The translations under genes and the position numbers were made by a program. A stretch of DNA of 64,000 nt from Fodinibius salinus (lineage in GTDB: Bacteria > Bacteroidota > Rhodothermia > Balneolales > Balneolaceae), in NCBI RefSeq assembly GCF_008124865.1, contig NZ_VNHY01000001.1:62001-126000 (forward strand), given 5' to 3'. Below the pieces are notes generated by a model. That model was not told the DNA's origin and searched no databases. It was given only the letters and a program-made list of their open reading frames with translations. Numbering within the stretch: the stretch's first letter is position 1; every line of letters starts with the position of its first letter. Positions 1-64,000 of this stretch are shown here, one piece after another.

Positions 1-1828
1 CTTTATACAGTGATAGCTGGAGCGGATAAGATTTATAATAATCTTCGTTGGCACTGGTAAATGCCTGATCAGGAATTTCATCTTCAGCCAGCGGTATGGT
101 CGAAATATTATCGCCGGATGTCGGACGAACACGAAAAGTAGCCGTGGATTGATTGGCCGAAAAATTAAAAAGCTCAAAAAAGTTGCGGGCTCCCGAATTA
201 CTTTCATTTGAAGGACGGGTATTAGGGCCAAATCTATTTTCATAGAAGCTTAACGTATCTCCCGACAGTGTAATAACGGAAGCGTCATTGTCAGACCACC
301 AGAAATCAAAAGCGGTACCCCGTGCTTGTTGACTAAAATCATCACTTGCTGGGCGGCCGATATCTTGGGCACCATCAGCTTCCTCCAGATCTACCCCCCG
401 CCGTTGTGGATTGGCATTTACGGTTTGGTCTGTCAGCGATCGTTCAATAACAGCCTCATCGATATGCCATATAAGTATGCCACCGTTGAGTATGCGGTCA
501 TCGGATGTGCCTGCCTTCCCGTCTGTCCCAACATCAATACCACCGGGCAAACTCCAGTCAAAATTACTGACATCAGTAAGCACACCTTTTGGGAAAAGAT
601 CTGTAAATCCGTCTGATTGATTCGTAAATATCTGATCGGTATTACTAAAATTTTTAGTTGTTTCAGTGCCATCCGGTTGTTGAAAGGTAAGAGTAAGATT
701 GTTGCCGGCAGGAGCGCGATGACGGTTTTCAATCAAAAAGTATTCGCTGCGGGATAGGGAGTATTTAGCAATGCTGTTATTTTGATGAAAGGCAACTGCC
801 GGTAGTGCGATGGGGCCGCCGGTATTTTTTGAAATCATGAAGGGAGACTGCCATCCCAAAAAAATCTTTTCCCATGCTGAGGGTTCGGGCGGGAACAAGC
901 CCCGATAGGAGAAAAAACTTTCACCGTCCATCAGTCCAAATCGCCCGATGCCGGAACTTCCCGTAGTGGTATTAAAAAGGTCTGGTAAGCCCAAGTAACT
1001 GCCGATTGAGGCTGTGAACAGTCCATTGATAGAAAGTTGTAGCACAAATTCTTCGCCCACTGCATTTTTTCCTTTGCGGGAAAGGGTACGGGGTAGTACC
1101 ATTGAATTGGTTATCCGGAATGAGGTGTTGTTGATGGCAAATCCATCAAAGGCGGGGGCATTTAACAAATCTCCCAGTGTATTCTGGTTCATGAACAGCG
1201 AAGGAATATCCTGCGGAGTTTTATCTAAGTTAGTGCCGATAAGCTCGATATCTCGTCCGACGCCGGCATGAAAAATAACAAAGGCGGTTTTTTGGGGATC
1301 CAGGGTGTCGGTTGAGAATCCACCGTTATTTTTTACGGCTTGCCAGGAATCCCTGACCAATTGTGCTACTTTTTCATTAGTAAAGTTTTGGCCGGTCGGA
1401 GAATATCTTTCCATTTTATTATTGAGCTGATAGATAGGACCCAAAACACGGTATTCAACGTGCATTTGCTGTCCTGACACAGTCTCGAAATAATTTTTTG
1501 CAAAGCGGAGATGGGACTTAAAGTAGGATTCGTTGTGGGGCAGAGGATCCAGTGTTATATCAGGCCTATCAAGATATGAAAGGTTCCCGTCCTGGAATGT
1601 ACCGTTACCTGTTGTTAAACGGTTATTATCTTCTTGGAACTGTATCCGTATAGCAATAATTGTCAGTGAATCGGGGGCTTTGGCAGTTAATTGCTGGCCA
1701 TTGTTTAAGGAATGACTTCGTTTTGGAATCGTTTGTTGCGCTTTAGCAAGTAGCGGGTATAACAAAAAAGGCATGCTCAATAAGAACATGCCTGTAAATA
1801 TGCGGGCAACAACGGTGTTATTCATCAT
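1..1828 (-). CDS. Secreted M6 (immune inhibitor A)-like protein, catalytic motif lost; 3' end outside window
   Basis: The frame is open for 609 codons from a double ATG at 1828/1825 and runs off the left edge, so the C-terminus is missing. Residues about 9-29 form a Sec signal peptide. Two features point to the M6/InhA family: LGLPDLF near residue 280 and a GGILIWHIDE block near 448-457. In active members LGLPDLY directly follows an HExxH zinc site. Here the aligned five residues are A273-S-I-G-S277, so both histidines and the glutamate are gone. The gene lies 15 bp downstream of porV and probably shares its transcript, which fits a surface protein exported by the type IX system (inference). 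The C-terminal sorting domain, if any, is outside the window. Confidence 0.75.
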   Translation of the reverse strand, partial: MMNNTVVARIFTGMFLLSMPFLLYPLLAKAQQTIPKRSHSLNNGQQLTAKAPDSLTIIAIRIQFQEDNNRLTTGNGTFQDGNLSYLDRPDITLDPLPHNESYFKSHLRFAKNYFETVSGQQMHVEYRVLGPIYQLNNKMERYSPTGQNFTNEKVAQLVRDSWQAVKNNGGFSTDTLDPQKTAFVIFHAGVGRDIELIGTNLDKTPQDIPSLFMNQNTLGDLLNAPAFDGFAINNTSFRITNSMVLPRTLSRKGKNAVGEEFVLQLSINGLFTASIGSYLGLPDLFNTTTGSSGIGRFGLMDGESFFSYRGLFPPEPSAWEKIFLGWQSPFMISKNTGGPIALPAVAFHQNNSIAKYSLSRSEYFLIENRHRAPAGNNLTLTFQQPDGTETTKNFSNTDQIFTNQSDGFTDLFPKGVLTDVSNFDWSLPGGIDVGTDGKAGTSDDRILNGGILIWHIDEAVIERSLTDQTVNANPQRRGVDLEEADGAQDIGRPASDDFSQQARGTAFDFWWSDNDASVITLSGDTLSFYENRFGPNTRPSNESNSGARNFFELFNFSANQSTATFRVRPTSGDNISTIPLAEDEIPDQAFTSANEDYYKSYPLQLSLYK

Positions 1829-1843
1829 GACCAGCTTACTGAA

Positions 1844-2947
1844 TTAGAAGTTCAGCAGCAAGCCAAATCGTGTTGTATTGGCCAGTGGGTGATTTTTGTC
1901 GCCGATCGTGTAAATATAGCTAAAATCAATACCAAAGAATTTATATCGCAATCCTGCACCTAAAGTCATAAACTGGCGATCTCCGTTATTTGGATCTTCG
2001 TAATAAAACCCACTTCGTAGTGCAAAAAGATCATTATACCAGTATTCAATGCCGCTGGCAATCATCAGTTGTTCAGCTAGAGAAAGTGTTTCTGGCCCAT
2101 TACCTGTTTTACGCTGATAGCTGTCCCAAGATGTAAATAAGGGAGTCAAAAATCCGTCCGAACTGCCGGTAGTATCCGCACGTGCCATTATTTTGGAAAT
2201 GTCATTGGCAATGGTCAACGTATTTATGCCTTCTTCATCTAAATTAGTAGTAAAAGACCATCCCAGCCGCATCATTGTTGGGAGAGGGTCTTTTTGTCCA
2301 TTGTCGGTGTATTTCATTTTGGGACCAATGTTAGAAATGTTTAAGCCCGCCTTCATTGATGCATCACGACTCAAAAAATTAAAGGTATCAGATTGATACA
2401 TACCTGCGATGTCGATTCCCACACTTGAACCAGGATTAATTTTTTGTCCTCCTGATTTCCCTTCTGCTAAACTGCTATAAATAAATCGAGCTCCCGTTCC
2501 CAAAGACCAATTTTGATTAATTTGGAAACCGTAGGATAATCCTACTGCTAATTCATAGCTATTAAATTTATTTATAGTGTTACCAGTTTCATTAGTCCGA
2601 ACCTGTTCGCCAAGGTTGAGGAAGGTAATATGACCTCCGATGGTACCGATATTTTCCAGATGATATTTACCGACGAGATAATCGTAAAACAGGTCAGCAT
2701 TGAATTGAGGAAGCCATTCGCTATGGGTAATACTTATCTGATTGCCTCGCTGAAACCCCAATCCTGCAGGGTTCCAAAATACAGCTGAAGCATTATCAGC
2801 AATAGCAACACCAGTATTTCCCATACCGGCAGCACGAGAATCAGGTTCTATTTGTAGAAAAGGAACAGAAGTGATACCAACTTGTGCATAAGCACCACTT
2901 ATAGAAAAAAGCAGTAAGATGAATGTGGCAAAAACTTTTTTAACCAT
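1844..2947 (-). CDS. porV: Type IX secretion outer-membrane protein PorV (LptO-like)
   Basis: This 367-residue protein has an N-terminal signal peptide ending at AYAQ. The start of the mature protein carries the PorV/PorQ signature: FLQIEPDSRAAGMG, then NTGVAIADN and SAVFWNPAGL near residues 30-62. The rest is beta-strand rich and ends in phenylalanine, typical of an outer-membrane barrel (FADL-like). PorV shuttles type IX cargo to the attachment complex at the cell surface. Length matches the family (about 370-390). The gene downstream on the same strand encodes a probable surface-exported M6-like protein, 15 bp away. Confidence 0.85.
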   Translation of the reverse strand: MVKKVFATFILLLFSISGAYAQVGITSVPFLQIEPDSRAAGMGNTGVAIADNASAVFWNPAGLGFQRGNQISITHSEWLPQFNADLFYDYLVGKYHLENIGTIGGHITFLNLGEQVRTNETGNTINKFNSYELAVGLSYGFQINQNWSLGTGARFIYSSLAEGKSGGQKINPGSSVGIDIAGMYQSDTFNFLSRDASMKAGLNISNIGPKMKYTDNGQKDPLPTMMRLGWSFTTNLDEEGINTLTIANDISKIMARADTTGSSDGFLTPLFTSWDSYQRKTGNGPETLSLAEQLMIASGIEYWYNDLFALRSGFYYEDPNNGDRQFMTLGAGLRYKFFGIDFSYIYTIGDKNHPLANTTRFGLLLNF

Positions 2948-3060
2948 AAAAGATAAAAATATAGCATTAAAAACCTGCGAACGGATGAATTGAAAGTACC
3001 CTATTTATCAGCTCGAATGCAAAACCTAATAAATTAATTTATCATAATATTTTAAAAATA

Positions 3061-3094
3061 AAAAAGGCGGGACATGGTCATATCCCGCCTTTTT
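3061..3094 (-). terminator. Rho-independent terminator after the thiolase gene
   Basis: The inverted repeat AAAAAGGCGGGA / TCCCGCCTTTTT encloses a 10-base loop just past the thiolase stop codon. The A and T runs on both sides let it act in either direction. It separates the thiolase from porV. Confidence 0.85.
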
Positions 3095-3097
3095 ATC

Positions 3098-4279
3098 TTA
3101 ACTTACCATTTCCAAAACCATTGCTGATGCTCCGCCACCGCCATTACAAATGCCAGCACAGCCGTGACTTCCGCCAGTACGCTTTAGAGCATGTAGCAGG
3201 GTAACGATAATACGGGCCCCCGAACAACCAATGGGATGGCCAATACTTACAGCACCTCCGTGAATATTTACTTTTTCGGGATCCAGTTGAAGGATTTCAT
3301 TATTTACTAGCGTGACTACAGAAAAAGCTTCGTTTACCTCAAAAAGATCAATCTCATCCTTAGATATACCAGCTCGTTTTATTGCTTTAGGCATTGCATC
3401 AGCTGGGGCAGTCGTAAACCATTCGGGTTGTTTGGCAGCACTTGCCTGACTGGTTATTTGAGCGATGGGCGTAAGGCCAAGTTCATTTGCTTTATCTTCG
3501 CTCATCAATAGTACAGCAGCTGCACCGTCATTAATGCTGCTGGCATTTGCGGGGGTTACAGTCCCTTCTTTGTCAAAAACGGGATTCAGTTTGGGAATTT
3601 TATCATAATTAACACGCTTGAGCTCATCGTCCATTTTTACTTTAGAAACGTTACCCTTGCGGTCTTTTATTTTCATTTCAATAATTTCATCATCATAATA
3701 ACCCTCTTCATGTGCATTGATGGCGCGTTTGTAGGATTCTATTGCAAATTCATCCTGCTGTTCGCGGCTTATATCGCATTCATCAGCGCAAATTTCAGCG
3801 GCATTTCCCATGTGGAAATCATTATATACATCCCACAGTCCGTCTTTAATAATGCCATCTTCGGCTTCAGCATGACCCAATTTGGATCCAAAACGATGTT
3901 TTTGCAGGTAGTAAGGTACGTTGCTCATACTTTCCATTCCGCCAGCAGCAATAATATCTGCTTCGCCAAGCTTAATTTGGTTCGCACCGATCATAATGGC
4001 TTTCATCCCAGATGCACACACTTTGTTGACTGTCGTTGAGGGCGTAAGGTCCGAGAGTCCAGCCTTAAGTGCTGCTTGCCGGGCTGGTGCCTGACCAATA
4101 CCGGCAGTGAGAACATTTCCAAATACCACTTCCTGGATATCATCGGCACTGATGCCTGTCGTTTTAACAAGTTCTGTGATTGTGGCAGCGCCTAGTTCAG
4201 GTGCTGAGTATGATGATAAGCTACCGCCAAAAGAACCTACCGGTGTACGTTTTGCTTCTACAATAACTACGTTCTGCAT
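3098..4279 (-). CDS. Acetyl-CoA C-acetyltransferase (thiolase)
   Basis: This 393-residue protein has full thiolase length and all catalytic elements: nucleophile C88 in VCASG, H348 in GHPIGCSGAR and C378 in CNGGGG. It condenses two acetyl-CoA to acetoacetyl-CoA or cleaves 3-ketoacyl-CoA in the cytoplasm. Sequence alone does not decide between a biosynthetic (AtoB/PhaA-like) and a degradative (FadA) role; the N-terminal block VIVEAKRTPVGSFGG and the absence of a fadB neighbour favour acetyl-CoA acetyltransferase. It lies 44 bp upstream of no other minus-strand gene in its own transcript and ends at a strong terminator. Confidence 0.9.
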   Translation of the reverse strand: MQNVVIVEAKRTPVGSFGGSLSSYSAPELGAATITELVKTTGISADDIQEVVFGNVLTAGIGQAPARQAALKAGLSDLTPSTTVNKVCASGMKAIMIGANQIKLGEADIIAAGGMESMSNVPYYLQKHRFGSKLGHAEAEDGIIKDGLWDVYNDFHMGNAAEICADECDISREQQDEFAIESYKRAINAHEEGYYDDEIIEMKIKDRKGNVSKVKMDDELKRVNYDKIPKLNPVFDKEGTVTPANASSINDGAAAVLLMSEDKANELGLTPIAQITSQASAAKQPEWFTTAPADAMPKAIKRAGISKDEIDLFEVNEAFSVVTLVNNEILQLDPEKVNIHGGAVSIGHPIGCSGARIIVTLLHALKRTGGSHGCAGICNGGGGASAMVLEMVS

Positions 4280-4323
4280 AAGAAAATCTTTTTTAGATTT
4301 ATAAAGAATGTATTTCAGTTTGT

Positions 4324-5460
4324 TTAAAATGCCTGATCTAAATCCTGGATAAGATCATCAGCACCTTCAATACCAACGGACAGGCGAATGAGTGAATCTT
4401 TTAGTCCTGCTGCTTCGCGTACTTTTTTGGGGATAGAACCATGTGTCATGGAAGCGGGATGATTTACCAAGGATTCTACGCCTCCCAAACTTTCAGCAAG
4501 AGTGAAAACCTCTGTCTGACTCATAAATTCTTTAGCTCGTTCCTGAGCGTCATCTTTTAGAGAAAATGAAACCATAGCTCCAAAATCATCCATCTGTTTT
4601 TTGGCAATTTCGTGTTGCCCGTGACTTTCAAGTCCTGGATAACTAACTCGTCCCACTTTTGGGTGGTTATCCAAAAATTCTGCTATCTGTTTGGCGTTAT
4701 CAGTAGCTTGTTGCATGCGTACAGATAATGTCTTTATACCTCGTAACGTTAAATAGCAGTCCATCGGTCCGGGTACAGCACCGGTTGTCTTTATTTGAAA
4801 TCGCAATTGTTCCATAATCTCTTCATCAGAGGTTGCAACAGCTCCACCAATAATATCAGAATGACCTCCCAAATATTTTGTAGTAGAGTGCAGTACAGCA
4901 TCGGCTCCAAGGTCTAATGGACGTTGCAAATAGGGAGACGCAAAGGTATTGTCAACGACTGATAACATATTCTGATTATCAGCAAAATCCGTTAATGCTT
5001 TAATATCAACGACGCGCAAAAGTGGATTTGTGGGAGTTTCTATCCACAGAAGGGAAGTGTTTTCAGTAGCAGCCTCTTTAACGTTAGCCAGATCGGTCAT
5101 ATCTACAAAAGAAAATTCGATACCGAATGGCTCAAATACTTTGGTAAACAAACGATAGCTGCCGCCATATAAATCATTAGATGCAATGACGTGGTCACCA
5201 GGACGAAACATTTTTAATACTGCATCCATAGCAGCACATCCACTTGCAAAACAGGCACACTCATCGGCGTTTTCTAGTCCGGCAATTAATTTTTCCAGTG
5301 CTGTTCGTGTAGGATTACTCACTCGGGCATAGTCATATCCCTTGTGTACACCCGGTGCTTCTTGTGCATAAGTAGATGTCTGAAAAATCGGAGGCATTAC
5401 TGCACCCGAAGTTTCTTCCATTTTTTGTCCTGCGTGGATAGTCTTAGTATTAAATTTCAT
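4324..5460 (-). CDS. Cystathionine gamma-lyase/gamma-synthase family PLP enzyme
   Basis: This 378-residue fold-type I PLP enzyme belongs to the Cys/Met metabolism family. The Schiff-base lysine is K195 in STTKYLGGH, and the phosphate-binding region is FASGCAAMDA near 71-80. The C-terminal block SLGGVESLVNHPASMTH followed by SIP is typical of cystathionine gamma-lyase and gamma-synthase rather than methionine gamma-lyase. It works in trans-sulfuration between cysteine and homocysteine. Lyase and synthase activities cannot be separated from sequence by eye. It lies about 12 bp downstream of a TPR lipoprotein gene. Confidence 0.85.
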   Translation of the reverse strand: MKFNTKTIHAGQKMEETSGAVMPPIFQTSTYAQEAPGVHKGYDYARVSNPTRTALEKLIAGLENADECACFASGCAAMDAVLKMFRPGDHVIASNDLYGGSYRLFTKVFEPFGIEFSFVDMTDLANVKEAATENTSLLWIETPTNPLLRVVDIKALTDFADNQNMLSVVDNTFASPYLQRPLDLGADAVLHSTTKYLGGHSDIIGGAVATSDEEIMEQLRFQIKTTGAVPGPMDCYLTLRGIKTLSVRMQQATDNAKQIAEFLDNHPKVGRVSYPGLESHGQHEIAKKQMDDFGAMVSFSLKDDAQERAKEFMSQTEVFTLAESLGGVESLVNHPASMTHGSIPKKVREAAGLKDSLIRLSVGIEGADDLIQDLDQAF

Positions 5461-5472
5461 TACAGAAATTGA

Positions 5473-6690
5473 TTAAAAATTAGACTTTATGTTTTGGGCT
5501 TCTTCCTTCATTCCTAAATAAGAATATGTTTGGTACAGATTTCGCCAGAACGTTTTGTTTTTGGGATGTTTCTCAGTTAGCGCTTTGTATAACGGCAGTG
5601 ATTCTGTTAAAAACTCCTTCATTCGTTTTTGGACAGTTGATGCGAGGTCACCCGTAGCAATACTTTGAACTTGTTGGTACACAGACGCACTGTTGAGATA
5701 GAATTGTGCTGCCTGCTGTTTAATATTGATGTTTTGCGGATTGTCTTCTAAAAGTTTGTTAAAAAGTGTATGGGCACGTTGAAACAGAGAATCTACTGAG
5801 TTAAAATTATTTTCAGTGAGTTTGCTTTGTTTCTTTTTCAGGTTGTCCATTTGTTGTGAGCCAATATGATATAGTTCTGTGGCCAAACTTTGCTTATAAA
5901 TAATATTATTAGACTTCTGTTCCACCAGACTTTCTAATAATTGAATAGCTTGCTGGTGCTGTTTGTTCGCTATATATGCATTTGAAAGTCCGTGAATAAG
6001 GTTGGTATTTTGGTCAGATATAGAAACTGCCTGTTGGTAGATTCGCACAGCTTTTTGAGGCTGATCATTTTGCAGATAAAGATATCCCAATTGTTCTAAT
6101 ACCGGTATAGGTGGTCGATCTATTTGCTTTTGCGCTTCCTCAAGCAATGCAATAGCTTTTTCCGGTTGTTGGCTGTGATAATATGCCTGTGCCCCCAGCT
6201 TGTATGAGGTAGCACTGTCGGGAATAATTACCGTAGCATTGTGGAAGTGATCACCGGCCCGTTTATAATAATCAGAAGCTAATACAGAATCATCCTGGGT
6301 AATTTGTACTCCTTTATTGTGTTCGTTACTCCAAGAAACATTCAATAGTTCCGAAGCCTTGTTCTGATCAGTATTTGTATATGCTTGCTCATACTTTTGT
6401 GCTGACAGCATAAGCGTAGTATGGGCTTGTTGATATGTTGAAAGGCGACTGCCTACTTCCTTTTTTTCTGCCAATTTGATTAACAACTCCCCTTTTTGAT
6501 ACAACATAGAAGCAGTACTGTCAGATTTGGACAATTGCTTATCCAACTGCTTTATTTGTTTTCTAAGCTGTTTTTGAGTGCGTTTATCAGATTGAGAGGT
6601 TGAAGATTTCTGTAAAAGTGTACATCCAAAAAAGAACCCGAATGCAAGTATAACACTTGCTATTCGGGTGATAGAATAATTCATGAACAA
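5473..6690 (-). CDS. TPR-repeat lipoprotein (paralog of the next gene)
   Basis: The protein has 405 residues. An N-terminal hydrophobic stretch ends in FFFGC with the lipidation candidate at C23, so it is probably anchored in a membrane facing the periplasm. A Gln/Lys-rich coiled segment follows. TPR helices fill residues about 130-260 and recur at the C-terminus (KTFWRNLYQTYSYLGM). The block SNEHNKG...HNATVIIPDSATS matches SSEHNLG...ENATMVQPDSAMS of the upstream gene, so the pair arose by tandem duplication. Function is unknown. Starts at M1 or M3 are equally possible. Confidence 0.75.
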   Translation of the reverse strand: MFMNYSITRIASVILAFGFFFGCTLLQKSSTSQSDKRTQKQLRKQIKQLDKQLSKSDSTASMLYQKGELLIKLAEKKEVGSRLSTYQQAHTTLMLSAQKYEQAYTNTDQNKASELLNVSWSNEHNKGVQITQDDSVLASDYYKRAGDHFHNATVIIPDSATSYKLGAQAYYHSQQPEKAIALLEEAQKQIDRPPIPVLEQLGYLYLQNDQPQKAVRIYQQAVSISDQNTNLIHGLSNAYIANKQHQQAIQLLESLVEQKSNNIIYKQSLATELYHIGSQQMDNLKKKQSKLTENNFNSVDSLFQRAHTLFNKLLEDNPQNINIKQQAAQFYLNSASVYQQVQSIATGDLASTVQKRMKEFLTESLPLYKALTEKHPKNKTFWRNLYQTYSYLGMKEEAQNIKSNF

Positions 6691-6713
6691 AAGTTAAAGC
6701 TATATGAGGTTAA

Positions 6714-8012
6714 TTAGTTCATTCCAGCTTTTTTCATGGCTTTTTTGGCTTTTTTGTCCATACCCAAGTTGGTATAGATGCTAAACAGGCTTCGCCAGTA
6801 ATCTTTATTGTCGGGATCAATTTCAGCCGCCTGTTCATAATACTTCATGGATTGACGAAGGAATTTTCGTCCTTCTTCATCCAGCTTTTTAGCTTTCGCA
6901 TTATCCTCCGTCATATTACGCTTATCAAACTTGGCTTTTGCTTTGTTTTGGTATATAACACCAAGTGTATTATATGCACCGGGATTTTCAGGATTATATT
7001 CTACCGTCGTTTTTAATTCTTTCTCAGCCCGATTTTCTAACTCAGTAATTTGAGAACTTAGTTTTTTATTTTCTTGTTCTAAGTTAGAAATTTTTTGTTT
7101 GTTTCCACCTTCTTCTTTGAGCGTCTTAATTTTCTCTTTATTGGCAGAAACAGTATCGCCCAGAGTAAGCGCCTTTTTATAAAGTTGGGTGCCGAGAACT
7201 TGGTGAAATTTAGGCTCTTCAGGATTTTGTTGGACAAGTTTTTCAGTAGTACTTATTGCTTTATCAGACTTTCCAACCCGGTTATAAGCATCAGCTAAAT
7301 TTGAAATAATGTCTTTGTTTTCAGGGAAAAGTTGTGCAGCTTCCTCAAATACTTTAACAACTTGTTGGTTATTTTCCTGATTAAAATGGTAGCTGCCCAA
7401 CTGCATATAATCAGTAGCTTTTTTCGCAGAGTCAGGTATCATTTTTAGATATTGAGACTTTGCAGAGCTGGCCCTTTTGTAAGATTTGTTTGCACCTGCT
7501 ATTTGCGCAAGTACATCCCATGACATCGCACTGTCTGGTTGCACCATAGTGGCATTTTCGAGGTGTCCCTCTGAATATTGTAATGGATTATTTACAGTGT
7601 TCTTTAAACTATCATTCCGAAAATACTTGATACCGAGATTATGTTCTGAACTCCAAATTTGTTTTTTAATAGTGGGGATACGGTTGATTTCATCAGGAGT
7701 ATTTTCACTATTTGCTGCAATTTTTTCGCCTTCGGCAAATGTTTCGTTCATACGTTTATAGTAATCCCGTCTAGCAGATGGATCATTTTCTTGTTTTGCT
7801 AATCCACTTAGAGCAACACCTTTGTAATAATATCCCAAAGGGTCCTCAGGATATTTTTCAATAGACTCATTTGCTGCTTCTAATGCTACTTGGGGATTCT
7901 GACTTTTAATATTTGATTCGGCTTTTTCAACTAGTGGGTTTGAACTTCCACACCCAATCATAACGCCGATGAGCAAGGTCACGAGTAAATATGGTAATTG
8001 TTTTCTTAACAT
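6714..8012 (-). CDS. TPR-repeat lipoprotein
   Basis: The protein has 432 residues with a short signal and lipobox VMIGC (C21). TPR units lie around residues 35-70, 145-250 and 390-425. Residues about 280-330 are a Lys/Glu-rich coiled coil (NKEKIKTLKEE..., QENKKLSSQ) inserted between the repeats. It is a tandem paralog of the gene 23 bp downstream. Both could act as scaffolds for envelope complexes, but no partner is evident from the neighbourhood. It is the first gene of its minus-strand transcript. Confidence 0.75.
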   Translation of the reverse strand: MLRKQLPYLLVTLLIGVMIGCGSSNPLVEKAESNIKSQNPQVALEAANESIEKYPEDPLGYYYKGVALSGLAKQENDPSARRDYYKRMNETFAEGEKIAANSENTPDEINRIPTIKKQIWSSEHNLGIKYFRNDSLKNTVNNPLQYSEGHLENATMVQPDSAMSWDVLAQIAGANKSYKRASSAKSQYLKMIPDSAKKATDYMQLGSYHFNQENNQQVVKVFEEAAQLFPENKDIISNLADAYNRVGKSDKAISTTEKLVQQNPEEPKFHQVLGTQLYKKALTLGDTVSANKEKIKTLKEEGGNKQKISNLEQENKKLSSQITELENRAEKELKTTVEYNPENPGAYNTLGVIYQNKAKAKFDKRNMTEDNAKAKKLDEEGRKFLRQSMKYYEQAAEIDPDNKDYWRSLFSIYTNLGMDKKAKKAMKKAGMN

Positions 8013-8162
8013 GGTGTTAATTGCTATAAAATTGAATATTAAAAAATCCGTTTTGAAATTGGAAAGTAACTATATATCGCCCTTTCTGCAATATAATCAC
8101 TAAAAATTATTATATTCTTTCTCGTTCATAAAATTTGGCAGTATAAGTTTTATAAAATAAAA

Positions 8163-8990
8163 ATGTTTGGAGCTAGCAAGTATAAAATTCAGCGTAAGCA
8201 TGATTTTAAGTATATCCAAACCAATGGAGGGCGTTCGAAAACAAGTACACTTGTTTTTCTGCACGGTATGTTTGGGCAGTTAAGTAACTATGACCCGCTG
8301 ATAAACCAACTTGGAGAAGTTCCGATTGTTGTTCCCGAAATTCCGCTTTATGATGGTTGCAGTTCACAGCTGACGATACGCCAACTCACAAAATGGTTTC
8401 ATTCTTTTTTGGAGCAGATGGATATTGAACAACCTATTTTGCTTGGTAACTCTATGGGTGGACACTTAGCGCTGGATTATACCTTGCAATATTCCGAAAA
8501 TGTAGATTCTTTAATTTTGACGGGCAGTTCAGGAATTCAAGAAAAGAATTTCGGCTATACTTTTCCCCGGCGAAAAGATCGCGATTTTATCCGCAAGAAA
8601 GCAGCTCTTACGTTTTATGATGATCTTGTTAATGAACAAATTGTGGACGACATAATGGATGTTGTTTCATCTCCGTCTAAAATGCTTAACTTGCTGGCCA
8701 TTGCCCGGGATACCTACGAATATAATGTTGAAAAATATTTACCGGATATACCACATCCGACATTGCTTATATGGGGACGGAATGATGAAATTACGCCCCC
8801 CAACGTGGCTCACCGTTTTTATGAGCAATTACCCAATGCAAGTTTGCGATGGATTGATAAATGTGGACATGCACCAATGATGGAACATCCCGAAAAGTTT
8901 GCCTCTTATTTGAATGACTTTTTGATTAATCAGCAATATAACTCAAAACCAAAAATTTCTAGTCATGAAAAAAATTATTCATACTTCTAA
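8163..8990 (+). CDS. Alpha/beta hydrolase
   Basis: This 275-residue protein shows the oxyanion loop FLHGMFG near 32-38, nucleophile S97 in GNSMGG, acid D208 in IWGRNDEITPP and catalytic H236 in CGHAPMMEHP. These make a complete serine hydrolase triad in the order of the MhpC/BphD-like family. Its substrate is unknown. No signal peptide is seen. Its last 26 bp overlap the ridA start, so the two genes are co-transcribed and probably translationally coupled. Confidence 0.8.
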   Translation: MFGASKYKIQRKHDFKYIQTNGGRSKTSTLVFLHGMFGQLSNYDPLINQLGEVPIVVPEIPLYDGCSSQLTIRQLTKWFHSFLEQMDIEQPILLGNSMGGHLALDYTLQYSENVDSLILTGSSGIQEKNFGYTFPRRKDRDFIRKKAALTFYDDLVNEQIVDDIMDVVSSPSKMLNLLAIARDTYEYNVEKYLPDIPHPTLLIWGRNDEITPPNVAHRFYEQLPNASLRWIDKCGHAPMMEHPEKFASYLNDFLINQQYNSKPKISSHEKNYSYF

Positions 8991-9342
8991 TGCACCGGAT
9001 GCGATAGGCCCTTATAGCCAGGCGGTAGTACATGATGATATCGTTTACTGTTCTGGACAGATAGGATTAGATCCCGATACCAATGAATTTGTGGGAGCTG
9101 ATGTCAGTTCTCAAGCCAAACAGGTAATGGAGAACCTGAAAGCGGTATTAGAAGAAGCCGGATCAGGTTTCGAGAAGACTATTAAATGCGGTATCTACCT
9201 TGATGATATGAGCAACTTTGAGACCGTAAACAAAATATATGGGGAATATTTTAAGAATGATCCACCGGCGCGCGAAACTGTTGCCGTCAAAACACTGCCC
9301 AAGAATTGCAAGGTAGAAATTGGCTGCACGGCTTATATCTAA
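8965..9342 (+). CDS. ridA: RidA family enamine/imine deaminase
   Basis: The 125-residue length is normal for the YjgF/RidA family. The N-terminal motif NAPDAIGPYSQAV, the strand YCSGQIGLDP and the C-terminal PPARETVAVKTLPK, with the active-site arginine, are all present. RidA hydrolyses reactive enamine/imine intermediates made by PLP dehydratases, protecting other PLP enzymes in the cytoplasm. The start codon lies inside the preceding hydrolase gene. Confidence 0.92.
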   Translation: MKKIIHTSNAPDAIGPYSQAVVHDDIVYCSGQIGLDPDTNEFVGADVSSQAKQVMENLKAVLEEAGSGFEKTIKCGIYLDDMSNFETVNKIYGEYFKNDPPARETVAVKTLPKNCKVEIGCTAYI

Positions 9343-9367
9343 TATTCGGTATTTGATTATTAGATAT

Positions 9368-9397
9368 GGACCTGGTGATTGCATCAGGTCCTTTTTT
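9368..9397. terminator. Terminator between convergent ridA and M23 peptidase genes
   Basis: The stem GGACCTG / CAGGTCC has a 10-base loop and is followed by six T residues on the plus strand. It ends the hydrolase-ridA transcript one base before the convergent minus-strand gene. Confidence 0.8.
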
Positions 9398-9398
9398 A

Positions 9399-11333
9399 TT
9401 ACTTTCTCAGTTCAAACGTTGTAGTCCGTTTGTTCCCTACCTTGTCAAAGGTTGTGATTTTAATATTCATTACGTTTGTGGGAGTAAAGTTCGGATGATA
9501 ATAGACAAACTGATTATCTTCGGGAGCATATTCTGGGATGCCCTCTTGCCCATTAACCGTAATTTTTGTTTTCTGATAGGCAATACCGGATAGGTTATCT
9601 TGTGCATCAATAAGGATAACCCAATGGCCATCGGGACGTTTTTTTAAACGTGGATTGTTTAACTTTGGGGGGATAGTATCGCTTTTTAGGACAAAAGTTC
9701 CCAGCGACTCGACTTCACCTTTTATGAATTTATCAGTAAAAGAGGTCGGAATCAGTTCCCATTTTTCATCTTCATCAAATCGATCGAGCTTATAGAAAGA
9801 AAAGCTAGAAGAGGTGGTAAGCATCGAGTCTTTGGGGAGATAGAATGTAAATGCCCCTTGCTGAGGAACAATCTCCGGGATTAGCTCAACAGAGATAGAA
9901 TCGCCTGATGCTTTTTGAACGGCCATCCCTACAGATACAGTGTCATAAAATGTATGTTTAGGAAATATGGCAAATGATTGTGTATCTGCTGAACGTAAAA
10001 AGGTTGTCATATTTGGAGTAATACGCCGAAATATGGTGGGTCCCGTGCCTTGGATATTCATGAACAACGGATCCTTATTTTGTAGTGGTAGAGTCCATCC
10101 GTTTTGGTGACGGCTGATATTATCACTGCTGTCTATGGTAATAGTAGTGGTAGAAAACTGCTGTTCTGAGAGTGTTACCCAATCGGGAAACCAACTCCAA
10201 GTATGGGAATTGGCCACAATACTGCCAGAAGCCGTTTTTCTTCCCGTGTTGGTTTTCTTTGCTGGGTTTGATGATTTTGCCAATACGGTTATTGAGAACG
10301 AAACACTGCTTCTGTTTCCAAAATAGTCTGCAGCTGTAATTGTTACCCGGTGCTTGCCCGGAGCAAGGTTGAGAATTCCGTTTTCACTGCTGGTAGTATA
10401 AAAGGGAAGGGTGTTACCGTTAGCCACAAACAACCGCTGATACCCTTCATCTTGTTTTTTTAACAGTGGATAGATACGATCAATGAACATCTGTCCGGTT
10501 TCCTGATACGAAAAACTGTCCATCTTGGCATGGAACATCTGTCGACCATCAACACGCATACCGAGTTCGTAAACAGCATAGGAATTGCGGACCCCATTGG
10601 ATTGATCAAACACATTAATTCCCAATCCCACGGGTCCTGTTATCCGTATATTCGAAGTTTGATACGAAGAGTTACCTCCCCACACATTTTGGGTATGGAT
10701 TTTATTGCTACCATTAATAGTCGAACGGTGAGAAAACGGTTCAACAGAAATGCCCGTAATTTGTGGAGCAATATTATCTTTGACTGATAGATTGGTCAAT
10801 AAAGGATTAAATGGCTTATGGTCGGGGGTTCGCAGCTCGAAATGCAAATGGGGCGGGCCAATGCCCGATGCACCACTGTAGCCGATTAGCTCTCCTTGTT
10901 TGATAGTTCGGTTTACCCAGCCACTGAATTGGTCTATTTCAAAACTGTAATTATTGGATATACGTACTGAGTCAGCAAAATGCTGAAGCTCATCATTAAA
11001 CGAGAGCAGGTGGGCATAGACGGAATATGACCCGTCTTTGTGTTTAAGATACAGTACCTTGCCGTAGCCACGGGGGCCAATGGTGATACGATCAACAATT
11101 CCGTCTCGGGTGGCATAGACTTCGTATCCACGGCGGCCCCAAGTTTTTAAATCTAGTGCGGCATGAAAGTGGGCAGTACGTGTTTCTCCGAAAGTTGATG
11201 TTAAGTAGTGGCTGGCATTGGTAGGCCAGAGGTATTCGGCTTTTGATGGATTAAAACTGGATTGTCCCAGCACCTTCGCAGATCCTCCGAAAAGGATGAA
11301 CAGTATTAGGATTGATGTTGGCAGGTGCTTCAT
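9399..11333 (-). CDS. Secreted M23 (LytM) family metallopeptidase
   Basis: The 644-residue protein has a signal peptide ending near VLGQ. An M23 domain covers residues about 35-175 with the metal and catalytic set complete: H57 and D61 (HFHAALD), H108 and H162/H164 (PPHLHF). The remaining 450 residues are beta-rich with repeated extracellular-domain character and no obvious anchor. M23 enzymes cut peptide cross-links in peptidoglycan, so a role in wall remodelling is likely. Its ATG overlaps the stop of the FAH-family gene upstream (4 bp), which indicates coupling. Confidence 0.85.
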   Translation of the reverse strand: MKHLPTSILILFILFGGSAKVLGQSSFNPSKAEYLWPTNASHYLTSTFGETRTAHFHAALDLKTWGRRGYEVYATRDGIVDRITIGPRGYGKVLYLKHKDGSYSVYAHLLSFNDELQHFADSVRISNNYSFEIDQFSGWVNRTIKQGELIGYSGASGIGPPHLHFELRTPDHKPFNPLLTNLSVKDNIAPQITGISVEPFSHRSTINGSNKIHTQNVWGGNSSYQTSNIRITGPVGLGINVFDQSNGVRNSYAVYELGMRVDGRQMFHAKMDSFSYQETGQMFIDRIYPLLKKQDEGYQRLFVANGNTLPFYTTSSENGILNLAPGKHRVTITAADYFGNRSSVSFSITVLAKSSNPAKKTNTGRKTASGSIVANSHTWSWFPDWVTLSEQQFSTTTITIDSSDNISRHQNGWTLPLQNKDPLFMNIQGTGPTIFRRITPNMTTFLRSADTQSFAIFPKHTFYDTVSVGMAVQKASGDSISVELIPEIVPQQGAFTFYLPKDSMLTTSSSFSFYKLDRFDEDEKWELIPTSFTDKFIKGEVESLGTFVLKSDTIPPKLNNPRLKKRPDGHWVILIDAQDNLSGIAYQKTKITVNGQEGIPEYAPEDNQFVYYHPNFTPTNVMNIKITTFDKVGNKRTTTFELRK

Positions 11334-11989
11334 GATCCACTGACCGTAACATTGAGTTGTACAAGATTATCGCCCAGTGTGGCCTGAATATCATCACCGG
11401 GTTGTATGGCTGAAACGCCCTTAGGCGTGCCTGTAAAAATAAGGTCACCCGGCTGTAACGTAAACATAGAGGAGAGGTAGCTGATTAATTTCGTTATCGA
11501 AACAATCATTAGCTCGGTATTATCGGATTGACGAATTTCTCCGTTAACGCTGAGTGTAAGATCTATATTCTGAGGGTTGGTAATTTTATTAGCGCGAACA
11601 AAGGAACTGATTGGGGCAAAGGTGTCAAATCCCTTTGCTATTGACCAAGGGTGACCAGCCTCTTTTGCCTCTTGTTGGATGTCTCGTGCCGTTACATCAA
11701 TACCAATTGCATATCCGTCTACATGCTGCAGGGCGCGTTTTTCGGAGATATTTTTACCTCCTTCACCAATTGCAGTTACCAGCTCAACTTCGTGATGCAC
11801 ATTATTACTTTGCTCGGGAATTTGAATAGTATCTCCGTCAGAAATAATGCTGCTGGTAGGTTTTAAAAAGACGAGGGGACAATCCGGCGGATTGTTGTTG
11901 AGCTCACGAGCATGTTCTACGTAGTTACGACCAATACAGAATATATTGGTAGCAGTAAGATGGGGCAATCCCGGTATGGTGGTTGACAT
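11330..11989 (-). CDS. Fumarylacetoacetate hydrolase family protein
   Basis: At 219 residues this is the short FAHD1/YcgM type. Metal ligands are E67 and E69 in HHEVEL and D98 in GIDVTARD. The block AKGFDTFAP and the C-terminal GDLIFTGTPKGV are canonical. Family members hydrolyse or decarboxylate acylpyruvates and oxaloacetate, or act in aromatic catabolism; the precise substrate cannot be assigned. The gene overlaps the M23 gene by 4 bp. Confidence 0.85.
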   Translation of the reverse strand: MSTTIPGLPHLTATNIFCIGRNYVEHARELNNNPPDCPLVFLKPTSSIISDGDTIQIPEQSNNVHHEVELVTAIGEGGKNISEKRALQHVDGYAIGIDVTARDIQQEAKEAGHPWSIAKGFDTFAPISSFVRANKITNPQNIDLTLSVNGEIRQSDNTELMIVSITKLISYLSSMFTLQPGDLIFTGTPKGVSAIQPGDDIQATLGDNLVQLNVTVSGS

Positions 11990-12005
11990 AATAATCAGAA
12001 TATAA

Positions 12006-12038
12006 AAAAGCCTTGGTCTTTGAAGAAACCAAGGCTTT
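12006..12038 (-). terminator. Terminator of the rplU-rpmA operon
   Basis: The stem AAAGCCTTGGT / ACCAAGGCTTT has a 10-base loop. On the minus strand it is followed by a T run, and it lies just past rpmA. Confidence 0.85.
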
Positions 12039-12060
12039 CAAAATATTGATAAAAAAGTTG

Positions 12061-12318
12061 TTATGCTTGTGGCTCTACATTTACAAATTTACGGCCATTT
12101 GCACGTGTGCGGAATACAACCTTGCCAGCTTCTTTGGCAAAAAGTGTGTCATCGCCACCACGACCAACATTTAGTCCTGGGTGGAACTTCGTGCCACGCT
12201 GTCGAACAATAATATGTCCGGCTTTGACCATCTCTCCGCCGTATTCCTTAACTCCCAGTCGTTTTGATATCGAATCGCGACCGTTCTTTGTTGAACCTTG
12301 ACCTTTCTTATGCGCCAT
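12061..12318 (-). CDS. rpmA: 50S ribosomal protein L27
   Basis: This 85-residue protein starts [16 protein letters not shown], the classic L27 N-terminus that reaches the peptidyl-transferase centre, and continues with GVKEYGGE and [10 protein letters not shown]. It has no cleavable N-terminal extension of the Firmicutes kind. It follows rplU by 20 bp in the standard order. Confidence 0.97.
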
Positions 12319-12338
12319 AACGTTGTGTAATTTCTAAA

Positions 12339-12854
12339 TTATCCTTCTTGCTTACTTTCCCATGCATCCAAGACCGTTACACGATCTTCATCTTCGGGAA
12401 TGAATCCTTCTAAATCTTCAAGATCCGTATTATTAATATGCTTTATTGCTTCTTTGGCAAGCATATCGGTAGAAAGCTGTTGCTCGTCGCTTTCTTCGGT
12501 CTCTTCTTTTTGGGTAGAAGAAGAGCTTGAACTTGCAGATCCTGAGATAGAAATACTGTTAATTTCTATTTGAGACATCGGTTGTCGGTGTCCGCGCTTC
12601 TTTTGGTATCCTTTGCGGCGTTTCTTTTTAAAGACAATAACCTTGTCCGACTTTACATTATCAAGCAATGTTGCTTCAATAGAAGCTCCCTCAATAACGG
12701 GTTTGCCGATCGTTACGTCACCGTCATCATTGGTTAAAAAGACACGGTCGAATGTTAAGTCTTGGTCAACCTCGTCACTTTGCTTATCTACAAACAAGAC
12801 ATCGCCTTCAGAAACCCGATACTGATGCCCACCTATTTCAACTACTGCGTACAT
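12339..12854 (-). CDS. rplU: 50S ribosomal protein L21 with a long acidic C-terminal extension
   Basis: Residues 1-102 are a standard L21 (MYAVVEIGGHQYRV..., VIVFKKKRRKGYQKKRGHRQP). L21 normally ends there, at about 103 residues. Here another 65-70 residues follow: a serine run (about 105-113), a Glu-rich patch, and a helix-rich tail containing DLEDLEGFIPEDEDRVTVLDAW. The extension is in frame with no sign of a frameshift. It might contact another ribosomal or assembly factor, but that is speculation. Confidence 0.93.
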   Translation of the reverse strand: MYAVVEIGGHQYRVSEGDVLFVDKQSDEVDQDLTFDRVFLTNDDGDVTIGKPVIEGASIEATLLDNVKSDKVIVFKKKRRKGYQKKRGHRQPMSQIEINSISISGSASSSSSSTQKEETEESDEQQLSTDMLAKEAIKHINNTDLEDLEGFIPEDEDRVTVLDAWESKQEG

Positions 12855-13008
12855 CTAATTGTAATGATTTGTGGTTATAAAATACGTTTTCACAGAATGC
12901 CAAATATAAACTTTTCACCATCCAAAACAAAGTAAAAAAAGCTGATGAATTAAAGGATACAAAATTGTATCATGATAGCTGAAGAAAATCCTATTAAAAT
13001 TTAGTGCA

Positions 13009-13188
13009 ATGGATAAAGACTTACCAGATTTACACGAACAGGCTTTTATGTTTAAGAATACTAAACGTTTTCAACACGATGGGGGACGGGCATGGATTAA
13101 AGATTCACAGCTACACGAGGCCCGGAAAGATGGGAATGGAAAGCTAACGACGGTTACAGAGAAAAAGGATGCGGCCCGCGTCGAATAA
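13009..13188 (+). CDS. Small hypothetical protein (59 aa)
   Basis: This short frame starts MDKDLPDLHEQAF and ends KKDAARVE. It is hydrophilic, with no signal peptide or cysteine. Codon use resembles its neighbours, and it fills the gap between rplU and the plus-strand cyclophilin gene 46 bp later. I do not recognise the family. The main doubt is its short length. Confidence 0.5.
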   Translation: MDKDLPDLHEQAFMFKNTKRFQHDGGRAWIKDSQLHEARKDGNGKLTTVTEKKDAARVE

Positions 13189-13234
13189 GCTGAAGATCAC
13201 AAGCCTTCCCTGTAATTAATGAGCGAGCTATTTT

Positions 13235-15301
13235 ATGAAATATGTTAAATTTCGGACATGGATTATACTGGTTACAGTAGTTTTAGCCGTGTTTTTTTTA
13301 CTGATGTATTCTGGCGGTGAGAGGGGAACATATAAAAGTGCACAACCGATTACTGATTCGGTACTCACCCAAACTTATCCTAACATATATGAGGCCATTT
13401 CGGAGCGGGATGGCTCATTGTTACAGCCGTACCTTACTCATAGCAACGATGAGGTGCGGGGACAGGCGTGGCGTGCTTTTGCCAATACATCGGTAGATTC
13501 ACTTGGGCCGTTTATTAATCTAGCCGTCCGGCAAAACACTGCTGTTTCGTGGTTTGGGATAAGTCAGCATGAAATGAATAAAGAACAGTTGCGCCGTTTG
13601 GAACAGCGCTGGAAAGAAAATCCCAATGAGCGACCCGGAATTTCAAGAGTGCTGGGACAGCAAGGCGACCAGAAAAGTCTGCAGTTATTTTTACAATATT
13701 CGGACTCTACAAATTTCGAAAGTAAATATCATTTAGCCTTGGCTGTCGGCCGATTGGTTGCTCAGTTTGATCTTACAGCTGACCAACAGTTAAAAGTGGT
13801 ACAGCGTGCTTTTAATGCAAATGAAGATAAGACAACACGGGCTTATTTATATGGATGGTATCGCGGCGATGCTTCTCGATTGAATCCGGTAGTCCAAGAT
13901 ACACTCATGTCGCGCTGGCAGGTACTTGGAAGGGGACTAAGCCCCGAAATTGAACAGTATATCAATAAGATGATGCCGAAGCGTACCACTTCTGAATTGG
14001 CAATCTTTTATAACGGAGAACAACGGCTGGACAGTGAGGTACAACTGTCGATAGAATTGGCAAAATCAATTGGTGAAGTTAAGCTTACAGATCAGAATTC
14101 ATTAGCAGCAAAAATGCTGTTAACCAATGCTAATACGCATGTTCAAGTACAGACACTAAAAAGCTTAAATGGAAAGCTTGATCGGAATGATGGTCTATAT
14201 AATTATATTACCGGTACGATGCTTACGAATGCACAGCTTGCTGATCCTGTATGGCTGCAGGCGCTTGCGACCTCGGTTAATATTGATAGCGTTCTTGCGG
14301 ATAAATATACAGATCGTTTAGGCTCCATTCCTCAAGAAAACAAGTATTTTACGCCGAAGGTATTGGCTGTTTATGAAAAAGCTAAGGGTCCTGATGCTTA
14401 TTTAAACAAAATTGAAGAACTTGTGGGGAGCGATACCCTCAAAACGATGTATGCCCTGCAGAGCATGAACCGGTATTGGCAAAAATTGTCTGGTCAAGAG
14501 CAGGCCGAACCGCATATAAAGCAGGTTCGAAGTATCGTTTTTGATGCACTCGAAATGGGCGATCGCGGAGTAGCATATATGACACAGCCGTTGCTGGAAA
14601 ATAAACAATTATTTAGCAATGGAGATTTTGATCAGATAAATAATGTATTATCATACTTTTCTTTACCGGCAGATGTTGAAGTATATCAGGTTTTTGGGTC
14701 CTTATATTATGATCGATTCAGGGAGCAGGCGCGTCCCGTTATTGATTCGCTGGCTGCCCAAAATTATGCTCCACTGAACCGCTCGCTGTCTGATGCAGGT
14801 TGGGATGTAGAAGTACCGGAAACGGTTGAACCCAATTTTCGAATGCCTAACTGGGATAGATTATGGGAGCTTGGCCGCCATCCTGTCTGGACCCTGAAAA
14901 CAGAAAAGGGAAATATTTCTATCGAGATGAATACATTGAGTGCCCCAGCGACGGTATCTATGATCGACAGTTTGAGCAGGGCTGGAGCTTACGATGGTGT
15001 ACCATTTCATCGTGTGGTACCGAATTTTGTGATTCAAGGTGGAGATATTGAACGTAAAGATGGTTTTGGCGGGCCTGAGTTTGTTATTCCTACAGAAGCT
15101 TCAGCTCAAGGGTTTGTGCGTGGAGCAACGGGTATTGCCAGTGCAGGTACCGATACCGAAGGGAGCCAGTATTTTGTTATGCACCAGTGGAAACCGCATC
15201 TCAACGGTAGCTATACGCGTTTTGGTAAGGTTGTTGATGGAATGGATGTTGTAGATAATATTACCATTGGAGATAAAGTGTTGTCGACAACTTGGTACTA
15301 A
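13235..15301 (+). CDS. Membrane-anchored HEAT-like repeat protein with C-terminal cyclophilin domain
   Basis: The protein has 688 residues with one N-terminal transmembrane segment (about 9-26). A long helical middle (about 45-540) has a HEAT-like pattern (THSNDEVRGQAWRAFAN). Residues about 545-688 are a cyclophilin-type peptidyl-prolyl isomerase with FHRVVPNFVIQGGD, ASAGTDTEGSQYFVM and TRFGKVVDGMDVVD. The domain order suggests a periplasm-facing folding factor that docks substrates on the helical array (inference). It has no operon partner apart from the small gene upstream. Confidence 0.8.
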   Translation: MKYVKFRTWIILVTVVLAVFFLLMYSGGERGTYKSAQPITDSVLTQTYPNIYEAISERDGSLLQPYLTHSNDEVRGQAWRAFANTSVDSLGPFINLAVRQNTAVSWFGISQHEMNKEQLRRLEQRWKENPNERPGISRVLGQQGDQKSLQLFLQYSDSTNFESKYHLALAVGRLVAQFDLTADQQLKVVQRAFNANEDKTTRAYLYGWYRGDASRLNPVVQDTLMSRWQVLGRGLSPEIEQYINKMMPKRTTSELAIFYNGEQRLDSEVQLSIELAKSIGEVKLTDQNSLAAKMLLTNANTHVQVQTLKSLNGKLDRNDGLYNYITGTMLTNAQLADPVWLQALATSVNIDSVLADKYTDRLGSIPQENKYFTPKVLAVYEKAKGPDAYLNKIEELVGSDTLKTMYALQSMNRYWQKLSGQEQAEPHIKQVRSIVFDALEMGDRGVAYMTQPLLENKQLFSNGDFDQINNVLSYFSLPADVEVYQVFGSLYYDRFREQARPVIDSLAAQNYAPLNRSLSDAGWDVEVPETVEPNFRMPNWDRLWELGRHPVWTLKTEKGNISIEMNTLSAPATVSMIDSLSRAGAYDGVPFHRVVPNFVIQGGDIERKDGFGGPEFVIPTEASAQGFVRGATGIASAGTDTEGSQYFVMHQWKPHLNGSYTRFGKVVDGMDVVDNITIGDKVLSTTWY

Positions 15302-15370
15302 GGTTAGTTAATAAAAAATGGCAGCAAGGAACCTATCCTTAATTATGAATTCAAAAATGAGTTTCTTTAT

Positions 15371-15392
15371 ATTAAGATGATGTTGTCTGAAA
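15371..15392 (+). promoter_or_regulatory. Putative Rrf2 operator, site 1 (upstream of Rrf2 gene A)
   Basis: ATTAAGA-N8-TCTGAAA, 18 bp ahead of the regulator's ATG. It fits the 7-8-7 pattern shared with sites at 22254, 22927, 31920, 39824, 51012 and 58384. It implies autoregulation. Confidence 0.55.
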
Positions 15393-15410
15393 TATTAAAC
15401 GGTATGTTTT

Positions 15411-15863
15411 ATGCTTTTTTCTAAGTCTTGTGTTTATGGGTTACGAGCAACGCTTTTTTTAGCATCAAAAGAGGATGAGGAGCACACCTCCATACGTGAG
15501 TTGAGCGAAGAACTTGATATTTCTTTTCATTTCTTAACCAAAATTCTACAGCAGCTTACAGAAGTAGATCTGTTGGAATCTAAGAAAGGACCCAAGGGCG
15601 GAGTTCGTTTGACAAAGCCAGCTGAAGAAATATCATTATTAGATATAGTAGTAGCTATAGACGGTGATGAGTTATTTAAAGAATGTGTGTTGGGCTTACC
15701 TGGTTGTGGGATAGATAAACCGTGTCCGTTACATAGTATTTGGGCAGAAAATCGTGATGATATTCAAAAGATGCTGGAAACACAGACTCTGCTGGATATG
15801 GCTGAGAAGGGAAAACAGCAAAATTTAAGAGTAACTGCTGACGGAAAATTTGAGTGGGGTTAA
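15411..15863 (+). CDS. Rrf2 family transcriptional regulator, NsrR/IscR-like (paralog A)
   Basis: This 150-residue protein has a winged-helix N-terminus (ISFHFLTKILQQL as recognition region, GPKGGVRL wing) and the three cluster cysteines of the family at C92, C99 and C105 (ECVLGLPGCG, KPCPLH). Rrf2 proteins with this triad bind an Fe-S cluster and sense NO (NsrR) or cluster status (IscR). It is strikingly similar to the protein encoded at 22288. Genomic context of NO and N2O genes favours NO sensing. A matching operator lies in its own promoter. Confidence 0.85.
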   Translation: MLFSKSCVYGLRATLFLASKEDEEHTSIRELSEELDISFHFLTKILQQLTEVDLLESKKGPKGGVRLTKPAEEISLLDIVVAIDGDELFKECVLGLPGCGIDKPCPLHSIWAENRDDIQKMLETQTLLDMAEKGKQQNLRVTADGKFEWG

Positions 15864-16075
15864 TTTTAAGTAGAATAGATTTAGCACTTTTCAAAACTAC
15901 TATTTGCAATTCACAAGACAATCCACCCATATACCTAACATTTGGAGATACTGATTTGAGCAGTTGTAATAATATTCAGATTGATGAGCACTGGATTTCG
16001 AAAAAAGAGTTGATGGAGCTCATTAATTTTGAAAAATACTTTAGAGCTGTTGCTTGGTTCTGATGAATAAATTTT

Positions 16076-17155
16076 GTGCTTATGCAGTCATTATTTTCTG
16101 ACCTCACGATTGTCGAGTTGGCCAGCGTGCTAGCTGGTCCGGCAGTGGGGAATTTCTTTTCTGAATTGGGGGCTGAAGTAATTAAGGTCGAAAATAAAAC
16201 AAATGGCGGTGATGTTACTCGACAGTGGCGCCAACCGAATGAAACTACTGAGGGTCCCTCGGCCTACTACTCTTCGGTCAATTGGAATAAGGAATCCGTG
16301 CTGTTGGATTTTACGGATGATACCGACATGCAAAAGGTCAGACAGCTTCTTCGGGACGCCGATATTGTTATAACCAATTTTAAGAAAGGTGATGACAAGA
16401 AATTCGACCTGACATATGAAGATTTAAAAACGTTAAAGCCATCGGTTATTCACGGAAAAATATCTGGTTTTGGAAGTGATAGTGATCGTCCGGCCTATGA
16501 TTTAATTCTGCAGGCCGAGACCGGTTTTATGTCGATGAACGGCCAACCAAAAAGCCCACCTACGAAGATGCCGCTTGCCCTTATTGATCTATTGGCTGCT
16601 CACCAGCTCAAAGAGGGTATTTTATGTGCATTGCTGAAACAGAAAGAAAATCCTAATCAGCCTTTTAATATAGAGGTTAGTTTATATGAAAGCGCGATAT
16701 CATCGCTTATTAATCAAGCTACTAATTGGTTAATGAATGGTAATATACCGCAACAGATAGGGTCAAAACATCCCAATATTGCGCCATATGGAGAGATCTT
16801 TACCACTATTGATGATTACTCTATTACTTTCGGCATCGGAAGCGACCGACAGTTTCGGGATTTGTGTAATATTTTAGATGCTGAGACTTTAGCAGAAGAT
16901 CCAAAATACGAAAGCAACGAAGGACGTGTTGAACATCGACAGGAATTAGCAGCGATTCTCCGGAATAAAATAGAACAGTTAAAAGGTGTCCCGCTGTTAA
17001 AGAAGTGCCGGTCTGAACTGGTGCCTGCTGCAGAAATAAAAAACGTTCAACAGGTTTTTGAAGGACAGAAAGCCCACAAAATGCTGCTCCGGGAGACAAT
17101 TGAGGGGCGTGAAACGGTACGTCCCCAAACGACCGTTTTTAATATTAGAAGCTAA
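16076..17155 (+). CDS. Family III CoA-transferase (CaiB/BaiF)
   Basis: The 359-residue protein starts with the family block LTIVELASVLAGPAVGNFFSELGAEVIKVE and has the conserved aspartate region YDLILQAETG, expected to carry the acyl-anhydride Asp, near residue 140. Family III enzymes move CoA between carboxylic acids. It is a little shorter than the usual 390-400 residues but has no visible break. Position 16082 offers a second in-frame ATG. The substrate is unknown. Confidence 0.85.
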   Translation: MLMQSLFSDLTIVELASVLAGPAVGNFFSELGAEVIKVENKTNGGDVTRQWRQPNETTEGPSAYYSSVNWNKESVLLDFTDDTDMQKVRQLLRDADIVITNFKKGDDKKFDLTYEDLKTLKPSVIHGKISGFGSDSDRPAYDLILQAETGFMSMNGQPKSPPTKMPLALIDLLAAHQLKEGILCALLKQKENPNQPFNIEVSLYESAISSLINQATNWLMNGNIPQQIGSKHPNIAPYGEIFTTIDDYSITFGIGSDRQFRDLCNILDAETLAEDPKYESNEGRVEHRQELAAILRNKIEQLKGVPLLKKCRSELVPAAEIKNVQQVFEGQKAHKMLLRETIEGRETVRPQTTVFNIRS

Positions 17156-17197
17156 CTTCTTTTCTCTTATACAGGACGTAATGTTGGTATTTAAATA

Positions 17198-17219
17198 TTT
17201 AGGACAATTAACTCTTTTA
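17198..17219 (+). promoter_or_regulatory. Weak Rrf2-type operator candidate upstream of Crp/Fnr gene A
   Basis: TTTAGGA-N8-TCTTTTA has the same 7-8-7 spacing and a CAATTAAC core resembling the CAAATTAC core at 39831. It deviates at several arm positions, so it is only a candidate. Confidence 0.25.
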
Positions 17220-17256
17220 TTATTATTTTAAGGTAATCCAAAGAAAACGTCCAAGT

Positions 17257-17880
17257 ATGAAGGTACCAACCGACCTTTCGTCTCTTACCGATACGCTGGA
17301 ATCAGATATGGACCTCAGTGATCTGGGGATTACCAAACAATTTGCGCCCGGTGAAACTATTGTGGCCGAGGATGCGCCCGTGCGAAGTATTCCTATTGTT
17401 ACAAAGGGAAGTATTAAGGTGTTGCAATCAGATGACACCTTTAAGGAAATGGTGCTTTACTATCTGCGTCCCGGTGAAACGTGCATTATGTCTTTTTTGG
17501 CAGGCTTATATCACGATACCAGCAAAGTGAAGGCGGTAGCCGAAGAGGAGTCGGAAGTACTGTTTATTCCGGTTGTTAAAATTCATAATCTCATTAAAGG
17601 GCATCCTGAATGGTTGAATTACATATTTCAGATTTATCACAAGCGTTTTGAGGAGTTGCTAGAAGTTGTGGATGCGGTAGCCTTCAAAAACATGGATGAA
17701 CGGCTACTTCAGTTTTTAGAGAAGCGTTGTGAAGTCATGGAAACGGACACGCTTTCCATGACACACGACCAGTTGGCCCAAGAGTTGGGAACGGCACGCG
17801 AAGTCATATCACGTTTGTTAAAGAAAATGGAGGCTGAGGGCCTTGTAGAGCTGGGTAGAAATAAAATTAGGCTTATGTGA
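17257..17880 (+). CDS. Crp/Fnr family transcriptional regulator (A)
   Basis: This 207-residue protein has a cyclic-nucleotide-binding-like beta roll (residues about 20-110) and a C-terminal helix-turn-helix (MTHDQLAQELGTAREVISRLLKKM, about 167-190). There is no N-terminal cysteine cluster of the FNR kind, and cAMP-contact residues are not conserved, so the effector is unknown; DNR/HcpR-like NO-responsive members have this build. A Crp-like palindrome overlaps its stop codon and precedes the thioredoxin gene. Confidence 0.85.
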   Translation: MKVPTDLSSLTDTLESDMDLSDLGITKQFAPGETIVAEDAPVRSIPIVTKGSIKVLQSDDTFKEMVLYYLRPGETCIMSFLAGLYHDTSKVKAVAEEESEVLFIPVVKIHNLIKGHPEWLNYIFQIYHKRFEELLEVVDAVAFKNMDERLLQFLEKRCEVMETDTLSMTHDQLAQELGTAREVISRLLKKMEAEGLVELGRNKIRLM

Positions 17881-17891
17881 CCTAAGTCACT
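17876..17891 (+). promoter_or_regulatory. Crp/Fnr-type operator candidate
   Basis: TGTGA-CCTAAG-TCACT matches 9 of 10 half-site positions of the classical TGTGA-N6-TCACA Crp box. It overlaps the stop codon of Crp/Fnr gene A and lies about 57 bp before the thioredoxin gene. A relative (GTTGA-CCTAGC-TCATT) lies behind the second Crp gene at 55371. Confidence 0.5.
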
Positions 17892-17947
17892 GACATTGGT
17901 ACTGCGGTGCTTTATTATAGTCTTCGAATGAGAAAAGAAGTGTAGTT

Positions 17948-18535
17948 ATGATTAAAACTGTAAAAAGTAGATTGTTAACCAACTGGCATTTAACGCGATG
18001 GATTGCCCTTGCAGTTGGTTCGTTTTTTATCATACAGGCACTTCAATATCAAGATATGATATTGGGACTAGTGGGCGGGTTTTTCCTGTTCCAGGCCGTA
18101 ACCAATACCGGTTGCCTTTGTGGAAGCTGTGCCGTCACCTCGTCGCCTTCTGCAGAACCGAACGACAGTAATATCAAACAAGTAGAATTTACACAAATCA
18201 ACGGAATTGATATGCCTAGGACCAAACAAACGGAGACTTTTAACGATATTATTAACGCTGATAAACCAGTGCTGGTAGACTTTTACGCTGACTGGTGCGG
18301 TCCATGTAAGATGATGGGCCCCATCCTGAAAAAGCTCAAAAAGAAAATGGGCGATCAGATCAATATCATTAAAATAGATGCCGAAAAAAATGTTGATGCA
18401 GCTATTAAATATAATATAAGTGGTGTACCTACGCTTATATTATTTAAGGATGGAGAGATACTTTGGCAGAAGTCAGGTGTTATGCAAGCTCATCAGCTAG
18501 AATCAACCATCAATCAAAATCTTGGGATTTCATGA
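17948..18535 (+). CDS. Membrane-anchored thioredoxin with N-terminal DUF2892-like domain
   Basis: The 195-residue protein combines two transmembrane helices (about 18-52) and a Cys cluster (C56, C58, C61 in GCLCGSC) with a complete thioredoxin domain (about 85-195; active site WCGPC at C117/C120, cis-proline in SGVPTL). DUF2892 is usually a separate protein or linked to rhodanese, so the fusion suggests a sulfur or redox relay at the inner membrane (inference). Its stop overlaps the OsmC gene start (ATGA). Confidence 0.85.
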   Translation: MIKTVKSRLLTNWHLTRWIALAVGSFFIIQALQYQDMILGLVGGFFLFQAVTNTGCLCGSCAVTSSPSAEPNDSNIKQVEFTQINGIDMPRTKQTETFNDIINADKPVLVDFYADWCGPCKMMGPILKKLKKKMGDQINIIKIDAEKNVDAAIKYNISGVPTLILFKDGEILWQKSGVMQAHQLESTINQNLGIS

Positions 18536-18969
18536 GCGAAGAACATACATATAATGTAAATTTATCCTGGAAAGAGAAACGAATAGGAACGATAGGTTCG
18601 CCAGAATTAAATGAAGAAATTGAAGTAGCTACACCGCCTGATTTTGATGGTGGCGAGGAGGATATTTGGTCGCCGGAACACCTATTTGTTTCTTCGGTAA
18701 GTAGTTGTTTTATGACCACTTTTATAGCTATAGCTGAGTATTCTAAGCTTGTTTTTGAAAATTTAGAGATAAATGCTACAGCCAAACTGGGAAAGGTAGA
18801 TGGAAAATTTGAAGTGGCAGAAATTACACTAAAGCCTGAGTTGGTGATCAGCGAAAAGAAATTTACTGACAAAGCCCGTCGGATTATGGAAAAAGCCGAG
18901 CAGGCCTGTTTAATTACCCGGTCTATTAAGACAGAAATTATTTTTGAACCTAGAGTTTCTATTAATTAA
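18532..18969 (+). CDS. OsmC family protein
   Basis: The 145-residue protein from the ATG at 18532 is chosen because this overlaps the preceding stop as ATGA; a longer in-frame start would sit inside the thioredoxin gene. The block WSPEHLFVSSVSSCFMTTF and the second cysteine in ACLITRSI are the OsmC/YhfA peroxidatic and resolving pair. OsmC proteins reduce organic hydroperoxides with thiols, consistent with the adjacent thioredoxin and Dps genes. Confidence 0.85.
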   Translation: MSEEHTYNVNLSWKEKRIGTIGSPELNEEIEVATPPDFDGGEEDIWSPEHLFVSSVSSCFMTTFIAIAEYSKLVFENLEINATAKLGKVDGKFEVAEITLKPELVISEKKFTDKARRIMEKAEQACLITRSIKTEIIFEPRVSIN

Positions 18970-19015
18970 TGTTCTGCATTAGAATTTAACAAATCAAAAT
19001 AAGAGGAATATCATT

Positions 19016-19495
19016 ATGGATAACTTAAACGATATAGGCTTAGACAAAGCCAAATCAAAAGAGCTCGAAGAAAAGCTGAGCGAACTGCTGGCGAATTATT
19101 CTGTATTTTACCAGAATACGCGCGGCTATCACTGGAATATCAAAGGGGATGATTTTTTTGAACTGCATGTGAAGTTCGAAGAATTATATAACGATTTGCA
19201 GGTGAAGATCGATGAGGTGGCAGAGCGAATTCTCACTTTGGGATATACGCCCAGCCATCGTTATTCCAACTATATTGAAAAATCAGAAATTGCTGAAAGT
19301 AAGCAAATATCAGATGGGAAAGCAGCAGTTCGTGAAATTTTAGAAGCATTTAAAACTACCCTTCGGCTGCAGCGCGAAATTCTTGAACTTTCGGATGAAG
19401 CAGGAGACGAGGGGACTAATGCGCTGATGAGTGATTATATCCGCGAGCAGGAAAAAGATGTATGGATGTATTCCTCATATGTCGATACGAAGTAA
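19016..19495 (+). CDS. dps: Dps family DNA-binding ferritin
   Basis: The 159-residue protein has the four Dps ferroxidase residues in the exact canonical spacing: H39 (YHWNIKG), H51, D66 and E70 (KIDEVAERI). The lysine-poor N-terminus makes strong DNA binding uncertain. Dps stores iron and removes H2O2, which limits Fenton damage. A clear purine-rich ribosome-binding site (AAGAGGAAT) precedes the ATG. It sits in a redox-stress run after OsmC. Confidence 0.92.
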   Translation: MDNLNDIGLDKAKSKELEEKLSELLANYSVFYQNTRGYHWNIKGDDFFELHVKFEELYNDLQVKIDEVAERILTLGYTPSHRYSNYIEKSEIAESKQISDGKAAVREILEAFKTTLRLQREILELSDEAGDEGTNALMSDYIREQEKDVWMYSSYVDTK

Positions 19496-19531
19496 TACTT
19501 GTAACGGACAATCAACAAAATCGAACAGATT

Positions 19532-19918
19532 ATGTCTTATCATTTTAGCAAAACATTGGATACTTCTTTTGAAGAAGCTATTGAGAAAACAACTGAAGCA
19601 CTAAAAGAAGAAGGTTTTGGAGTGCTTACCGAAATTGACATCAAAGCAACGCTCAAGAAAAAGCTGGATGTGGATTTTAAGAAATACCAGATTCTTGGAG
19701 CATGTAATCCGCCGCTGGCGCACCAAGCACTAACGGCAGAGGACCACATCGGACTGATGCTGCCTTGCAACGTAATTGTACAGGAGCATGACGATGGTAA
19801 TGTTGAAGTTTCGGCTGTGGATCCGGTTGCTTCTATGCAATCCGTCGAAAATGATGAGCTGGGCGGTGTGGCACAGGAAGTTCGAGGTCTGCTAAAAAAA
19901 GTAATCGAGTCGTTATAA
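19532..19918 (+). CDS. DUF302 domain protein
   Basis: The 128-residue protein is one DUF302 domain, recognisable from EEAIEKTTEALKEEGFGVLTEIDIKATLKKKL and the strand ILGACNPPLAHQAL. The cysteine in GACNPP and the one in LPCNVIV are typical. The family is small, cytoplasmic and of unknown function, often near redox and sulfur genes. It ends 15 bp from the convergent KAS III-like gene. Confidence 0.8.
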   Translation: MSYHFSKTLDTSFEEAIEKTTEALKEEGFGVLTEIDIKATLKKKLDVDFKKYQILGACNPPLAHQALTAEDHIGLMLPCNVIVQEHDDGNVEVSAVDPVASMQSVENDELGGVAQEVRGLLKKVIESL

Positions 19919-19933
19919 CAAATTAGCCGGTGG

Positions 19934-21010
19934 TCAGGCCATTTTGTAGACTACGGAGTTGATATTCATTCCGGCTCCCACGGAAGAAAGTACGATAATG
20001 TCATCTTTCTTAATTTGATGGTCTTCCATCTTATCTCTTAAGATAAGATCCAGCATCGTAGGTACTGTAGCTACAGAAGTATTGCCCAGCCATGAAATTG
20101 TCATGGGCATAATATTATCAGGGACTTTTTGGTCGTATAACTTGGCCAGTCGATCCAATATAGCTTGATCCATCTTAGCATTGGCTTGATGGATTAACAC
20201 TTTATGGACATCCTCGAAAGGGATATCGGCCTTTTCCAAGCTGGTTTTAACAACTCCCGGGACCTTACTTAGGGCATATTGGTAAAGCTTGCGTCCATCC
20301 ATCTTCATGTAAAGTGTATCGTCACGCTTGTCATTAAAAGAGGGTTCCATCTGCAGAAAAAAAGCCTCTTTTTCGGCATCGGTACGAGCGTCGTGGCTAA
20401 GAATGCCTACCGGCATATTATTTTGCTTAGCTTCTAATACAGTAGCTCCAGCGCCATCGGCGTAAATCATGCTATCGCGGTCATGGGGATCACAGATTCG
20501 AGATAGTGTTTCTGTTCCAATTACCAGACATTTGTTGGCATCGCCGCTGCGCAGGTAATAGTGGCTCTGGATGACGCCCTGCAGCCAGCCCGGACATCCG
20601 AATGGAAGATCATAGGCAATACAGCTGGGATTGGTAATACTAAGTTTTTGCTTGACTCTAGATGCCAGGCTGGGGACCATATCTACACTGGGATTGTCGG
20701 CGCGTAAGTCCCCAAAGTTATGAGCTACGATCAGATAATCTAACTCATTGGGATCGGTTCCAGCTGCTTCCAATGCCTTTTGGCCGGCTTTTGCTCCCAT
20801 ATCCGAAGCCATAACGTCGTCGGCTGCATATCGTCGCGATTTTATGCCGGTGATTTCAGCAAATTTTTCAATGATTTCTTCATTGCTTTTCTTATAAGAT
20901 TCCCCATCAGGCTTTAGAAAACTCCGGTCTAAAAAATCAGAATTTGGCACATTATTGGGTGGGATATATGAACCAGTGCCGGTAATAACTGATTGAATGG
21001 ATGTAGTCAT
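19934..21010 (-). CDS. 3-oxoacyl-ACP synthase III-like protein
   Basis: The 358-residue protein has the KAS III triad: C139 in FGCPGW, H274 in IHQANAKMD and N310 in WLGNTSVAT. It is longer than housekeeping FabH (about 320) because of an insertion around residues 30-50, and resembles the divergent FabH-like condensing enzymes of Bacteroidota. The product is not predictable. A putative Rrf2 operator lies about 155 bp upstream of its start. Confidence 0.85.
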   Translation of the reverse strand: MTTSIQSVITGTGSYIPPNNVPNSDFLDRSFLKPDGESYKKSNEEIIEKFAEITGIKSRRYAADDVMASDMGAKAGQKALEAAGTDPNELDYLIVAHNFGDLRADNPSVDMVPSLASRVKQKLSITNPSCIAYDLPFGCPGWLQGVIQSHYYLRSGDANKCLVIGTETLSRICDPHDRDSMIYADGAGATVLEAKQNNMPVGILSHDARTDAEKEAFFLQMEPSFNDKRDDTLYMKMDGRKLYQYALSKVPGVVKTSLEKADIPFEDVHKVLIHQANAKMDQAILDRLAKLYDQKVPDNIMPMTISWLGNTSVATVPTMLDLILRDKMEDHQIKKDDIIVLSSVGAGMNINSVVYKMA

Positions 21011-21164
21011 ATTATAATTTTTTTGGGAAAAAGATCATCAAAAAATCTATAGTAGTGTAAGTTGGTAACGCTATCACTATTTGCCGATAGTTATTGTGAG
21101 TAAGAATAACCTGATTAAAGGAACTTTATTTTAAATGTACAGTATAAAATAAGAATTTAAAATT

Positions 21165-21186
21165 ATTAAGAGTATTTTGTCTCATA
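21165..21186 (-). promoter_or_regulatory. Putative Rrf2 operator, site 2 (upstream of KAS III-like gene)
   Basis: Read on the minus strand it is TATGAGA-N8-TCTTAAT with core CAAAATAC, close to the site at 39824. It lies about 155 bp from the minus-strand start codon, farther than the other sites. Confidence 0.4.
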
Positions 21187-21288
21187 ATAGATATGGTGCT
21201 AAACTTCTGCAGGGCAGGGGGCTATTTTATGATGCAGGATAAATAATAATGTCAGAAATTTATGTTTGAACTATTGGTTTTATGCTAA

Positions 21289-21717
21289 TTAAGGCCATAC
21301 AGACCAAGGGATACGAAGCAACATCAGGAAAATTCCCAGCCCGTAGAAAATAAGGATGCTTTTGTATCGGCTGATATCATTGGTTCCGTTCTTGGCTTTA
21401 GAGTAGCCAACGGTAATCAAAATGATGGCAATAATCATGGTGAGAGGGTGCTCCAACATATATAGGCGCGACATAGCATCGCCCATGGCTTCACCGGAGA
21501 AATTAGATATTCCTTTTGGTGAAATTATATAAAGTACAAGTCCAACAAGAAGCTGTAGATGGGTAATAATTAGTCCCACAAGTGAAACTTTGCGTACCCT
21601 TTCTGTGAAGGCCTTATCGTTAAAGTACTTAAATAGCACGTATCCAAAGATAATTGCTAGTGCGGCAAGTACCAGATAAGCCAGTCCTGAATGTAGGTGT
21701 TGTAGTCCTGTGTACAT
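21289..21717 (-). CDS. Four-helix membrane protein, cytochrome b-like
   Basis: This 142-residue protein starts MYTGLQHLHSGLAYL and has four predicted transmembrane segments. Histidines H7, H9, H53 and H89 lie at or near helix ends, an arrangement that could coordinate heme. Similar small proteins are common in Bacteroidota with no experimental function I can name. It is a single-gene minus-strand unit. Confidence 0.65.
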   Translation of the reverse strand: MYTGLQHLHSGLAYLVLAALAIIFGYVLFKYFNDKAFTERVRKVSLVGLIITHLQLLVGLVLYIISPKGISNFSGEAMGDAMSRLYMLEHPLTMIIAIILITVGYSKAKNGTNDISRYKSILIFYGLGIFLMLLRIPWSVWP

Positions 21718-22287
21718 AAATAGTTGTTTTAGGATCTTTTTATTTAGAGATCACAGTATAAAAAACTCCGCCTGTAACGGAAACTTAAAACGGATTTTAT
21801 TTTCCATTGAGCTCTTGCCTAGTAGGGTGATCTAGATATCCAGTCCACAACCCACATAATTTTTGCGCGTCTCTTGGAAAGCGGGTTAGTAGGAGCAATG
21901 TTTGGTATATATTCACTAAATTTTCAAATCCCAGAATTGTATCGGTGCTGTTTAATTTATTTTTCCGAACTTTGGCGACTAATAGTATTGTGGAAGGGGA
22001 GGGGACGGGTATTCTCTGTTATAATTGCAAAGAGTTCAAGTTCGGCTCATCGACTAGCTCTATTATCTCAAGAGCATCAGATAAATTGTTTTCTTTTTGT
22101 GGATGAATCGTATATTCCCGAAGGCATAGATTTATGCATTTCTTATTTTAACAAATCGGCTATAGCCCCAAGCAAAATTGACCCATTTCCTTTCTTACAG
22201 GAGAGAGAAAAAAGTGCAAAAAAATATTTGTATTAGACGTAGGATAGTCATAGTTTAAGATAAAATTGTCTTAAAACTTAAATTATA
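21718..22287. other. Gene-poor gap upstream of Rrf2 gene B
   Basis: This 570-bp stretch has no gene I can support. A plus-strand frame at 21874-22236 encodes 120 residues (ending EKSAKKYLY), but its first half is Cys/Trp-rich and lacks a domain, and no ribosome-binding site is evident. It may be a decayed gene. The operator for Rrf2 gene B is at the right end. Confidence 0.5.
22254..22275 (+). promoter_or_regulatory. Putative Rrf2 operator, site 3 (upstream of Rrf2 gene B)
   Basis: TTTAAGA-N8-TCTTAAA is a perfect 7-bp inverted repeat around an 8-bp core (TAAAATTG). It ends 12 bp before the regulator's ATG, a position suited to autorepression. It is the most symmetric member of the set. Confidence 0.65.
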
Positions 22288-22740
22288 ATGATCTTCTCCA
22301 AATCATGTGTGTATGGCCTACGGGCGATGATCTATCTCGCGTCGATATCGAGAGAAGATTATGTATCGATCAAAGGATTGAGTGAAAAGCTTGATATCTC
22401 ATTCCATTTTTTAACGAAGATATTGCAGCAATTAACGGCGGCGGATCTCTTGGAGTCGATGAAAGGCCCCAAAGGCGGGGTGAGGCTGTCAAAGCCCGGT
22501 AGTGAAATTACGTTGAAAGAGGTTGTTGAAGCTATTGACGGCCCGGCAATTTTTACCGAGTGTGTCCTGGGGTTACCTGGTTGTGGTAGTGAAAAACCGT
22601 GTCCAATGCACGACATGTGGCAAAATACACGGGATGGAATTAATGAAGTATTTATGAGTACCAGTTTGAAGGATATGTCAAAGGAAGGGAAAAAGAAGGA
22701 TTTACGAATTACACCTGACGGAAAATTTATTTGGGGTTGA
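22288..22740 (+). CDS. Rrf2 family transcriptional regulator, NsrR/IscR-like (paralog B)
   Basis: The 150-residue protein aligns without gaps to the one at 15411, including the recognition helix ISFHFLTKILQQLT, wing GPKGGVRL and cluster cysteines C92, C99 and C105. It stands directly upstream of the nos operon and has the best palindromic operator in its promoter. I infer an NO-sensing repressor like NsrR. With the recognition helices the same, both paralogs should bind the same sites. Confidence 0.87.
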   Translation: MIFSKSCVYGLRAMIYLASISREDYVSIKGLSEKLDISFHFLTKILQQLTAADLLESMKGPKGGVRLSKPGSEITLKEVVEAIDGPAIFTECVLGLPGCGSEKPCPMHDMWQNTRDGINEVFMSTSLKDMSKEGKKKDLRITPDGKFIWG

Positions 22741-22900
22741 TGCTTATGTATTGCAGTGCTGCAAATTGTTACGAGAAATGCTTTGCAGCCATGCAATGGT
22801 AAAAAGAGACGCCCTTTGGTTACTTTTATCGCTGATATTGAAAACGCCGTCAAGACCTTTAAAATAAGTTTTTGATTGAAATAGACAACGAAGTGTAATT

Positions 22901-22916
22901 TGGCACGATAGTTGCA
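22901..22916 (+). promoter_or_regulatory. Sigma-54 promoter of the nos operon
   Basis: TGGCACG-N4-TTGCA matches the -24/-12 consensus at every defined position. Counting 12 bases from the GC of the -12 element puts the transcription start near 22927, the first base of the Rrf2-type operator. The cytochrome c ATG follows at 22961. Sigma-54 promoters need an enhancer-binding activator such as NorR; none is encoded in the window. Confidence 0.7.
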
Positions 22917-22926
22917 AATTCACTAA

Positions 22927-22948
22927 TAAAAGATAAAATACTCTTAAA
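22927..22948 (+). promoter_or_regulatory. Putative Rrf2 operator, site 4 (nos operon)
   Basis: TAAAAGA-N8-TCTTAAA with core TAAAATAC lies at the predicted start point of the sigma-54 promoter and 12 bp ahead of the first gene. A bound repressor would block initiation. Confidence 0.65.
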
Positions 22949-22960
22949 ACTAAAAGCATA

Positions 22961-23431
22961 ATGAATACTCAAATATCAAAAATTACTGGATTGATAGTAT
23001 TAACAATGGCACTGCTAATAGGCTGTGGCAAGAGTTCGGATAGCGAAAAGGATAGCACGGATTCTGAGGAAGAAAAGCAGGAGCTTACCGATTTTGAAAT
23101 GACAAATGGTATTGGTCCGGTTGACGAAGAAATTACGATTGAGGAAATCGATACCGAACTAGCCAAAGAAGGGATGCGAGTTTTTGATATGAAGTGCGGT
23201 GCTTGTCATAAGTTGGACAAGCGCTATGTAGGGCCTCCATTAGGGGGCGTTATGAATGCACGTACGCCGGCTTATGTCATGAATATGATTCTAAATCCGG
23301 AAGAAATGCTTAAAAAGCATCCTGTCGCTAAATCGGTCGGGTCTGAATACCCCACCCGAATGACGAATCAACAATTGACCAGAGAAAAAGCACGCGCTGT
23401 GGTAGAATATTTGGCACAAGAATCACAATAA
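22961..23431 (+). CDS. Lipoprotein c-type cytochrome of the nos operon
   Basis: The 156-residue protein has a lipobox LLIGC (C22), an acidic linker (about 28-65) and a class I cytochrome c domain with heme motif CGACH (C79, C82, H83) and a likely axial Met at 134 (PTRMT). As first gene of the operon, 39 bp before nosZ, it is probably the electron donor to NosZ on the periplasmic side of the inner membrane. Clade II nos clusters often carry such cytochromes. Confidence 0.88.
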   Translation: MNTQISKITGLIVLTMALLIGCGKSSDSEKDSTDSEEEKQELTDFEMTNGIGPVDEEITIEEIDTELAKEGMRVFDMKCGACHKLDKRYVGPPLGGVMNARTPAYVMNMILNPEEMLKKHPVAKSVGSEYPTRMTNQQLTREKARAVVEYLAQESQ

Positions 23432-23470
23432 ACAATCACTAATACATAACAATCAAAAAAACACAATACT

Positions 23471-25447
23471 ATGAATAAATTATTAAAAAAATCTTTGTTG
23501 TGGCCCCTTGCGGCAGTAGCAGCAATAGGTTTTCTATCTGTGGGTTGTAGCTCGAATGGGGAGTTTGGTTCCTCTTCTGACGCTGCAGAGAAAGTTTACG
23601 TAGCACCGGGAGAGCACGATGAATTTTACGGCTTCTTTTCCGGTGGTTACAATGGACAGCTTGGCGTATATGGATTGCCATCTGGCCGACATATCTACAC
23701 CATTCCGGTCTTTTCACAAACTCCGACAAATGGCTATGGATATTCTGAAGAAACAAAATCCATGTTGCAGACTACCGACGGATTTGTACCGTGGGGCGAT
23801 GCACACCACCCTGAACTTTCTCAAACAGATGGGGAAACGGATGGTCGCTGGGTATTTATGAATGAGAATAATACCCCACGTGTTGCTCGTGTTGGTTTGG
23901 ATGAATTTAAAACACAAGAGATTATCGAGATCCCTAATTCAGCGGGTAATCACGCATCGTCTTTTGTGACTCCCAATACTGAGTACGTATCGGCAGCTAC
24001 ACGTTTTAGTATTCCCATGGACGAGAAAAATATGGAGAATATGGATGTGAGCATCGACAGCTATAAAGAGAATTTTAAAGGGACTATCTCTTTTATCAAG
24101 GTATCTGACAAAGGAAAGATGAATATTGATTTCCAAATTATGATGCCGGGCTTCAACTATGATCTTTCCCACGCAGGAAAAGGCCCTTCTCATGGCTGGT
24201 CGTTCTTTACTTCATATAACAGTGAAGAAGCAAATACGATGCTTGAGATCAACGCTTCAAGAAACGACAAGGATTATATTGCAGCTATTAACTGGGAGAA
24301 AGCAGCTGAGTATGCTAAGCAGGGTAAAGGTAAAATGATGCCCGGAAAGCACTATCGCAACTATATTGACCATGAAGAAGGCGGTGTTGCTAAAAGTGAA
24401 GTTATTGAAAAAGTGCGCGTACTTGATCCGCGGAAGCTGGAAGGTATCGTTTACTTTCTGCCTACGCCTAAATCCCCCCACGGTGTTGATGTAGATCCTA
24501 CGGGACAATACATCGCAGCGGGTGGTAAACTTTCTACAGTTATACCGGTACACTCATTTGCCAAGATGGAAGAAGCTATCGAGAATAAAGATTTTGAAGG
24601 CAAAGAGCAGGGTATTCCGGTATTGAATTACGATTCCATTCTGCATGGTGAGGTCGAAAACCCAGGATTGGGACCACTCCACACCGAGTTCGACGGCAAG
24701 GGGTATGCTTATACAACGGCCTTTATCTCATCAGAAATAGTAAAATGGGATATAGAAACAGCCGAAGTTGTTGACCGTATCGACGTGTATTATTCTCCCG
24801 GCCACTTGATGATACCGGGCGGTGACAGTCAGAATCCCGACGGTAAATACTTGGTAGCACTAAACAAAATTACTAAGGATCGTTATCTGCCAACAGGACC
24901 AGAAATGTTCCACTCGGCACAACTGATTGATATCTCAGGCGATAAGATGAAGTTATTGCTGGACTTCCCTACAGAAGGTGAGCCACACTACGCACAGGCT
25001 ATTACGGCTGATAAGGTGAAGGAGCGTCAGAAACGATTCTACGAAATCGATGACAATAACCATCCCCGAGCAACAAAAAGTGAGAAAGAAGCACGGGTAG
25101 AGCGTGATGGCAACGAGGTGCATGTATATATGACGACTATCCGAAGTCACTTTGCACCCGATAATATTGAAGGTATCAAAGTTGGTGACGAGGTGTATTT
25201 CCACGTCACAAATCTCGAGCAGGACTGGGATGTACCTCACGGTTTTGCTGTAAAAGGTGCAAATACCTCCGAGCTGCTCATTATGCCGGGCGAAACGTTG
25301 ACATTGAAATGGGAGCCCAAAAAGCCAGGTGTTGTTCCGTTCTACTGCACCGACTTTTGTTCAGCTCTGCACCAAGAGATGCAGGGTTATGTACGGGTAT
25401 CTCCAGAAAATTCAGATACACCAATCTCTTATGGCACAGGTGAATAA
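23471..25447 (+). CDS. nosZ: Nitrous oxide reductase, clade II (Sec-dependent, lipoprotein type)
   Basis: The 658-residue protein reduces N2O to N2. The CuA site is complete at the C-terminus: H590 (VPHGF), C626, C630, H634 and M637 (CTDFCSALHQEM). CuZ histidines include H112 and H113 (GDAHHPE) and H161. The signal peptide has no twin arginine; it ends in LSVGC (C26), so export is Sec-dependent with probable lipidation. These are marks of the clade II (atypical) enzyme. Length is normal for the clade. It is the second gene of the operon and is followed by a strong hairpin. Confidence 0.97.
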   Translation: MNKLLKKSLLWPLAAVAAIGFLSVGCSSNGEFGSSSDAAEKVYVAPGEHDEFYGFFSGGYNGQLGVYGLPSGRHIYTIPVFSQTPTNGYGYSEETKSMLQTTDGFVPWGDAHHPELSQTDGETDGRWVFMNENNTPRVARVGLDEFKTQEIIEIPNSAGNHASSFVTPNTEYVSAATRFSIPMDEKNMENMDVSIDSYKENFKGTISFIKVSDKGKMNIDFQIMMPGFNYDLSHAGKGPSHGWSFFTSYNSEEANTMLEINASRNDKDYIAAINWEKAAEYAKQGKGKMMPGKHYRNYIDHEEGGVAKSEVIEKVRVLDPRKLEGIVYFLPTPKSPHGVDVDPTGQYIAAGGKLSTVIPVHSFAKMEEAIENKDFEGKEQGIPVLNYDSILHGEVENPGLGPLHTEFDGKGYAYTTAFISSEIVKWDIETAEVVDRIDVYYSPGHLMIPGGDSQNPDGKYLVALNKITKDRYLPTGPEMFHSAQLIDISGDKMKLLLDFPTEGEPHYAQAITADKVKERQKRFYEIDDNNHPRATKSEKEARVERDGNEVHVYMTTIRSHFAPDNIEGIKVGDEVYFHVTNLEQDWDVPHGFAVKGANTSELLIMPGETLTLKWEPKKPGVVPFYCTDFCSALHQEMQGYVRVSPENSDTPISYGTGE

Positions 25448-25464
25448 ATGACCTCAATCCTTGG

Positions 25465-25488
25465 GGAGAGGAGGGTGAAGCCTCCTCT
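25465..25488 (+). terminator. Hairpin between nosZ and the downstream operon genes
   Basis: GAGAGGAGG / CCTCCTCTC is a perfect 9-bp stem with a 6-base loop, 18 bp after the nosZ stop. Only a weak T-rich stretch follows, so it is more likely a partial terminator or a 3' mRNA stabiliser that raises nosZ over the assembly genes. Confidence 0.6.
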
Positions 25489-25528
25489 CTTCTTACCTTA
25501 ATAGAACTTAAAAAGAAATACCAATATT

Positions 25529-26098
25529 ATGGATACTAAAGAAAAAATTTGGATGGCCATTGCAGCACTAATGCTTATAGGAGTTTATTTTGTTCCCATT
25601 TGGAGTATCAGCATGGATGCGCCCCAATACCCAGAGGGAATTGGAATGAATATTACGGTAGATAATATCCAGGGCAAACAGAAAAACGATTTAAAAAATA
25701 TTAATGGATTGAACCACTATATCGGGATGAAAGAAATTAATCCCAATTCAATACCCGAGCTCAAGGTTATGCCCTATATCTTTGGTTTCTTGATTATCAG
25801 TGGATTAGTTATTGCTGGAGTTGGTAATGAAAAATGGATTTTATTTTGGCTCGGAATATTTGTTTTGCTGGCTATTGCCGGTCTAGTAGACTTTTACATT
25901 TGGGGATACGATTATGGACATAATTTAGATTCCTCCGCCCCAATTGTAGTGCCAGGTATGACGTATCAGCCACCACTTATCGGTAGTAAGCAATTGCTAA
26001 ATATTAATGCCACCTCACTGCCGCATATCGGATTTTATATTTCATTACTTTCAATGGGAATAGCCAGTACAGTATGGTGGAAGAGCAAAAAGGATTGA
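25529..26098 (+). CDS. Nos-cluster integral membrane protein
   Basis: The 189-residue protein has a transmembrane helix at 8-27, then a soluble segment holding NHYIGM (about 62-67), then helices near 84-103, 104-126 and 164-183. Proteins of this kind follow nosZ in clade II clusters (sometimes called nosB), with no assigned biochemical role. Position suggests a part in electron transfer or NosZ maturation. Its 3' end approaches the nosL start at 26119. Confidence 0.7.
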   Translation: MDTKEKIWMAIAALMLIGVYFVPIWSISMDAPQYPEGIGMNITVDNIQGKQKNDLKNINGLNHYIGMKEINPNSIPELKVMPYIFGFLIISGLVIAGVGNEKWILFWLGIFVLLAIAGLVDFYIWGYDYGHNLDSSAPIVVPGMTYQPPLIGSKQLLNINATSLPHIGFYISLLSMGIASTVWWKSKKD

Positions 26099-26118
26099 CA
26101 AACAAAAAGGATACAACA

Positions 26119-26565
26119 ATGTATTTATACAAATTATTAAAGATTATTGCTGTTATAGGACTGTTGCTGTTGGTTACGGCTTGCAGCCAAGAACCAGCAG
26201 AAATTCACTACGGTAATGATGAGTGTGCGCATTGTAAGATGATGATTACAGATGCTCAATTTGCATCACAGATTGTTACCGATAAGGGTAAGGTCCATAA
26301 GTTTGATGCCATAGAGTGTATGGCCATTTATTATCAAATGAATCAAGATGAGTTGGACGGCGCAAAGCTTTATGTGAGTAATTATGCTAAACCCGGAAAC
26401 TGGTTAAACGCGAAGAAGACCCAATTTGTAAAAAGTGAAGTGGTCAACAGTCCTATGGGTGAATCCCTGATTGCTTTTCCCTCCCGAAAAGAAGCAGAGA
26501 AGCACATTAGTGATCGACCAGGAAAATTATTGAAGTGGGCAGAGGTGTCCCAAATTGAAATGTAG
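26119..26565 (+). CDS. nosL: NosL copper chaperone lipoprotein
   Basis: The 148-residue protein starts at ATG 26119 because a signal peptide and lipobox (LVTAC, C22) follow directly; an earlier in-frame start at 26074 would put 15 polar residues before the signal and overlap the upstream gene. The NosL motif CAHCKMM (C36, C39) is present. NosL delivers Cu(I) to apo-NosZ in the periplasm with the NosDFY complex. Confidence 0.92.
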   Translation: MYLYKLLKIIAVIGLLLLVTACSQEPAEIHYGNDECAHCKMMITDAQFASQIVTDKGKVHKFDAIECMAIYYQMNQDELDGAKLYVSNYAKPGNWLNAKKTQFVKSEVVNSPMGESLIAFPSRKEAEKHISDRPGKLLKWAEVSQIEM

Positions 26566-26614
26566 CAGTAAGGCTACAGATTGGTACTGAAAATTTAGAA
26601 TAAGGATTGAGGCT

Positions 26615-27862
26615 ATGAGATTATTTAAACTAACAATGTTATTGTTTGTTGGGTTATTGCTATCAGCCCAACAGGTTTGGGCGACTCAGATTACCGTTTC
26701 TAAGAACGGTGACATCACTTCTGTACAGGCCGGTATTGACCAAGCCCAACCGGGTGATACCGTTTTTGTTAAAGCAGGACGCTATGTTGAGTATAATATC
26801 CAAATAGATAAAAGAATCACGTTATTGGGAGAAGACAATGCTATCATTGACGGTGATGAGCAGGGTTTTGTCGTTGTTGTTAAAGCGGATAGTACCGTGA
26901 TAAAAGATATTGAAGTTCATAACAGTAAAGCTGGTTTTATGGATGACTACGCTGGCATTGTTGTTGAGGAAGCCAATAACGTGCATATCGAGAATGTGAA
27001 GATGGTTAATAACTTTTTCGGGATCTACCTCGCAAAATCGGAGGGGACTATTGTGAAGGGAAATCATATTATTGCATCACGTCAGCGCGAAACCAATTCC
27101 GGAAATGGTATTCATCTTTGGTACACTAAAGATGTAGAAATTACTAATAACTATGTAAGTGGCCATCGCGACGGGCTTTATTTTGAGTTTGTGGAAGGGG
27201 CCTTTATTGCCGGTAACGAAAGCGAAAACAATATTCGCTACGGTATTCACTTTATGTATTCTGATAATTGTCGTTACGAACGCAATACTTTTCGTGATAA
27301 TGGAGGAGGAGTTGCCGTAATGTATACTTCAAACGTAGAAATCGTAAATAATCACTTTGCTGATAATTGGGGGTCGTCGGCATACGGAATGCTGCTAAAA
27401 GAAATAAACAGAAGTATAGTGACTGGAAATACCTTTACCAATAATTCTGTAGGATTGTATATGGAGGCCTCCAGTCGAAACAAGGTGAAAGACAATGCAT
27501 TTGAACAGAACGGCTGGGCTGTTAAATTGATGGCAAATTCTACGAACAATACGTTTACTGAAAATAATTTTATCGCTAACTCTTTTGAAGTTTCAACGAA
27601 CAGTCGAATGAATTACAGTAATAATTTTGATCACAATTACTGGAGTCAGTATGAGGGGTATGATCTGGACCGCGATGGTGTAGGCGATGTTCCGCATCGC
27701 CCGGTGCGCCTGTTTTCGATTTTAGTAGAGAAACAACCGCAGTCGTTGTTATTGCTGCGGAGTCTGTTAATTGATCTTTTGGATGCCGCCGAAAAGTTTA
27801 TGCCGGTCCTAACCCCGGAGACACTTATTGATTCTAAACCGCAAATGGAACCTGTATTATGA
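26615..27862 (+). CDS. nosD: NosD, periplasmic copper-delivery beta-helix protein
   Basis: The 415-residue protein has a signal peptide ending QQVWA. The bulk is a right-handed beta-helix (CASH/NosD repeats) with recurrent N-N/N-x-F ladders such as NNFFGIYLAKSEG and NNSVGLYMEASS. NosD docks on the NosFY ABC complex and passes copper from NosL to NosZ. Its stop overlaps the nosF ATG by 4 bp. Confidence 0.92.
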   Translation: MRLFKLTMLLFVGLLLSAQQVWATQITVSKNGDITSVQAGIDQAQPGDTVFVKAGRYVEYNIQIDKRITLLGEDNAIIDGDEQGFVVVVKADSTVIKDIEVHNSKAGFMDDYAGIVVEEANNVHIENVKMVNNFFGIYLAKSEGTIVKGNHIIASRQRETNSGNGIHLWYTKDVEITNNYVSGHRDGLYFEFVEGAFIAGNESENNIRYGIHFMYSDNCRYERNTFRDNGGGVAVMYTSNVEIVNNHFADNWGSSAYGMLLKEINRSIVTGNTFTNNSVGLYMEASSRNKVKDNAFEQNGWAVKLMANSTNNTFTENNFIANSFEVSTNSRMNYSNNFDHNYWSQYEGYDLDRDGVGDVPHRPVRLFSILVEKQPQSLLLLRSLLIDLLDAAEKFMPVLTPETLIDSKPQMEPVL

Positions 27863-28569
27863 TTTCAATACAACAACTACAAAAAGATTTTGGTGCCCGT
27901 ACGGTCCTTGATGAGCTGGATTTAGAAATTCCGGCCGGACAGGCTACCGGTATCGTTGGTCCTAATGGATCGGGCAAAACGACAACAATTAAGGCACTAT
28001 TAGGATTGGTAAAACCTACTTCTGGAGATATCTTAATTGATGGAAAATCAATCGAAGGAGAGTGGGAGTATCGCAATAAGATTGGTTATATGCCGCAGAT
28101 TGCCCGGTATCCCGAAAATATGACGATTGGTGAACTCTTTCAGTTTATCAAAAATATGAGGAACAGTGATACCAATCGCGATCGGGAATTACTCGAATAT
28201 TTTGAACTGGATAATGAAATTGACAAGCGAATGCGGGCCCTTTCCGGTGGGATGCGCCAAAAAGTGGGTGCTATTCTGGCGATGATGTTCGATCCCCAAA
28301 TACTGATCTTTGATGAACCCACAGCGGGGTTGGATCCCAAGTCGAGCGTACAGTTCAAGAGGTTGGTGCACCGCGAAAAGGAAAAAGGAAAAACGGTGCT
28401 GTTAACATCACATATTATGAGTGAGATCGAAGAGCTGACCGATCATCTGATCTTTTTAGTGGAAGGGGATATTCGATACGACGGCCCGATGCATGAGCTC
28501 ATGGAACGACAACAAGAACAGCGGCTTGAAGGCGCCGTGGCAAAAATGATGGAGGAAACAGCAGCATGA
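27859..28569 (+). CDS. nosF: NosF, ABC transporter ATPase
   Basis: The 236-residue protein has Walker A GPNGSGKTT (ending at T42), signature LSGGMRQK near 130, Walker B LIFDEPTAGLD near 150 and a switch histidine in LLTSH. It is the cytoplasmic motor of the NosDFY copper-cluster maturation machine. It overlaps nosD and nosY by 4 bp each, marking strict coupling. Confidence 0.93.
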   Translation: MISIQQLQKDFGARTVLDELDLEIPAGQATGIVGPNGSGKTTTIKALLGLVKPTSGDILIDGKSIEGEWEYRNKIGYMPQIARYPENMTIGELFQFIKNMRNSDTNRDRELLEYFELDNEIDKRMRALSGGMRQKVGAILAMMFDPQILIFDEPTAGLDPKSSVQFKRLVHREKEKGKTVLLTSHIMSEIEELTDHLIFLVEGDIRYDGPMHELMERQQEQRLEGAVAKMMEETAA

Positions 28570-29357
28570 AAACACTAACGATTTTAAAATATCAATGGAA
28601 AGATCTGCTTCGCGGGAAATGGATTGTTGGCTATGGCCTCATCTATCTGCTCATTGCCGATGCAATGATTCGATTTGGTAATGCAGGGCCCAAAGCAATG
28701 CTCAGTATCTCGAATATTATGTTGCTTCTGATTCCACTCGTAGGGATGATATATGGCGCGCTGTACCTATATCAGGCGCGTGAATTTACCGAGTTATTGT
28801 TGGCGCAACCGATTGACCGCTCCTCGTTATTTTGGGGGTTATTTGGCGGATTGGCGATCCCGTTGGCGTTAGCATTCACAGTGGGGACAGCACTGCCTAT
28901 GATTTATACCGGTATGATCCTTACAGCAAATCTGCAATCGATTTTGCTGATCTTGATGCTTGGTATCATCTTATCATTGTTATTTACAGGTATAGGTTTT
29001 TGGTTTGGTCTCAAGTTTTTCGAAGATCGCGTGAAAGGACTCGGTTTTGCACTTGTAAGCTGGCTCTTTTTAGCGGTGCTTTACGATGGACTAGTCCTCT
29101 TAGCAGTATTTGCTTTCGGGGATTATCCCATTGAAAAGCCGATGCTGGGCCTGGCTCTGGCAAATCCCATTGATTTGGCTCGGATAACTGTCTTACTTGA
29201 GTTTGATATTTCGGCCTTGATGGGATACACCGGGGCAGTTTTCAATCGCTTTTTTGGTAGTATGGTGGGGATCAGTGTGGCATTCAGTTGTCTGATGTTG
29301 TGGCTCGGTATTCCCTTATGGAGAAGTCAGCAACAGTTCGAAAAGAAAGATTTTTAA
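28566..29357 (+). CDS. nosY: NosY, ABC transporter permease
   Basis: The 263-residue protein has six predicted transmembrane helices and the ABC-2 type permease topology of NosY. The first helix follows WKDLLRGKWIVGYGL and the last ends at IPLWRSQ. It forms the membrane channel of NosDFY. It is the last nos gene before a 134-bp gap and hemN. Confidence 0.9.
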   Translation: MKTLTILKYQWKDLLRGKWIVGYGLIYLLIADAMIRFGNAGPKAMLSISNIMLLLIPLVGMIYGALYLYQAREFTELLLAQPIDRSSLFWGLFGGLAIPLALAFTVGTALPMIYTGMILTANLQSILLILMLGIILSLLFTGIGFWFGLKFFEDRVKGLGFALVSWLFLAVLYDGLVLLAVFAFGDYPIEKPMLGLALANPIDLARITVLLEFDISALMGYTGAVFNRFFGSMVGISVAFSCLMLWLGIPLWRSQQQFEKKDF

Positions 29358-29491
29358 TAACAGTAGAATACTGATAACACAGATATAACGAACTTTTGCA
29401 GCTAAAATTTACTGAGGGTCTACAGGTAATATTTTCTTAAACTGTGACTTTCCGTAAAATCTGTGGTATCTGCATGCTAAAAAAATAAATT

Positions 29492-30868
29492 ATGGAAGAT
29501 GTTAGCCTCGATCTGATCAAGAAATACAACGTTCAAGGACCGCGATATACTTCGTATCCCACGGCCGTACAGTTTCAGGAGGCCAACGAAGATGATGTAG
29601 CATCTTTGCATCAGTACCTAATTGATCGCAATGCCGAGCCTCACCCCGTATCGCTATACTTCCATGTCCCGTTTTGTTTTTCGCTTTGCTGGTACTGCGG
29701 CTGTACGAAAGTTATTACCAAAGATCAGGATCGCGGTAATCTTTACCTCGATTATCTTGAGAAAGAGATGGACCAGGTAACTGAGTTACTCCACCCTGAT
29801 TCCGAAGTGGTACAAATTCATTTTGGCGGAGGCACGCCCACATTTTTAAAACCTGAACAGCTGCAGCGACTTGGTAAGGCGATTCACAGTCGATTTAATC
29901 TAACCGAGGAAACAGAGTTTGGCGTAGAGATAGATCCTCGAAAATGTACGCGAGAACATATTCAAACCCTGGCTGATATCGGCACTAACCGGGCCTCGCT
30001 GGGTGTGCAGGATACTAATGAAGAAGTTCAAGAAGCCATTCATCGCATTCAGCCGTTTGAGCAAACCAAACAGGTTACCAAGTGGCTGCGTGAAGCAGGA
30101 ATCGATTCTATTAATTTTGATCTTATTTATGGTCTTCCGCTGCAGACGCTCAGCACTTTTCGCAAGACGATGGATGATGTACTTAGCCTACAACCCGATC
30201 GCCTAGCCGTATATAGCTACGCGCATATTCCAAGTATGATGCCGGCCCAGAAGCTCCTCAACGAAGAAGAAATGCCCACAACGAATGAAAAGCTGGCCAT
30301 GTTACAGCTGAGTATTTCGCATCTGACTGATAATAGTTATCGCTTTATCGGGATGGATCACTTTTCGCGCGAAGATGAAGAACTTTCTCGAGCTATGGAT
30401 GACGGTACTTTACAGCGCAACTTTCAAGGGTATAGTACATTGGCCGGCGCAGATCTCTACGCTTTTGGAATGTCAGGTATTTCGAATGTGGGTTCTTGGT
30501 ATTGGCAGAACCAAAAAGATCTTGCTGAGTACTACGAACAACTGGATGAAGGGAAGGCTCCGGTTTTTAAAAGTTATACCCTTAGCAGAGATGATTTGAT
30601 TCGGCAGGATGTTATTATGAGTATCATGTGCCGGATGGGTGTTGATTTTGATGAAATTGCTGAAAAATGGGAAATTAACTTCTCTTATTATTTTAGCGAT
30701 GAGCTGGCTCGTTTGCAGGAACTCGAAAATGACGATCTGGTTATTAGAACGAATGATACTATTCGGATAACAGAACAGGGGCGACTCTTCTTGCGAAATA
30801 TAGCTATGTGTTTTGATAAGTATCTGAACAACAAAAAGCAGCGGAAAAGTTTTTCGAAGACTGTTTAA
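29492..30868 (+). CDS. hemN: Oxygen-independent coproporphyrinogen III oxidase
   Basis: The 458-residue radical SAM enzyme has the cluster motif C62-x3-C66-x2-C69 followed by C71, the HemN-specific extra cysteine, and starts KYNVQGPRYTSYPTA as true HemN does. It converts coproporphyrinogen III to protoporphyrinogen IX without O2, supplying heme during denitrification. Only a half operator (TCTTAAA at 29435) is found upstream. It is separated by 1 bp from ctaA. Confidence 0.94.
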   Translation: MEDVSLDLIKKYNVQGPRYTSYPTAVQFQEANEDDVASLHQYLIDRNAEPHPVSLYFHVPFCFSLCWYCGCTKVITKDQDRGNLYLDYLEKEMDQVTELLHPDSEVVQIHFGGGTPTFLKPEQLQRLGKAIHSRFNLTEETEFGVEIDPRKCTREHIQTLADIGTNRASLGVQDTNEEVQEAIHRIQPFEQTKQVTKWLREAGIDSINFDLIYGLPLQTLSTFRKTMDDVLSLQPDRLAVYSYAHIPSMMPAQKLLNEEEMPTTNEKLAMLQLSISHLTDNSYRFIGMDHFSREDEELSRAMDDGTLQRNFQGYSTLAGADLYAFGMSGISNVGSWYWQNQKDLAEYYEQLDEGKAPVFKSYTLSRDDLIRQDVIMSIMCRMGVDFDEIAEKWEINFSYYFSDELARLQELENDDLVIRTNDTIRITEQGRLFLRNIAMCFDKYLNNKKQRKSFSKTV

Positions 30869-30869
30869 T

Positions 30870-31907
30870 ATGAACTCACAACAAAAAAAATATATCCGAA
30901 GATGGTTTTGGTCTGGTGCAATACTCATTTTCTTGATGGTTGTTGTAGGAGGTATTACCCGACTTACCGACTCCGGGCTGTCAATGTCCGACTGGAACTT
31001 GATTATGGGCACGTTCCCACCGATGAATGAAGCCGAGTGGATGGCTGTATTTGGGCGTTATAAAGAGTTTCCACAGTACCAGCAGTTGAATATGGGTATG
31101 TCCCTTGCCGAGTTTAAAGAGATTTTCTTTTGGGAATATTTGCATCGTCTGCTGGGGAGAATGATCGGGTTTGTTTTTTTGATCCCCTTCGCCTTTTTCT
31201 GGATTCGTGGATATTTCAACGCTAAGACGTTGCGTCGTGCATGGATTTTATTTGGATTAGGAGCCCTACAGGGTGCCATGGGTTGGATCATGGTGAAGAG
31301 TGGCCTCGTTAACGTACCGTACGTGAGCCATTATCGATTGGCGGCCCATCTGATATTGGCTATGCTATTATTCAGCTTTTGTATTTGGTATGCTCTTGAT
31401 CTTTATGAAAATGATCCGACTAAGAAAAGTTTAAATGTGCAATCGCTGCGTCGATGGTCAGTCGGACTCATAGTTCTTTTCATATTCCAGGTTATTTGGG
31501 GAGCTTTTACAGCCGGACTTGATGCCGGATATATTTACAATACGTTCCCCATGATGAACGGAGAATGGATACCCCAAAATGGGTGGAACCTTCAGCCGCT
31601 CATTGCCAACTTTGTAGAAAATCCGGGAACGGTGCAATGGACGCATCGTATCTTAGGCACTTTGCTGGGATTGGTCGCCCTTGGCCTTTGGTGGAAAAGT
31701 GACAATTCTGATGTAAGTAACTTGACGAAACAAAAAGCCCGAATATTACTGGGGATGATACTTACACAATATGTACTCGGCATTTTAACCATTATCACTA
31801 ATGCAGAAATTCTGATTGCCGTAGTCCACCAGGCAGGTGCATTTTTAGTTTTATTTTTCTGGATTTGGTATTACCATGATCTGAAATCTAATTGGGCATC
31901 TGTCTAA
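30870..31907 (+). CDS. ctaA: Heme A synthase (CtaA/COX15, long type)
   Basis: The 345-residue protein has eight predicted transmembrane helices. Conserved elements include VVGGITRLTDSGLSM, the histidine region FFWEYLHRLLGR, and the second-half pairs VSHYRLAAHL, WTHRILGT and AVVHQAGA. It oxidises heme O to heme A for aa3-type oxidases. Its place behind hemN in a nos locus couples heme supply to respiratory switching. This is the COX15 type of alphaproteobacteria and Bacteroidota. Confidence 0.9.
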   Translation: MNSQQKKYIRRWFWSGAILIFLMVVVGGITRLTDSGLSMSDWNLIMGTFPPMNEAEWMAVFGRYKEFPQYQQLNMGMSLAEFKEIFFWEYLHRLLGRMIGFVFLIPFAFFWIRGYFNAKTLRRAWILFGLGALQGAMGWIMVKSGLVNVPYVSHYRLAAHLILAMLLFSFCIWYALDLYENDPTKKSLNVQSLRRWSVGLIVLFIFQVIWGAFTAGLDAGYIYNTFPMMNGEWIPQNGWNLQPLIANFVENPGTVQWTHRILGTLLGLVALGLWWKSDNSDVSNLTKQKARILLGMILTQYVLGILTIITNAEILIAVVHQAGAFLVLFFWIWYYHDLKSNWASV

Positions 31908-31919
31908 TATTATGCTTAA

Positions 31920-31941
31920 TTTAAGATAAGATAGTATTAAA
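31920..31941 (+). promoter_or_regulatory. Putative Rrf2 operator, site 5 (upstream of ric)
   Basis: TTTAAGA-N8-TATTAAA with core TAAGATAG lies 43 bp before the ric start codon. Iron-sulfur repair genes are classic NsrR targets, which supports the assignment. Confidence 0.6.
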
Positions 31942-31984
31942 TATTAAATAGGGTCGTAATTTTGAACTTAATGAATGTACAGAT

Positions 31985-32704
31985 ATGAATATTGCAGAAG
32001 AACGCACAGTTGGAGAAATTGTCAAAGATGACTACAGAGCTGCGCAGGTTTTCCAGCAATACAAACTGGATTTCTGTTGCGGAGGTAACCGTACCATAGA
32101 GGAAGCATGTGCGAAAAAGGGGATAGATCCTCAAGAGGTTTATCAGGCACTAGAACAGTTAGGTCAAGCCGGCTCTAAAAAAGATAATTATGATCAGTGG
32201 TCGCTGGATTTCTTGGTAGATTATATTGTAAATAATCATCATGGATTTAGCCGAAATAAACTGCCCGAGATTGGTAAGTATGCGAAAAAGGTAGCCAAAG
32301 TTCACGGAGACCGTCACGAAGAACTGCACGATATTTATCACGAATTTACTATGCTTCATGCCGACATTTTCAACCATCTTGACAAAGAAGAGCGTATCCT
32401 TTTTCCCTATATCAAAGAATTAGTAGAAGCAGAGGAAAATGGGACGAAGCCGGATAAGCCGGACTTTGAAGAAGCTGCCAACCCCATTGCAATGATGGAG
32501 GATGAGCATGATGAAGCCGGCTCATCGATGGAAAAGATTCGAAAGCTGAGTAATGACTTTACTCCGCCTGAGGATGCCTGTACGACCTATCGTTTGTTAT
32601 TTGAAAATTTGGAAGCTTTCGAAAAGGATTTGCATAAGCATGTGCATCTGGAAAACAATATCCTTTTTCCTAAGGCAATCGAGCTTGAACAACAATTGAA
32701 CTAA
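31985..32704 (+). CDS. ric: Iron-sulfur cluster repair di-iron protein (RIC/ScdA/YtfE)
   Basis: The 239-residue protein combines a DUF542 N-terminus with vicinal C31-C32 (LDFCCGG) and a hemerythrin-like domain whose ligands are visible: NNHHGF, KVHGDRHEE, FNHLDKEE, EDEHDEAG and HKHVHLENN. RIC repairs Fe-S clusters damaged by NO and peroxide and may reduce NO. A matching Rrf2 site is upstream. A second, degenerate copy is encoded at 49490. Confidence 0.93.
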   Translation: MNIAEERTVGEIVKDDYRAAQVFQQYKLDFCCGGNRTIEEACAKKGIDPQEVYQALEQLGQAGSKKDNYDQWSLDFLVDYIVNNHHGFSRNKLPEIGKYAKKVAKVHGDRHEELHDIYHEFTMLHADIFNHLDKEERILFPYIKELVEAEENGTKPDKPDFEEAANPIAMMEDEHDEAGSSMEKIRKLSNDFTPPEDACTTYRLLFENLEAFEKDLHKHVHLENNILFPKAIELEQQLN

Positions 32705-32797
32705 ATCCAATTAATATTTTTTACGCAATTCGTCTCATTATTCCATAGTAGATATATCGTAATTGCGCGGTAATCTTAAATATAAGAACAGTCAATC

Positions 32798-34612
32798 ATG
32801 TCCCAATCCCCACACAAGTTTTCAATTCCTGTAATGGGAACTGGTCACTCTATTGATTCGCCTATAAGAGTAGGCCCATACGGTATCAACTCGGTAATTT
32901 CTATTGTAGATGATCTGCTGGTCGAAAAAATCCGCAAGTATTACTGTGAAAAGTACGATTTTGAATATAGTAATATTGGACGCACTGCCGAGGATGGTCG
33001 TGCTCGGCGTATTACTGCTTATTTGGATACGGTGCAAGAAATTGTCCAAAAGAAATTCTCGGCGATTAAAAATCAGCCTTTTTTTGAGAATAATGACAAG
33101 GCAAAATATTTTGAAATGCTTCCAGACGGAAGTGCTATAAAGGAGAAATATAATCAGCTGGTAAATACTGAAAAGGGCAGCCTGCGTGATCGATTGTCTT
33201 GCGAGCTTTCTCGCATGATGAAACCCGGATCCATCGATGTAAATATTATGGCTAAGGTTGATAAGCTGAGTTATACCCAAGATGGCGTTCCTATGAGTAA
33301 GGAGTTCAGTGATGCTAGTGCAGCACTCCGCGGTTATGCCAAGAGCAAGGTGTCATCGAGTGTAATTTTATCAGCCGGATTTAACCCACGTCTCTATAAC
33401 TACATTACGGAATTCAAGGATTTTTACCGGGATGCGACCGGAGAAATTAAGAAGAACATTATCCTTAAAGTCAGTGATTTCCGTTCGGCTCTCATTCAGG
33501 GTAAATACCTGGCGAAAAAGGGACTCGAAGTTTTTGAATATCGTATCGAATCCGGATTAAATTGCGGGGGACATGCATTCCCCTCCGATGGACACTTGAT
33601 GCCGAGTCTGCTCCGGGAATTTCGCGAAAAGCGTGATCAGCTGACCAAAGCTGTACAACCACTTATTAAAAAATATTACAAAAAAAATGCCGATGGCTTT
33701 TCAGATAACTGGGAAATTACCGAGCCGCGTCTTACAGTTCAGGGTGGTATCGGAGTAAGCGGTGAGGCAGATCGTTTGTTGAATGACTTCGAGATGGATG
33801 CTACCGGATGGGGTAGTCCGTTTTTGTTGGTGCCTGAAGCTACGACCGTGGATAAGCCAACACGTCAATTATTAGAAGATGCCGGCGAAAAAGAGTTGTA
33901 TCTCAGCGGTGTATCTCCGTTGGGCGTCCCATTTAATAATGTAAAGGAAACAGGATCCCAAAAATGGCATCAAGAACGCATCGAAAAAGATAAGCCGGGA
34001 TCGCCCTGTCCAAAAGGGTTTCTGAAGTCCAATACGGAATTTACTGAGCAGCCTATCTGTACGGCTTCTACCCAATATCAGTTATTGAAGCTTGATGAAA
34101 TTGCAGAAAGCGAGATGTCTGAGGATAAAAAAGAGAAAAAGCGAGAGAAAGTACTTAACAAAGCATGCCTGTGTGATCACTTGGGTAACGGAGTACTTAT
34201 CAATCTTGGAATTCTTGCTGAACATCGTGCTCCACAGGCAATCTGTCCCGGACCGAATATTGCCTATTATGATGGGGAATATACGCTTCGAGAGATGGTT
34301 GATCATATTTACGGATGCAGCGAATCGATTGCAGATGAAGATCGCCCCCACATGTTCGCGAAGGAGGTGACGATGTATGTAGATTATGTGGAAGAGCTGG
34401 CCGAGCAGTTGGATGGAGAATCAGGCTTAAAAAAATTGCAAAAGTTCCAAAAGAACCTAGAGCAGGGGATGGACTATTGTTTAGAAATTGCTGACTCTGA
34501 GCCTTATCAGGATGAAAATTTGTCCTCAATTTCTTTTACTGTATCTAAGCAGAAAAAGCGTCTGCAGTCTATTGTGGACAGTTATGAAGAACGAATTTTA
34601 GTTGAAGCATAA
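32798..34612 (+). CDS. Uncharacterised 604-aa protein with NPD-like TIM-barrel and cysteine-rich features
   Basis: I do not recognise a named family with certainty. The N-terminus MGTGHSIDSPIRVGPYG and the block LNCGGHAFPSDGHLMPSL (about 254-271) resemble nitronate monooxygenase-type flavin barrels (AGGH motif). Residues about 395-490 hold several cysteines (SPCPKG, PICTAST, KACLCDHLG, AICPGPN), enough for an Fe-S cluster. The gene lies between ric and tyrosine phenol-lyase with 33 bp to the next gene. I infer an FMN/Fe-S oxidoreductase active on a nitro- or aromatic compound, with low certainty. Confidence 0.6.
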   Translation: MSQSPHKFSIPVMGTGHSIDSPIRVGPYGINSVISIVDDLLVEKIRKYYCEKYDFEYSNIGRTAEDGRARRITAYLDTVQEIVQKKFSAIKNQPFFENNDKAKYFEMLPDGSAIKEKYNQLVNTEKGSLRDRLSCELSRMMKPGSIDVNIMAKVDKLSYTQDGVPMSKEFSDASAALRGYAKSKVSSSVILSAGFNPRLYNYITEFKDFYRDATGEIKKNIILKVSDFRSALIQGKYLAKKGLEVFEYRIESGLNCGGHAFPSDGHLMPSLLREFREKRDQLTKAVQPLIKKYYKKNADGFSDNWEITEPRLTVQGGIGVSGEADRLLNDFEMDATGWGSPFLLVPEATTVDKPTRQLLEDAGEKELYLSGVSPLGVPFNNVKETGSQKWHQERIEKDKPGSPCPKGFLKSNTEFTEQPICTASTQYQLLKLDEIAESEMSEDKKEKKREKVLNKACLCDHLGNGVLINLGILAEHRAPQAICPGPNIAYYDGEYTLREMVDHIYGCSESIADEDRPHMFAKEVTMYVDYVEELAEQLDGESGLKKLQKFQKNLEQGMDYCLEIADSEPYQDENLSSISFTVSKQKKRLQSIVDSYEERILVEA

Positions 34613-34624
34613 ATTAGAGATTAA

Positions 34625-36031
<1,407 letters not shown>

Positions 36032-36064
36032 ATATTGTTGGTTTACGAATTAATGGCCGTAATC

Positions 36065-36105
36065 ACCAATCTTGTTCCGTACTTCTGGTGCAGAACAAGA
36101 TTGGT
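36065..36105 (+). terminator. Long perfect hairpin downstream of tyrosine phenol-lyase
   Basis: ACCAATCTTGTTC / GAACAAGATTGGT is a perfect 13-bp stem with a 15-base loop, about 34 bp after the stop. The following bases (TCATTAATTT) form no strong T run, so a terminator or an mRNA-end stabiliser are both possible. Confidence 0.55.
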
Positions 36106-36213
36106 TCATTAATTTAGCCATCATTTTTATTTCCTATTCCATGGTATTTAGGATCGTTTACCTTTATCTCGTTTTGTAGCCATAATTATTTTTCTCGGGG
36201 AGTGATAATAGCA

Positions 36214-36582
36214 TTATAAAGATTTTAATTCTTCCTGCGTTTTTTTGGGCAGTTTCGCAACTACCAACTGGTACGAATCCGAAATCCACTGTTTTAGCAA
36301 GTCTTCAGGCACCGAATGATCCATCTTAATACTATTCCAGTGTTTTTTATTCATATGATAACCGGGAATAACAAAAGGATATTTTTCCCGGAGATTAATT
36401 GCTTTTACCGGATCACATTTTACATTGACTAGCTCAAAGCTGTCAACATCGGTTATACTAAATATTTTGCCTTTAATTTTAAAGACTAGAGTGTCCTCGT
36501 CAAAGGGAAAGCCTTCTTCAGCACCGGGAAAAGACAGACAGTATTTTCTATATTCTATAATATTCATCATCCTGTTAACCAT
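36214..36582 (-). CDS. MmcQ/YjbR family protein
   Basis: The 122-residue protein has the MmcQ/YjbR (CyaY-like fold) pattern: YRKYCLSFPGAEEGFPF at the start, VFKIKGKIF, then VKCDP and HMNKKHWNSI. The family is DNA-binding-like but of unsettled function. The start at 36582 overlaps the upstream VOC gene by 8 bp; in-frame ATGs at 36570 and 36567 are equally plausible. Confidence 0.8.
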   Translation of the reverse strand: MVNRMMNIIEYRKYCLSFPGAEEGFPFDEDTLVFKIKGKIFSITDVDSFELVNVKCDPVKAINLREKYPFVIPGYHMNKKHWNSIKMDHSVPEDLLKQWISDSYQLVVAKLPKKTQEELKSL

Positions 36583-36958
36583 CTGAAAATGTCAGGATAA
36601 AGTTATTGGGATCCTGGATTGCAAACTCCTTAGTTCCGTAAAAGGTTTCGTGTATGTCCTTGATTAGATTAACTTTATCCTTTATTCCCTGGTATAAATC
36701 CTCAAGGTCTTCCACTTTAATGAAAAATGTCAATGCTCCACCTCCTTTTTGGTTTTTGAGATCGGGATATTCATCCCTAATGGATTCTTTCTTTTGGAAC
36801 ATAAGCGAAACACCATCTCTTTGTACTAATGCCCATTCTAAATTCCCTTCTTCCGGAACCGTTTGGAGGAGTTCAAAATCAAGTATATCTGTATAAAATT
36901 TGGTTGTTTTATTTACGTCTTCAACCATCAAATTGGGACTCAGTGATTGCAACTTCAT
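36575..36958 (-). CDS. VOC (glyoxalase/bleomycin resistance) family protein
   Basis: The 127-residue protein is one vicinal-oxygen-chelate domain: SPNLMVEDVNKTTKFYTDIL at the start and a C-terminal FAIQDPNNFILTFSDG. It lacks features that would separate a dioxygenase, isomerase or binding protein. It is co-transcribed with the MmcQ-like gene. Confidence 0.8.
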   Translation of the reverse strand: MKLQSLSPNLMVEDVNKTTKFYTDILDFELLQTVPEEGNLEWALVQRDGVSLMFQKKESIRDEYPDLKNQKGGGALTFFIKVEDLEDLYQGIKDKVNLIKDIHETFYGTKEFAIQDPNNFILTFSDG

Positions 36959-37048
36959 AATAAATAATAGGAATTGTCTTTATGTCGGTTTCTTTCTCCT
37001 TAAATTAACTAATTTGATAAAATGAAGCTTTGTAAAAAAACGACATCA

Positions 37049-37813
37049 TCATATTTCAGAAGGTAAAAATCCAGCCATTTTTTTGAAATCCTTGGTCAGA
37101 TGGGCATGATCATAGTATCCATTATCAAAGGCAATATTGAGCAGGTTTTCTTGAGGCTTTAACTCTATTAGTGATTTTGTATAGAGAAATCGAACAATAC
37201 GAGCATAACTTTTCATATTTACGCCGATGGTCGATCGGAAGCGTCGCTCCAGCTGTCGCTTGCTAATGCCAAAGTTATTGGTCAAATCCTTAACCGTAAT
37301 ATTTCCCTTACGATCTCTGATATATTGAGTCAAGGCGATGGCAATAGGATCAACGCTGTCATCAGACTTACTTTTCATCCTGAAAATCACTTGATCCAAT
37401 GCTGAGGAGAGCTGTTTCTGTGATTTAAGGCCGACCATTCTTTCCCACGTTGCGTCAGTTAAACCGGGGCATATATTTCCGGCACCAATATTTGTATCCT
37501 TCAATTTATGAAGAGGAACGGAGGTAAGCGGACTCATGGCCCCAGTTTTAAAGCGAACCCCCACAAGTCTGGTATTAGGAGTTACACAAACTTTTTGGTA
37601 TTTGGTCATTATACCCACTGCTGATATGCTCTTTTCGGGTAACCCTGCTTGTTCTTCCACAGCTGAGACAGTACTCCCAAAATTAAATATTAGATCTGTA
37701 CATCCATCAGGTAGAATACGCAGCGACTGTTCGCTGTCGGTATCAGATATCCAATAACAGTCAACTATATTTTGTAGTGCTTTATCAGGCACCAGCTCTT
37801 GGTAACTGCTCAT
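37049..37813 (-). CDS. AraC family transcriptional regulator
   Basis: The 254-residue protein has an N-terminal DUF6597-like sensor half (ILPDGCTDLIFNFGS) and a C-terminal double helix-turn-helix (FGISKRQLERRFRSTIG, then IAFDNGYYDHAHLTKDFKKM). The second half matches the AraC signature. It may regulate the VOC/MmcQ pair just downstream, about 90 bp away. Confidence 0.85.
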   Translation of the reverse strand: MSSYQELVPDKALQNIVDCYWISDTDSEQSLRILPDGCTDLIFNFGSTVSAVEEQAGLPEKSISAVGIMTKYQKVCVTPNTRLVGVRFKTGAMSPLTSVPLHKLKDTNIGAGNICPGLTDATWERMVGLKSQKQLSSALDQVIFRMKSKSDDSVDPIAIALTQYIRDRKGNITVKDLTNNFGISKRQLERRFRSTIGVNMKSYARIVRFLYTKSLIELKPQENLLNIAFDNGYYDHAHLTKDFKKMAGFLPSEI

Positions 37814-38337
37814 CAGTTTTAAGAGTTGCTTATTGTTTCTTCAAGAGTTGAAAGAACTTTTAATGGGAGAGACAGAAGTAGCCTAGGTTTCTATGTTTCT
37901 CAGCCCTTAAATAGATTAGTTTATTAAACCTTTCTTCAAAATAAAAACAATGTTTAAACAAGCTATTCTATCTGAATATTATAATTTTAAGCACAAAAAA
38001 GTAATATATGATATGACTTTTTAATTCATTCTAATTTAAAAAGCTATTGATAAAAGGTTAATATTTATAGGTTACTTATTATTACTTATAGATTGGTTGC
38101 TTGTTAATGAGTAAATAGCAGAAAGACTTGTTCTGTATGGGGTAATAAGCTTATATTGTAAACAGTTGATCGAAAAAGAGCTCTGCAACTGCAGGGCTTT
38201 TTCTAATTATAGCCCTTCTTGAACTATAGCATCCCAAGTATCACACCTCATTTAAAACGACATAGTTCTAGTGTTATTAAATGAGATTTCCCAAAAGACC
38301 AATCATGATGAGTAAATTTGACTGGCAAATTTAATTA
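37814..38337. other. Intergenic gap between AraC regulator and tryptophanase
   Basis: About 525 bp with no supportable gene. The sequence is AT-rich. Its only clear element is the hairpin at 38172-38203. Confidence 0.6.
38172..38203. terminator. Bidirectional terminator-like hairpin
   Basis: GAAAAAGAGCTCTGC pairs with GCAGGGCTTTTTC around a short loop, with one internal mismatch, and has an A run on one side and a T run on the other. No gene ends close to it on the plus strand, so it may terminate read-through from either side. Confidence 0.55.
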
Positions 38338-39744
38338 TTATGATCCTTTAATTGGTTTAAGCCGAGCAGAAAAGTGCCGAAGTACATCCGGACTATCGAC
38401 AATTTTATAGCCCTCCAATTTTTTACGTTGTTCATAAGCAGAGATTATGACTTCAGCCAGGTAGTCGACATGACTTTGAGTATACATTCGTCGGGGAAAA
38501 GCCAGCCGAACGAGTTCCATAGCAGCTGGTTTTTCGGAGCCATCGGGTTGTTTGCCGAACATAACAGTGCCAATTTCTACGCCGCGAATACCGCCCAACA
38601 GGTAGAGCGCATTATTAAACGACCAAGCGGGATATTCCGTGGGAGGGATGTGAGAAAGGATTTGCTTGGCGTCCAGGTACACCGCATGCCCGCCAGTGGG
38701 TTGTACAATAGGAATACCTGCCTCAGTTAGTTTATCTCCTAGATAGCTTATAGACCGGATTCGATAACGAAGATAATCAGGGTCGAGAGCTTCATATAAT
38801 CCTTGGGCAACAGCCTCCATGTCATAGCCGGCCATCCCACCATAGGTAGGGAATCCTTCAGTAAGGATTTCGAGATTTCGACATTCTGAAGCTAGTTCAT
38901 CACTATTCAGAGCCAAGAACCCGCCGATGTTGGCCATACCGTCTTTTTTGGCACTCATGGTACATCCATCGGCATAGCTAAACATTTCTTGAGCAATTTC
39001 TATGGGCTTTTTATCGGCAAAAGCATCTTCACGTGTTTTGATAAACCAAGCGTTTTCCGCAAATCGGCAGGCATCAATAAAGAACGGAATATTATGTTTA
39101 TGAGCGATTTCAGAAACACCCTTGATATTAGCCATGCTTACCGGCTGTCCGCCGCCCGAATTATTTGTGACGGTTATCATGATTACCGGAATATCTTCGG
39201 AACCAACTTCTCTTATGGTATCTTGTAGCTTTTCCAAATTCATATTCCCCTTAAAGGCATGGTCGCTTTGCGGTTGTTTCCCTTTATCGATAACGAGATC
39301 ACGTGCTTCGGCCCCGGCATGTTCAACATGGGCACGGGTCGTATCAAAATGGGTATTACTGGGGATGACGTCTCCTTTTTTCGCAATAGTTGTGAAGAAA
39401 ATGTTTTCGGCTGCCCGGCCTTGGTGAGTAGGAATCAGATGTTTAAATCCGGTGATATCCTGCACAGCCGATTCCAGCTTGTAGAATGAGGAAGAACCGG
39501 CATAGGATTCATCACTTTCAAGCATGCCTGCCCACTGTTTAGATGACATCGCTCCGGTACCGCTGTCAGTAAGTAAATCAATGACCACATCTTTAGCCTT
39601 TAGTAAAAACGGGTTGTAACCGGCCTCTTTGAGCAGCTGCTCGCGTTCTTCCATCGTGGTAAAACGGATAGGCTCTACCGAGCGGATGCGAAAAGGTTCA
39701 ATGATGGTATCTGTTTTGAAAGGCGAAAGGGACGAGATTTCCAT
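38338..39744 (-). CDS. tnaA: Tryptophanase
   Basis: The 468-residue PLP enzyme is a homologue of the TPL at 34646 but has tryptophanase residues: VEIG (V389-I391) where TPL has MERG, and LRHF where TPL has LRFF. The PLP lysine is in SAKKD (266-267). It splits tryptophan to indole, pyruvate and ammonia, and can also act on cysteine and serine. No tnaC-like leader was seen. The promoter region is shared with the divergent acyl-CoA synthetase and contains a putative Rrf2 site. Confidence 0.88.
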   Translation of the reverse strand: MEISSLSPFKTDTIIEPFRIRSVEPIRFTTMEEREQLLKEAGYNPFLLKAKDVVIDLLTDSGTGAMSSKQWAGMLESDESYAGSSSFYKLESAVQDITGFKHLIPTHQGRAAENIFFTTIAKKGDVIPSNTHFDTTRAHVEHAGAEARDLVIDKGKQPQSDHAFKGNMNLEKLQDTIREVGSEDIPVIMITVTNNSGGGQPVSMANIKGVSEIAHKHNIPFFIDACRFAENAWFIKTREDAFADKKPIEIAQEMFSYADGCTMSAKKDGMANIGGFLALNSDELASECRNLEILTEGFPTYGGMAGYDMEAVAQGLYEALDPDYLRYRIRSISYLGDKLTEAGIPIVQPTGGHAVYLDAKQILSHIPPTEYPAWSFNNALYLLGGIRGVEIGTVMFGKQPDGSEKPAAMELVRLAFPRRMYTQSHVDYLAEVIISAYEQRKKLEGYKIVDSPDVLRHFSARLKPIKGS

Positions 39745-39823
39745 AATAAAAGCCGATTGTTGGGTTAATATTTAATAGTAAAAAGAGGATTTTGTCTTTG
39801 ACAAAGTATAATATTAACGGTAA

Positions 39824-39845
39824 AATAAGACAAATTACTCTTAAA
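39824..39845 (+). promoter_or_regulatory. Putative Rrf2 operator, site 6 (tnaA / acyl-CoA synthetase gap)
   Basis: AATAAGA-N8-TCTTAAA with core CAAATTAC lies 17 bp before the acyl-CoA synthetase ATG and about 80 bp before tnaA on the other strand. It could control both. Confidence 0.6.
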
Positions 39846-39862
39846 TTAGAATTTCTCTTATA

Positions 39863-41944
39863 ATGCTTGATCCATTCTTTAAACCACAGGGGGTTGCAGT
39901 TATTGGTGCTTCCCGGAATCCCCATAAACTGGGATACGGCATAGTTAGAAATCTCAAGGAATATCGATATCAGGGCGGGATATATCCGGTTAACAAATCT
40001 GCGACTGAAATACTGGATTTGCACTGTTATGAGTCGGTGGCAGAAGTTCCCGATCCTGTGGATTTAGCTATCGTTATAGTACCGGCACCTGTTGTCTCAA
40101 AGATTATAAAGGAATGTGGACAGCGAGGTATTAAGCATGCGATTGTAATTAGTGGTGGATTTAGCGAGAGCGGTGAAGAAGGCGAGAAGTTGGAAGAGGA
40201 TCTTGTTAGCGTAGCAGAGGAATGGGATGTCAATTTTATTGGTCCCAACTGTATTGGCACCATCGACACCCATACCCCGGTAAATACAACCTTTGTAGCA
40301 GGAATGCCGGAGTCAGGAGAAATTGGATTTTGTTCGCAATCAGGTGCGATGGTAGCTTCAGTGATTGACTGGGCTCGTGGGGCGGGAGTAGGATTTTCGC
40401 GGATTGTAAGTTTGGGTAACCAGGTTGATGTCAATGAAACACAGATGATTGAAGCACTGCACGAGGATGATCAAACGAAGGTGATTACGGCCTATATTGA
40501 AGGGGTTTCGAATGGAAAAGAGTTTATGAAGGTAGCCCAGAAAGCAGCTGAAGATAAACCAGTGGTAGCGTTAAAAGGCGGACGAGGGGAAAGCGGAGCT
40601 CGAGCAGTGGCATCCCATACGGGGGCGTTAGCCGGCAGTGCCGAGGCGTATGGAGCAGCTTTTGAACGCAGCGGTATTCTACAGGCAGGAACTATGGAAG
40701 AGATGTTTGATTGGGCACGAGCCTTGGCTTGGCAACCGCTTCCCAAAGGGAAAAATGTGGCAGTGTTAACAAATGCGGGCGGACCAGCTATCCTGGCAGT
40801 TGATGCCTTAGAAAAAGCAGGGATGCAATTGGCTGAACTGACTGCAGAGACTAAAAAATATTTGGAGTCGCGACTACCTAAAGCTGCCAGTGTAAGCAAT
40901 CCCGTTGATGTGTTAGCGGGCTCTGGTCCGGGTACTTATGCGGTGGCGTTGGATGCGTTACTAACTGATGAAACCGTGGACTCGGTTGTAGTTATACAGG
41001 CACCTCAGGATTGGTTTTTGCCAGCCAGTTTGGCTGAAGTGGTGGGTGAGGTAGCTGGTTCGCATGATAAGCCTGTTATTGCATCTATTATGGGGAAAGC
41101 CTCTGTGGATGAAGCGCTGAACATATTACATAAGCGAAAAATACCAAACGTTGCTTTTCCGGAGCGGGTGGCTTCAGTCTTGAAAGCTATGGTCAAGCGC
41201 AAAGAGTGGCTCGATATTCCACAGCAAACACCTGAGCAATTTACTGATTTTAATGAACAGAAAGTTCAAAAAAGTGCCGCAGAAAAGGATTGGAAATCGC
41301 TGCTTGTAGAATATGGCATTGCCTTTCCTCCGGAGCAGTTTGCTGAAAATAAGGCAGAAACCGTTACAGTTGCAGAGTCTATTGGATATCCGGTAGTTTT
41401 AAAATTGGTTTCTGAATCCGTTTCGCACAAAACCGAAGTGGATGGGGTGAAATTAGATATCAGGAGTAAAGATGAAGTAACTGCAGCGTGGAATAAAATC
41501 AAAGAGGCGGCCGAGTTAGCAGATGTTGATATGGAAGGTGTGCAGGTCCAAAAAATGCTAACAGGCGGGCAAGAAGTGATTATGGGACTTCGGCGCGATC
41601 CGCAATTTGGACCTATGGTACTGTTTGGAACCGGGGGGACTGATGTAGAGCTTTTGCAGGACGTGGAATCAGCAATTGCGCCCTTGAATCGACTACAAGC
41701 TGAGAATTTGGTGGATGCTACTCGTGCCGGTATTAAGATGAAAGGCTGGCGAAATCAGCCACCGGCTGACCGAGAAACGGTTATTACATATTTGATGCGG
41801 CTATCACAGCTTGGCAATGACTTGTCAAACATTGATGAACTGGAAATGAACCCTTTATATGTATTATCCAAAGGACAGGGTGCTTATGCCGTGGATGTCA
41901 GAGGTACATTGGTTGAGGATGAAAAAGTAGTAGTACAAGACTGA
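39863..41944 (+). CDS. Acyl-CoA synthetase (ADP-forming), fused alpha-beta
   Basis: The 693-residue protein joins the CoA-binding and ligase alpha part (GVAVIGASRNPHKLGYG, phospho-His candidate H252 in ASHTGAL) to an ATP-grasp beta part (about 480-693, VVLKLVSESVSHKTEVDGV). It makes acyl-CoA plus ADP or ATP plus acid reversibly, with acetate or aryl-acetate as typical substrates. Next to tnaA and tpl this would recover ATP from acids made in amino-acid breakdown (inference). It heads a plus-strand operon with GTG-started downstream genes. Confidence 0.88.
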   Translation: MLDPFFKPQGVAVIGASRNPHKLGYGIVRNLKEYRYQGGIYPVNKSATEILDLHCYESVAEVPDPVDLAIVIVPAPVVSKIIKECGQRGIKHAIVISGGFSESGEEGEKLEEDLVSVAEEWDVNFIGPNCIGTIDTHTPVNTTFVAGMPESGEIGFCSQSGAMVASVIDWARGAGVGFSRIVSLGNQVDVNETQMIEALHEDDQTKVITAYIEGVSNGKEFMKVAQKAAEDKPVVALKGGRGESGARAVASHTGALAGSAEAYGAAFERSGILQAGTMEEMFDWARALAWQPLPKGKNVAVLTNAGGPAILAVDALEKAGMQLAELTAETKKYLESRLPKAASVSNPVDVLAGSGPGTYAVALDALLTDETVDSVVVIQAPQDWFLPASLAEVVGEVAGSHDKPVIASIMGKASVDEALNILHKRKIPNVAFPERVASVLKAMVKRKEWLDIPQQTPEQFTDFNEQKVQKSAAEKDWKSLLVEYGIAFPPEQFAENKAETVTVAESIGYPVVLKLVSESVSHKTEVDGVKLDIRSKDEVTAAWNKIKEAAELADVDMEGVQVQKMLTGGQEVIMGLRRDPQFGPMVLFGTGGTDVELLQDVESAIAPLNRLQAENLVDATRAGIKMKGWRNQPPADRETVITYLMRLSQLGNDLSNIDELEMNPLYVLSKGQGAYAVDVRGTLVEDEKVVVQD

Positions 41945-41989
41945 AAAGTGGGCAGAATTAAAAGATATTTTAGAAAAGATTGAGAAATA

Positions 41990-43243
41990 GTGACTAAACT
42001 AAACAATTATTCTGGTAGCAATTATTTGAACGACGAATGGCTGTGGCATGCTTCCATAACCTGTTTTGTGTTGGCAGGACTGACGGGTTTTCTGTATCGA
42101 TTGGGGATGATGGGATGGGTGCCCGGAGAGTTATCGATGGGTAATATTCGGCACGCGCATTCTCATCTTATGTTTTTTGGATGGGCAGTCCCGCTTCCGT
42201 TGTATATCATTATGCAAAAAATCATTTGCCAAACTGAGGAGGGTGAAAAAGGTGCTGCGTGGATGAAATATTCTATTGCGTCAATTATGCTCTTTGGATT
42301 ACTGGCCTATCCTTTTTTCCTGTTTTATGGATACCGTCCGGTGGCTGTAGGATCTGCTGCACTTCCGCTATCGGTCATCTTTTCTGGTTTCGTTATGATC
42401 AGCTGGTATGGTTTTATGATTGGCTATTGGAAGAGTCGTACGGCCTTACAAGACGATGAAAGTCTGCCGTGGATTGATGGTGCTCTTGTTTTATTGATAG
42501 TGTGTTCGCTCGGTGCTTGGGGGGTAGCTGTAATTCAAGAACTGGCTCCGCAATCGCATTTGCTAATGAAAAGCATGACGCACTTTTTCCTTTCTTCGTT
42601 TACCGAAGGCTGGGTGGTGTTGATACTATGCAGTATTTTGATCAGTGAGTTTGAGATCAACGAACGAAACTGGTGGACTTCGCCGCAGCTTGCATTGGGA
42701 GCTATTGCCATCGGGGCACCGCTGACGTTTTCTTATGGGATATCCGAATCACTGCTGACACCCATGCTGCTAGGAACGGCACGTTTGGGGGGTGGGCTGG
42801 CAGCTATTGGTTTGCTGTTAGTAATGAGCGCCATATTAAAATCCGGAAAATGGAGACACCCAATCTGGATTTGGCCGGTTGCACTGTTGACGTTAAAAGG
42901 AATAATGCAATTAGGTGCTTCGGTAGTGCCAAGCTCCTTTTGGTTGTCCGATCCTAGTTTGCGTGTGCTTTATTTGCATATTCTTTTATTAGGTGGATTG
43001 ACATTACTGGCTTTAGCTTGGATCAATAAGAGAAAGTCAGTTTCCAAATGTTTTTATCATCTTGTGGTAGCCTCTATAATGGTAACTCTGACCACGTTGC
43101 TAATGTTTACAAGGGTTTGGCCCGAGGCACTTTCAGGAGCATGGGTTGTCGATGCTTTGGCATTGGGAGCTTTGCTTCCGATTTTGGCAGTATTCGCCTA
43201 TTGGATGATGTTAATACAATCCCAAAAGAAAAGCTCTATTTGA
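41990..43243 (+). CDS. Polytopic membrane protein, heme-copper oxidase/NnrS-like (GTG start)
   Basis: The 417-residue protein has about 12 predicted transmembrane helices. A histidine-rich helix start, NIRHAHSHLMFFGWAVPL (about 52-69), and further histidines (KSMTHFF) suggest heme or copper binding. The starting codon is GTG at 41990; no upstream ATG is in frame. The H-x3-FGW element recurs in the small proteins at 44499 and 45037. Exact family is uncertain. Confidence 0.7.
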   Translation: MTKLNNYSGSNYLNDEWLWHASITCFVLAGLTGFLYRLGMMGWVPGELSMGNIRHAHSHLMFFGWAVPLPLYIIMQKIICQTEEGEKGAAWMKYSIASIMLFGLLAYPFFLFYGYRPVAVGSAALPLSVIFSGFVMISWYGFMIGYWKSRTALQDDESLPWIDGALVLLIVCSLGAWGVAVIQELAPQSHLLMKSMTHFFLSSFTEGWVVLILCSILISEFEINERNWWTSPQLALGAIAIGAPLTFSYGISESLLTPMLLGTARLGGGLAAIGLLLVMSAILKSGKWRHPIWIWPVALLTLKGIMQLGASVVPSSFWLSDPSLRVLYLHILLLGGLTLLALAWINKRKSVSKCFYHLVVASIMVTLTTLLMFTRVWPEALSGAWVVDALALGALLPILAVFAYWMMLIQSQKKSSI

Positions 43244-43246
43244 TTT

Positions 43247-43633
43247 ATGCCAGATATCAGGAATGAAGAAGATATTACTACCTTGGTCCACGCTTTTTAT
43301 GCAAAAGTAGAGGAGGATGAACGGTTGGGATATATTTTTAATGAAGTTGCTGATGTGGACTGGGATGATCACCTGCCGAAAATGGTAGATTTTTGGTCGA
43401 AGATGCTATTTCAGACTGAGCGATACAAAGGGCGTCCGTTTCGGCAGCACTTGCCGCTCCCAATTGAGAAAAATGATTTTGGTCGGTGGGTTAGCTTGTT
43501 TACAGATACTGTAGATGAGCATTTTGAAGGCAACCGGGCTGACTATGCGAAAGAGTTGGCTGTAAATGTCGCGAATTCATTCAGTACACGAATGGCAATG
43601 GAAGGGAAGTTTGATCAAAAGGATGAGAACTAA
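43247..43633 (+). CDS. Group III truncated hemoglobin
   Basis: The 128-residue protein has the trHb3 pattern: VHAFYAKVEEDERLGYIFNEV, WDDHLPKMVDFWSKML and proximal His H68 in PFRQHLPLP. Group III truncated hemoglobins bind O2 and NO. It starts 3 bp after the previous gene. Its place in a denitrification island suggests NO scavenging. Confidence 0.9.
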   Translation: MPDIRNEEDITTLVHAFYAKVEEDERLGYIFNEVADVDWDDHLPKMVDFWSKMLFQTERYKGRPFRQHLPLPIEKNDFGRWVSLFTDTVDEHFEGNRADYAKELAVNVANSFSTRMAMEGKFDQKDEN

Positions 43634-43635
43634 TT

Positions 43636-43824
43636 ATGACGAATAATGATCAACAATATACTCAGATAGAATTAGCAGAGTCAGTACGCGAATCTTGTAT
43701 TGAAGCAGCACGTGATGGGTTTAAAGATGCCTCAATGAGTGGGTTATGCAATGAGGGTGCGATGGAAGCGGCTATAAGTGCAATCCAACAGCTTGATTTA
43801 CAAAAAGTAATCCAAAAAAAGTGA
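43636..43824 (+). CDS. Small conserved protein (62 aa)
   Basis: The 62-residue protein contains ESCIEAARDGFKDASMSGLCNEGAMEAAISAI, two cysteines (C20 and C37) in a mainly helical segment. I recall similar short frames in other heme- or NO-linked clusters but cannot name a function. It starts 2 bp after the hemoglobin stop, so co-expression is nearly certain. Confidence 0.7.
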   Translation: MTNNDQQYTQIELAESVRESCIEAARDGFKDASMSGLCNEGAMEAAISAIQQLDLQKVIQKK

Positions 43825-43831
43825 TAAAAAG

Positions 43832-44284
43832 ATGAAGAAATCTATATTAATTTTTACTGTTTTGGCAGGATTCTCTATCAGTGTTATGGGATGGAGTTGG
43901 TATCCGCAGCAAAAAGCTAGTCAGCCGGAAACTATGTCCTTGGTACCTATGATGCAGCAGTTGTTGAAAGATATTCAACAGGTTGATCGTGGGGTTTTTA
44001 CTGAAAATTTTGAAATGATCAAAGAAGGAGCAGGAAATATATCTGATCATCCAACAATGACAGCCGAGGACAAAAAACTGGTAAAGCAAACATTGGGAAA
44101 AGAGATGAAGCAGTTTGTGGAATTTGATATGGTTGTGCATCATCATGCCGACTCAATGCGAATGGCGGCTGTCAGAAAAAATATGCAGAACGTACTTAAG
44201 CATTATCGTATAACTCAGCAGGGTTGTGTGGACTGCCATTCGAACTATCGCGAAAAAATATCTACAGCAAGGTTAGAAAAGTAA
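43832..44284 (+). CDS. Cytochrome c'-like protein
   Basis: The 150-residue protein has an N-terminal signal segment (about 3-20), four amphipathic helices and a C-terminal heme motif CVDCH (C132, C135, H136). A four-helix bundle with CxxCH at the end is the cytochrome c' plan. Cytochromes c' bind NO and protect denitrifiers. The HHH run (103-105) may add metal binding. Confidence 0.8.
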   Translation: MKKSILIFTVLAGFSISVMGWSWYPQQKASQPETMSLVPMMQQLLKDIQQVDRGVFTENFEMIKEGAGNISDHPTMTAEDKKLVKQTLGKEMKQFVEFDMVVHHHADSMRMAAVRKNMQNVLKHYRITQQGCVDCHSNYREKISTARLEK

Positions 44285-44289
44285 TTTTA

Positions 44290-44511
44290 ATGGAGCAACC
44301 CATCATAGGATTTCACAAGGATGAAGAAGACGATTGGGTAGCCGAACTACAGTGTGGGCATAACCAGCACGTGCGGCATAATCCGCCGTGGATGTTACGT
44401 CCTTGGGTAACTACAGAAGAGAGCCGAAAGAGCCGGCTCGGAAAGAAATTGGAATGCAAAAAATGCGATCGTAACGAACCTCAAGACTTTGATCCGTCAT
44501 GCCGAGAATAG
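44290..44511 (+). CDS. DUF3565 family zinc-ribbon-like protein
   Basis: The 73-residue protein starts at ATG 44290 (MEQPIIGFHKDEE), as family members do; an earlier in-frame ATG at 44224 lies inside the cytochrome c' gene. It has the family block ELQCGHNQHVRHNPPWMLRPWV and the second cysteine pair LECKKCD, which could bind zinc. The 3' end overlaps the next gene by 13 bp. Function is unknown. Confidence 0.85.
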   Translation: MEQPIIGFHKDEEDDWVAELQCGHNQHVRHNPPWMLRPWVTTEESRKSRLGKKLECKKCDRNEPQDFDPSCRE

Positions 44512-44948
44512 CACGTGTATTTATAAAAACGGGACTTATTTATTTTTTAGTCTCACTGTTGGTAGGATTGACTGCCGAGTTTAACTGGCTGCAATTTCCC
44601 GGTATGGTGCCGCTGTTTTGGCACTTGTTGATGGTGGGGTGGATAACGCAAATTATCTTCGGGGTATCCATGTGGATGTTTCCCGGTCGAACCCGCGAAG
44701 AAGGATTTAAGGCTCAGCTTTGGGGGTGGCTGACGTATATATTTTTGAATGTGGGATTGTTACTGCGTGTCATTGCAGAACCAGCTACATACATAGCGGT
44801 CGGATCAATATGGAATATAGTAATCGTTATTTCGGCAGTAAGTCAGGTAGCAGCCGCCTTAACATACATTATTGAACTGTGGCCACGTATTCAATCCAAA
44901 GAGCAGCGTCGCAGGCAACGCAAGAAGAAGCGACAGAACAAACAGTAA
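44499..44948 (+). CDS. Small four-helix membrane heme-like protein (paralog 1)
   Basis: The 149-residue protein has four predicted transmembrane helices and a basic tail. The motif FWHLLMVGWITQIIFGVSMWMFP (about 39-61) resembles a helix of CcoN/NorB-type heme proteins, so H41 may bind heme. Its close cousin is encoded at 45037. The start overlaps the DUF3565 gene. Confidence 0.7.
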   Translation: MPRIARVFIKTGLIYFLVSLLVGLTAEFNWLQFPGMVPLFWHLLMVGWITQIIFGVSMWMFPGRTREEGFKAQLWGWLTYIFLNVGLLLRVIAEPATYIAVGSIWNIVIVISAVSQVAAALTYIIELWPRIQSKEQRRRQRKKKRQNKQ

Positions 44949-45036
44949 AATTTTACTGCAAATGCTGAAATAAATTCAGCGTGATATAAATGATTTGAAG
45001 TTTTAAACCCAATAATAAGCAACTAACAACCGCCTC

Positions 45037-45444
45037 ATGCCTACACCAAGCCGTTGGATGATTAAAGCTTCAATGTTATATATGTTGGTAGGATTTTCAA
45101 TCGGAGCACTGATTCTTATCAGCAAGGTATATCCCGAGCTTTCCACTGTTTGGAGTTTGCTTACCGTCCATATTGAAGTGGGCATTTTCGGTTGGATCAT
45201 TCAGCTTACCATGGGAACAGCTTACTGGATTCTGCCGCGATATCTAAAAACAGGATCAAGAGGAAGTTCCAGGTTGGCACTGGTGATGGTTGGACTTTTA
45301 AATCTGGGCATTTTAATCAACGTGGCATCCTATCTACAATTTTTAGACTCATCTGCCACCATATTAGGACGATTACTGGAAGTGGGAGCCGTAGTTCTTT
45401 TTATTGGATTGCACTGGAACCGAGCCGTGAGTTATAATAAGTAA
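45037..45444 (+). CDS. Small four-helix membrane heme-like protein (paralog 2)
   Basis: The 135-residue protein shares topology and the helix LLTVHIEVGIFGWIIQLTMGTAYWILPR with the protein at 44499, but has no basic tail. The pair probably forms a heterodimer or stems from a recent duplication. The gap to paralog 1 is 88 bp. Confidence 0.7.
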   Translation: MPTPSRWMIKASMLYMLVGFSIGALILISKVYPELSTVWSLLTVHIEVGIFGWIIQLTMGTAYWILPRYLKTGSRGSSRLALVMVGLLNLGILINVASYLQFLDSSATILGRLLEVGAVVLFIGLHWNRAVSYNK

Positions 45445-45505
45445 TGAGAAAAAAGTGACGACTAAGAAATAGAAAAGATACTTGTCACCTTCTATTTTCT
45501 ACTAA

Positions 45506-45997
45506 CTACCCTCTTAACAAGCGTATAGCATAGTAGAGGATAACCAATCCCAAGACTAAGTTAAGGCGTCCCAGCAAGCTCGAAATTTTTCGTATTCGTT
45601 TTGTTGTTGGATGGTTGGGCTGCTTGTCCATAAGTTCGGCCGCTTTGGGACCGGCATAAAAATCGTGCACTCCGCTGATAACGAGCACTAATCCAAATAC
45701 GAGTAATTTTATAAATAGATATCCGCCGAAGACTTCCGTCCAGAACGATCCGGTAAGCAATTGTTCTGCCGTATATCCCCGGGTTAGTAAATTGGTTATG
45801 CCGGTGATGATTAGCACCACAAATAATAGCCAGGAAATACGGCTGAACTTTTTACCAATTAGCGTAAAGAATTCACCCTTCTTGTTTTTTAGTAATTCAT
45901 GACGTGTTACAGGTACTAAAACACCCGCTGTAAACAGCATGCCGCCAATCCAAAAAATAGCTGACGTAATGTGGATAAAGACTGAGAGATAATACAT
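45506..45997 (-). CDS. CopD-like integral membrane protein
   Basis: The 163-residue protein has four predicted transmembrane helices and starts with YYLSVFIHITSAIFWIGGMLF, the histidine-containing first helix of the CopD/DUF4149 group. It may bind copper or heme. It ends the minus-strand run downstream of the azurin-like gene and is separated from it by a terminator. Confidence 0.7.
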   Translation of the reverse strand: MYYLSVFIHITSAIFWIGGMLFTAGVLVPVTRHELLKNKKGEFFTLIGKKFSRISWLLFVVLIITGITNLLTRGYTAEQLLTGSFWTEVFGGYLFIKLLVFGLVLVISGVHDFYAGPKAAELMDKQPNHPTTKRIRKISSLLGRLNLVLGLVILYYAIRLLRG

Positions 45998-46034
45998 GTG
46001 GGGAATTTCTGTTTGAGTAGTCTTACAGAAATAA

Positions 46035-46064
46035 AAAAAGGCGACTGATATAATCAGCCGCCTT
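46035..46064 (-). terminator. Terminator after azurin-like gene
   Basis: AAGGCGACTGAT and ATCAGCCGCCTT form a stem with one mismatch, with an A run on the left that reads as a T run on the minus strand. It separates the azurin-like gene from the CopD-like gene. Confidence 0.75.
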
Positions 46065-46091
46065 ATAAACTATTTTGAGTTGAAGAGTATA

Positions 46092-46670
46092 TTATTCTTC
46101 AACTTTGAGAATGCCTTTCATTCCGCTAGCATAGTGACCGGGGAAACTACAGATATACTCATATTCACCGGTTTCCTCAGGAGCGGTGAATGTAATTTCA
46201 ACCGTTTCTCCACCAGCAGCAAGATCGGTATGAGCAATAATTTGATCTTTCAACTTAGTATCAGTAGGTATGAAGTCATTATCTCGGGCCTTGCCTGCTG
46301 CATCAGCAAAGGCGGCAGCATCAGCATCCATAACGAGGAGCACAAAGTTGTGTGCCATGGCCGAAGCGGGAAGGTCGCTTTCAGTAAGCAGACGAAAGCG
46401 AAGTTTTTCGCCGGGAGCGGCAGTTATAGACTTGAGCAATACATAGTCGCCCATTTTTTTGCCAGTAGTAATTCCTTCTTTATCGCCTTTAACAACAAAT
46501 TTCATGCGATCGATACCGATTGCCTCAATCGTACGAACATCATCAGTTTGTTCAGTAGCTTGAGCTTGTGTATCAGTTGCTTGTTCTTCGGTTTGTTGGT
46601 CAGAGCCACCACCACAAGCTGCTACGAATAGTAGCATCAGTGAAAATAGATAAGGTGTAAAACGTGTCAT
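46092..46670 (-). CDS. Azurin-like cupredoxin lipoprotein
   Basis: The 192-residue protein has a lipobox LFVAACG (C19), a low-complexity Gln/Thr/Glu linker (about 24-45) and an azurin domain with the type 1 copper ligands H107 (MAHNF), C174, H179 and M184 (YICSFPGHYASGMKG). It transfers electrons in the periplasm and is membrane-tethered. A second azurin without the lipid anchor lies next to nirK at 60140. Confidence 0.92.
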   Translation of the reverse strand: MTRFTPYLFSLMLLFVAACGGGSDQQTEEQATDTQAQATEQTDDVRTIEAIGIDRMKFVVKGDKEGITTGKKMGDYVLLKSITAAPGEKLRFRLLTESDLPASAMAHNFVLLVMDADAAAFADAAGKARDNDFIPTDTKLKDQIIAHTDLAAGGETVEITFTAPEETGEYEYICSFPGHYASGMKGILKVEE

Positions 46671-46745
46671 AAATGAGATTCATTCTTAGGTTAAAAATTA
46701 AGTACTGAAGATACGAAACTATTTAATTGATTACACATTATTTCG

Positions 46746-47174
46746 CTATCCCGTTAGGCTAGCATCCAACAATATTTCGGTGCCCGACAATGCTTTAGAA
46801 ACGGGACATCCGTCTTTTGCTCCATTGGCAAATTGCTGGAACGTATCTTCATCAATATCAGAGATATTGGCTTTTGTAATTAATTTTATTTTAGTGATAG
46901 CAGGTCCGTCATCGGTTACTTCAAATGTAACGTTCGCTTCGGTCTCTACCGACTTCGGATCATAACCCGCTTGGGCAAGTTCATTGGATAATGCCATAGA
47001 ATAACAACCAGCATGAGCTGCCCCAATAAGTTCTTCGGGATTGGTACCATTACCACTTTCGAATCGTGAAGCGAATGAGTATTCTCCTTTATAAGAACCG
47101 CTTTCCAGCTTCATCGTTCCATTTCCATTTTCCAGGTCTCCATTCCATTGTGCATTTGCTTTACGTGTAGGCAT
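46746..47174 (-). CDS. OsmC family peroxiredoxin
   Basis: The 142-residue protein has the OsmC hallmark ELIGAAHAGCYSMALSNEL and second cysteine in DGCPVSKAL. It is the standard OsmC (peroxide-specific) length. It reduces organic hydroperoxides. It is 13 bp upstream of no other minus-strand start and follows the NnrS-like gene by 13 bp. Confidence 0.88.
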   Translation of the reverse strand: MPTRKANAQWNGDLENGNGTMKLESGSYKGEYSFASRFESGNGTNPEELIGAAHAGCYSMALSNELAQAGYDPKSVETEANVTFEVTDDGPAITKIKLITKANISDIDEDTFQQFANGAKDGCPVSKALSGTEILLDASLTG

Positions 47175-47187
47175 AATATTGTATAAT

Positions 47188-48297
47188 TTAAGGTTGCTTT
47201 TCTGTTGTTATTGTTTCGGATTTCTGAGATAAAATCTCTTTTGTCAGTTGATAAATAATCCCTCCCAGAAACAGGAGGATAGCTGCCACATTTCCATAGC
47301 TGCCGATAATTCGTACTTTTGAAAGTCCTATCATATCCCCGGCAATCCGTACAAATAGAAAGCCGTGCAATAGCATGAGCGGCAGGTAAAAATAAGTGTG
47401 CCAGGGTACTAGTTTACCCGATAATGAAGGAATAATGACAGAAGCATGGGCAAAGATCATACTGAACACAAATCCCACAAAAAGCATGTGGAGCAGTCCG
47501 TCATAAATAGGTCCGGCCGTGGGAAAACCGTACCACAGACCAAAAATACCGGCAAGTATAAGCCATCCGTAACCCGTAAGTAGGCAGATGGCACTGTACT
47601 TCGTCCACTCAATAGATTTAATAGTCTTGCGAGCAATGTCGTACTTGATGAGCCATCCCGCAATACCCATAAGGAGGAGAGAGGCTATACTCCAACCGAT
47701 GGTGCGATCGATGTGGGTTATAGTTAAGGCGGCTATCCATCCAATAATAAGTAGCGTAAAAATGTGTTGGGCTCGTTTGGGTGGACGCATGATGCGGTTG
47801 AGCTCCAGTCGTTCTCCAAAAATAGTGAGCATGGGAAAAGCCGCCCACCATCCAACAATCGAGTAGATGGGGCTGCTGGCTACAAATAGTACGTTACCTA
47901 CTAACAGTGAGAAAGCCCCCAGTGCCATAATTAAATGATAGATTTTGGGCTGTAGGTAATAGAGATAAGCCATGACAAGCGTAAGTCCGGCCGATCCCAG
48001 GATTAGCGCACCGTGGGATGGAATCGGAAATCCAGTGAGCAGGAGGATGGTGGAGGCTGCTAAAAATACTGGGGCGACGTAGGCCCATTTTTTTTCAAGT
48101 GCAGCCGCACGTTCAAGGCCGATGAGGGTACCCAAAAATCCGTTTATCATCAATGGCCCGTGGGCTATGGGCGAAATCGGTGGGTTGCCGGAGGATAGTA
48201 ATCCCAGGCGGACTAAGCCGGAGTATAATCCAGTAAGTAATCCTGCAGCTGCCAAGATGAGCAGTCCCACAAGTACAGAGGTTGGAACTTTGTTCAT
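47188..48297 (-). CDS. NnrS-like polytopic membrane protein
   Basis: The 369-residue protein has about 12 predicted transmembrane helices. Histidine elements ISPIAHGPLMINGFLG (about 41-56) and LHMLFVGFVFSMIFAHASVIIP (about 269-290) match the heme-copper NnrS pattern. NnrS relieves nitrosative stress. It leads a run that includes DUF59 and DUF2249 genes upstream on the same strand. Confidence 0.8.
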   Translation of the reverse strand: MNKVPTSVLVGLLILAAAGLLTGLYSGLVRLGLLSSGNPPISPIAHGPLMINGFLGTLIGLERAAALEKKWAYVAPVFLAASTILLLTGFPIPSHGALILGSAGLTLVMAYLYYLQPKIYHLIMALGAFSLLVGNVLFVASSPIYSIVGWWAAFPMLTIFGERLELNRIMRPPKRAQHIFTLLIIGWIAALTITHIDRTIGWSIASLLLMGIAGWLIKYDIARKTIKSIEWTKYSAICLLTGYGWLILAGIFGLWYGFPTAGPIYDGLLHMLFVGFVFSMIFAHASVIIPSLSGKLVPWHTYFYLPLMLLHGFLFVRIAGDMIGLSKVRIIGSYGNVAAILLFLGGIIYQLTKEILSQKSETITTEKQP

Positions 48298-48312
48298 GGT
48301 TAGAAATTTATT

Positions 48313-48639
48313 TTATGCACGTTGTTGGGGTGGGGGGTGAGCAAAAAACTCTACATCGTCTTTGATCATATCAACAGACCATTCCGGCTCCCACACTATT
48401 TTTGCCTCGTAGTCTTCAATTTCATCTATGGACGCCAATGTTTTTTCGATCTCTTGCTGGAGGTATCGGCGCATAGGACAGCCCGGCGTGGTGACAGTAT
48501 ATTCAAGTATCACCTTGCCATCAACAATCAAGATGTTATATACCAGCCCCAAATCCACGATGTTCACCCCTAACTCGGGATCAATGACATTGCGGAGTTG
48601 CCGGACTATCGTGCGCCTATCTATGGGAGTAGAATCCAT
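48313..48639 (-). CDS. DUF59/MIP18 family protein
   Basis: The 108-residue protein contains the DUF59 core: LRNVIDPELGVNIVDLGLVYNI and TVTTPGCPMRRYLQQEI. Such proteins (SufT/PaaD class) help assemble Fe-S clusters; the conserved cysteine is in TPGCPM. It lies 6 bp after the DUF2249 gene. Confidence 0.87.
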   Translation of the reverse strand: MDSTPIDRRTIVRQLRNVIDPELGVNIVDLGLVYNILIVDGKVILEYTVTTPGCPMRRYLQQEIEKTLASIDEIEDYEAKIVWEPEWSVDMIKDDVEFFAHPPPQQRA

Positions 48640-48645
48640 AATTTG

Positions 48646-48888
48646 TTATTCAGTAGTTTTGCCGATATGTACTTTCCAGACCTCAGGACCTTCTTTAAGG
48701 TAATCCCAGCTGAAACTATTCTTTCCGTGCATCGCTGCCAGCTGATATCGAAGCGGTTTGGGATCATGGTCGTTTATAATGATAAAAGTTTCCCCCTCAT
48801 CAAGTTCATCATAGGTGTCAAAAATTGTTGCATGTTTTTTATGTGGAGGAATTTTACGAACGTCAATTTCTTCTACTGTACCAGGCAT
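48646..48888 (-). CDS. DUF2249 domain protein
   Basis: The 80-residue protein is a single DUF2249 domain, with IDVRKIPPHKKHATIF and FIIINDHDPKPLRYQL. These domains often accompany RIC and NO-response genes, which suggests a role in nitrosative stress. The three-domain version at 53814 shares the same motifs. Confidence 0.85.
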   Translation of the reverse strand: MPGTVEEIDVRKIPPHKKHATIFDTYDELDEGETFIIINDHDPKPLRYQLAAMHGKNSFSWDYLKEGPEVWKVHIGKTTE

Positions 48889-48975
48889 CTTTGTTGATTT
48901 TAGTTATAGTTATTGATTAATAGTTAATTGCAGGTGAAGCCCGAATAATCATTAACAAATAACTACTTCACTTTA

Positions 48976-49314
48976 TCATTTCCAGTTTTCGATCAGTTGC
49001 TCTCGTTTATTCTCAACGCCGCTCCACTTGTCAACCTCTGGCAATGCTTCTTTCGACTGATTGATGACACAATCATGCCACTCATCAGCCAGCCGTTCAT
49101 TTAATTCAATGTAATCTACCCATTCCATAGGTACTTCATCATCGGGATAAATAGCTTCTTCAGGGCATTCGGCCACACAGGCATCACAATCGATACATTC
49201 CAGCGGATCAATTGCCAGAAAGTTCGGCCCCTCGCGAAACGCATCCACCGGACAAACAGCCGCGCAATTAGTGTGCTTGCAATTTATACATGGATCCGTA
49301 ACGACATAAGCCAT
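48976..49314 (-). CDS. Seven-iron ferredoxin (FdxA-like)
   Basis: The 112-residue protein has two clusters: the N-terminal C9/C17 with C50 for a [3Fe-4S] centre and C21, C40, C43, C46 for [4Fe-4S]; C12 is additional (CINCKHTNCAAVCP, CIDCDACVAECP). The FdxA C-terminal extension (about 57-112) is present. It supplies low-potential electrons in the cytoplasm. It heads the minus-strand run. Confidence 0.93.
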   Translation of the reverse strand: MAYVVTDPCINCKHTNCAAVCPVDAFREGPNFLAIDPLECIDCDACVAECPEEAIYPDDEVPMEWVDYIELNERLADEWHDCVINQSKEALPEVDKWSGVENKREQLIENWK

Positions 49315-49489
49315 TGGTTTCTAACCTTCTATCAATCATTATTCGTTGCTTCAGTCCAAAGGTAGGAGTCGCAAAAATTAAATTCAACTATAAAAACGGT
49401 TTTAACCTTTTTTATTGATTTGCCAATATAATAGCGTTATCTTTGAAGTGGATTGAAACAGCAACTGTTTTAAGAGCAAAAGAGAACCT

Positions 49490-50239
49490 ATGAAATCCGA
49501 ACAGTCCCTTGAAGGTTTAACGCCTAATGCTACTCTTTCTCAAATCTTGTCTGTGTATCAAAAGGCCGGTGGGCTATTGGAGTCTATTGGCTTGAATGTT
49601 TCGGAGCATAAGCAACAAACCTTAAGCTCTGTATGTAGGCAAAAAAAGTGGAGTGAAGACGAGGTATTAGAGTGGTTAAAGGAAAAGCAAGATTCACGAA
49701 ATAATATTTCGGAAAGGGAAAATGGGTCCAGAGAGGATTTTGGGGATAATTTATCTGAATGGAGCTCTTATGTGGAAGAAGCATACCATAGTCCTACGTT
49801 TCAGTTGATTCAGGACATTGACGAAAGGTTCCCAAGGATTAAAAAAGTTCACGGGAATCAATATCCCTGGATAAAAAAGATGGAACATTCAGTGACCCAT
49901 TTTTTACAAGATTTTCGCCTTTATCTAAAATTCGAGAGTAAAAAGTTTTTTCCGCTTATCCGAAAGTTTGACAACAATAAGGGAAAAGTGTTGGATGGAA
50001 CTGTCCGTGAGTTAAAGAGATCACATAAAATTATTGCGAATGATCAGCAGCGGCTGCGGAATAAAATGGATGCAGTTCGAGAAAAGGGCAATGGATTTAA
50101 AAATCCGGAGCATGCTTGTACCACACTGCGTATTTTGAATCACCAGTTCAAACAGCTTGATACAATGCTTGCTGAACAGTTTGAAATAGAACAGCAACAT
50201 ATTTTACCTCTTGTGCAACAAAAGTTTAAGACCGTATAA
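49490..50239 (+). CDS. Degenerate RIC/hemerythrin-like paralog
   Basis: The 249-residue protein keeps the RIC plan (DUF542-like N-terminus TLSQILSVYQKAGGLLESIG, then hemerythrin-like helices) but lacks the vicinal CC: the aligned region is LNVSEHKQQTLSSVC. Several di-iron ligands of the protein at 31985 are also changed (HGDRHEE becomes HGNQYPW; HKHVHLE becomes AEQFEIE). It may have lost catalysis, or bind NO or metal differently. Confidence 0.7.
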   Translation: MKSEQSLEGLTPNATLSQILSVYQKAGGLLESIGLNVSEHKQQTLSSVCRQKKWSEDEVLEWLKEKQDSRNNISERENGSREDFGDNLSEWSSYVEEAYHSPTFQLIQDIDERFPRIKKVHGNQYPWIKKMEHSVTHFLQDFRLYLKFESKKFFPLIRKFDNNKGKVLDGTVRELKRSHKIIANDQQRLRNKMDAVREKGNGFKNPEHACTTLRILNHQFKQLDTMLAEQFEIEQQHILPLVQQKFKTV

Positions 50240-50266
50240 TTTTAGATTTTAACTAAACATACTGAT

Positions 50267-50905
50267 ATGGCACTTGCTGGTTCAAAAAAAGAAATCGTGG
50301 ATTTGATAAAGCGAAAGGGTACCCTTTCCATTGACGAGGCCGTAGAGAATATTGAGTTGGCCAAAACCACACTTCGCGAGCATTTTTTGCAGCTCGAGCG
50401 CGATGGCTATGTGGATCGCGAATATGTGCGCTCGGGTCCCGGGCGTCCCAGACTGCACTATCAGCTTACCTCCAAAGGTAACAGCTTATTTCCATCCTCA
50501 GAGTCAAAGCTGATTCGAAATATCATTCACTATCTAAAGAATGACGGGAAGGAACAGTTGGTAGAAGACTTTTTTGAAGATTTTTGGGATCAACGTCTTA
50601 AAGAAGCTGAAAAACGAATACAGGAAGCTGAGTTTGATGACATTGAAGACAAGATGAAGGTGCTGATGAATATGCTGGAAGAGGAGGGTTTTATGCCTGA
50701 GTTTGATCTGGATGATCAAAACCAATCGCTAACAGTGAAAGAGTGTAACTGTCCTTTTAGCGAAGTGATTAAAGAAACGCGCCTGCCGTGTAAGCTTGAG
50801 GCAATGTTTTATGAGAAGATTTTTGATTCGAATGCCAAGCGTACCACTTACATCGCAGAAGGTGATCATGCATGTACGTATGACATCGAAATATCAAACA
50901 GTTAG
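50267..50905 (+). CDS. SufR-like Fe-S-sensing transcriptional regulator
   Basis: The 212-residue protein has a winged helix (SIDEAVENIELAKTTLREHFLQLERDGYV, GPGRPRLHYQL) and four cysteines near the C-terminus (C160, C162, C175, C203) in the spacing of SufR. SufR proteins bind an Fe-S cluster and repress suf genes. The neighbouring RIC paralog suggests it responds to NO-damaged clusters. Confidence 0.8.
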   Translation: MALAGSKKEIVDLIKRKGTLSIDEAVENIELAKTTLREHFLQLERDGYVDREYVRSGPGRPRLHYQLTSKGNSLFPSSESKLIRNIIHYLKNDGKEQLVEDFFEDFWDQRLKEAEKRIQEAEFDDIEDKMKVLMNMLEEEGFMPEFDLDDQNQSLTVKECNCPFSEVIKETRLPCKLEAMFYEKIFDSNAKRTTYIAEGDHACTYDIEISNS

Positions 50906-50908
50906 AAT

Positions 50909-51013
50909 ATGTTGGAAAGTAATTCAGAAGTACAGACATCAATAGCTGATACCATCAAAAGCTGGTGGATTATTGAATGGGTTTATCCTACAAATTGTTT
51001 TATTACCAAATAA
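50909..51013 (+). CDS. Candidate 34-aa Trp-rich peptide
   Basis: A short frame starts MLESNSEVQTSIAD and holds KSWWIIEWVYPTNC. It begins 3 bp after the SufR-like stop, so it would be co-transcribed. The Trp-rich half (three Trp in 6 residues) looks membrane-interfacial. There is no homologue I recall. Its end overlaps the operator at 51012. Confidence 0.4.
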   Translation: MLESNSEVQTSIADTIKSWWIIEWVYPTNCFITK

Positions 51014-51033
51014 TAAGATAAAATAGTATTAAA
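51012..51033 (+). promoter_or_regulatory. Putative Rrf2 operator, site 7 (upstream of prpD-like gene)
   Basis: AATAAGA-N8-TATTAAA with core TAAAATAG, 68 bp before the start codon. Identical from AAGA to the end with the site at 58384. Confidence 0.6.
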
Positions 51034-51101
51034 TATTATAAGTGCTGATGTTGTTAAAATAGCAGTCAGCTTAGAATCTAAAATGAAATGAGGTAGCATT
51101 T

Positions 51102-52469
51102 ATGATCGTTCATGATTTAGCAAAATTTATTGATAACGCTTCTTTTAGTGATTTATCTGAGCAGGCTAAAAAGCAATTGAAGATAAGGCTTCTCGATTCA
51201 CTTGGTACGGCTATCGGCGCTATTGAAGGTCCACCGGTTACATCTATCAGAAAGATGATTCGTGACTTCGGTGGCTCGGAACAGAGCACGCTCATCGGCG
51301 GTGGCAAAACCACGCCCGATAGGGCAGCACTTTACAACAGCGGACTGGTTCGCTACCTCGATTTTAATGACAGCTATCTTGCCAAAGGGGAGACATGTCA
51401 CCCAAGTGATAATATCGGTTCCATCCTGGCAGTCGGAGAAACAAACGATCTTAGTGGCAAGGATTTTTTAACGGCACTTGGAGTTGCTTACCAAGTGCAG
51501 TGCCGCCTGAGTGATGAAGCACCGGTACGTGATAAGGGATTTGATCACACCACGCAGGGTTCCTATGCCGTGGCGGCGGGTGTTTCTAAAGCATTAGAAT
51601 TGGATGAAGAAAAGACGGCCAATGCGATCGCTATCTCGGGAACGGCATTGAATGCACTCCGCGTTACCCGCACCGGCGCTTTGTCTAACTGGAAGGGGCT
51701 GGCCTATCCTCATACCGCATTTGGCGGAACTCATGCTGCTTTGCTTGCCAAGTACGGCATTACCGGACCGCCGGCCGTATTTGAGGGCAACAAGGGGTTT
51801 ATGGATTCCATTGCTGGTGATTTTTCAATCGAATGGCAAAGCGAAGATCTGGAGCGTGTTACCAACACGATTATTAAAAAATACAACGCCGAGATTCATT
51901 CCCAATCTTCTATTGAGGGCATAATTGAACTGAAAGATAAACATGGGTTTACTGCTGATGAAGTAGACAAGATTGATATCGAGATATTCGATGTTGCCTA
52001 TCACATTATTGGCGGTGGCGAAGAAGGAGACAAAACAATTGTCCGCGTGAAAGAGGAAGCGGATCACAGCTTACAGTACATGGTTTCTGCAGCGCTCCTA
52101 GACGGACAAGTGATGCCAGAGCAATACAAACAAGATCGCATTGAGTCCGATGATATCCAGTCGTTGTTACAAAAAGTCAAAGTTGCACCCAGACAGGAGT
52201 ACAGCGATCGATTTCCCGATGAGATGCCGACAAAACTGACGATACATCTCGAAAATGGAGAAACCCATTGCATTGAAAAGCGCGACTATGAAGGATTCCA
52301 CACGCGTCCCATGAGTTGGGAGACGATTATTGCCAAATTTGAAGGATTGGCCGAACCTTATACTTCAAAAGAATTACGTGATCAAATCGTTAAAACAGCA
52401 AAGAATGTTGAACAACATTCGGTTTCTGAACTGATGAAACTGCTAAGAAAAGTAAAACTAGAATCTTAA
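51102..52469 (+). CDS. MmgE/PrpD family protein
   Basis: The 455-residue protein matches the family by LLDSLGTAIGAIEG, the active-site region RYLDFNDSY near 83 and HPSDNIGSILAVGE. Family members include 2-methylcitrate dehydratase and cis-aconitate decarboxylase; the substrate is not decided. No prpB or prpC is nearby. It has an Rrf2-type operator upstream and is followed by a ComA-like gene. Confidence 0.85.
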   Translation: MIVHDLAKFIDNASFSDLSEQAKKQLKIRLLDSLGTAIGAIEGPPVTSIRKMIRDFGGSEQSTLIGGGKTTPDRAALYNSGLVRYLDFNDSYLAKGETCHPSDNIGSILAVGETNDLSGKDFLTALGVAYQVQCRLSDEAPVRDKGFDHTTQGSYAVAAGVSKALELDEEKTANAIAISGTALNALRVTRTGALSNWKGLAYPHTAFGGTHAALLAKYGITGPPAVFEGNKGFMDSIAGDFSIEWQSEDLERVTNTIIKKYNAEIHSQSSIEGIIELKDKHGFTADEVDKIDIEIFDVAYHIIGGGEEGDKTIVRVKEEADHSLQYMVSAALLDGQVMPEQYKQDRIESDDIQSLLQKVKVAPRQEYSDRFPDEMPTKLTIHLENGETHCIEKRDYEGFHTRPMSWETIIAKFEGLAEPYTSKELRDQIVKTAKNVEQHSVSELMKLLRKVKLES

Positions 52470-52532
52470 GGAATATTTGAATTATGCGGATACGGCTTCC
52501 GTATCCCAACAAAAATAAATAAGGTGGCTATT

Positions 52533-53357
52533 ATGGCCGACGAAAAAACATTCGACTTCCTGAATAAAAACGAACGAGAACCCAAACCCAGAAAAACAGG
52601 CATTACTGAAATTCGCGGACCGTATTATGCGGTTATGGGCAAACGATATCTCAATGATATTATGGAAACGATGGGTGAACATGTCGATTCACTAAAGTTT
52701 TCCGGCGGATCGTTTTCGATTATGCCCAAAGAATCTGTGCAGGAGCTAATTGACATTGCTCATGACCATGATGCGCTGGTTTCTACTGGCGGATTTATGG
52801 AATATGTACTTACACAGGGAAAAGATGCTGTAGATCAGTATATCAATACCTGTAAAGATTACGGCTTTGATATTATCGAACTATCGGCCGGATTTATCAG
52901 CTTGCCTACTGACGACTGGTTGCGGCTGATAGAAAAGGTCCAGAAGGCCGGGCTCAAAGCTAAGCCCGAAATTGGTATTCAATTTGGTGCCGGCGGCGAT
53001 ACTACCAAGGGAGAACTCGAGTCCGAAGGCACGCTTGATACAGGTTATGCCGTTAAACAAGCTAAGCGTTTTGTAGATGCCGGAGCCTATATGATCATGA
53101 TTGAATCAGAAGGCATAACTGAAAATGCTGATCCTTGGAGAACGGACGTGCCGGCCGAATTTATTAACGAAATCGGCTTGGAAAAGCTGATGTTCGAAGC
53201 GGCCGATCCGGAAGTATTTGCATGGTATGTCAAGAATTATGGTCCCGAAGTTAATATGTTCGTAGATCATAGTCAGATTGTACAGCTCGAAACACTGCGC
53301 CGTGGCATCTGGGGCACTAAAAGTCTTTGGGGGCGCGTGCTGACATATAAGGACTAA
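52533..53357 (+). CDS. Phosphosulfolactate synthase (ComA)-like protein
   Basis: The 274-residue protein starts at ATG 52533, which has a good ribosome-binding site (AAGGTGG) 6 bp upstream; an in-frame GTG at 52524 lies inside that site. Its TIM-barrel elements match ComA: KFSGGSFSIMP, GFDIIELSAGFISL, KPEIGIQFGAGGDT and MIMIESEGITEN. ComA adds sulfite to phosphoenolpyruvate. In plants the relative HSA32 is heat-linked, so a function beyond coenzyme M is likely. Confidence 0.85.
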   Translation: MADEKTFDFLNKNEREPKPRKTGITEIRGPYYAVMGKRYLNDIMETMGEHVDSLKFSGGSFSIMPKESVQELIDIAHDHDALVSTGGFMEYVLTQGKDAVDQYINTCKDYGFDIIELSAGFISLPTDDWLRLIEKVQKAGLKAKPEIGIQFGAGGDTTKGELESEGTLDTGYAVKQAKRFVDAGAYMIMIESEGITENADPWRTDVPAEFINEIGLEKLMFEAADPEVFAWYVKNYGPEVNMFVDHSQIVQLETLRRGIWGTKSLWGRVLTYKD

Positions 53358-53383
53358 GATAGTTTAGATGATTCTATTTTACA

Positions 53384-53414
53384 GGCATGGTTCACCGATA
53401 CGGTGGACTATGCC
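53384..53414 (+). terminator. Hairpin between comA-like and DUF488 genes
   Basis: GGCATGGTTCACCG and CGGTGGACTATGCC form a 14-bp stem with two G-U pairs and a 3-base loop. No T run follows, so it may act as an mRNA-processing or attenuating structure. Confidence 0.5.
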
Positions 53415-53437
53415 TACCTAATTATTCGTTAGAAATT

Positions 53438-53794
53438 ATGGGTAATCAACTGAAAACAAAGCGAATCTATGAGGATTATTCCAAGGATGACGGCTTTCGC
53501 CTGTTGGTAGACCGGCTTTGGCCGCGGGGTGTTTCCAAAGAGGAAGCTCGACTTGACAAATGGATCAAGGATATAGCTCCCTCAACCGAACTGAGAAAAT
53601 GGTTTGACCATGATCCTGATAAATTTGATGAGTTCTCGAAGCGGTATAAAGGTGAATTAACCAATAGGGATAAAACGGTTAATTATTTGCTTGAAAAGGC
53701 AGAACAGAAGAAAATAACATTGCTATATGCTGCTAGAGATAAGGACTACAATCATGCAAATGTGTTAAAAGAATTTTTAGAAAAAAAGCTCTAA
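53438..53794 (+). CDS. DUF488 family protein
   Basis: The 118-residue protein starts at ATG 53438 (MGNQLKTKRIYED); an earlier in-frame ATG at 53387 lies in the hairpin. DUF488 motifs: FRLLVDRLWPRGVSKE, LRKWFDHDP and ITLLYAARDKDYNHA. The family is cytoplasmic and of unknown function, often in stress or NO-related clusters. Confidence 0.87.
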   Translation: MGNQLKTKRIYEDYSKDDGFRLLVDRLWPRGVSKEEARLDKWIKDIAPSTELRKWFDHDPDKFDEFSKRYKGELTNRDKTVNYLLEKAEQKKITLLYAARDKDYNHANVLKEFLEKKL

Positions 53795-53813
53795 TAAAAT
53801 ATTAAATAAAAAT

Positions 53814-54572
53814 ATGCAACAAACTGAAAAAGAACTGGATGTACGTTCACTGATACCAATTAAACGACATGAAAAACTACTGAATCTTTTTAAAGAACTG
53901 CCGGCTGGAGATAGCTTTGTATTTATCAATGACCACGATCCTAAGCCGCTCTATTACGAATTCCGATCGATATATGGTGATGTAGTGGGCTGGGAGTACC
54001 TGCAGCGTGGCGGACAGGAATGGAAAGTTCGGGTAACACGTACCGAAGCATCACAAGGACGTGAATTCGAAGATGTCTCTACTCTGATGGATCTCCGGGA
54101 AGCTGATCCAAAAGACTGGAAATATGTTGTTTTCCACCGTTATGGGATGATGTTAAAAGGAGATACAATGGAAATAATATCTGAAAAAGATCCGGAAGAA
54201 ATCCGCAATATTTTTAAGAAAAAATTTGATGGTGAATATACGTGGACTTACAAAAAAGACATGCCGGGCGAATACGTTATTCATGTGACCAAAAAAAAAG
54301 AAACCGATCCTGCTCTTGAAGATGTTTCAATCGTGAATTCATTTGACGTGCGTTCCCATCCACCCGCCAAGCGCCATGATATGATCTTTGAGGCTTTTGA
54401 TGAGCTGGATCCTGACGAAGCATTTGTCTTTATTAATGATCACGATCCTAAGCCGCTCTACTATCAGATGGAGGCAGAAAGCGATGAGCCGTTTGAGTGG
54501 GAATACCTGGAAACTATGCCCAAAGAATGGAAGGTAAAAATCACTAAGAAAACTGAGCTTAATAACCATTAA
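53814..54572 (+). CDS. Triple DUF2249 protein
   Basis: The 252-residue protein contains three successive DUF2249-type units. Units one (about 8-78) and three (about 180-247) share the exact block FVFINDHDPKPLYY. The middle unit (about 92-165) is diverged, with MEIISEKDPEEIRNIF and no ND-H. It is followed at 4 bp by a Crp/Fnr gene. The other DUF2249 protein in the window has a single domain. Confidence 0.8.
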   Translation: MQQTEKELDVRSLIPIKRHEKLLNLFKELPAGDSFVFINDHDPKPLYYEFRSIYGDVVGWEYLQRGGQEWKVRVTRTEASQGREFEDVSTLMDLREADPKDWKYVVFHRYGMMLKGDTMEIISEKDPEEIRNIFKKKFDGEYTWTYKKDMPGEYVIHVTKKKETDPALEDVSIVNSFDVRSHPPAKRHDMIFEAFDELDPDEAFVFINDHDPKPLYYQMEAESDEPFEWEYLETMPKEWKVKITKKTELNNH

Positions 54573-54575
54573 TAT

Positions 54576-55325
54576 ATGCCAGACAAAAGAGAAACCCCGC
54601 TTAGCATCCCGTCTTTAGAAGGGCATCATTGTACTGTTGATCTGCGTCTGGAGAAACTGGGTATGGTGCCTTTTTTTGAAGATCTGTCCGAGGAGCAGCT
54701 CCGCCAAGTGAATAAAAAATTTACGGCTAATCATTTTGCTAAAGGAGAAGTCATTTATCGGCAGGGTAATACGTCAACCATGTTAAGGGTAGTAGTAGCG
54801 GGAAATGTAAAGTTAGTCGCCCATACGTTAGAGGGAGAAGGCGTACTATTGGATATGTTACAACCGGGCGACTTTTTCGGTAATCTCACGGCTGGTAGCA
54901 AAGAGGTCTATAATGAAACAGCAGAGACTCAGACAGATGCTTGTATCCTGGCAATTAGGCTTCCTGACTTTCGGGAGATCATGAATCGTTGTCCCTCTGT
55001 TGCGATGTCAGTGTTGGATATTACGACCGATCGGCTCAATGAATCCCGACAACGAATTCAACATCTTTCTACATTGCCGGTAACAAAGCGTATAGCTCAT
55101 ATTCTCGTTACCTTAGGCAACAAGTTCGGTGAAGAAAATCGTTACGGACTGCTAATTCAACTTCCTCTTTCTCGCAAAGATCTTGCTGATATGGCCGGCA
55201 CATCTACTGCAACCACCAGCAGAGTTATGAGTCAATTCCAAGATGATGATCTTATCACATCCGGTCGCCAGTGGGTAGCTATTAAGGACAAGCCGGAACT
55301 GTTGCGAATTTCGGCTGAAGATTAA
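54576..55325 (+). CDS. Crp/Fnr family transcriptional regulator (B)
   Basis: The 249-residue protein has an N-terminal segment with histidines and one cysteine (EGHHCTVD), a beta-roll sensor domain (about 35-140) and a helix-turn-helix (LSRKDLADMAGTSTATTSRVMSQF, about 197-220). It lacks the four-cysteine FNR cluster. It resembles DNR/NnrR-like NO regulators in build, but the cysteine-histidine start is peculiar. A Crp-type site follows at 55371. Confidence 0.85.
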   Translation: MPDKRETPLSIPSLEGHHCTVDLRLEKLGMVPFFEDLSEEQLRQVNKKFTANHFAKGEVIYRQGNTSTMLRVVVAGNVKLVAHTLEGEGVLLDMLQPGDFFGNLTAGSKEVYNETAETQTDACILAIRLPDFREIMNRCPSVAMSVLDITTDRLNESRQRIQHLSTLPVTKRIAHILVTLGNKFGEENRYGLLIQLPLSRKDLADMAGTSTATTSRVMSQFQDDDLITSGRQWVAIKDKPELLRISAED

Positions 55326-55370
55326 GTTTCCCGCCTCTTTTCTCTCTGTTTTTAAATCCATTTGTACTTA

Positions 55371-55386
55371 GTTGACCTAGCTCATT
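55371..55386 (+). promoter_or_regulatory. Crp/Fnr-type operator candidate
   Basis: GTTGA-CCTAGC-TCATT resembles the site at 17876 (11 of 16 identical, same TGA-N6-TCA core). It lies about 70 bp before the DUF6448 gene. Confidence 0.4.
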
Positions 55387-55455
55387 TTAGTGCTGTGGCT
55401 TGCCTTGTACCTTTTGACTGAACCAAATACACAAACCAAACAAAAGGTACTTGTT

Positions 55456-56058
55456 ATGAAATACTCATCATCATTTTTAAAAATCGCATTAACTTCAATT
55501 TTGATCTTCGTATTTATGCTTGGCTTTTCTTCAATCAGTCAGGCACATTGCGATCGCGTCAACGGGCCAGTAGCTGTAGCAGCGAAGCAGGCATTGGAAA
55601 CGGGCGATGTTTCTAAAGTTCTGATCTGGGTTGGAGAGCAACAGGCCGAAGAACTTCAAACTAAGTTCAAACAGAGCCTAAAAGTCTATAATAGTGGAAA
55701 AGAATCCCAGAAACTTGCCGAGCAGTATTTTATGGAGACGACCGTACGGTTGCATCGGGAAGCGGAAGGCATGCCCTATACCGGACTGAAACCCGCCCAA
55801 CCAAGCTCTGAGGATATTCAAACCGCGGAGAAAGCTCTCGAATCCGGTAATTTGTCACCGGTTACTGATCTACTGGCTGAAGAGATTCAGAAGAAAACGG
55901 ATGAGCTATATCAACATGCCATGGAGATGGAAGAGAAGAAAGGGCAAAGCGTGGAAGCCGGTCGCCAATGGGTAGACGCATATGTAAAATATATCGTATA
56001 TGTCCACAAACTGTATCAAAACATCCAGGCCGGACCGGTCCATGGCATTGGGGAATAA
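55456..56058 (+). CDS. Secreted DUF6448 family protein
   Basis: The 200-residue protein starts at ATG 55456, giving a proper signal peptide (cut after SISQA); an upstream in-frame start (55390) would add 22 residues before it. The mature N-terminus is then HCDRVNGPV, followed by helices with AKQALETGD and AEKALESGN repeats. The His-Cys-Asp start recalls the metal hook of nickel superoxide dismutase, where position 6 is Cys; here it is Asn. Function is unknown. Confidence 0.75.
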   Translation: MKYSSSFLKIALTSILIFVFMLGFSSISQAHCDRVNGPVAVAAKQALETGDVSKVLIWVGEQQAEELQTKFKQSLKVYNSGKESQKLAEQYFMETTVRLHREAEGMPYTGLKPAQPSSEDIQTAEKALESGNLSPVTDLLAEEIQKKTDELYQHAMEMEEKKGQSVEAGRQWVDAYVKYIVYVHKLYQNIQAGPVHGIGE

Positions 56059-56071
56059 TAAATATTGACCA

Positions 56072-56106
56072 AGCGCCTGTCAGGTTTTGATGACCTGGCA
56101 GGTGCT
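56072..56106 (+). terminator. Hairpin between DUF6448 and metal chaperone genes
   Basis: AGCGCCTG and CAGGTGCT flank an inner repeat CAGGT/ACCTG with mismatches, forming an extended stem-loop. There is no T run, so it may only set the relative expression of the genes on both sides. Confidence 0.5.
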
Positions 56107-56151
56107 TAATAACAGGCAAGTAAAACTTAAAACCTAACAGAGGTAGTTCTT

Positions 56152-56376
56152 ATGACAACGACAAAAACAATATTACGAAGTGATGAGCTAAGTTGCCCTT
56201 CATGCGTAAACAATATCGAATCGAACCTGAATCAGACAGAAGGCATTTCTAAAGCTAAGGTTCATTTTAATACTGGACGTATCGAAGTAGAACACGATCC
56301 CGATATAGCATCCGAAGAGAAACTGATCGAGGTTGTCCGGCGGTCAGGCTACGAAGCTCATATCTCTCAGTTTTAA
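56152..56376 (+). CDS. Heavy-metal-associated (HMA) domain protein, CopZ-like
   Basis: The 74-residue protein is one HMA ferredoxin-like domain with the metal motif CPSC (C15, C18) in DELSCPSCVNNIE. It is expected to carry Cu(I) or a related soft metal to the P-type ATPase 9 bp downstream. A good ribosome-binding site (AGAGG) precedes the ATG. Confidence 0.88.
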   Translation: MTTTKTILRSDELSCPSCVNNIESNLNQTEGISKAKVHFNTGRIEVEHDPDIASEEKLIEVVRRSGYEAHISQF

Positions 56377-56385
56377 ATTCATACG

Positions 56386-58341
56386 ATGATGAAATCACTC
56401 CAAAAACAGTTACAAAATGCAACAAAACGGAAGAAAGCACTACTAGTCCTCAGCGGTCTGCTTATCACTGCCGGATGGACCGTCGATATCTTTTGGGCTT
56501 CGGGTTGGTCGTTTAATGTCTTGATGTTGTTGGCAACAATAACGGCCGGATTTGAGATCGCCCGCCGGGCATGGCAGGGGCTATGGAACGGACATACCAA
56601 TATTGAACTATTGGTGACTATCGCTGCAACGGGTGGGCTCTTTATCGGTGTGTTCTGGGAGGCCGCAGCTGTTACCTTTCTGTTTCTGCTTGGCGGCTGG
56701 CTGGAAGCTCGGACGATGAGCAAGACTCGAGATACCCTGAAAGAGCTCATTAATATGGCTCCGGAAATGGCCATAATTGTGGGTGATGAAGGACGCAGGG
56801 AAATTCCAGCCCGTCAGGTCGAAGATGAGATGCAGGTACTAGTTAAACCCGGGTCAAAAATTCCGGTTGATGGTATTGTGGAATCCGGCGTCACAACAGT
56901 TGATGAAAGTGCCATTACCGGAGAGCCCATTCCTGCCGAAAAGGAATCCGGCTCAGAAGTGTATGCCGGAACGATTAATAAAAATGGCCGTATTTATATA
57001 CGCGCCACTAAATCAGGGGCCGATACCACGCTGGCGAAAATAATACGGCGCGTAGAGGAAGCCCAGGAAGAGAAGGCTCCTACGCAGCGTTTCATCGAAC
57101 GATTTGCAAGCTGGTACACGCCTGGTATTGTGGGATTGAGTATCATCTCCTACCTGTTTACGTGGAATCTAGAACTTGGGCTCACACTGCTGGTGATAGG
57201 TTGTCCCGGTGCCTTGGTCATTTCGACGCCCATATCGATTATATCCGGTATAGGCAATGCAGCCAAGAAAGGCATCCTCATAAAAGGGGGCGAATACTTG
57301 GAAAATGCCGGGAAGGTGTCGGCGGTAGCATTGGATAAAACGGGTACCCTGACCACCGGTAAACCGAGTGTAACTGAGCTCATTTACTTTTCACAGGAAA
57401 CTGCTTTAGCCGGTGTAAGTCAGGAGGAAAGTCTTGCGGAAGTACATACGGCTTCTTTGGTGAATGGAAATAATGGGTCGCTACCCTCAGAAGGTGAAGA
57501 ACTTCTCTATTGGACTGCCATAGCCGAATCAGCCTCCGAACATCCCTTGGCGGAGGCCATTATAGCAGAGACAAACGAAATGACGGATCTCCCGGAACCC
57601 GACCAGTTTGAATCTCATACCGGACAAGGAATTGAGGCGGTGTTAGGTGACAATCATATTTATGTGGGGAAGGCCGACTTTCTGAAAGAAAAAGGGATAT
57701 CCATTGGTGAAGGCATTAATAAAGAGATTCAAAACCTTACGAATAGAGGACGTACCGTGGTATTTACAGCAAGAAATAACAAACTAGTTGGAGCTATCGG
57801 GATAGCTGACCCAATGCGCACGGAAACGACGGAAATGATATCCAAGCTTCGTGAAAATGGAATTGAACGTATTGCAATGCTTACCGGTGATGCAAAATCT
57901 ACGGCTAACGCCATTGCCGGGGAAAGCGGTATCACAGAGGTACATGCGGGGATTCTTCCAGAAGACAAAAACGATATCATCCTTGCAATGCAAGAGGAAG
58001 GGTATCAGGTGGCGATGGTCGGAGATGGTATTAATGATGCCCCGGCATTGGCTACCGCTGATATTGGCATTGCAATGGGCGCGGCCGGTACTGATGTAGC
58101 CATAGAAACAGCCGATATTGCCCTGATGACAGACAAGCTCATGAATATTCCGGAGGCTTTAAGGATATCAAAACTGACGTTACGGAATATTCACCAGAAT
58201 GTTGTCATTGCTTTGGTTACGGTAGGTGCATTACTTGCTGGTGTATTTGCAGGATCGGTACATATGGCAGCAGGTATGCTTATTCACGAACTATCGGTTA
58301 TGCTTGTGATATTTAACGGCATGCGCCTGCGATGGAAGTAG
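56386..58341 (+). CDS. Heavy-metal-translocating P1B-type ATPase with CPG motif
   Basis: The 651-residue protein has the P1B core: TGEPIP (about 178-183), DKTGTLT with D317, SEHPLAEA, and GDGINDAPAL. The membrane metal motif in transmembrane helix six is CPG (C273) where most transporters have CPC, CPH or SPC. No N-terminal metal domain is fused; the CopZ-like protein upstream takes its place. Metal specificity is uncertain; copper is plausible given nirK and nosZ. Confidence 0.87.
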   Translation: MMKSLQKQLQNATKRKKALLVLSGLLITAGWTVDIFWASGWSFNVLMLLATITAGFEIARRAWQGLWNGHTNIELLVTIAATGGLFIGVFWEAAAVTFLFLLGGWLEARTMSKTRDTLKELINMAPEMAIIVGDEGRREIPARQVEDEMQVLVKPGSKIPVDGIVESGVTTVDESAITGEPIPAEKESGSEVYAGTINKNGRIYIRATKSGADTTLAKIIRRVEEAQEEKAPTQRFIERFASWYTPGIVGLSIISYLFTWNLELGLTLLVIGCPGALVISTPISIISGIGNAAKKGILIKGGEYLENAGKVSAVALDKTGTLTTGKPSVTELIYFSQETALAGVSQEESLAEVHTASLVNGNNGSLPSEGEELLYWTAIAESASEHPLAEAIIAETNEMTDLPEPDQFESHTGQGIEAVLGDNHIYVGKADFLKEKGISIGEGINKEIQNLTNRGRTVVFTARNNKLVGAIGIADPMRTETTEMISKLRENGIERIAMLTGDAKSTANAIAGESGITEVHAGILPEDKNDIILAMQEEGYQVAMVGDGINDAPALATADIGIAMGAAGTDVAIETADIALMTDKLMNIPEALRISKLTLRNIHQNVVIALVTVGALLAGVFAGSVHMAAGMLIHELSVMLVIFNGMRLRWK

Positions 58342-58358
58342 TAATTATACGGAATGAC

Positions 58359-58374
58359 TAGCGAGTGGATTGCA
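58359..58374 (+). promoter_or_regulatory. Weak sigma-54-like promoter
   Basis: TAGCGAG-N4-TTGCA has a perfect -12 element and a partial -24 element (4 of 7, lacking the first G of GG). The spacing to the operator at 58384 (11 bp from the GC) repeats that seen at the nos operon. Confidence 0.35.
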
Positions 58375-58383
58375 ATATTAATA

Positions 58384-58405
58384 AAAAAGATAAAATAGTA
58401 TTAAA
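58384..58405 (+). promoter_or_regulatory. Putative Rrf2 operator, site 8 (upstream of the secreted protein ahead of nirK)
   Basis: AAAAAGA-N8-TATTAAA with core TAAAATAG. It shares 19 bases in a row with the site at 51012 (AAGA-N8-TATTAAA) and lies 62 bp before the gene. Confidence 0.6.
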
Positions 58406-58467
58406 TCTTTATAATATCTTCACATTCAGAATATATACTCAAGTAGAAATTCAGAAAGGCAATTTTT

Positions 58468-58836
58468 ATGAGGAGAACTTATTCAGTCATATTACTTTTT
58501 TCATTCTTGGTTGGGGTTGTCCAACCGATTTTGCCTATGATTGAATATCAGTTCTATGAGGGCTGTATATCAGAATTCGTAGCCGAGCAGGAGAATGGAA
58601 TATCAGTTGATAAACCTGATACAAATACTTCTCAAGATGAATATTCAACTTGGGATAGGTCGGCACATGATCTGCCGCTTCTTAATAACAGTTTTTATCC
58701 AGTGGGTATTCATATGGGGTTAACACCCGAGTTGAATACCTTTCCCAATATTAATCGTATACACATCTTTCTTGTTCAGCATCACCTTCATTCGGCCTTT
58801 GGGCCTGATCCACCACCTCCGAGGGTTGTTGATTAG
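58468..58836 (+). CDS. Small secreted or membrane-bound protein
   Basis: The 122-residue protein has a hydrophobic start (about 5-24), an acidic middle and a C-terminus with VQHHLHSAFGPDPPPP. I recall C-terminal proline stretches of this kind in short Bacteroidota membrane proteins of unknown function. The two cysteine-poor halves and the histidine cluster (HH-x-H) could bind copper. It has an operator and lies 170 bp before nirK. Confidence 0.6.
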   Translation: MRRTYSVILLFSFLVGVVQPILPMIEYQFYEGCISEFVAEQENGISVDKPDTNTSQDEYSTWDRSAHDLPLLNNSFYPVGIHMGLTPELNTFPNINRIHIFLVQHHLHSAFGPDPPPPRVVD

Positions 58837-58846
58837 AAATACGTAA

Positions 58847-58870
58847 AACCTTTATCATTTTGTAAAGGTT
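58847..58870 (+). terminator. Hairpin after the small secreted protein
   Basis: AACCTTTA / TAAAGGTT is an 8-bp stem with an 8-base loop, 11 bp after the stop. No T run follows, so termination would be partial and nirK could also be read through. Confidence 0.45.
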
Positions 58871-58960
58871 ACTATAGTTGATTTATTGAATACGAGATAG
58901 GTGTTGCTAAATTTCAATCAAACCAATTTGTGTACAACCTAGTCAGAGGTATATTGACTA

Positions 58961-58982
58961 CGGCCGATAAAATTATATTTAA
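58961..58982 (+). promoter_or_regulatory. Weak Rrf2-type operator candidate upstream of nirK
   Basis: The core TAAAATTA and right arm TATTTAA match the set (15 of 18 bases with the site at 58384 over the right part), but the left arm CGGCCGA is unrelated. It lies 24 bp before the nirK ATG. Confidence 0.35.
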
Positions 58983-59006
58983 TAAAGAAATAATGAGGTA
59001 TTTATT

Positions 59007-60095
59007 ATGAGTTCTGACAAAACAGATAACGGATTTTCTCGAAAACAGTTCATGAAAAACATGGGCGGAGCTATGCTCTCGGGTGGTTTTTTGGCTGGAG
59101 CTTTACCGTTTGGTGCTCAAGCAAAAGAGCAGAAGAATAAGCCCAACCTAAAGCCTGCAGCTGTTGAAGCTGACAGGGTGGCTGCTGATCCCACTAATAT
59201 TCCGGGTCCTATAAAGCGGTCATCGCCTAAAACACATGAAATTGAACTGGAAACTACAGAAGTAGTTGCAGAAATAGAAGATGGTGTGCAGTTTCGCTAC
59301 ATGACGTATGGGGATCAGGTTCCGGGTCCGATGATACGGGTTCGACAAGGCGATACGGTTATTTTAACGCTCAAAGCTTCTGAAAATAACGCGATGCTTC
59401 ATAATGTTGATTTCCATGCCGTTTATGGTACGGGAGGAGGAGCTAATGCTACGTTTGTGACACCCGGACAATCGAAAACAATAAAGTTCAAAGCAATGTA
59501 TCCGGGTGCTTATATTTATCACTGTGCTGTACCGCGGTTAGATTATCACATCAGCAGTGGGATGTACGGGATGATTTTCGTAGAGCCCAAGGAAGGATTG
59601 CCTGAAGTAGATCATGAGTTATATTTTGGACAAAATGAAGTATATACCCAACAATCAATTGGGGCACAGGGCATGCATGAGTTTGATCACGAAGCAATGC
59701 GCGATGAGATTTCGACTTATGTATTGTTAAATGGCGAGAAAAAGGCTATTACTGCTGATCGGCGCGGACCGGTAAAGGTAAAAAAGGGGGAAACCGCTCG
59801 CTTATTTTTCGTTAACGGTGGACCAAACCTGTCTTCCAGTTTTCACCCTATTGGTAATGTGTGGACCAAGGCTTGGCGCGAAGGTGCTATTGCCAGTAAT
59901 CCGGAACGATACGTACAAACCACAGAGATACCACCGGGCAGTTGCGGAATTTTTGAGATGGATTTTCCCGTACCGTCAACTATCCACTTGGTGGATCACG
60001 CCTTAAGTCGCGTAGCCAGTAAGGGCATGATGGGTGATATCGTTGTTGAAGGCAAAGATGAACCGGATATTTTCGATCCTAACTATAGTTCATAA
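59007..60095 (+). CDS. nirK: Copper-containing nitrite reductase (NirK)
   Basis: The 362-residue protein has both copper sites: type 1 H132, C173, H181 and M186; type 2 H137, H172 and H331; catalytic D135 and H280. The loop between C173 and H181 (CAVPRLDYH) is one residue shorter than in classical NirK and matches the haloarchaeal form. The N-terminus (FSRKQFMKNMGG...) looks like a Tat signal with RK in place of RR. It reduces nitrite to NO in the periplasm. Azurin follows 44 bp downstream. Confidence 0.94.
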   Translation: MSSDKTDNGFSRKQFMKNMGGAMLSGGFLAGALPFGAQAKEQKNKPNLKPAAVEADRVAADPTNIPGPIKRSSPKTHEIELETTEVVAEIEDGVQFRYMTYGDQVPGPMIRVRQGDTVILTLKASENNAMLHNVDFHAVYGTGGGANATFVTPGQSKTIKFKAMYPGAYIYHCAVPRLDYHISSGMYGMIFVEPKEGLPEVDHELYFGQNEVYTQQSIGAQGMHEFDHEAMRDEISTYVLLNGEKKAITADRRGPVKVKKGETARLFFVNGGPNLSSSFHPIGNVWTKAWREGAIASNPERYVQTTEIPPGSCGIFEMDFPVPSTIHLVDHALSRVASKGMMGDIVVEGKDEPDIFDPNYSS

Positions 60096-60139
60096 AAGTA
60101 ATTTTACCTTAATTAATTAGAAACTAATCATACAATATC

Positions 60140-60610
60140 ATGTATTTAATCAATAAACTTTTTGCTTCTGTTATCATCGTTATAACAGCTCTTTCACTAA
60201 CGGCTCCTTCAGCATTAGCACAGGATGCCAAGGTTATAAAGATGAAAGGAACAGATAAATTAAAATTTAGCAAGACAGAGATTACCGCTAAACCGGGCCA
60301 GGAAGTGACCGTAAAACTTACAACGGTTAGTAACTTACCGGCCAATGCCATGTCGCATAACTTTGTGTTGCTAACAGCCGGTGCGGATGCAACTAATGTA
60401 TCACAGACATCAGCTAAGTTTGCCGATAATGAATACATCGCTCCTGAGATGGAAGATAAAATCATTGCTTACACCGATATGGCCGGCGGTGGAGAAACGG
60501 TAGAGGTAACATTTACTGCTCCTGAAAACCCAGGGGAATATACTTATGTCTGTACATTTCCCGGGCACTATCTGGCCGGTATGAAAGGTACATTAACAGT
60601 TAAGGAATAA
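60140..60610 (+). CDS. Azurin-like cupredoxin, probable NirK electron donor
   Basis: The 156-residue protein has a Sec signal (cut after SALAQ) and a full azurin domain with H73 (MSHNF), C138, H143 and M148 (YVCTFPGHYLAGMKG). It shares the block SNLPANAMSHNFVLL with the lipoprotein azurin at 46092 but has no lipobox. Position next to nirK indicates it gives electrons to NirK. A strong terminator follows. Confidence 0.93.
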   Translation: MYLINKLFASVIIVITALSLTAPSALAQDAKVIKMKGTDKLKFSKTEITAKPGQEVTVKLTTVSNLPANAMSHNFVLLTAGADATNVSQTSAKFADNEYIAPEMEDKIIAYTDMAGGGETVEVTFTAPENPGEYTYVCTFPGHYLAGMKGTLTVKE

Positions 60611-60632
60611 GCAGCGAGCCATCCAATACCAT

Positions 60633-60675
60633 TTTGGGAGAAAAGGCTTGTTGTCCTTTTCTCCCAAATCTTTTT
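60633..60675 (+). terminator. Rho-independent terminator after azurin
   Basis: TTTGGGAGAAAAGG / CCTTTTCTCCCAAA is a perfect 14-bp stem with an 8-base loop, followed by TCTTTTT. It is the strongest terminator in the second half and also covers a false upstream start of the porin frame. Confidence 0.9.
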
Positions 60676-60705
60676 AAAATATTCTCATCTAAACAGCGGT
60701 TAACT

Positions 60706-61965
60706 ATGTGTTTTTCTTCTATCGACTATTACGGCATTGTGTTTGTGTTATTATTGATGTTGCCCACCACCGTATTGTCTCAGGTTACAATTGAAGGGGA
60801 ATTCCGTCCGAGAACGGAGTACCGAAATGGGTATCGACAGCTGCGAACTACGGCTACGGAACCTGCCTTTTTTACCTCGCAGCGTACTCGGCTATCGCTA
60901 CAGTATCAGTCCGAAAATTATAAGGTCAAAGTTGCGGGACAGGACGTCCGCGTTTGGGGAGAAGTCAATCAGCTTCAGGATAATTCAAATGTTAATATTC
61001 ATGAGGCGTGGGCACGCATTAATTTGTCTGAAATGATACAGCTTAAAATGGGTCGCCAAGAGTTGGTGTATGGTAGTCAGCGTTTGTTGGGCAGTGTTAA
61101 CTGGACGCAGCAGGCCCGCAGTCACGACGCACTTGTACTTAAGTTTCAACAGCCGCAAGCTCATTTCAGCGTCGATATTGGTGGGGCTTACAACCAAGAG
61201 GCTGAAAACGTGTTTGGTAATACATACGGGCTTAACAACTATAAAATTTTATCTTACGCCTGGCTGCAGAAAGGGTTTGGAAGCTGGAATATGTCGGCCT
61301 TGTTTCTGACGGATGGATTTGAGCCGCAGCCTGATGCAACCAATTTCCGCTATACCACTGGTGGACATCTTGCCTATGGTAACCAGCCATGGAAGTTTTC
61401 CGGTTCGGCATACTATCAGAGTGGGGATGACTTGACACGTAACAATATCTCAGCTTATATGTTTGAGTTCAAGGGTTCCTATTCTTGGGCGTCGTTTCGC
61501 TTGGAGGGGGGATACGATTATCTTTCAGGCGGGAAGGCCAGTGATACTAATCCGGCCCGGCACACATTTAATACCTTATACGCTACCAATCACAAATTTT
61601 ACGGGCATATGGATTATTTCCTCAATATTCCTACTGACACCCAGGGAGGAGGTCTGCAAGATCTGCATTTGGGTACCAATTATGAAATGACCAATAAAGC
61701 AGATTTGGGATTAACGTATCACTATTTTGCCTTGGCAAATGAGTTACCGAATTTCCAGAATTCAGGCCAATCGACAGAACAGTATCTCGGATCGGAATTT
61801 GATCTGTCGTTTGCTTATCAATTTTCGGAAGATATAAGCTTTAAATTAGGATATTCGATGATGTTGTCAACTTCTTCCATGGATAGGCTGCAGGGTCGTA
61901 ATGGAAAAGAAAGTCAGCAGTGGGGGTGGGTAATGCTGCAAATTAGTCCGGATTTTGAAAAATAA
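60706..61965 (+). CDS. Alginate-export-type outer-membrane porin
   Basis: The 419-residue protein starts at ATG 60706, which gives a signal peptide (cut near VLSQ); a further in-frame start at 60634 would lie inside the terminator hairpin. The mature start VTIEGEFRPRTEYRNGY and the motif RQELVYGSQRLLGSVNW near 135-155 fit the alginate_exp family of 16- to 18-stranded porins. These pass small anions or sugars, so nitrite or nitrate uptake is a possibility (inference). Confidence 0.8.
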   Translation: MCFSSIDYYGIVFVLLLMLPTTVLSQVTIEGEFRPRTEYRNGYRQLRTTATEPAFFTSQRTRLSLQYQSENYKVKVAGQDVRVWGEVNQLQDNSNVNIHEAWARINLSEMIQLKMGRQELVYGSQRLLGSVNWTQQARSHDALVLKFQQPQAHFSVDIGGAYNQEAENVFGNTYGLNNYKILSYAWLQKGFGSWNMSALFLTDGFEPQPDATNFRYTTGGHLAYGNQPWKFSGSAYYQSGDDLTRNNISAYMFEFKGSYSWASFRLEGGYDYLSGGKASDTNPARHTFNTLYATNHKFYGHMDYFLNIPTDTQGGGLQDLHLGTNYEMTNKADLGLTYHYFALANELPNFQNSGQSTEQYLGSEFDLSFAYQFSEDISFKLGYSMMLSTSSMDRLQGRNGKESQQWGWVMLQISPDFEK

Positions 61966-62530
61966 CTTTGGTATGAAATTCTCCATTTTCACCCATAGGG
62001 TCGATATTTTCTGATAGATGTTGTAATTGCGTAATAAAACCCTGGTTATATATTTCTCCAACGCTAATTAGGTGGCGGAGATTTTCCCGAACAGCACTAA
62101 TTTCAATCTTTATGGGGTTGAGAAATAATATTGGCAGCAGTTCATGGATATCTTCTTTCCAGATAGGGAATTGACAGTTTAATCCCATTTGCCCAAAGAC
62201 TTCTTCGCGCCAGTCTCTGATGTCTTGCAGGTACCAATCACCAAAAACGAGATTTCTAATTTCACTTTCTAATGTATTAAACTCTTCTTGAAGCCGACTC
62301 AAGTAGATATCATTTGAACATTTGGGAGGAAGGGCAACGGTAATGAGATCCACGCCTAAATGATCAGCCTGCTTCTTTATATGAGAGAGTCTAATTTGCT
62401 GATGGGGGACAACTTGGTTGGTTTCATCAAATGTAGTAAGTAATTGGATAGTGGAATCGGGGTGCATATCGCGATAAAATTGCAGTGCCAGGTAGGCATC
62501 TTTGCCGCCGCTCCAAAAAAGAATATCCAT
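61943..62530 (-). CDS. PP-loop ATPase, adenosine hydrolase-like (diphthamide-type)
   Basis: The 195-residue protein starts MDILFWSGGKDAYLALQFY, the PP-loop (SGGKD) of ATP-pyrophosphatase enzymes such as diphthine-ammonia ligases, with FGDWYLQDIRDWRE near 96-109. Its reaction in bacteria is unknown. Its 3' end overlaps the convergent porin gene by 23 bp. Confidence 0.75.
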   Translation of the reverse strand: MDILFWSGGKDAYLALQFYRDMHPDSTIQLLTTFDETNQVVPHQQIRLSHIKKQADHLGVDLITVALPPKCSNDIYLSRLQEEFNTLESEIRNLVFGDWYLQDIRDWREEVFGQMGLNCQFPIWKEDIHELLPILFLNPIKIEISAVRENLRHLISVGEIYNQGFITQLQHLSENIDPMGENGEFHTKVIFQNPD

Positions 62531-62685
62531 ATATTAATATTCAGTATATCGAATTCGGTAATCAGAATTAATCCGAGATCGATTCTGAATTCTGATTCCT
62601 GAATTCCTATATTAAGCCACTCAATTGAGAAGTAAGGTATTAAAATTCTTTTACAAAAATATCGTCAAATTGTAGAATAAACTTC

Positions 62686-63897
62686 ATGAGCACCAATATT
62701 CAAAAAGTTCACTTGCGTACCAAAGGCATCCTGCCCGTCCAAAAATTACGCGTCTTGGCCGAGGCGGGCATCATATCTCATGCGGACGGATATCCGTTGG
62801 AAGAAAATCAGTTTCAGCCCAACTCCATTGATCTGCGGCTGGGTGAGAAGGCCTATCGCGTACGATGTAGTTTTTTGCCCGAAGATGAGTCAGTAGATCA
62901 AAAAATTGAAAAGCTTAGTCAGTACGATTTTTCGATTACCGACGGAGCCATCTTGGAACCTAACTGCGTGTATATTATTCCGCTCTTGGAAGAGCTGCAT
63001 CTGCCGTCGCATATTTCTCCGCAAAAAACACTTTTTAACGGGAGTGATAATGGCGTAGGCTATGAGATCATTTCCGGCGAACATCTTTCCGCTAAAGCTA
63101 ATCCCAAAAGTACTACCGGGCGACTGGATGTGTTTACGCGGGTGATTACTGATCATTCACACCGGTTCGAGGAAATTCAATCGGGATATACCGGTAGAAT
63201 GTACCTCGAAGTAGTACCTAAGTCATTTCCAATCAGAGTCAAAACAGGTCACCAATTAAATCAGCTACGCATACGCCACGGTCATACAGTGCTTTCTGAT
63301 CAGGATATTCTGCGCAAACACAGTTCGGCGCCGTTATTATTTAAAGAAGATGGAAATCCAGTGCCAGTGGATGATGTAAAAGTAAATAACGGATTGTTTT
63401 TGAGCGTAAATCTGAGCGGCAAAAAAGGAGAAGTAGTAGGATATAAAGCCAAAAATCATCGCGATTATATTGATCTCGATAATATCAATTACTATGAAGT
63501 ATCGGAGTACTGGGAGCCTATTTATGCTCAGCAAGATGATCATCTGATTTTGGAACCTGAGGCTTTTTATATTTTTGCATCCAAAGAACGGTGCCGTATT
63601 CCCAAAGATCTTGCTGCGGAAATGATTGCTTATGACACCGGATCGGGAGAGCTGCGTACGCACTATGCCGGTTTTTTTGACAGCGGTTTCGGCGGTAGGA
63701 TAGAAGACAAGGGAGCGCGGGCCGTGCTTGAAGTACGTTCACACGATGTTCCGTTTTTGATTGAAGATGGACAAACATTTTGCAGCATGAAGTTTGAGCC
63801 CAACACACAAATTCCACCCTATGTATATGGTGACGATATCGAGAGTAATTACCAGGGACAAGAATTAAGACTGGGCAAACACTTTAAACAGGGTTAA
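62686..63897 (+). CDS. dcd: 2'-deoxycytidine 5'-triphosphate deaminase (long DCD form)
   Basis: The 403-residue protein is the long DCD type with two dUTPase-like halves: FQPNSIDLRLGEKAYRV in the first, and YAGFFDSGFGG and GARAVLEVRSHDVPF in the second, the latter holding catalytic residues. It converts dCTP to dUTP for thymidylate synthesis. The gene starts a plus-strand unit with a small Cys protein. Confidence 0.87.
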   Translation: MSTNIQKVHLRTKGILPVQKLRVLAEAGIISHADGYPLEENQFQPNSIDLRLGEKAYRVRCSFLPEDESVDQKIEKLSQYDFSITDGAILEPNCVYIIPLLEELHLPSHISPQKTLFNGSDNGVGYEIISGEHLSAKANPKSTTGRLDVFTRVITDHSHRFEEIQSGYTGRMYLEVVPKSFPIRVKTGHQLNQLRIRHGHTVLSDQDILRKHSSAPLLFKEDGNPVPVDDVKVNNGLFLSVNLSGKKGEVVGYKAKNHRDYIDLDNINYYEVSEYWEPIYAQQDDHLILEPEAFYIFASKERCRIPKDLAAEMIAYDTGSGELRTHYAGFFDSGFGGRIEDKGARAVLEVRSHDVPFLIEDGQTFCSMKFEPNTQIPPYVYGDDIESNYQGQELRLGKHFKQG

Positions 63898-63898
63898 G

Positions 63899-64000
63899 AT
63901 GAGTTCTCAGAAAGTTACCAAGTGTATTTGTCATGATCAGAGTTTTGAGACGATAAAAGAGTATGCCCGGGAGAAGAATCTTTCTACGATAGATGGGCTG
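63899..64000 (+). CDS. Start of a small Cys protein, BFD-like [2Fe-2S] (cut by window edge)
   Basis: The first 34 residues (MSSQKVTKCICHDQSFETIKEYAREKN...) are visible and the rest is outside. The CxC at residues 9-11 with DQSFETIKEYA resembles bacterioferritin-associated ferredoxin-type [2Fe-2S] proteins. It starts just after the DCD stop (1 bp). Confidence 0.55.
   Translation, partial: MSSQKVTKCICHDQSFETIKEYAREKNLSTIDGL

Follow-up and report, generated by a model that had tools for sequence, protein, structure and literature searches.

What controls the nos operon of the salt-loving bacterium Fodinibius salinus, given that a candidate sigma-54 promoter and an Rrf2-type operator lie side by side between an Rrf2-family gene and the first nos gene? 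We analyzed a 64,000-nucleotide stretch of DNA (the window, from whose first base positions are counted) together with the rest of the 2.86-Mb genome (G000) and nos loci from other genomes. As listed in Table 1, the region upstream of nos contains a sigma-54 site, a pair of palindromes and the operator. Our best explanation, which we consider highly probable, is that nos would be transcribed from a sigma-54 promoter, activated from the palindromes by an AtoC/NtrC-type regulator and repressed by an Rrf2 protein bound just past the start.

Table 1. Features of the proposed nos control region and associated genes (window positions unless another contig is given)
Feature	Position	Strand	Details
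Crp/Fnr gene	17257-17880		in the window
Rrf2-type operator copy AAGATAAAATTGTCTT, preceding rrf2	22257-22272	+	sequence match
Rrf2-family regulator gene	22288-22740	+	C-X6-C-X5-C motif; Pfam PF02082, 113.6 bits
Putative enhancer palindrome, distal, TTGCAGTGCTGCAA	22751-22764	.	exact TTGCA-N4-TGCAA (8 occurrences genome-wide); pair kept at 12 nos loci
Putative enhancer palindrome, proximal, TTGCAGCCATGCAA	22783-22796	.	exact TTGCA-N4-TGCAA; pair kept at 12 nos loci
Candidate sigma-54 −24/−12 promoter TGGCACGATAGTTGCA	22901-22916	+	sole exact match in the genome; conserved GG, A and TTG at 12 nos loci
Predicted transcription start	22927	+	from sigma-54 geometry, 12 nt past the −12 C
Rrf2-type operator AAGATAAAATACTCTT, 16 bp	22930-22945	+	about +4 to +19; score 22.7 at +10.5
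c-type cytochrome gene, first in the nos operon	22961-23431	+	Pfam PF00034
nosZ, nitrous oxide reductase	23471-25447	+	Pfam PF18764; nearest NosZ among named records is Fodinibius, 86% identity (F. sediminis, F. roseus)
nosL, nosD and ABC-transporter genes (nosF/Y type), downstream	26074-29357	+	Pfam NosL, NosD, ABC_tran, ABC2_membrane_2
AtoC/NtrC-like response regulator, receiver-AAA-HTH	G000 C2:423267-424625		GAFTGA present

An earlier note on this DNA had placed a TGGCACG-N4-TTGCA element at 22901, and both its position and its complete fit held up. The site (TGGCACG-ATAG-TTGCA) has no mismatch to the sigma-54 consensus used for matching, TGGCACG-N4-TTGCW, and is the only exact match in the window as well as in the genome. 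The number of exact matches predicted from base composition is 0.44 for the genome, 0.01 for the window and 2e-5 for 220 nt of a single strand, so genome-wide the match alone is weak evidence, and the case for the site rests on its position and conservation. With up to two mismatches allowed, the pattern has 313 matches in the genome and its reversed version 232. In 12 of 12 orthologous nos promoters the GG, A and TTG columns are invariant and the −24/−12 spacing is fixed, with the T of TGG retained in 11 of the 12. The −12 C is retained in seven, and its absence from the other five counts against our explanation. The locus has the features by which a sigma-54 promoter is recognized: a GG at −24 and a GC at −12 with fixed spacing (perfect in the window), RpoN and a GAFTGA-bearing enhancer-binding protein encoded in the genome, and upstream activator sites (UAS) in the form of tandem palindromes, which we regard as putative sites. 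The earlier note's reading called for an rpoN gene, and the RpoN found is complete (513 aa; the three sigma-54 domains of Pfam are all present).

The same note had merged the promoter with the operator and placed the start on the operator's first base. The sigma-54 site does lie just upstream of the Rrf2-type operator; however, the operator begins at 22930, so the predicted start falls 3 bp before it. The note had also reported a weaker copy of this layout at 58359, which did not stand. There, TAGCGAGTGGATTGCA has three mismatches, including one in the −24 GG, and is at chance level (81 three-mismatch matches in the window, 78 expected). No enhancer palindrome with up to two mismatches was found in 58100-58359, and we rejected a second sigma-54 promoter at this place, although an operator-like palindrome does exist beside it, at 58387-58409.

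The sequence can also be read as a housekeeping promoter, with the TTG at 22912 acting as a −35-like element and TAAAAT (22934-22939) as the −10, Rrf2 covering the −10 and the sigma-54 match being coincidental. TAAAAT does resemble a −10 hexamer, the operator with its TAAAAT stretch is kept at loci that lack the sigma-54 arrangement and must use another promoter, and the chance expectation given above would allow a coincidental match. We nevertheless consider this reading unlikely: the distance from TGG to AAAnACTC varies between 35 and 39 bp while that from TGG to TTG is fixed, the GG is conserved as much as the TTG, and UAS pairs at phased distances accompany sigma-54 sites at other genes.

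Upstream of nos lies a pair of palindromes, absent from the earlier note, that look like an enhancer. The two TTGCA-N4-TGCAA elements are spaced 32 bp apart, and their centers precede the predicted start by 169.5 and 137.5 bp. Elsewhere in the genome, the exact single palindromes at C1:567379 and C1:40232 were set aside because both are inside open reading frames, and the palindrome at C4:244787 is part of a pair upstream of a zinc dehydrogenase gene. To place the pair within the order, we identified NosZ in 75 of 128 genomes and examined 70 of these loci upstream, leaving out five truncated nosZ places (G093, G094, G102, G112 and G120). The pair together with a GG-N8-TTG site (hereafter the module) is present at 12 of the 70 loci (G000, G010-G019 and G074) and not at the other 58. 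The near palindrome lies 84.5-139.5 bp from the start at these 12 loci, with values near 85, 119, 128.5 and 138.5 that differ by near whole helical turns (Rayleigh R 0.80). When each of the 27 distinct distances across module promoters was counted once, R was 0.41 (p 0.012, related genomes not being independent); this phase test took 40 of 43 rows, three alternative pairings in L200 being left out. Over all 72 module promoters R was 0.55. Together this suggests that module distances tend to hold helical phase.

We also checked other phyla, covering 77 of the 80 nos loci in L041-L120 (three have too little upstream DNA). The pair, at up to one mismatch, appeared only in L041, L042 and L044, which were not recounted because they are Fodinibius records repeating G016, G011 and G015 with the same promoter sequences. 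A fourth record, L043, repeats G010 and escaped this screen since one of its palindromes has two mismatches. A stricter sigma-54 screen, with TGC required, found no site in any of these loci.

Could the palindromes instead be Crp/Fnr-type boxes serving a separate promoter upstream of 22901, with the sigma-54 site minor or unused? They have the general form TTGnn-N4-nnCAA of FNR/NnrR boxes, boxes so shaped appear in the available part of PMC6710368, and the window holds a Crp/Fnr gene. However, across module promoters the palindromes sit 84-184 bp from the predicted starts, always paired and beside sigma-54 sites, and they cluster around one sigma-54 activator gene and around none of the other activators, which makes this alternative very improbable.

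The activator gene in question belongs to a set of nine genomic matches to Sigma54_activat, four of them strong (237-248 bits) and the others at 21-36 bits. By Pfam, three of the strong activators are receiver-AAA-HTH_8 proteins and one is AAA-HTH_8. The NO sensor of NorR is a GAF domain; none of the four strong activators contains one at E 0.001, and the NorR-type activator that the earlier note had in mind was rejected on this ground. Five palindromes with up to one mismatch lie in 19 kb around the AtoC/NtrC-like regulator gene, compared with none in 12-13 kb around each of the other three strong activators. This regulator scores 459 bits on the NCBIfam model for AtoC, 431 on NtrC and 336 on NorR, all under cut-off. 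Its gene is adjoined by one for a PAS histidine kinase with two apparent N-terminal membrane segments, as judged by eye, whose best model is AtoS, under the equivalog cut-off. In G000, palindrome pairs precede a porin-like gene and YceI genes beside the regulator and kinase, as well as the zinc dehydrogenase gene. Pairs with sigma-54 sites also flank the same regulator gene in relatives, where 37 pair starts occur in 378 kb (both strands, 17 relatives), whereas the nos loci of other genomes (L045-L120, 1386 kb) and shuffled flanks (1891 kb) contain none.

Regulator orthologues of at least 72% identity are found in 12 of 12 module-bearing genomes and at 2 of the 58 nos loci without the module (Fisher p 9e-12; descent confounds this value, since 11 of the 12 belong to one genus). 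Orthologues at this level also occur in G009, which has no nosZ, and in G034 and G037; looser matches are present in G097, G103, G105, G106 and G109. G034 and G037 have nos and the regulator without the module at nos, which counts against our explanation. The sites, their conservation, spacing and phase, and their link to the regulator gene are properties of the sequences compared.

We then asked which other genes the module precedes. In 12 genomes of the genus, the tandem UAS pattern occurs at 37 places with 32-bp spacing (one for the reversed pattern) and at 15 with 33-bp spacing (again one reversed). Of these 52 places, 20 were newly read, 27 lie in other examined stretches and five with three mismatches were left out. 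Downstream of the 20 newly read pairs are genes for a nitrite reductase-like protein of 376-377 aa (6), a nitrite reductase of 378 aa (2), zinc dehydrogenase (4), TonB-like (4) and short-chain dehydrogenase (1) proteins, the last two types identified by eye, and a porin-like protein (3). On the copper nitrite reductase model the 378-aa protein scores 389 bits, above the cut-off of 296.3. Two members of the 377-aa nirK-like type were run on this model and scored 190-193 bits, under the cut-off; the best solved-structure matches of one such protein are nitrite reductases, and all six share at least 86% identity with one member. "Porin-like" is our reading of the sequence, as no family model matched that protein. 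The nirK of G000 itself (59007-60095) has operator-like sites and no UAS pair upstream in the window, so in this genome double control is seen at nos only. In L166 and relatives, a gene encoding a single-domain receiver (L166: 10253-10609, minus strand) points away from YceI and has a sigma-54-like site that reads the same pair backwards, suggesting that one enhancer may serve two promoters.

To ask where the module coincides with an Rrf2-type operator, we built a matrix from 20 operators chosen by eye at nos loci without the module and scored 72 automatically found module promoters (an earlier hand-made list had 39), taking a score of at least 14 within −40 to +60 as an operator. Random 100-nt segments of the window score 7.1 at the 95th percentile and 15.4 at the 99th. 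The operator was present at 18 of the 72 promoters, namely 12 of 12 at nos and 6 of 6 at the 377-aa nirK-like type, and none of the other 54 reached 14. The matrix includes one surplus copy and one operator, AAGACAATTTGGTCTT, with one wrong letter; removing the surplus copy, with the wrong letter still included, left the result unchanged at 18 of 72. Three porin-like promoters reach 12.7, and the two 378-aa nirK promoters, with scores of 9.0 and 10.4, have only a divergent TAGA..TCTA variant. By these scores, only nos and nirK promoters, of those examined, have the predicted double control. In L254 and L255, the sigma-54 site upstream of the 378-aa nirK is followed by two tandem TAGA-N8-TCTA palindromes, which a different Rrf2 protein, altered in its specificity, might recognize.

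Within the window, the 16-bp operator pattern has 9 matches where 1.88 are expected. The copy at 22257 is among them, and its position upstream of the rrf2 gene makes autoregulation probable. Two further sites of this type, 39783-39798 (minus) and 39827-39842 (plus), occupy an intergenic gap. The divergent genes on either side encode a beta-eliminating lyase (38338-39744) and a protein resembling acyl-CoA synthetases (39863-41944). A 23-bp palindrome, AAGATAAAATAGTATTAAATCTT (58387-58409), has near copies at 51015-51037 and 31923-31945; the three precede the nirK cluster, an MmgE/PrpD-like gene and a RIC/YtfE-type Fe-S repair gene, respectively, and may represent an additional operator type, NsrR-like and different from the 16-bp one.

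The operator is retained at most nos loci without the module, with best scores below 14 only in L145, L263 and L277, and in many of the module-free loci the best copy is the one upstream of rrf2. The distribution of the operator is wider than that of the module, suggesting that the operator is the older of the two, and we infer that the sigma-54 module was added ahead of an older Rrf2-controlled nos promoter. On a tree of 69 of the 70 NosZ rows, the module requires two changes, compared with 11.3 for shuffled labels, and the genomes that bear it form a clade of 11 plus G015 (L143), which groups with G037 (L144). The module may have been gained once and then lost, gained twice, or moved with nos. 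G015 has the module though its NosZ groups with G037, apart from the other 11, as would follow from nos transfer or from loss elsewhere. At L132-L137, nos loci with neither the module nor a cysteine-motif Rrf2 gene in the examined stretch, symmetric AAGACA-N4-TGTCTT-like operators lie upstream of nos, some of them two in tandem.

What might the Rrf2 protein sense? It passes the superfamily model TIGR00738 as well as PF02082, and scores below cut-off on every equivalog model compared: IscR 84, CymR 70, SUF regulator 67, NsrR 59 (58.7 bits, cut-off 182) and RirA 58 bits. By these models it fits no named subfamily. The C-X6-C-X5-C motif, with its three cysteines, is present in the Rrf2 protein of 12 of 12 module-bearing loci, and a looser motif at 50 of the 70 loci. 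Fe-S Rrf2 sensors carry such a three-cysteine motif, which by analogy makes NO a plausible signal. It is possible, though we lean away from it, that the promoter is built as proposed and that the signal for Rrf2 is Fe-S supply, iron or redox state instead of NO, so that the second input would not be nitrosative. The spread of model scores is compatible with this, as are the nearest solved structures (CymR and other Rrf2/IscR types) and the operator matches at 39827 and 51015, upstream of genes with no obvious tie to NO. On the other side, the RIC/YtfE-type gene and the nirK cluster each have an operator-like site upstream (at 31923 and 58387, respectively), and nirK promoters of sister species carry the operator, which together suggest a nitrogen-oxide regulon.

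Parts of this arrangement have precedents. In the NorR/sigma-54 system (norVW, norAB), as described in part of PMC1274295, tandem upstream palindromes for an enhancer-binding protein accompany a sigma-54 promoter at a nitrogen-oxide gene, as at nos here. According to the same part of PMC1274295, NorR senses NO itself, and its sites, as a rule three in number, have the form GT-N7-AC. At nos there are instead two sites, the candidate activator is a response regulator paired with a kinase, and a repressor operator lies at the start; compared with GT-N7-AC, the conserved TTGCA-N4-TGCAA sites are of another form. The NsrR regulon is similar in that an Rrf2-family repressor acts on nitrosative-stress and denitrification genes and in its operators, which begin AAGAT. 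The operator here differs in being of a 16-bp AAGAYA-N6-TCTT type combined with a sigma-54 promoter, and the Rrf2 protein falls under the NsrR cut-off. AtoSC and ZraSR are comparable in that AtoC and AtoS are the best models for our regulator and kinase; however, both proteins are under the equivalog cut-offs, and the module here precedes a set of genes made up of nos, nirK-like, YceI, porin-like and dehydrogenase genes as its presumed targets. Sigma-54 activators and two-component systems (NifA, RegSR, NtrYX) are likewise known to influence denitrification genes in Bradyrhizobium and Paracoccus. In the available text of PMC5582078, NifA is needed for maximal nap, nirK and nor expression and the microoxic induction of nos depends on the Crp/Fnr protein FixK2, while that of PMC9409073 reports that NtrYX is needed for complete denitrification under low iron. 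Neither text describes a sigma-54 enhancer combined with an Rrf2 operator at nos, nor do the available parts of PMC1274295, PMC6710368, PMC6264515, PMC12316311 and PMC3162934, and our literature search, which covered papers outside subscription, returned no report of one.

Given this, we propose the following circuit, for which the start site, protein binding, repression and both signals are what we infer from the sequence. The phosphorylated AtoC/NtrC-type response regulator, with its adjacent membrane-anchored PAS kinase, would bind the palindromes at 22751-22796 and contact sigma-54 polymerase at 22901-22916 through DNA looping, driving transcription of the nos operon. The neighboring Rrf2 protein, bound at 22930-22945, would block open-complex formation or promoter escape until released by its signal, probably NO or Fe-S cluster damage. 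Output would require that the enhancer be active and Rrf2 be off, and the same pairing would act on the nirK-like genes of sister species. The two-input logic that the earlier note proposed at nos gains strength from the enhancer pair and from this second set of genes; most likely, nos, and nirK in relatives, combine two-component enhancer activation with Rrf2 repression.

Bacteria that carry a nosZ of this type are consumers of the greenhouse gas N2O, and the control of nosZ outside the Proteobacteria is little described in the literature we found. The analysis offers a concrete candidate circuit, with named regulator genes, coordinates for enhancer, promoter and operator, and a matching circuit at nirK of sister species; it looks like an Rrf2-controlled respiratory promoter captured by a sigma-54 enhancer regulon. 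We speculate, with the balance about even, that a dedicated membrane two-component sigma-54 system is a denitrification regulator in Fodinibius, that it activates nosZ and nirK from phased enhancers, and that these two, as its sole targets bearing an Rrf2 operator just past the start, are under a gate of respiratory signal and NO. If true, this would place a strict gate on the production and consumption of N2O alike.
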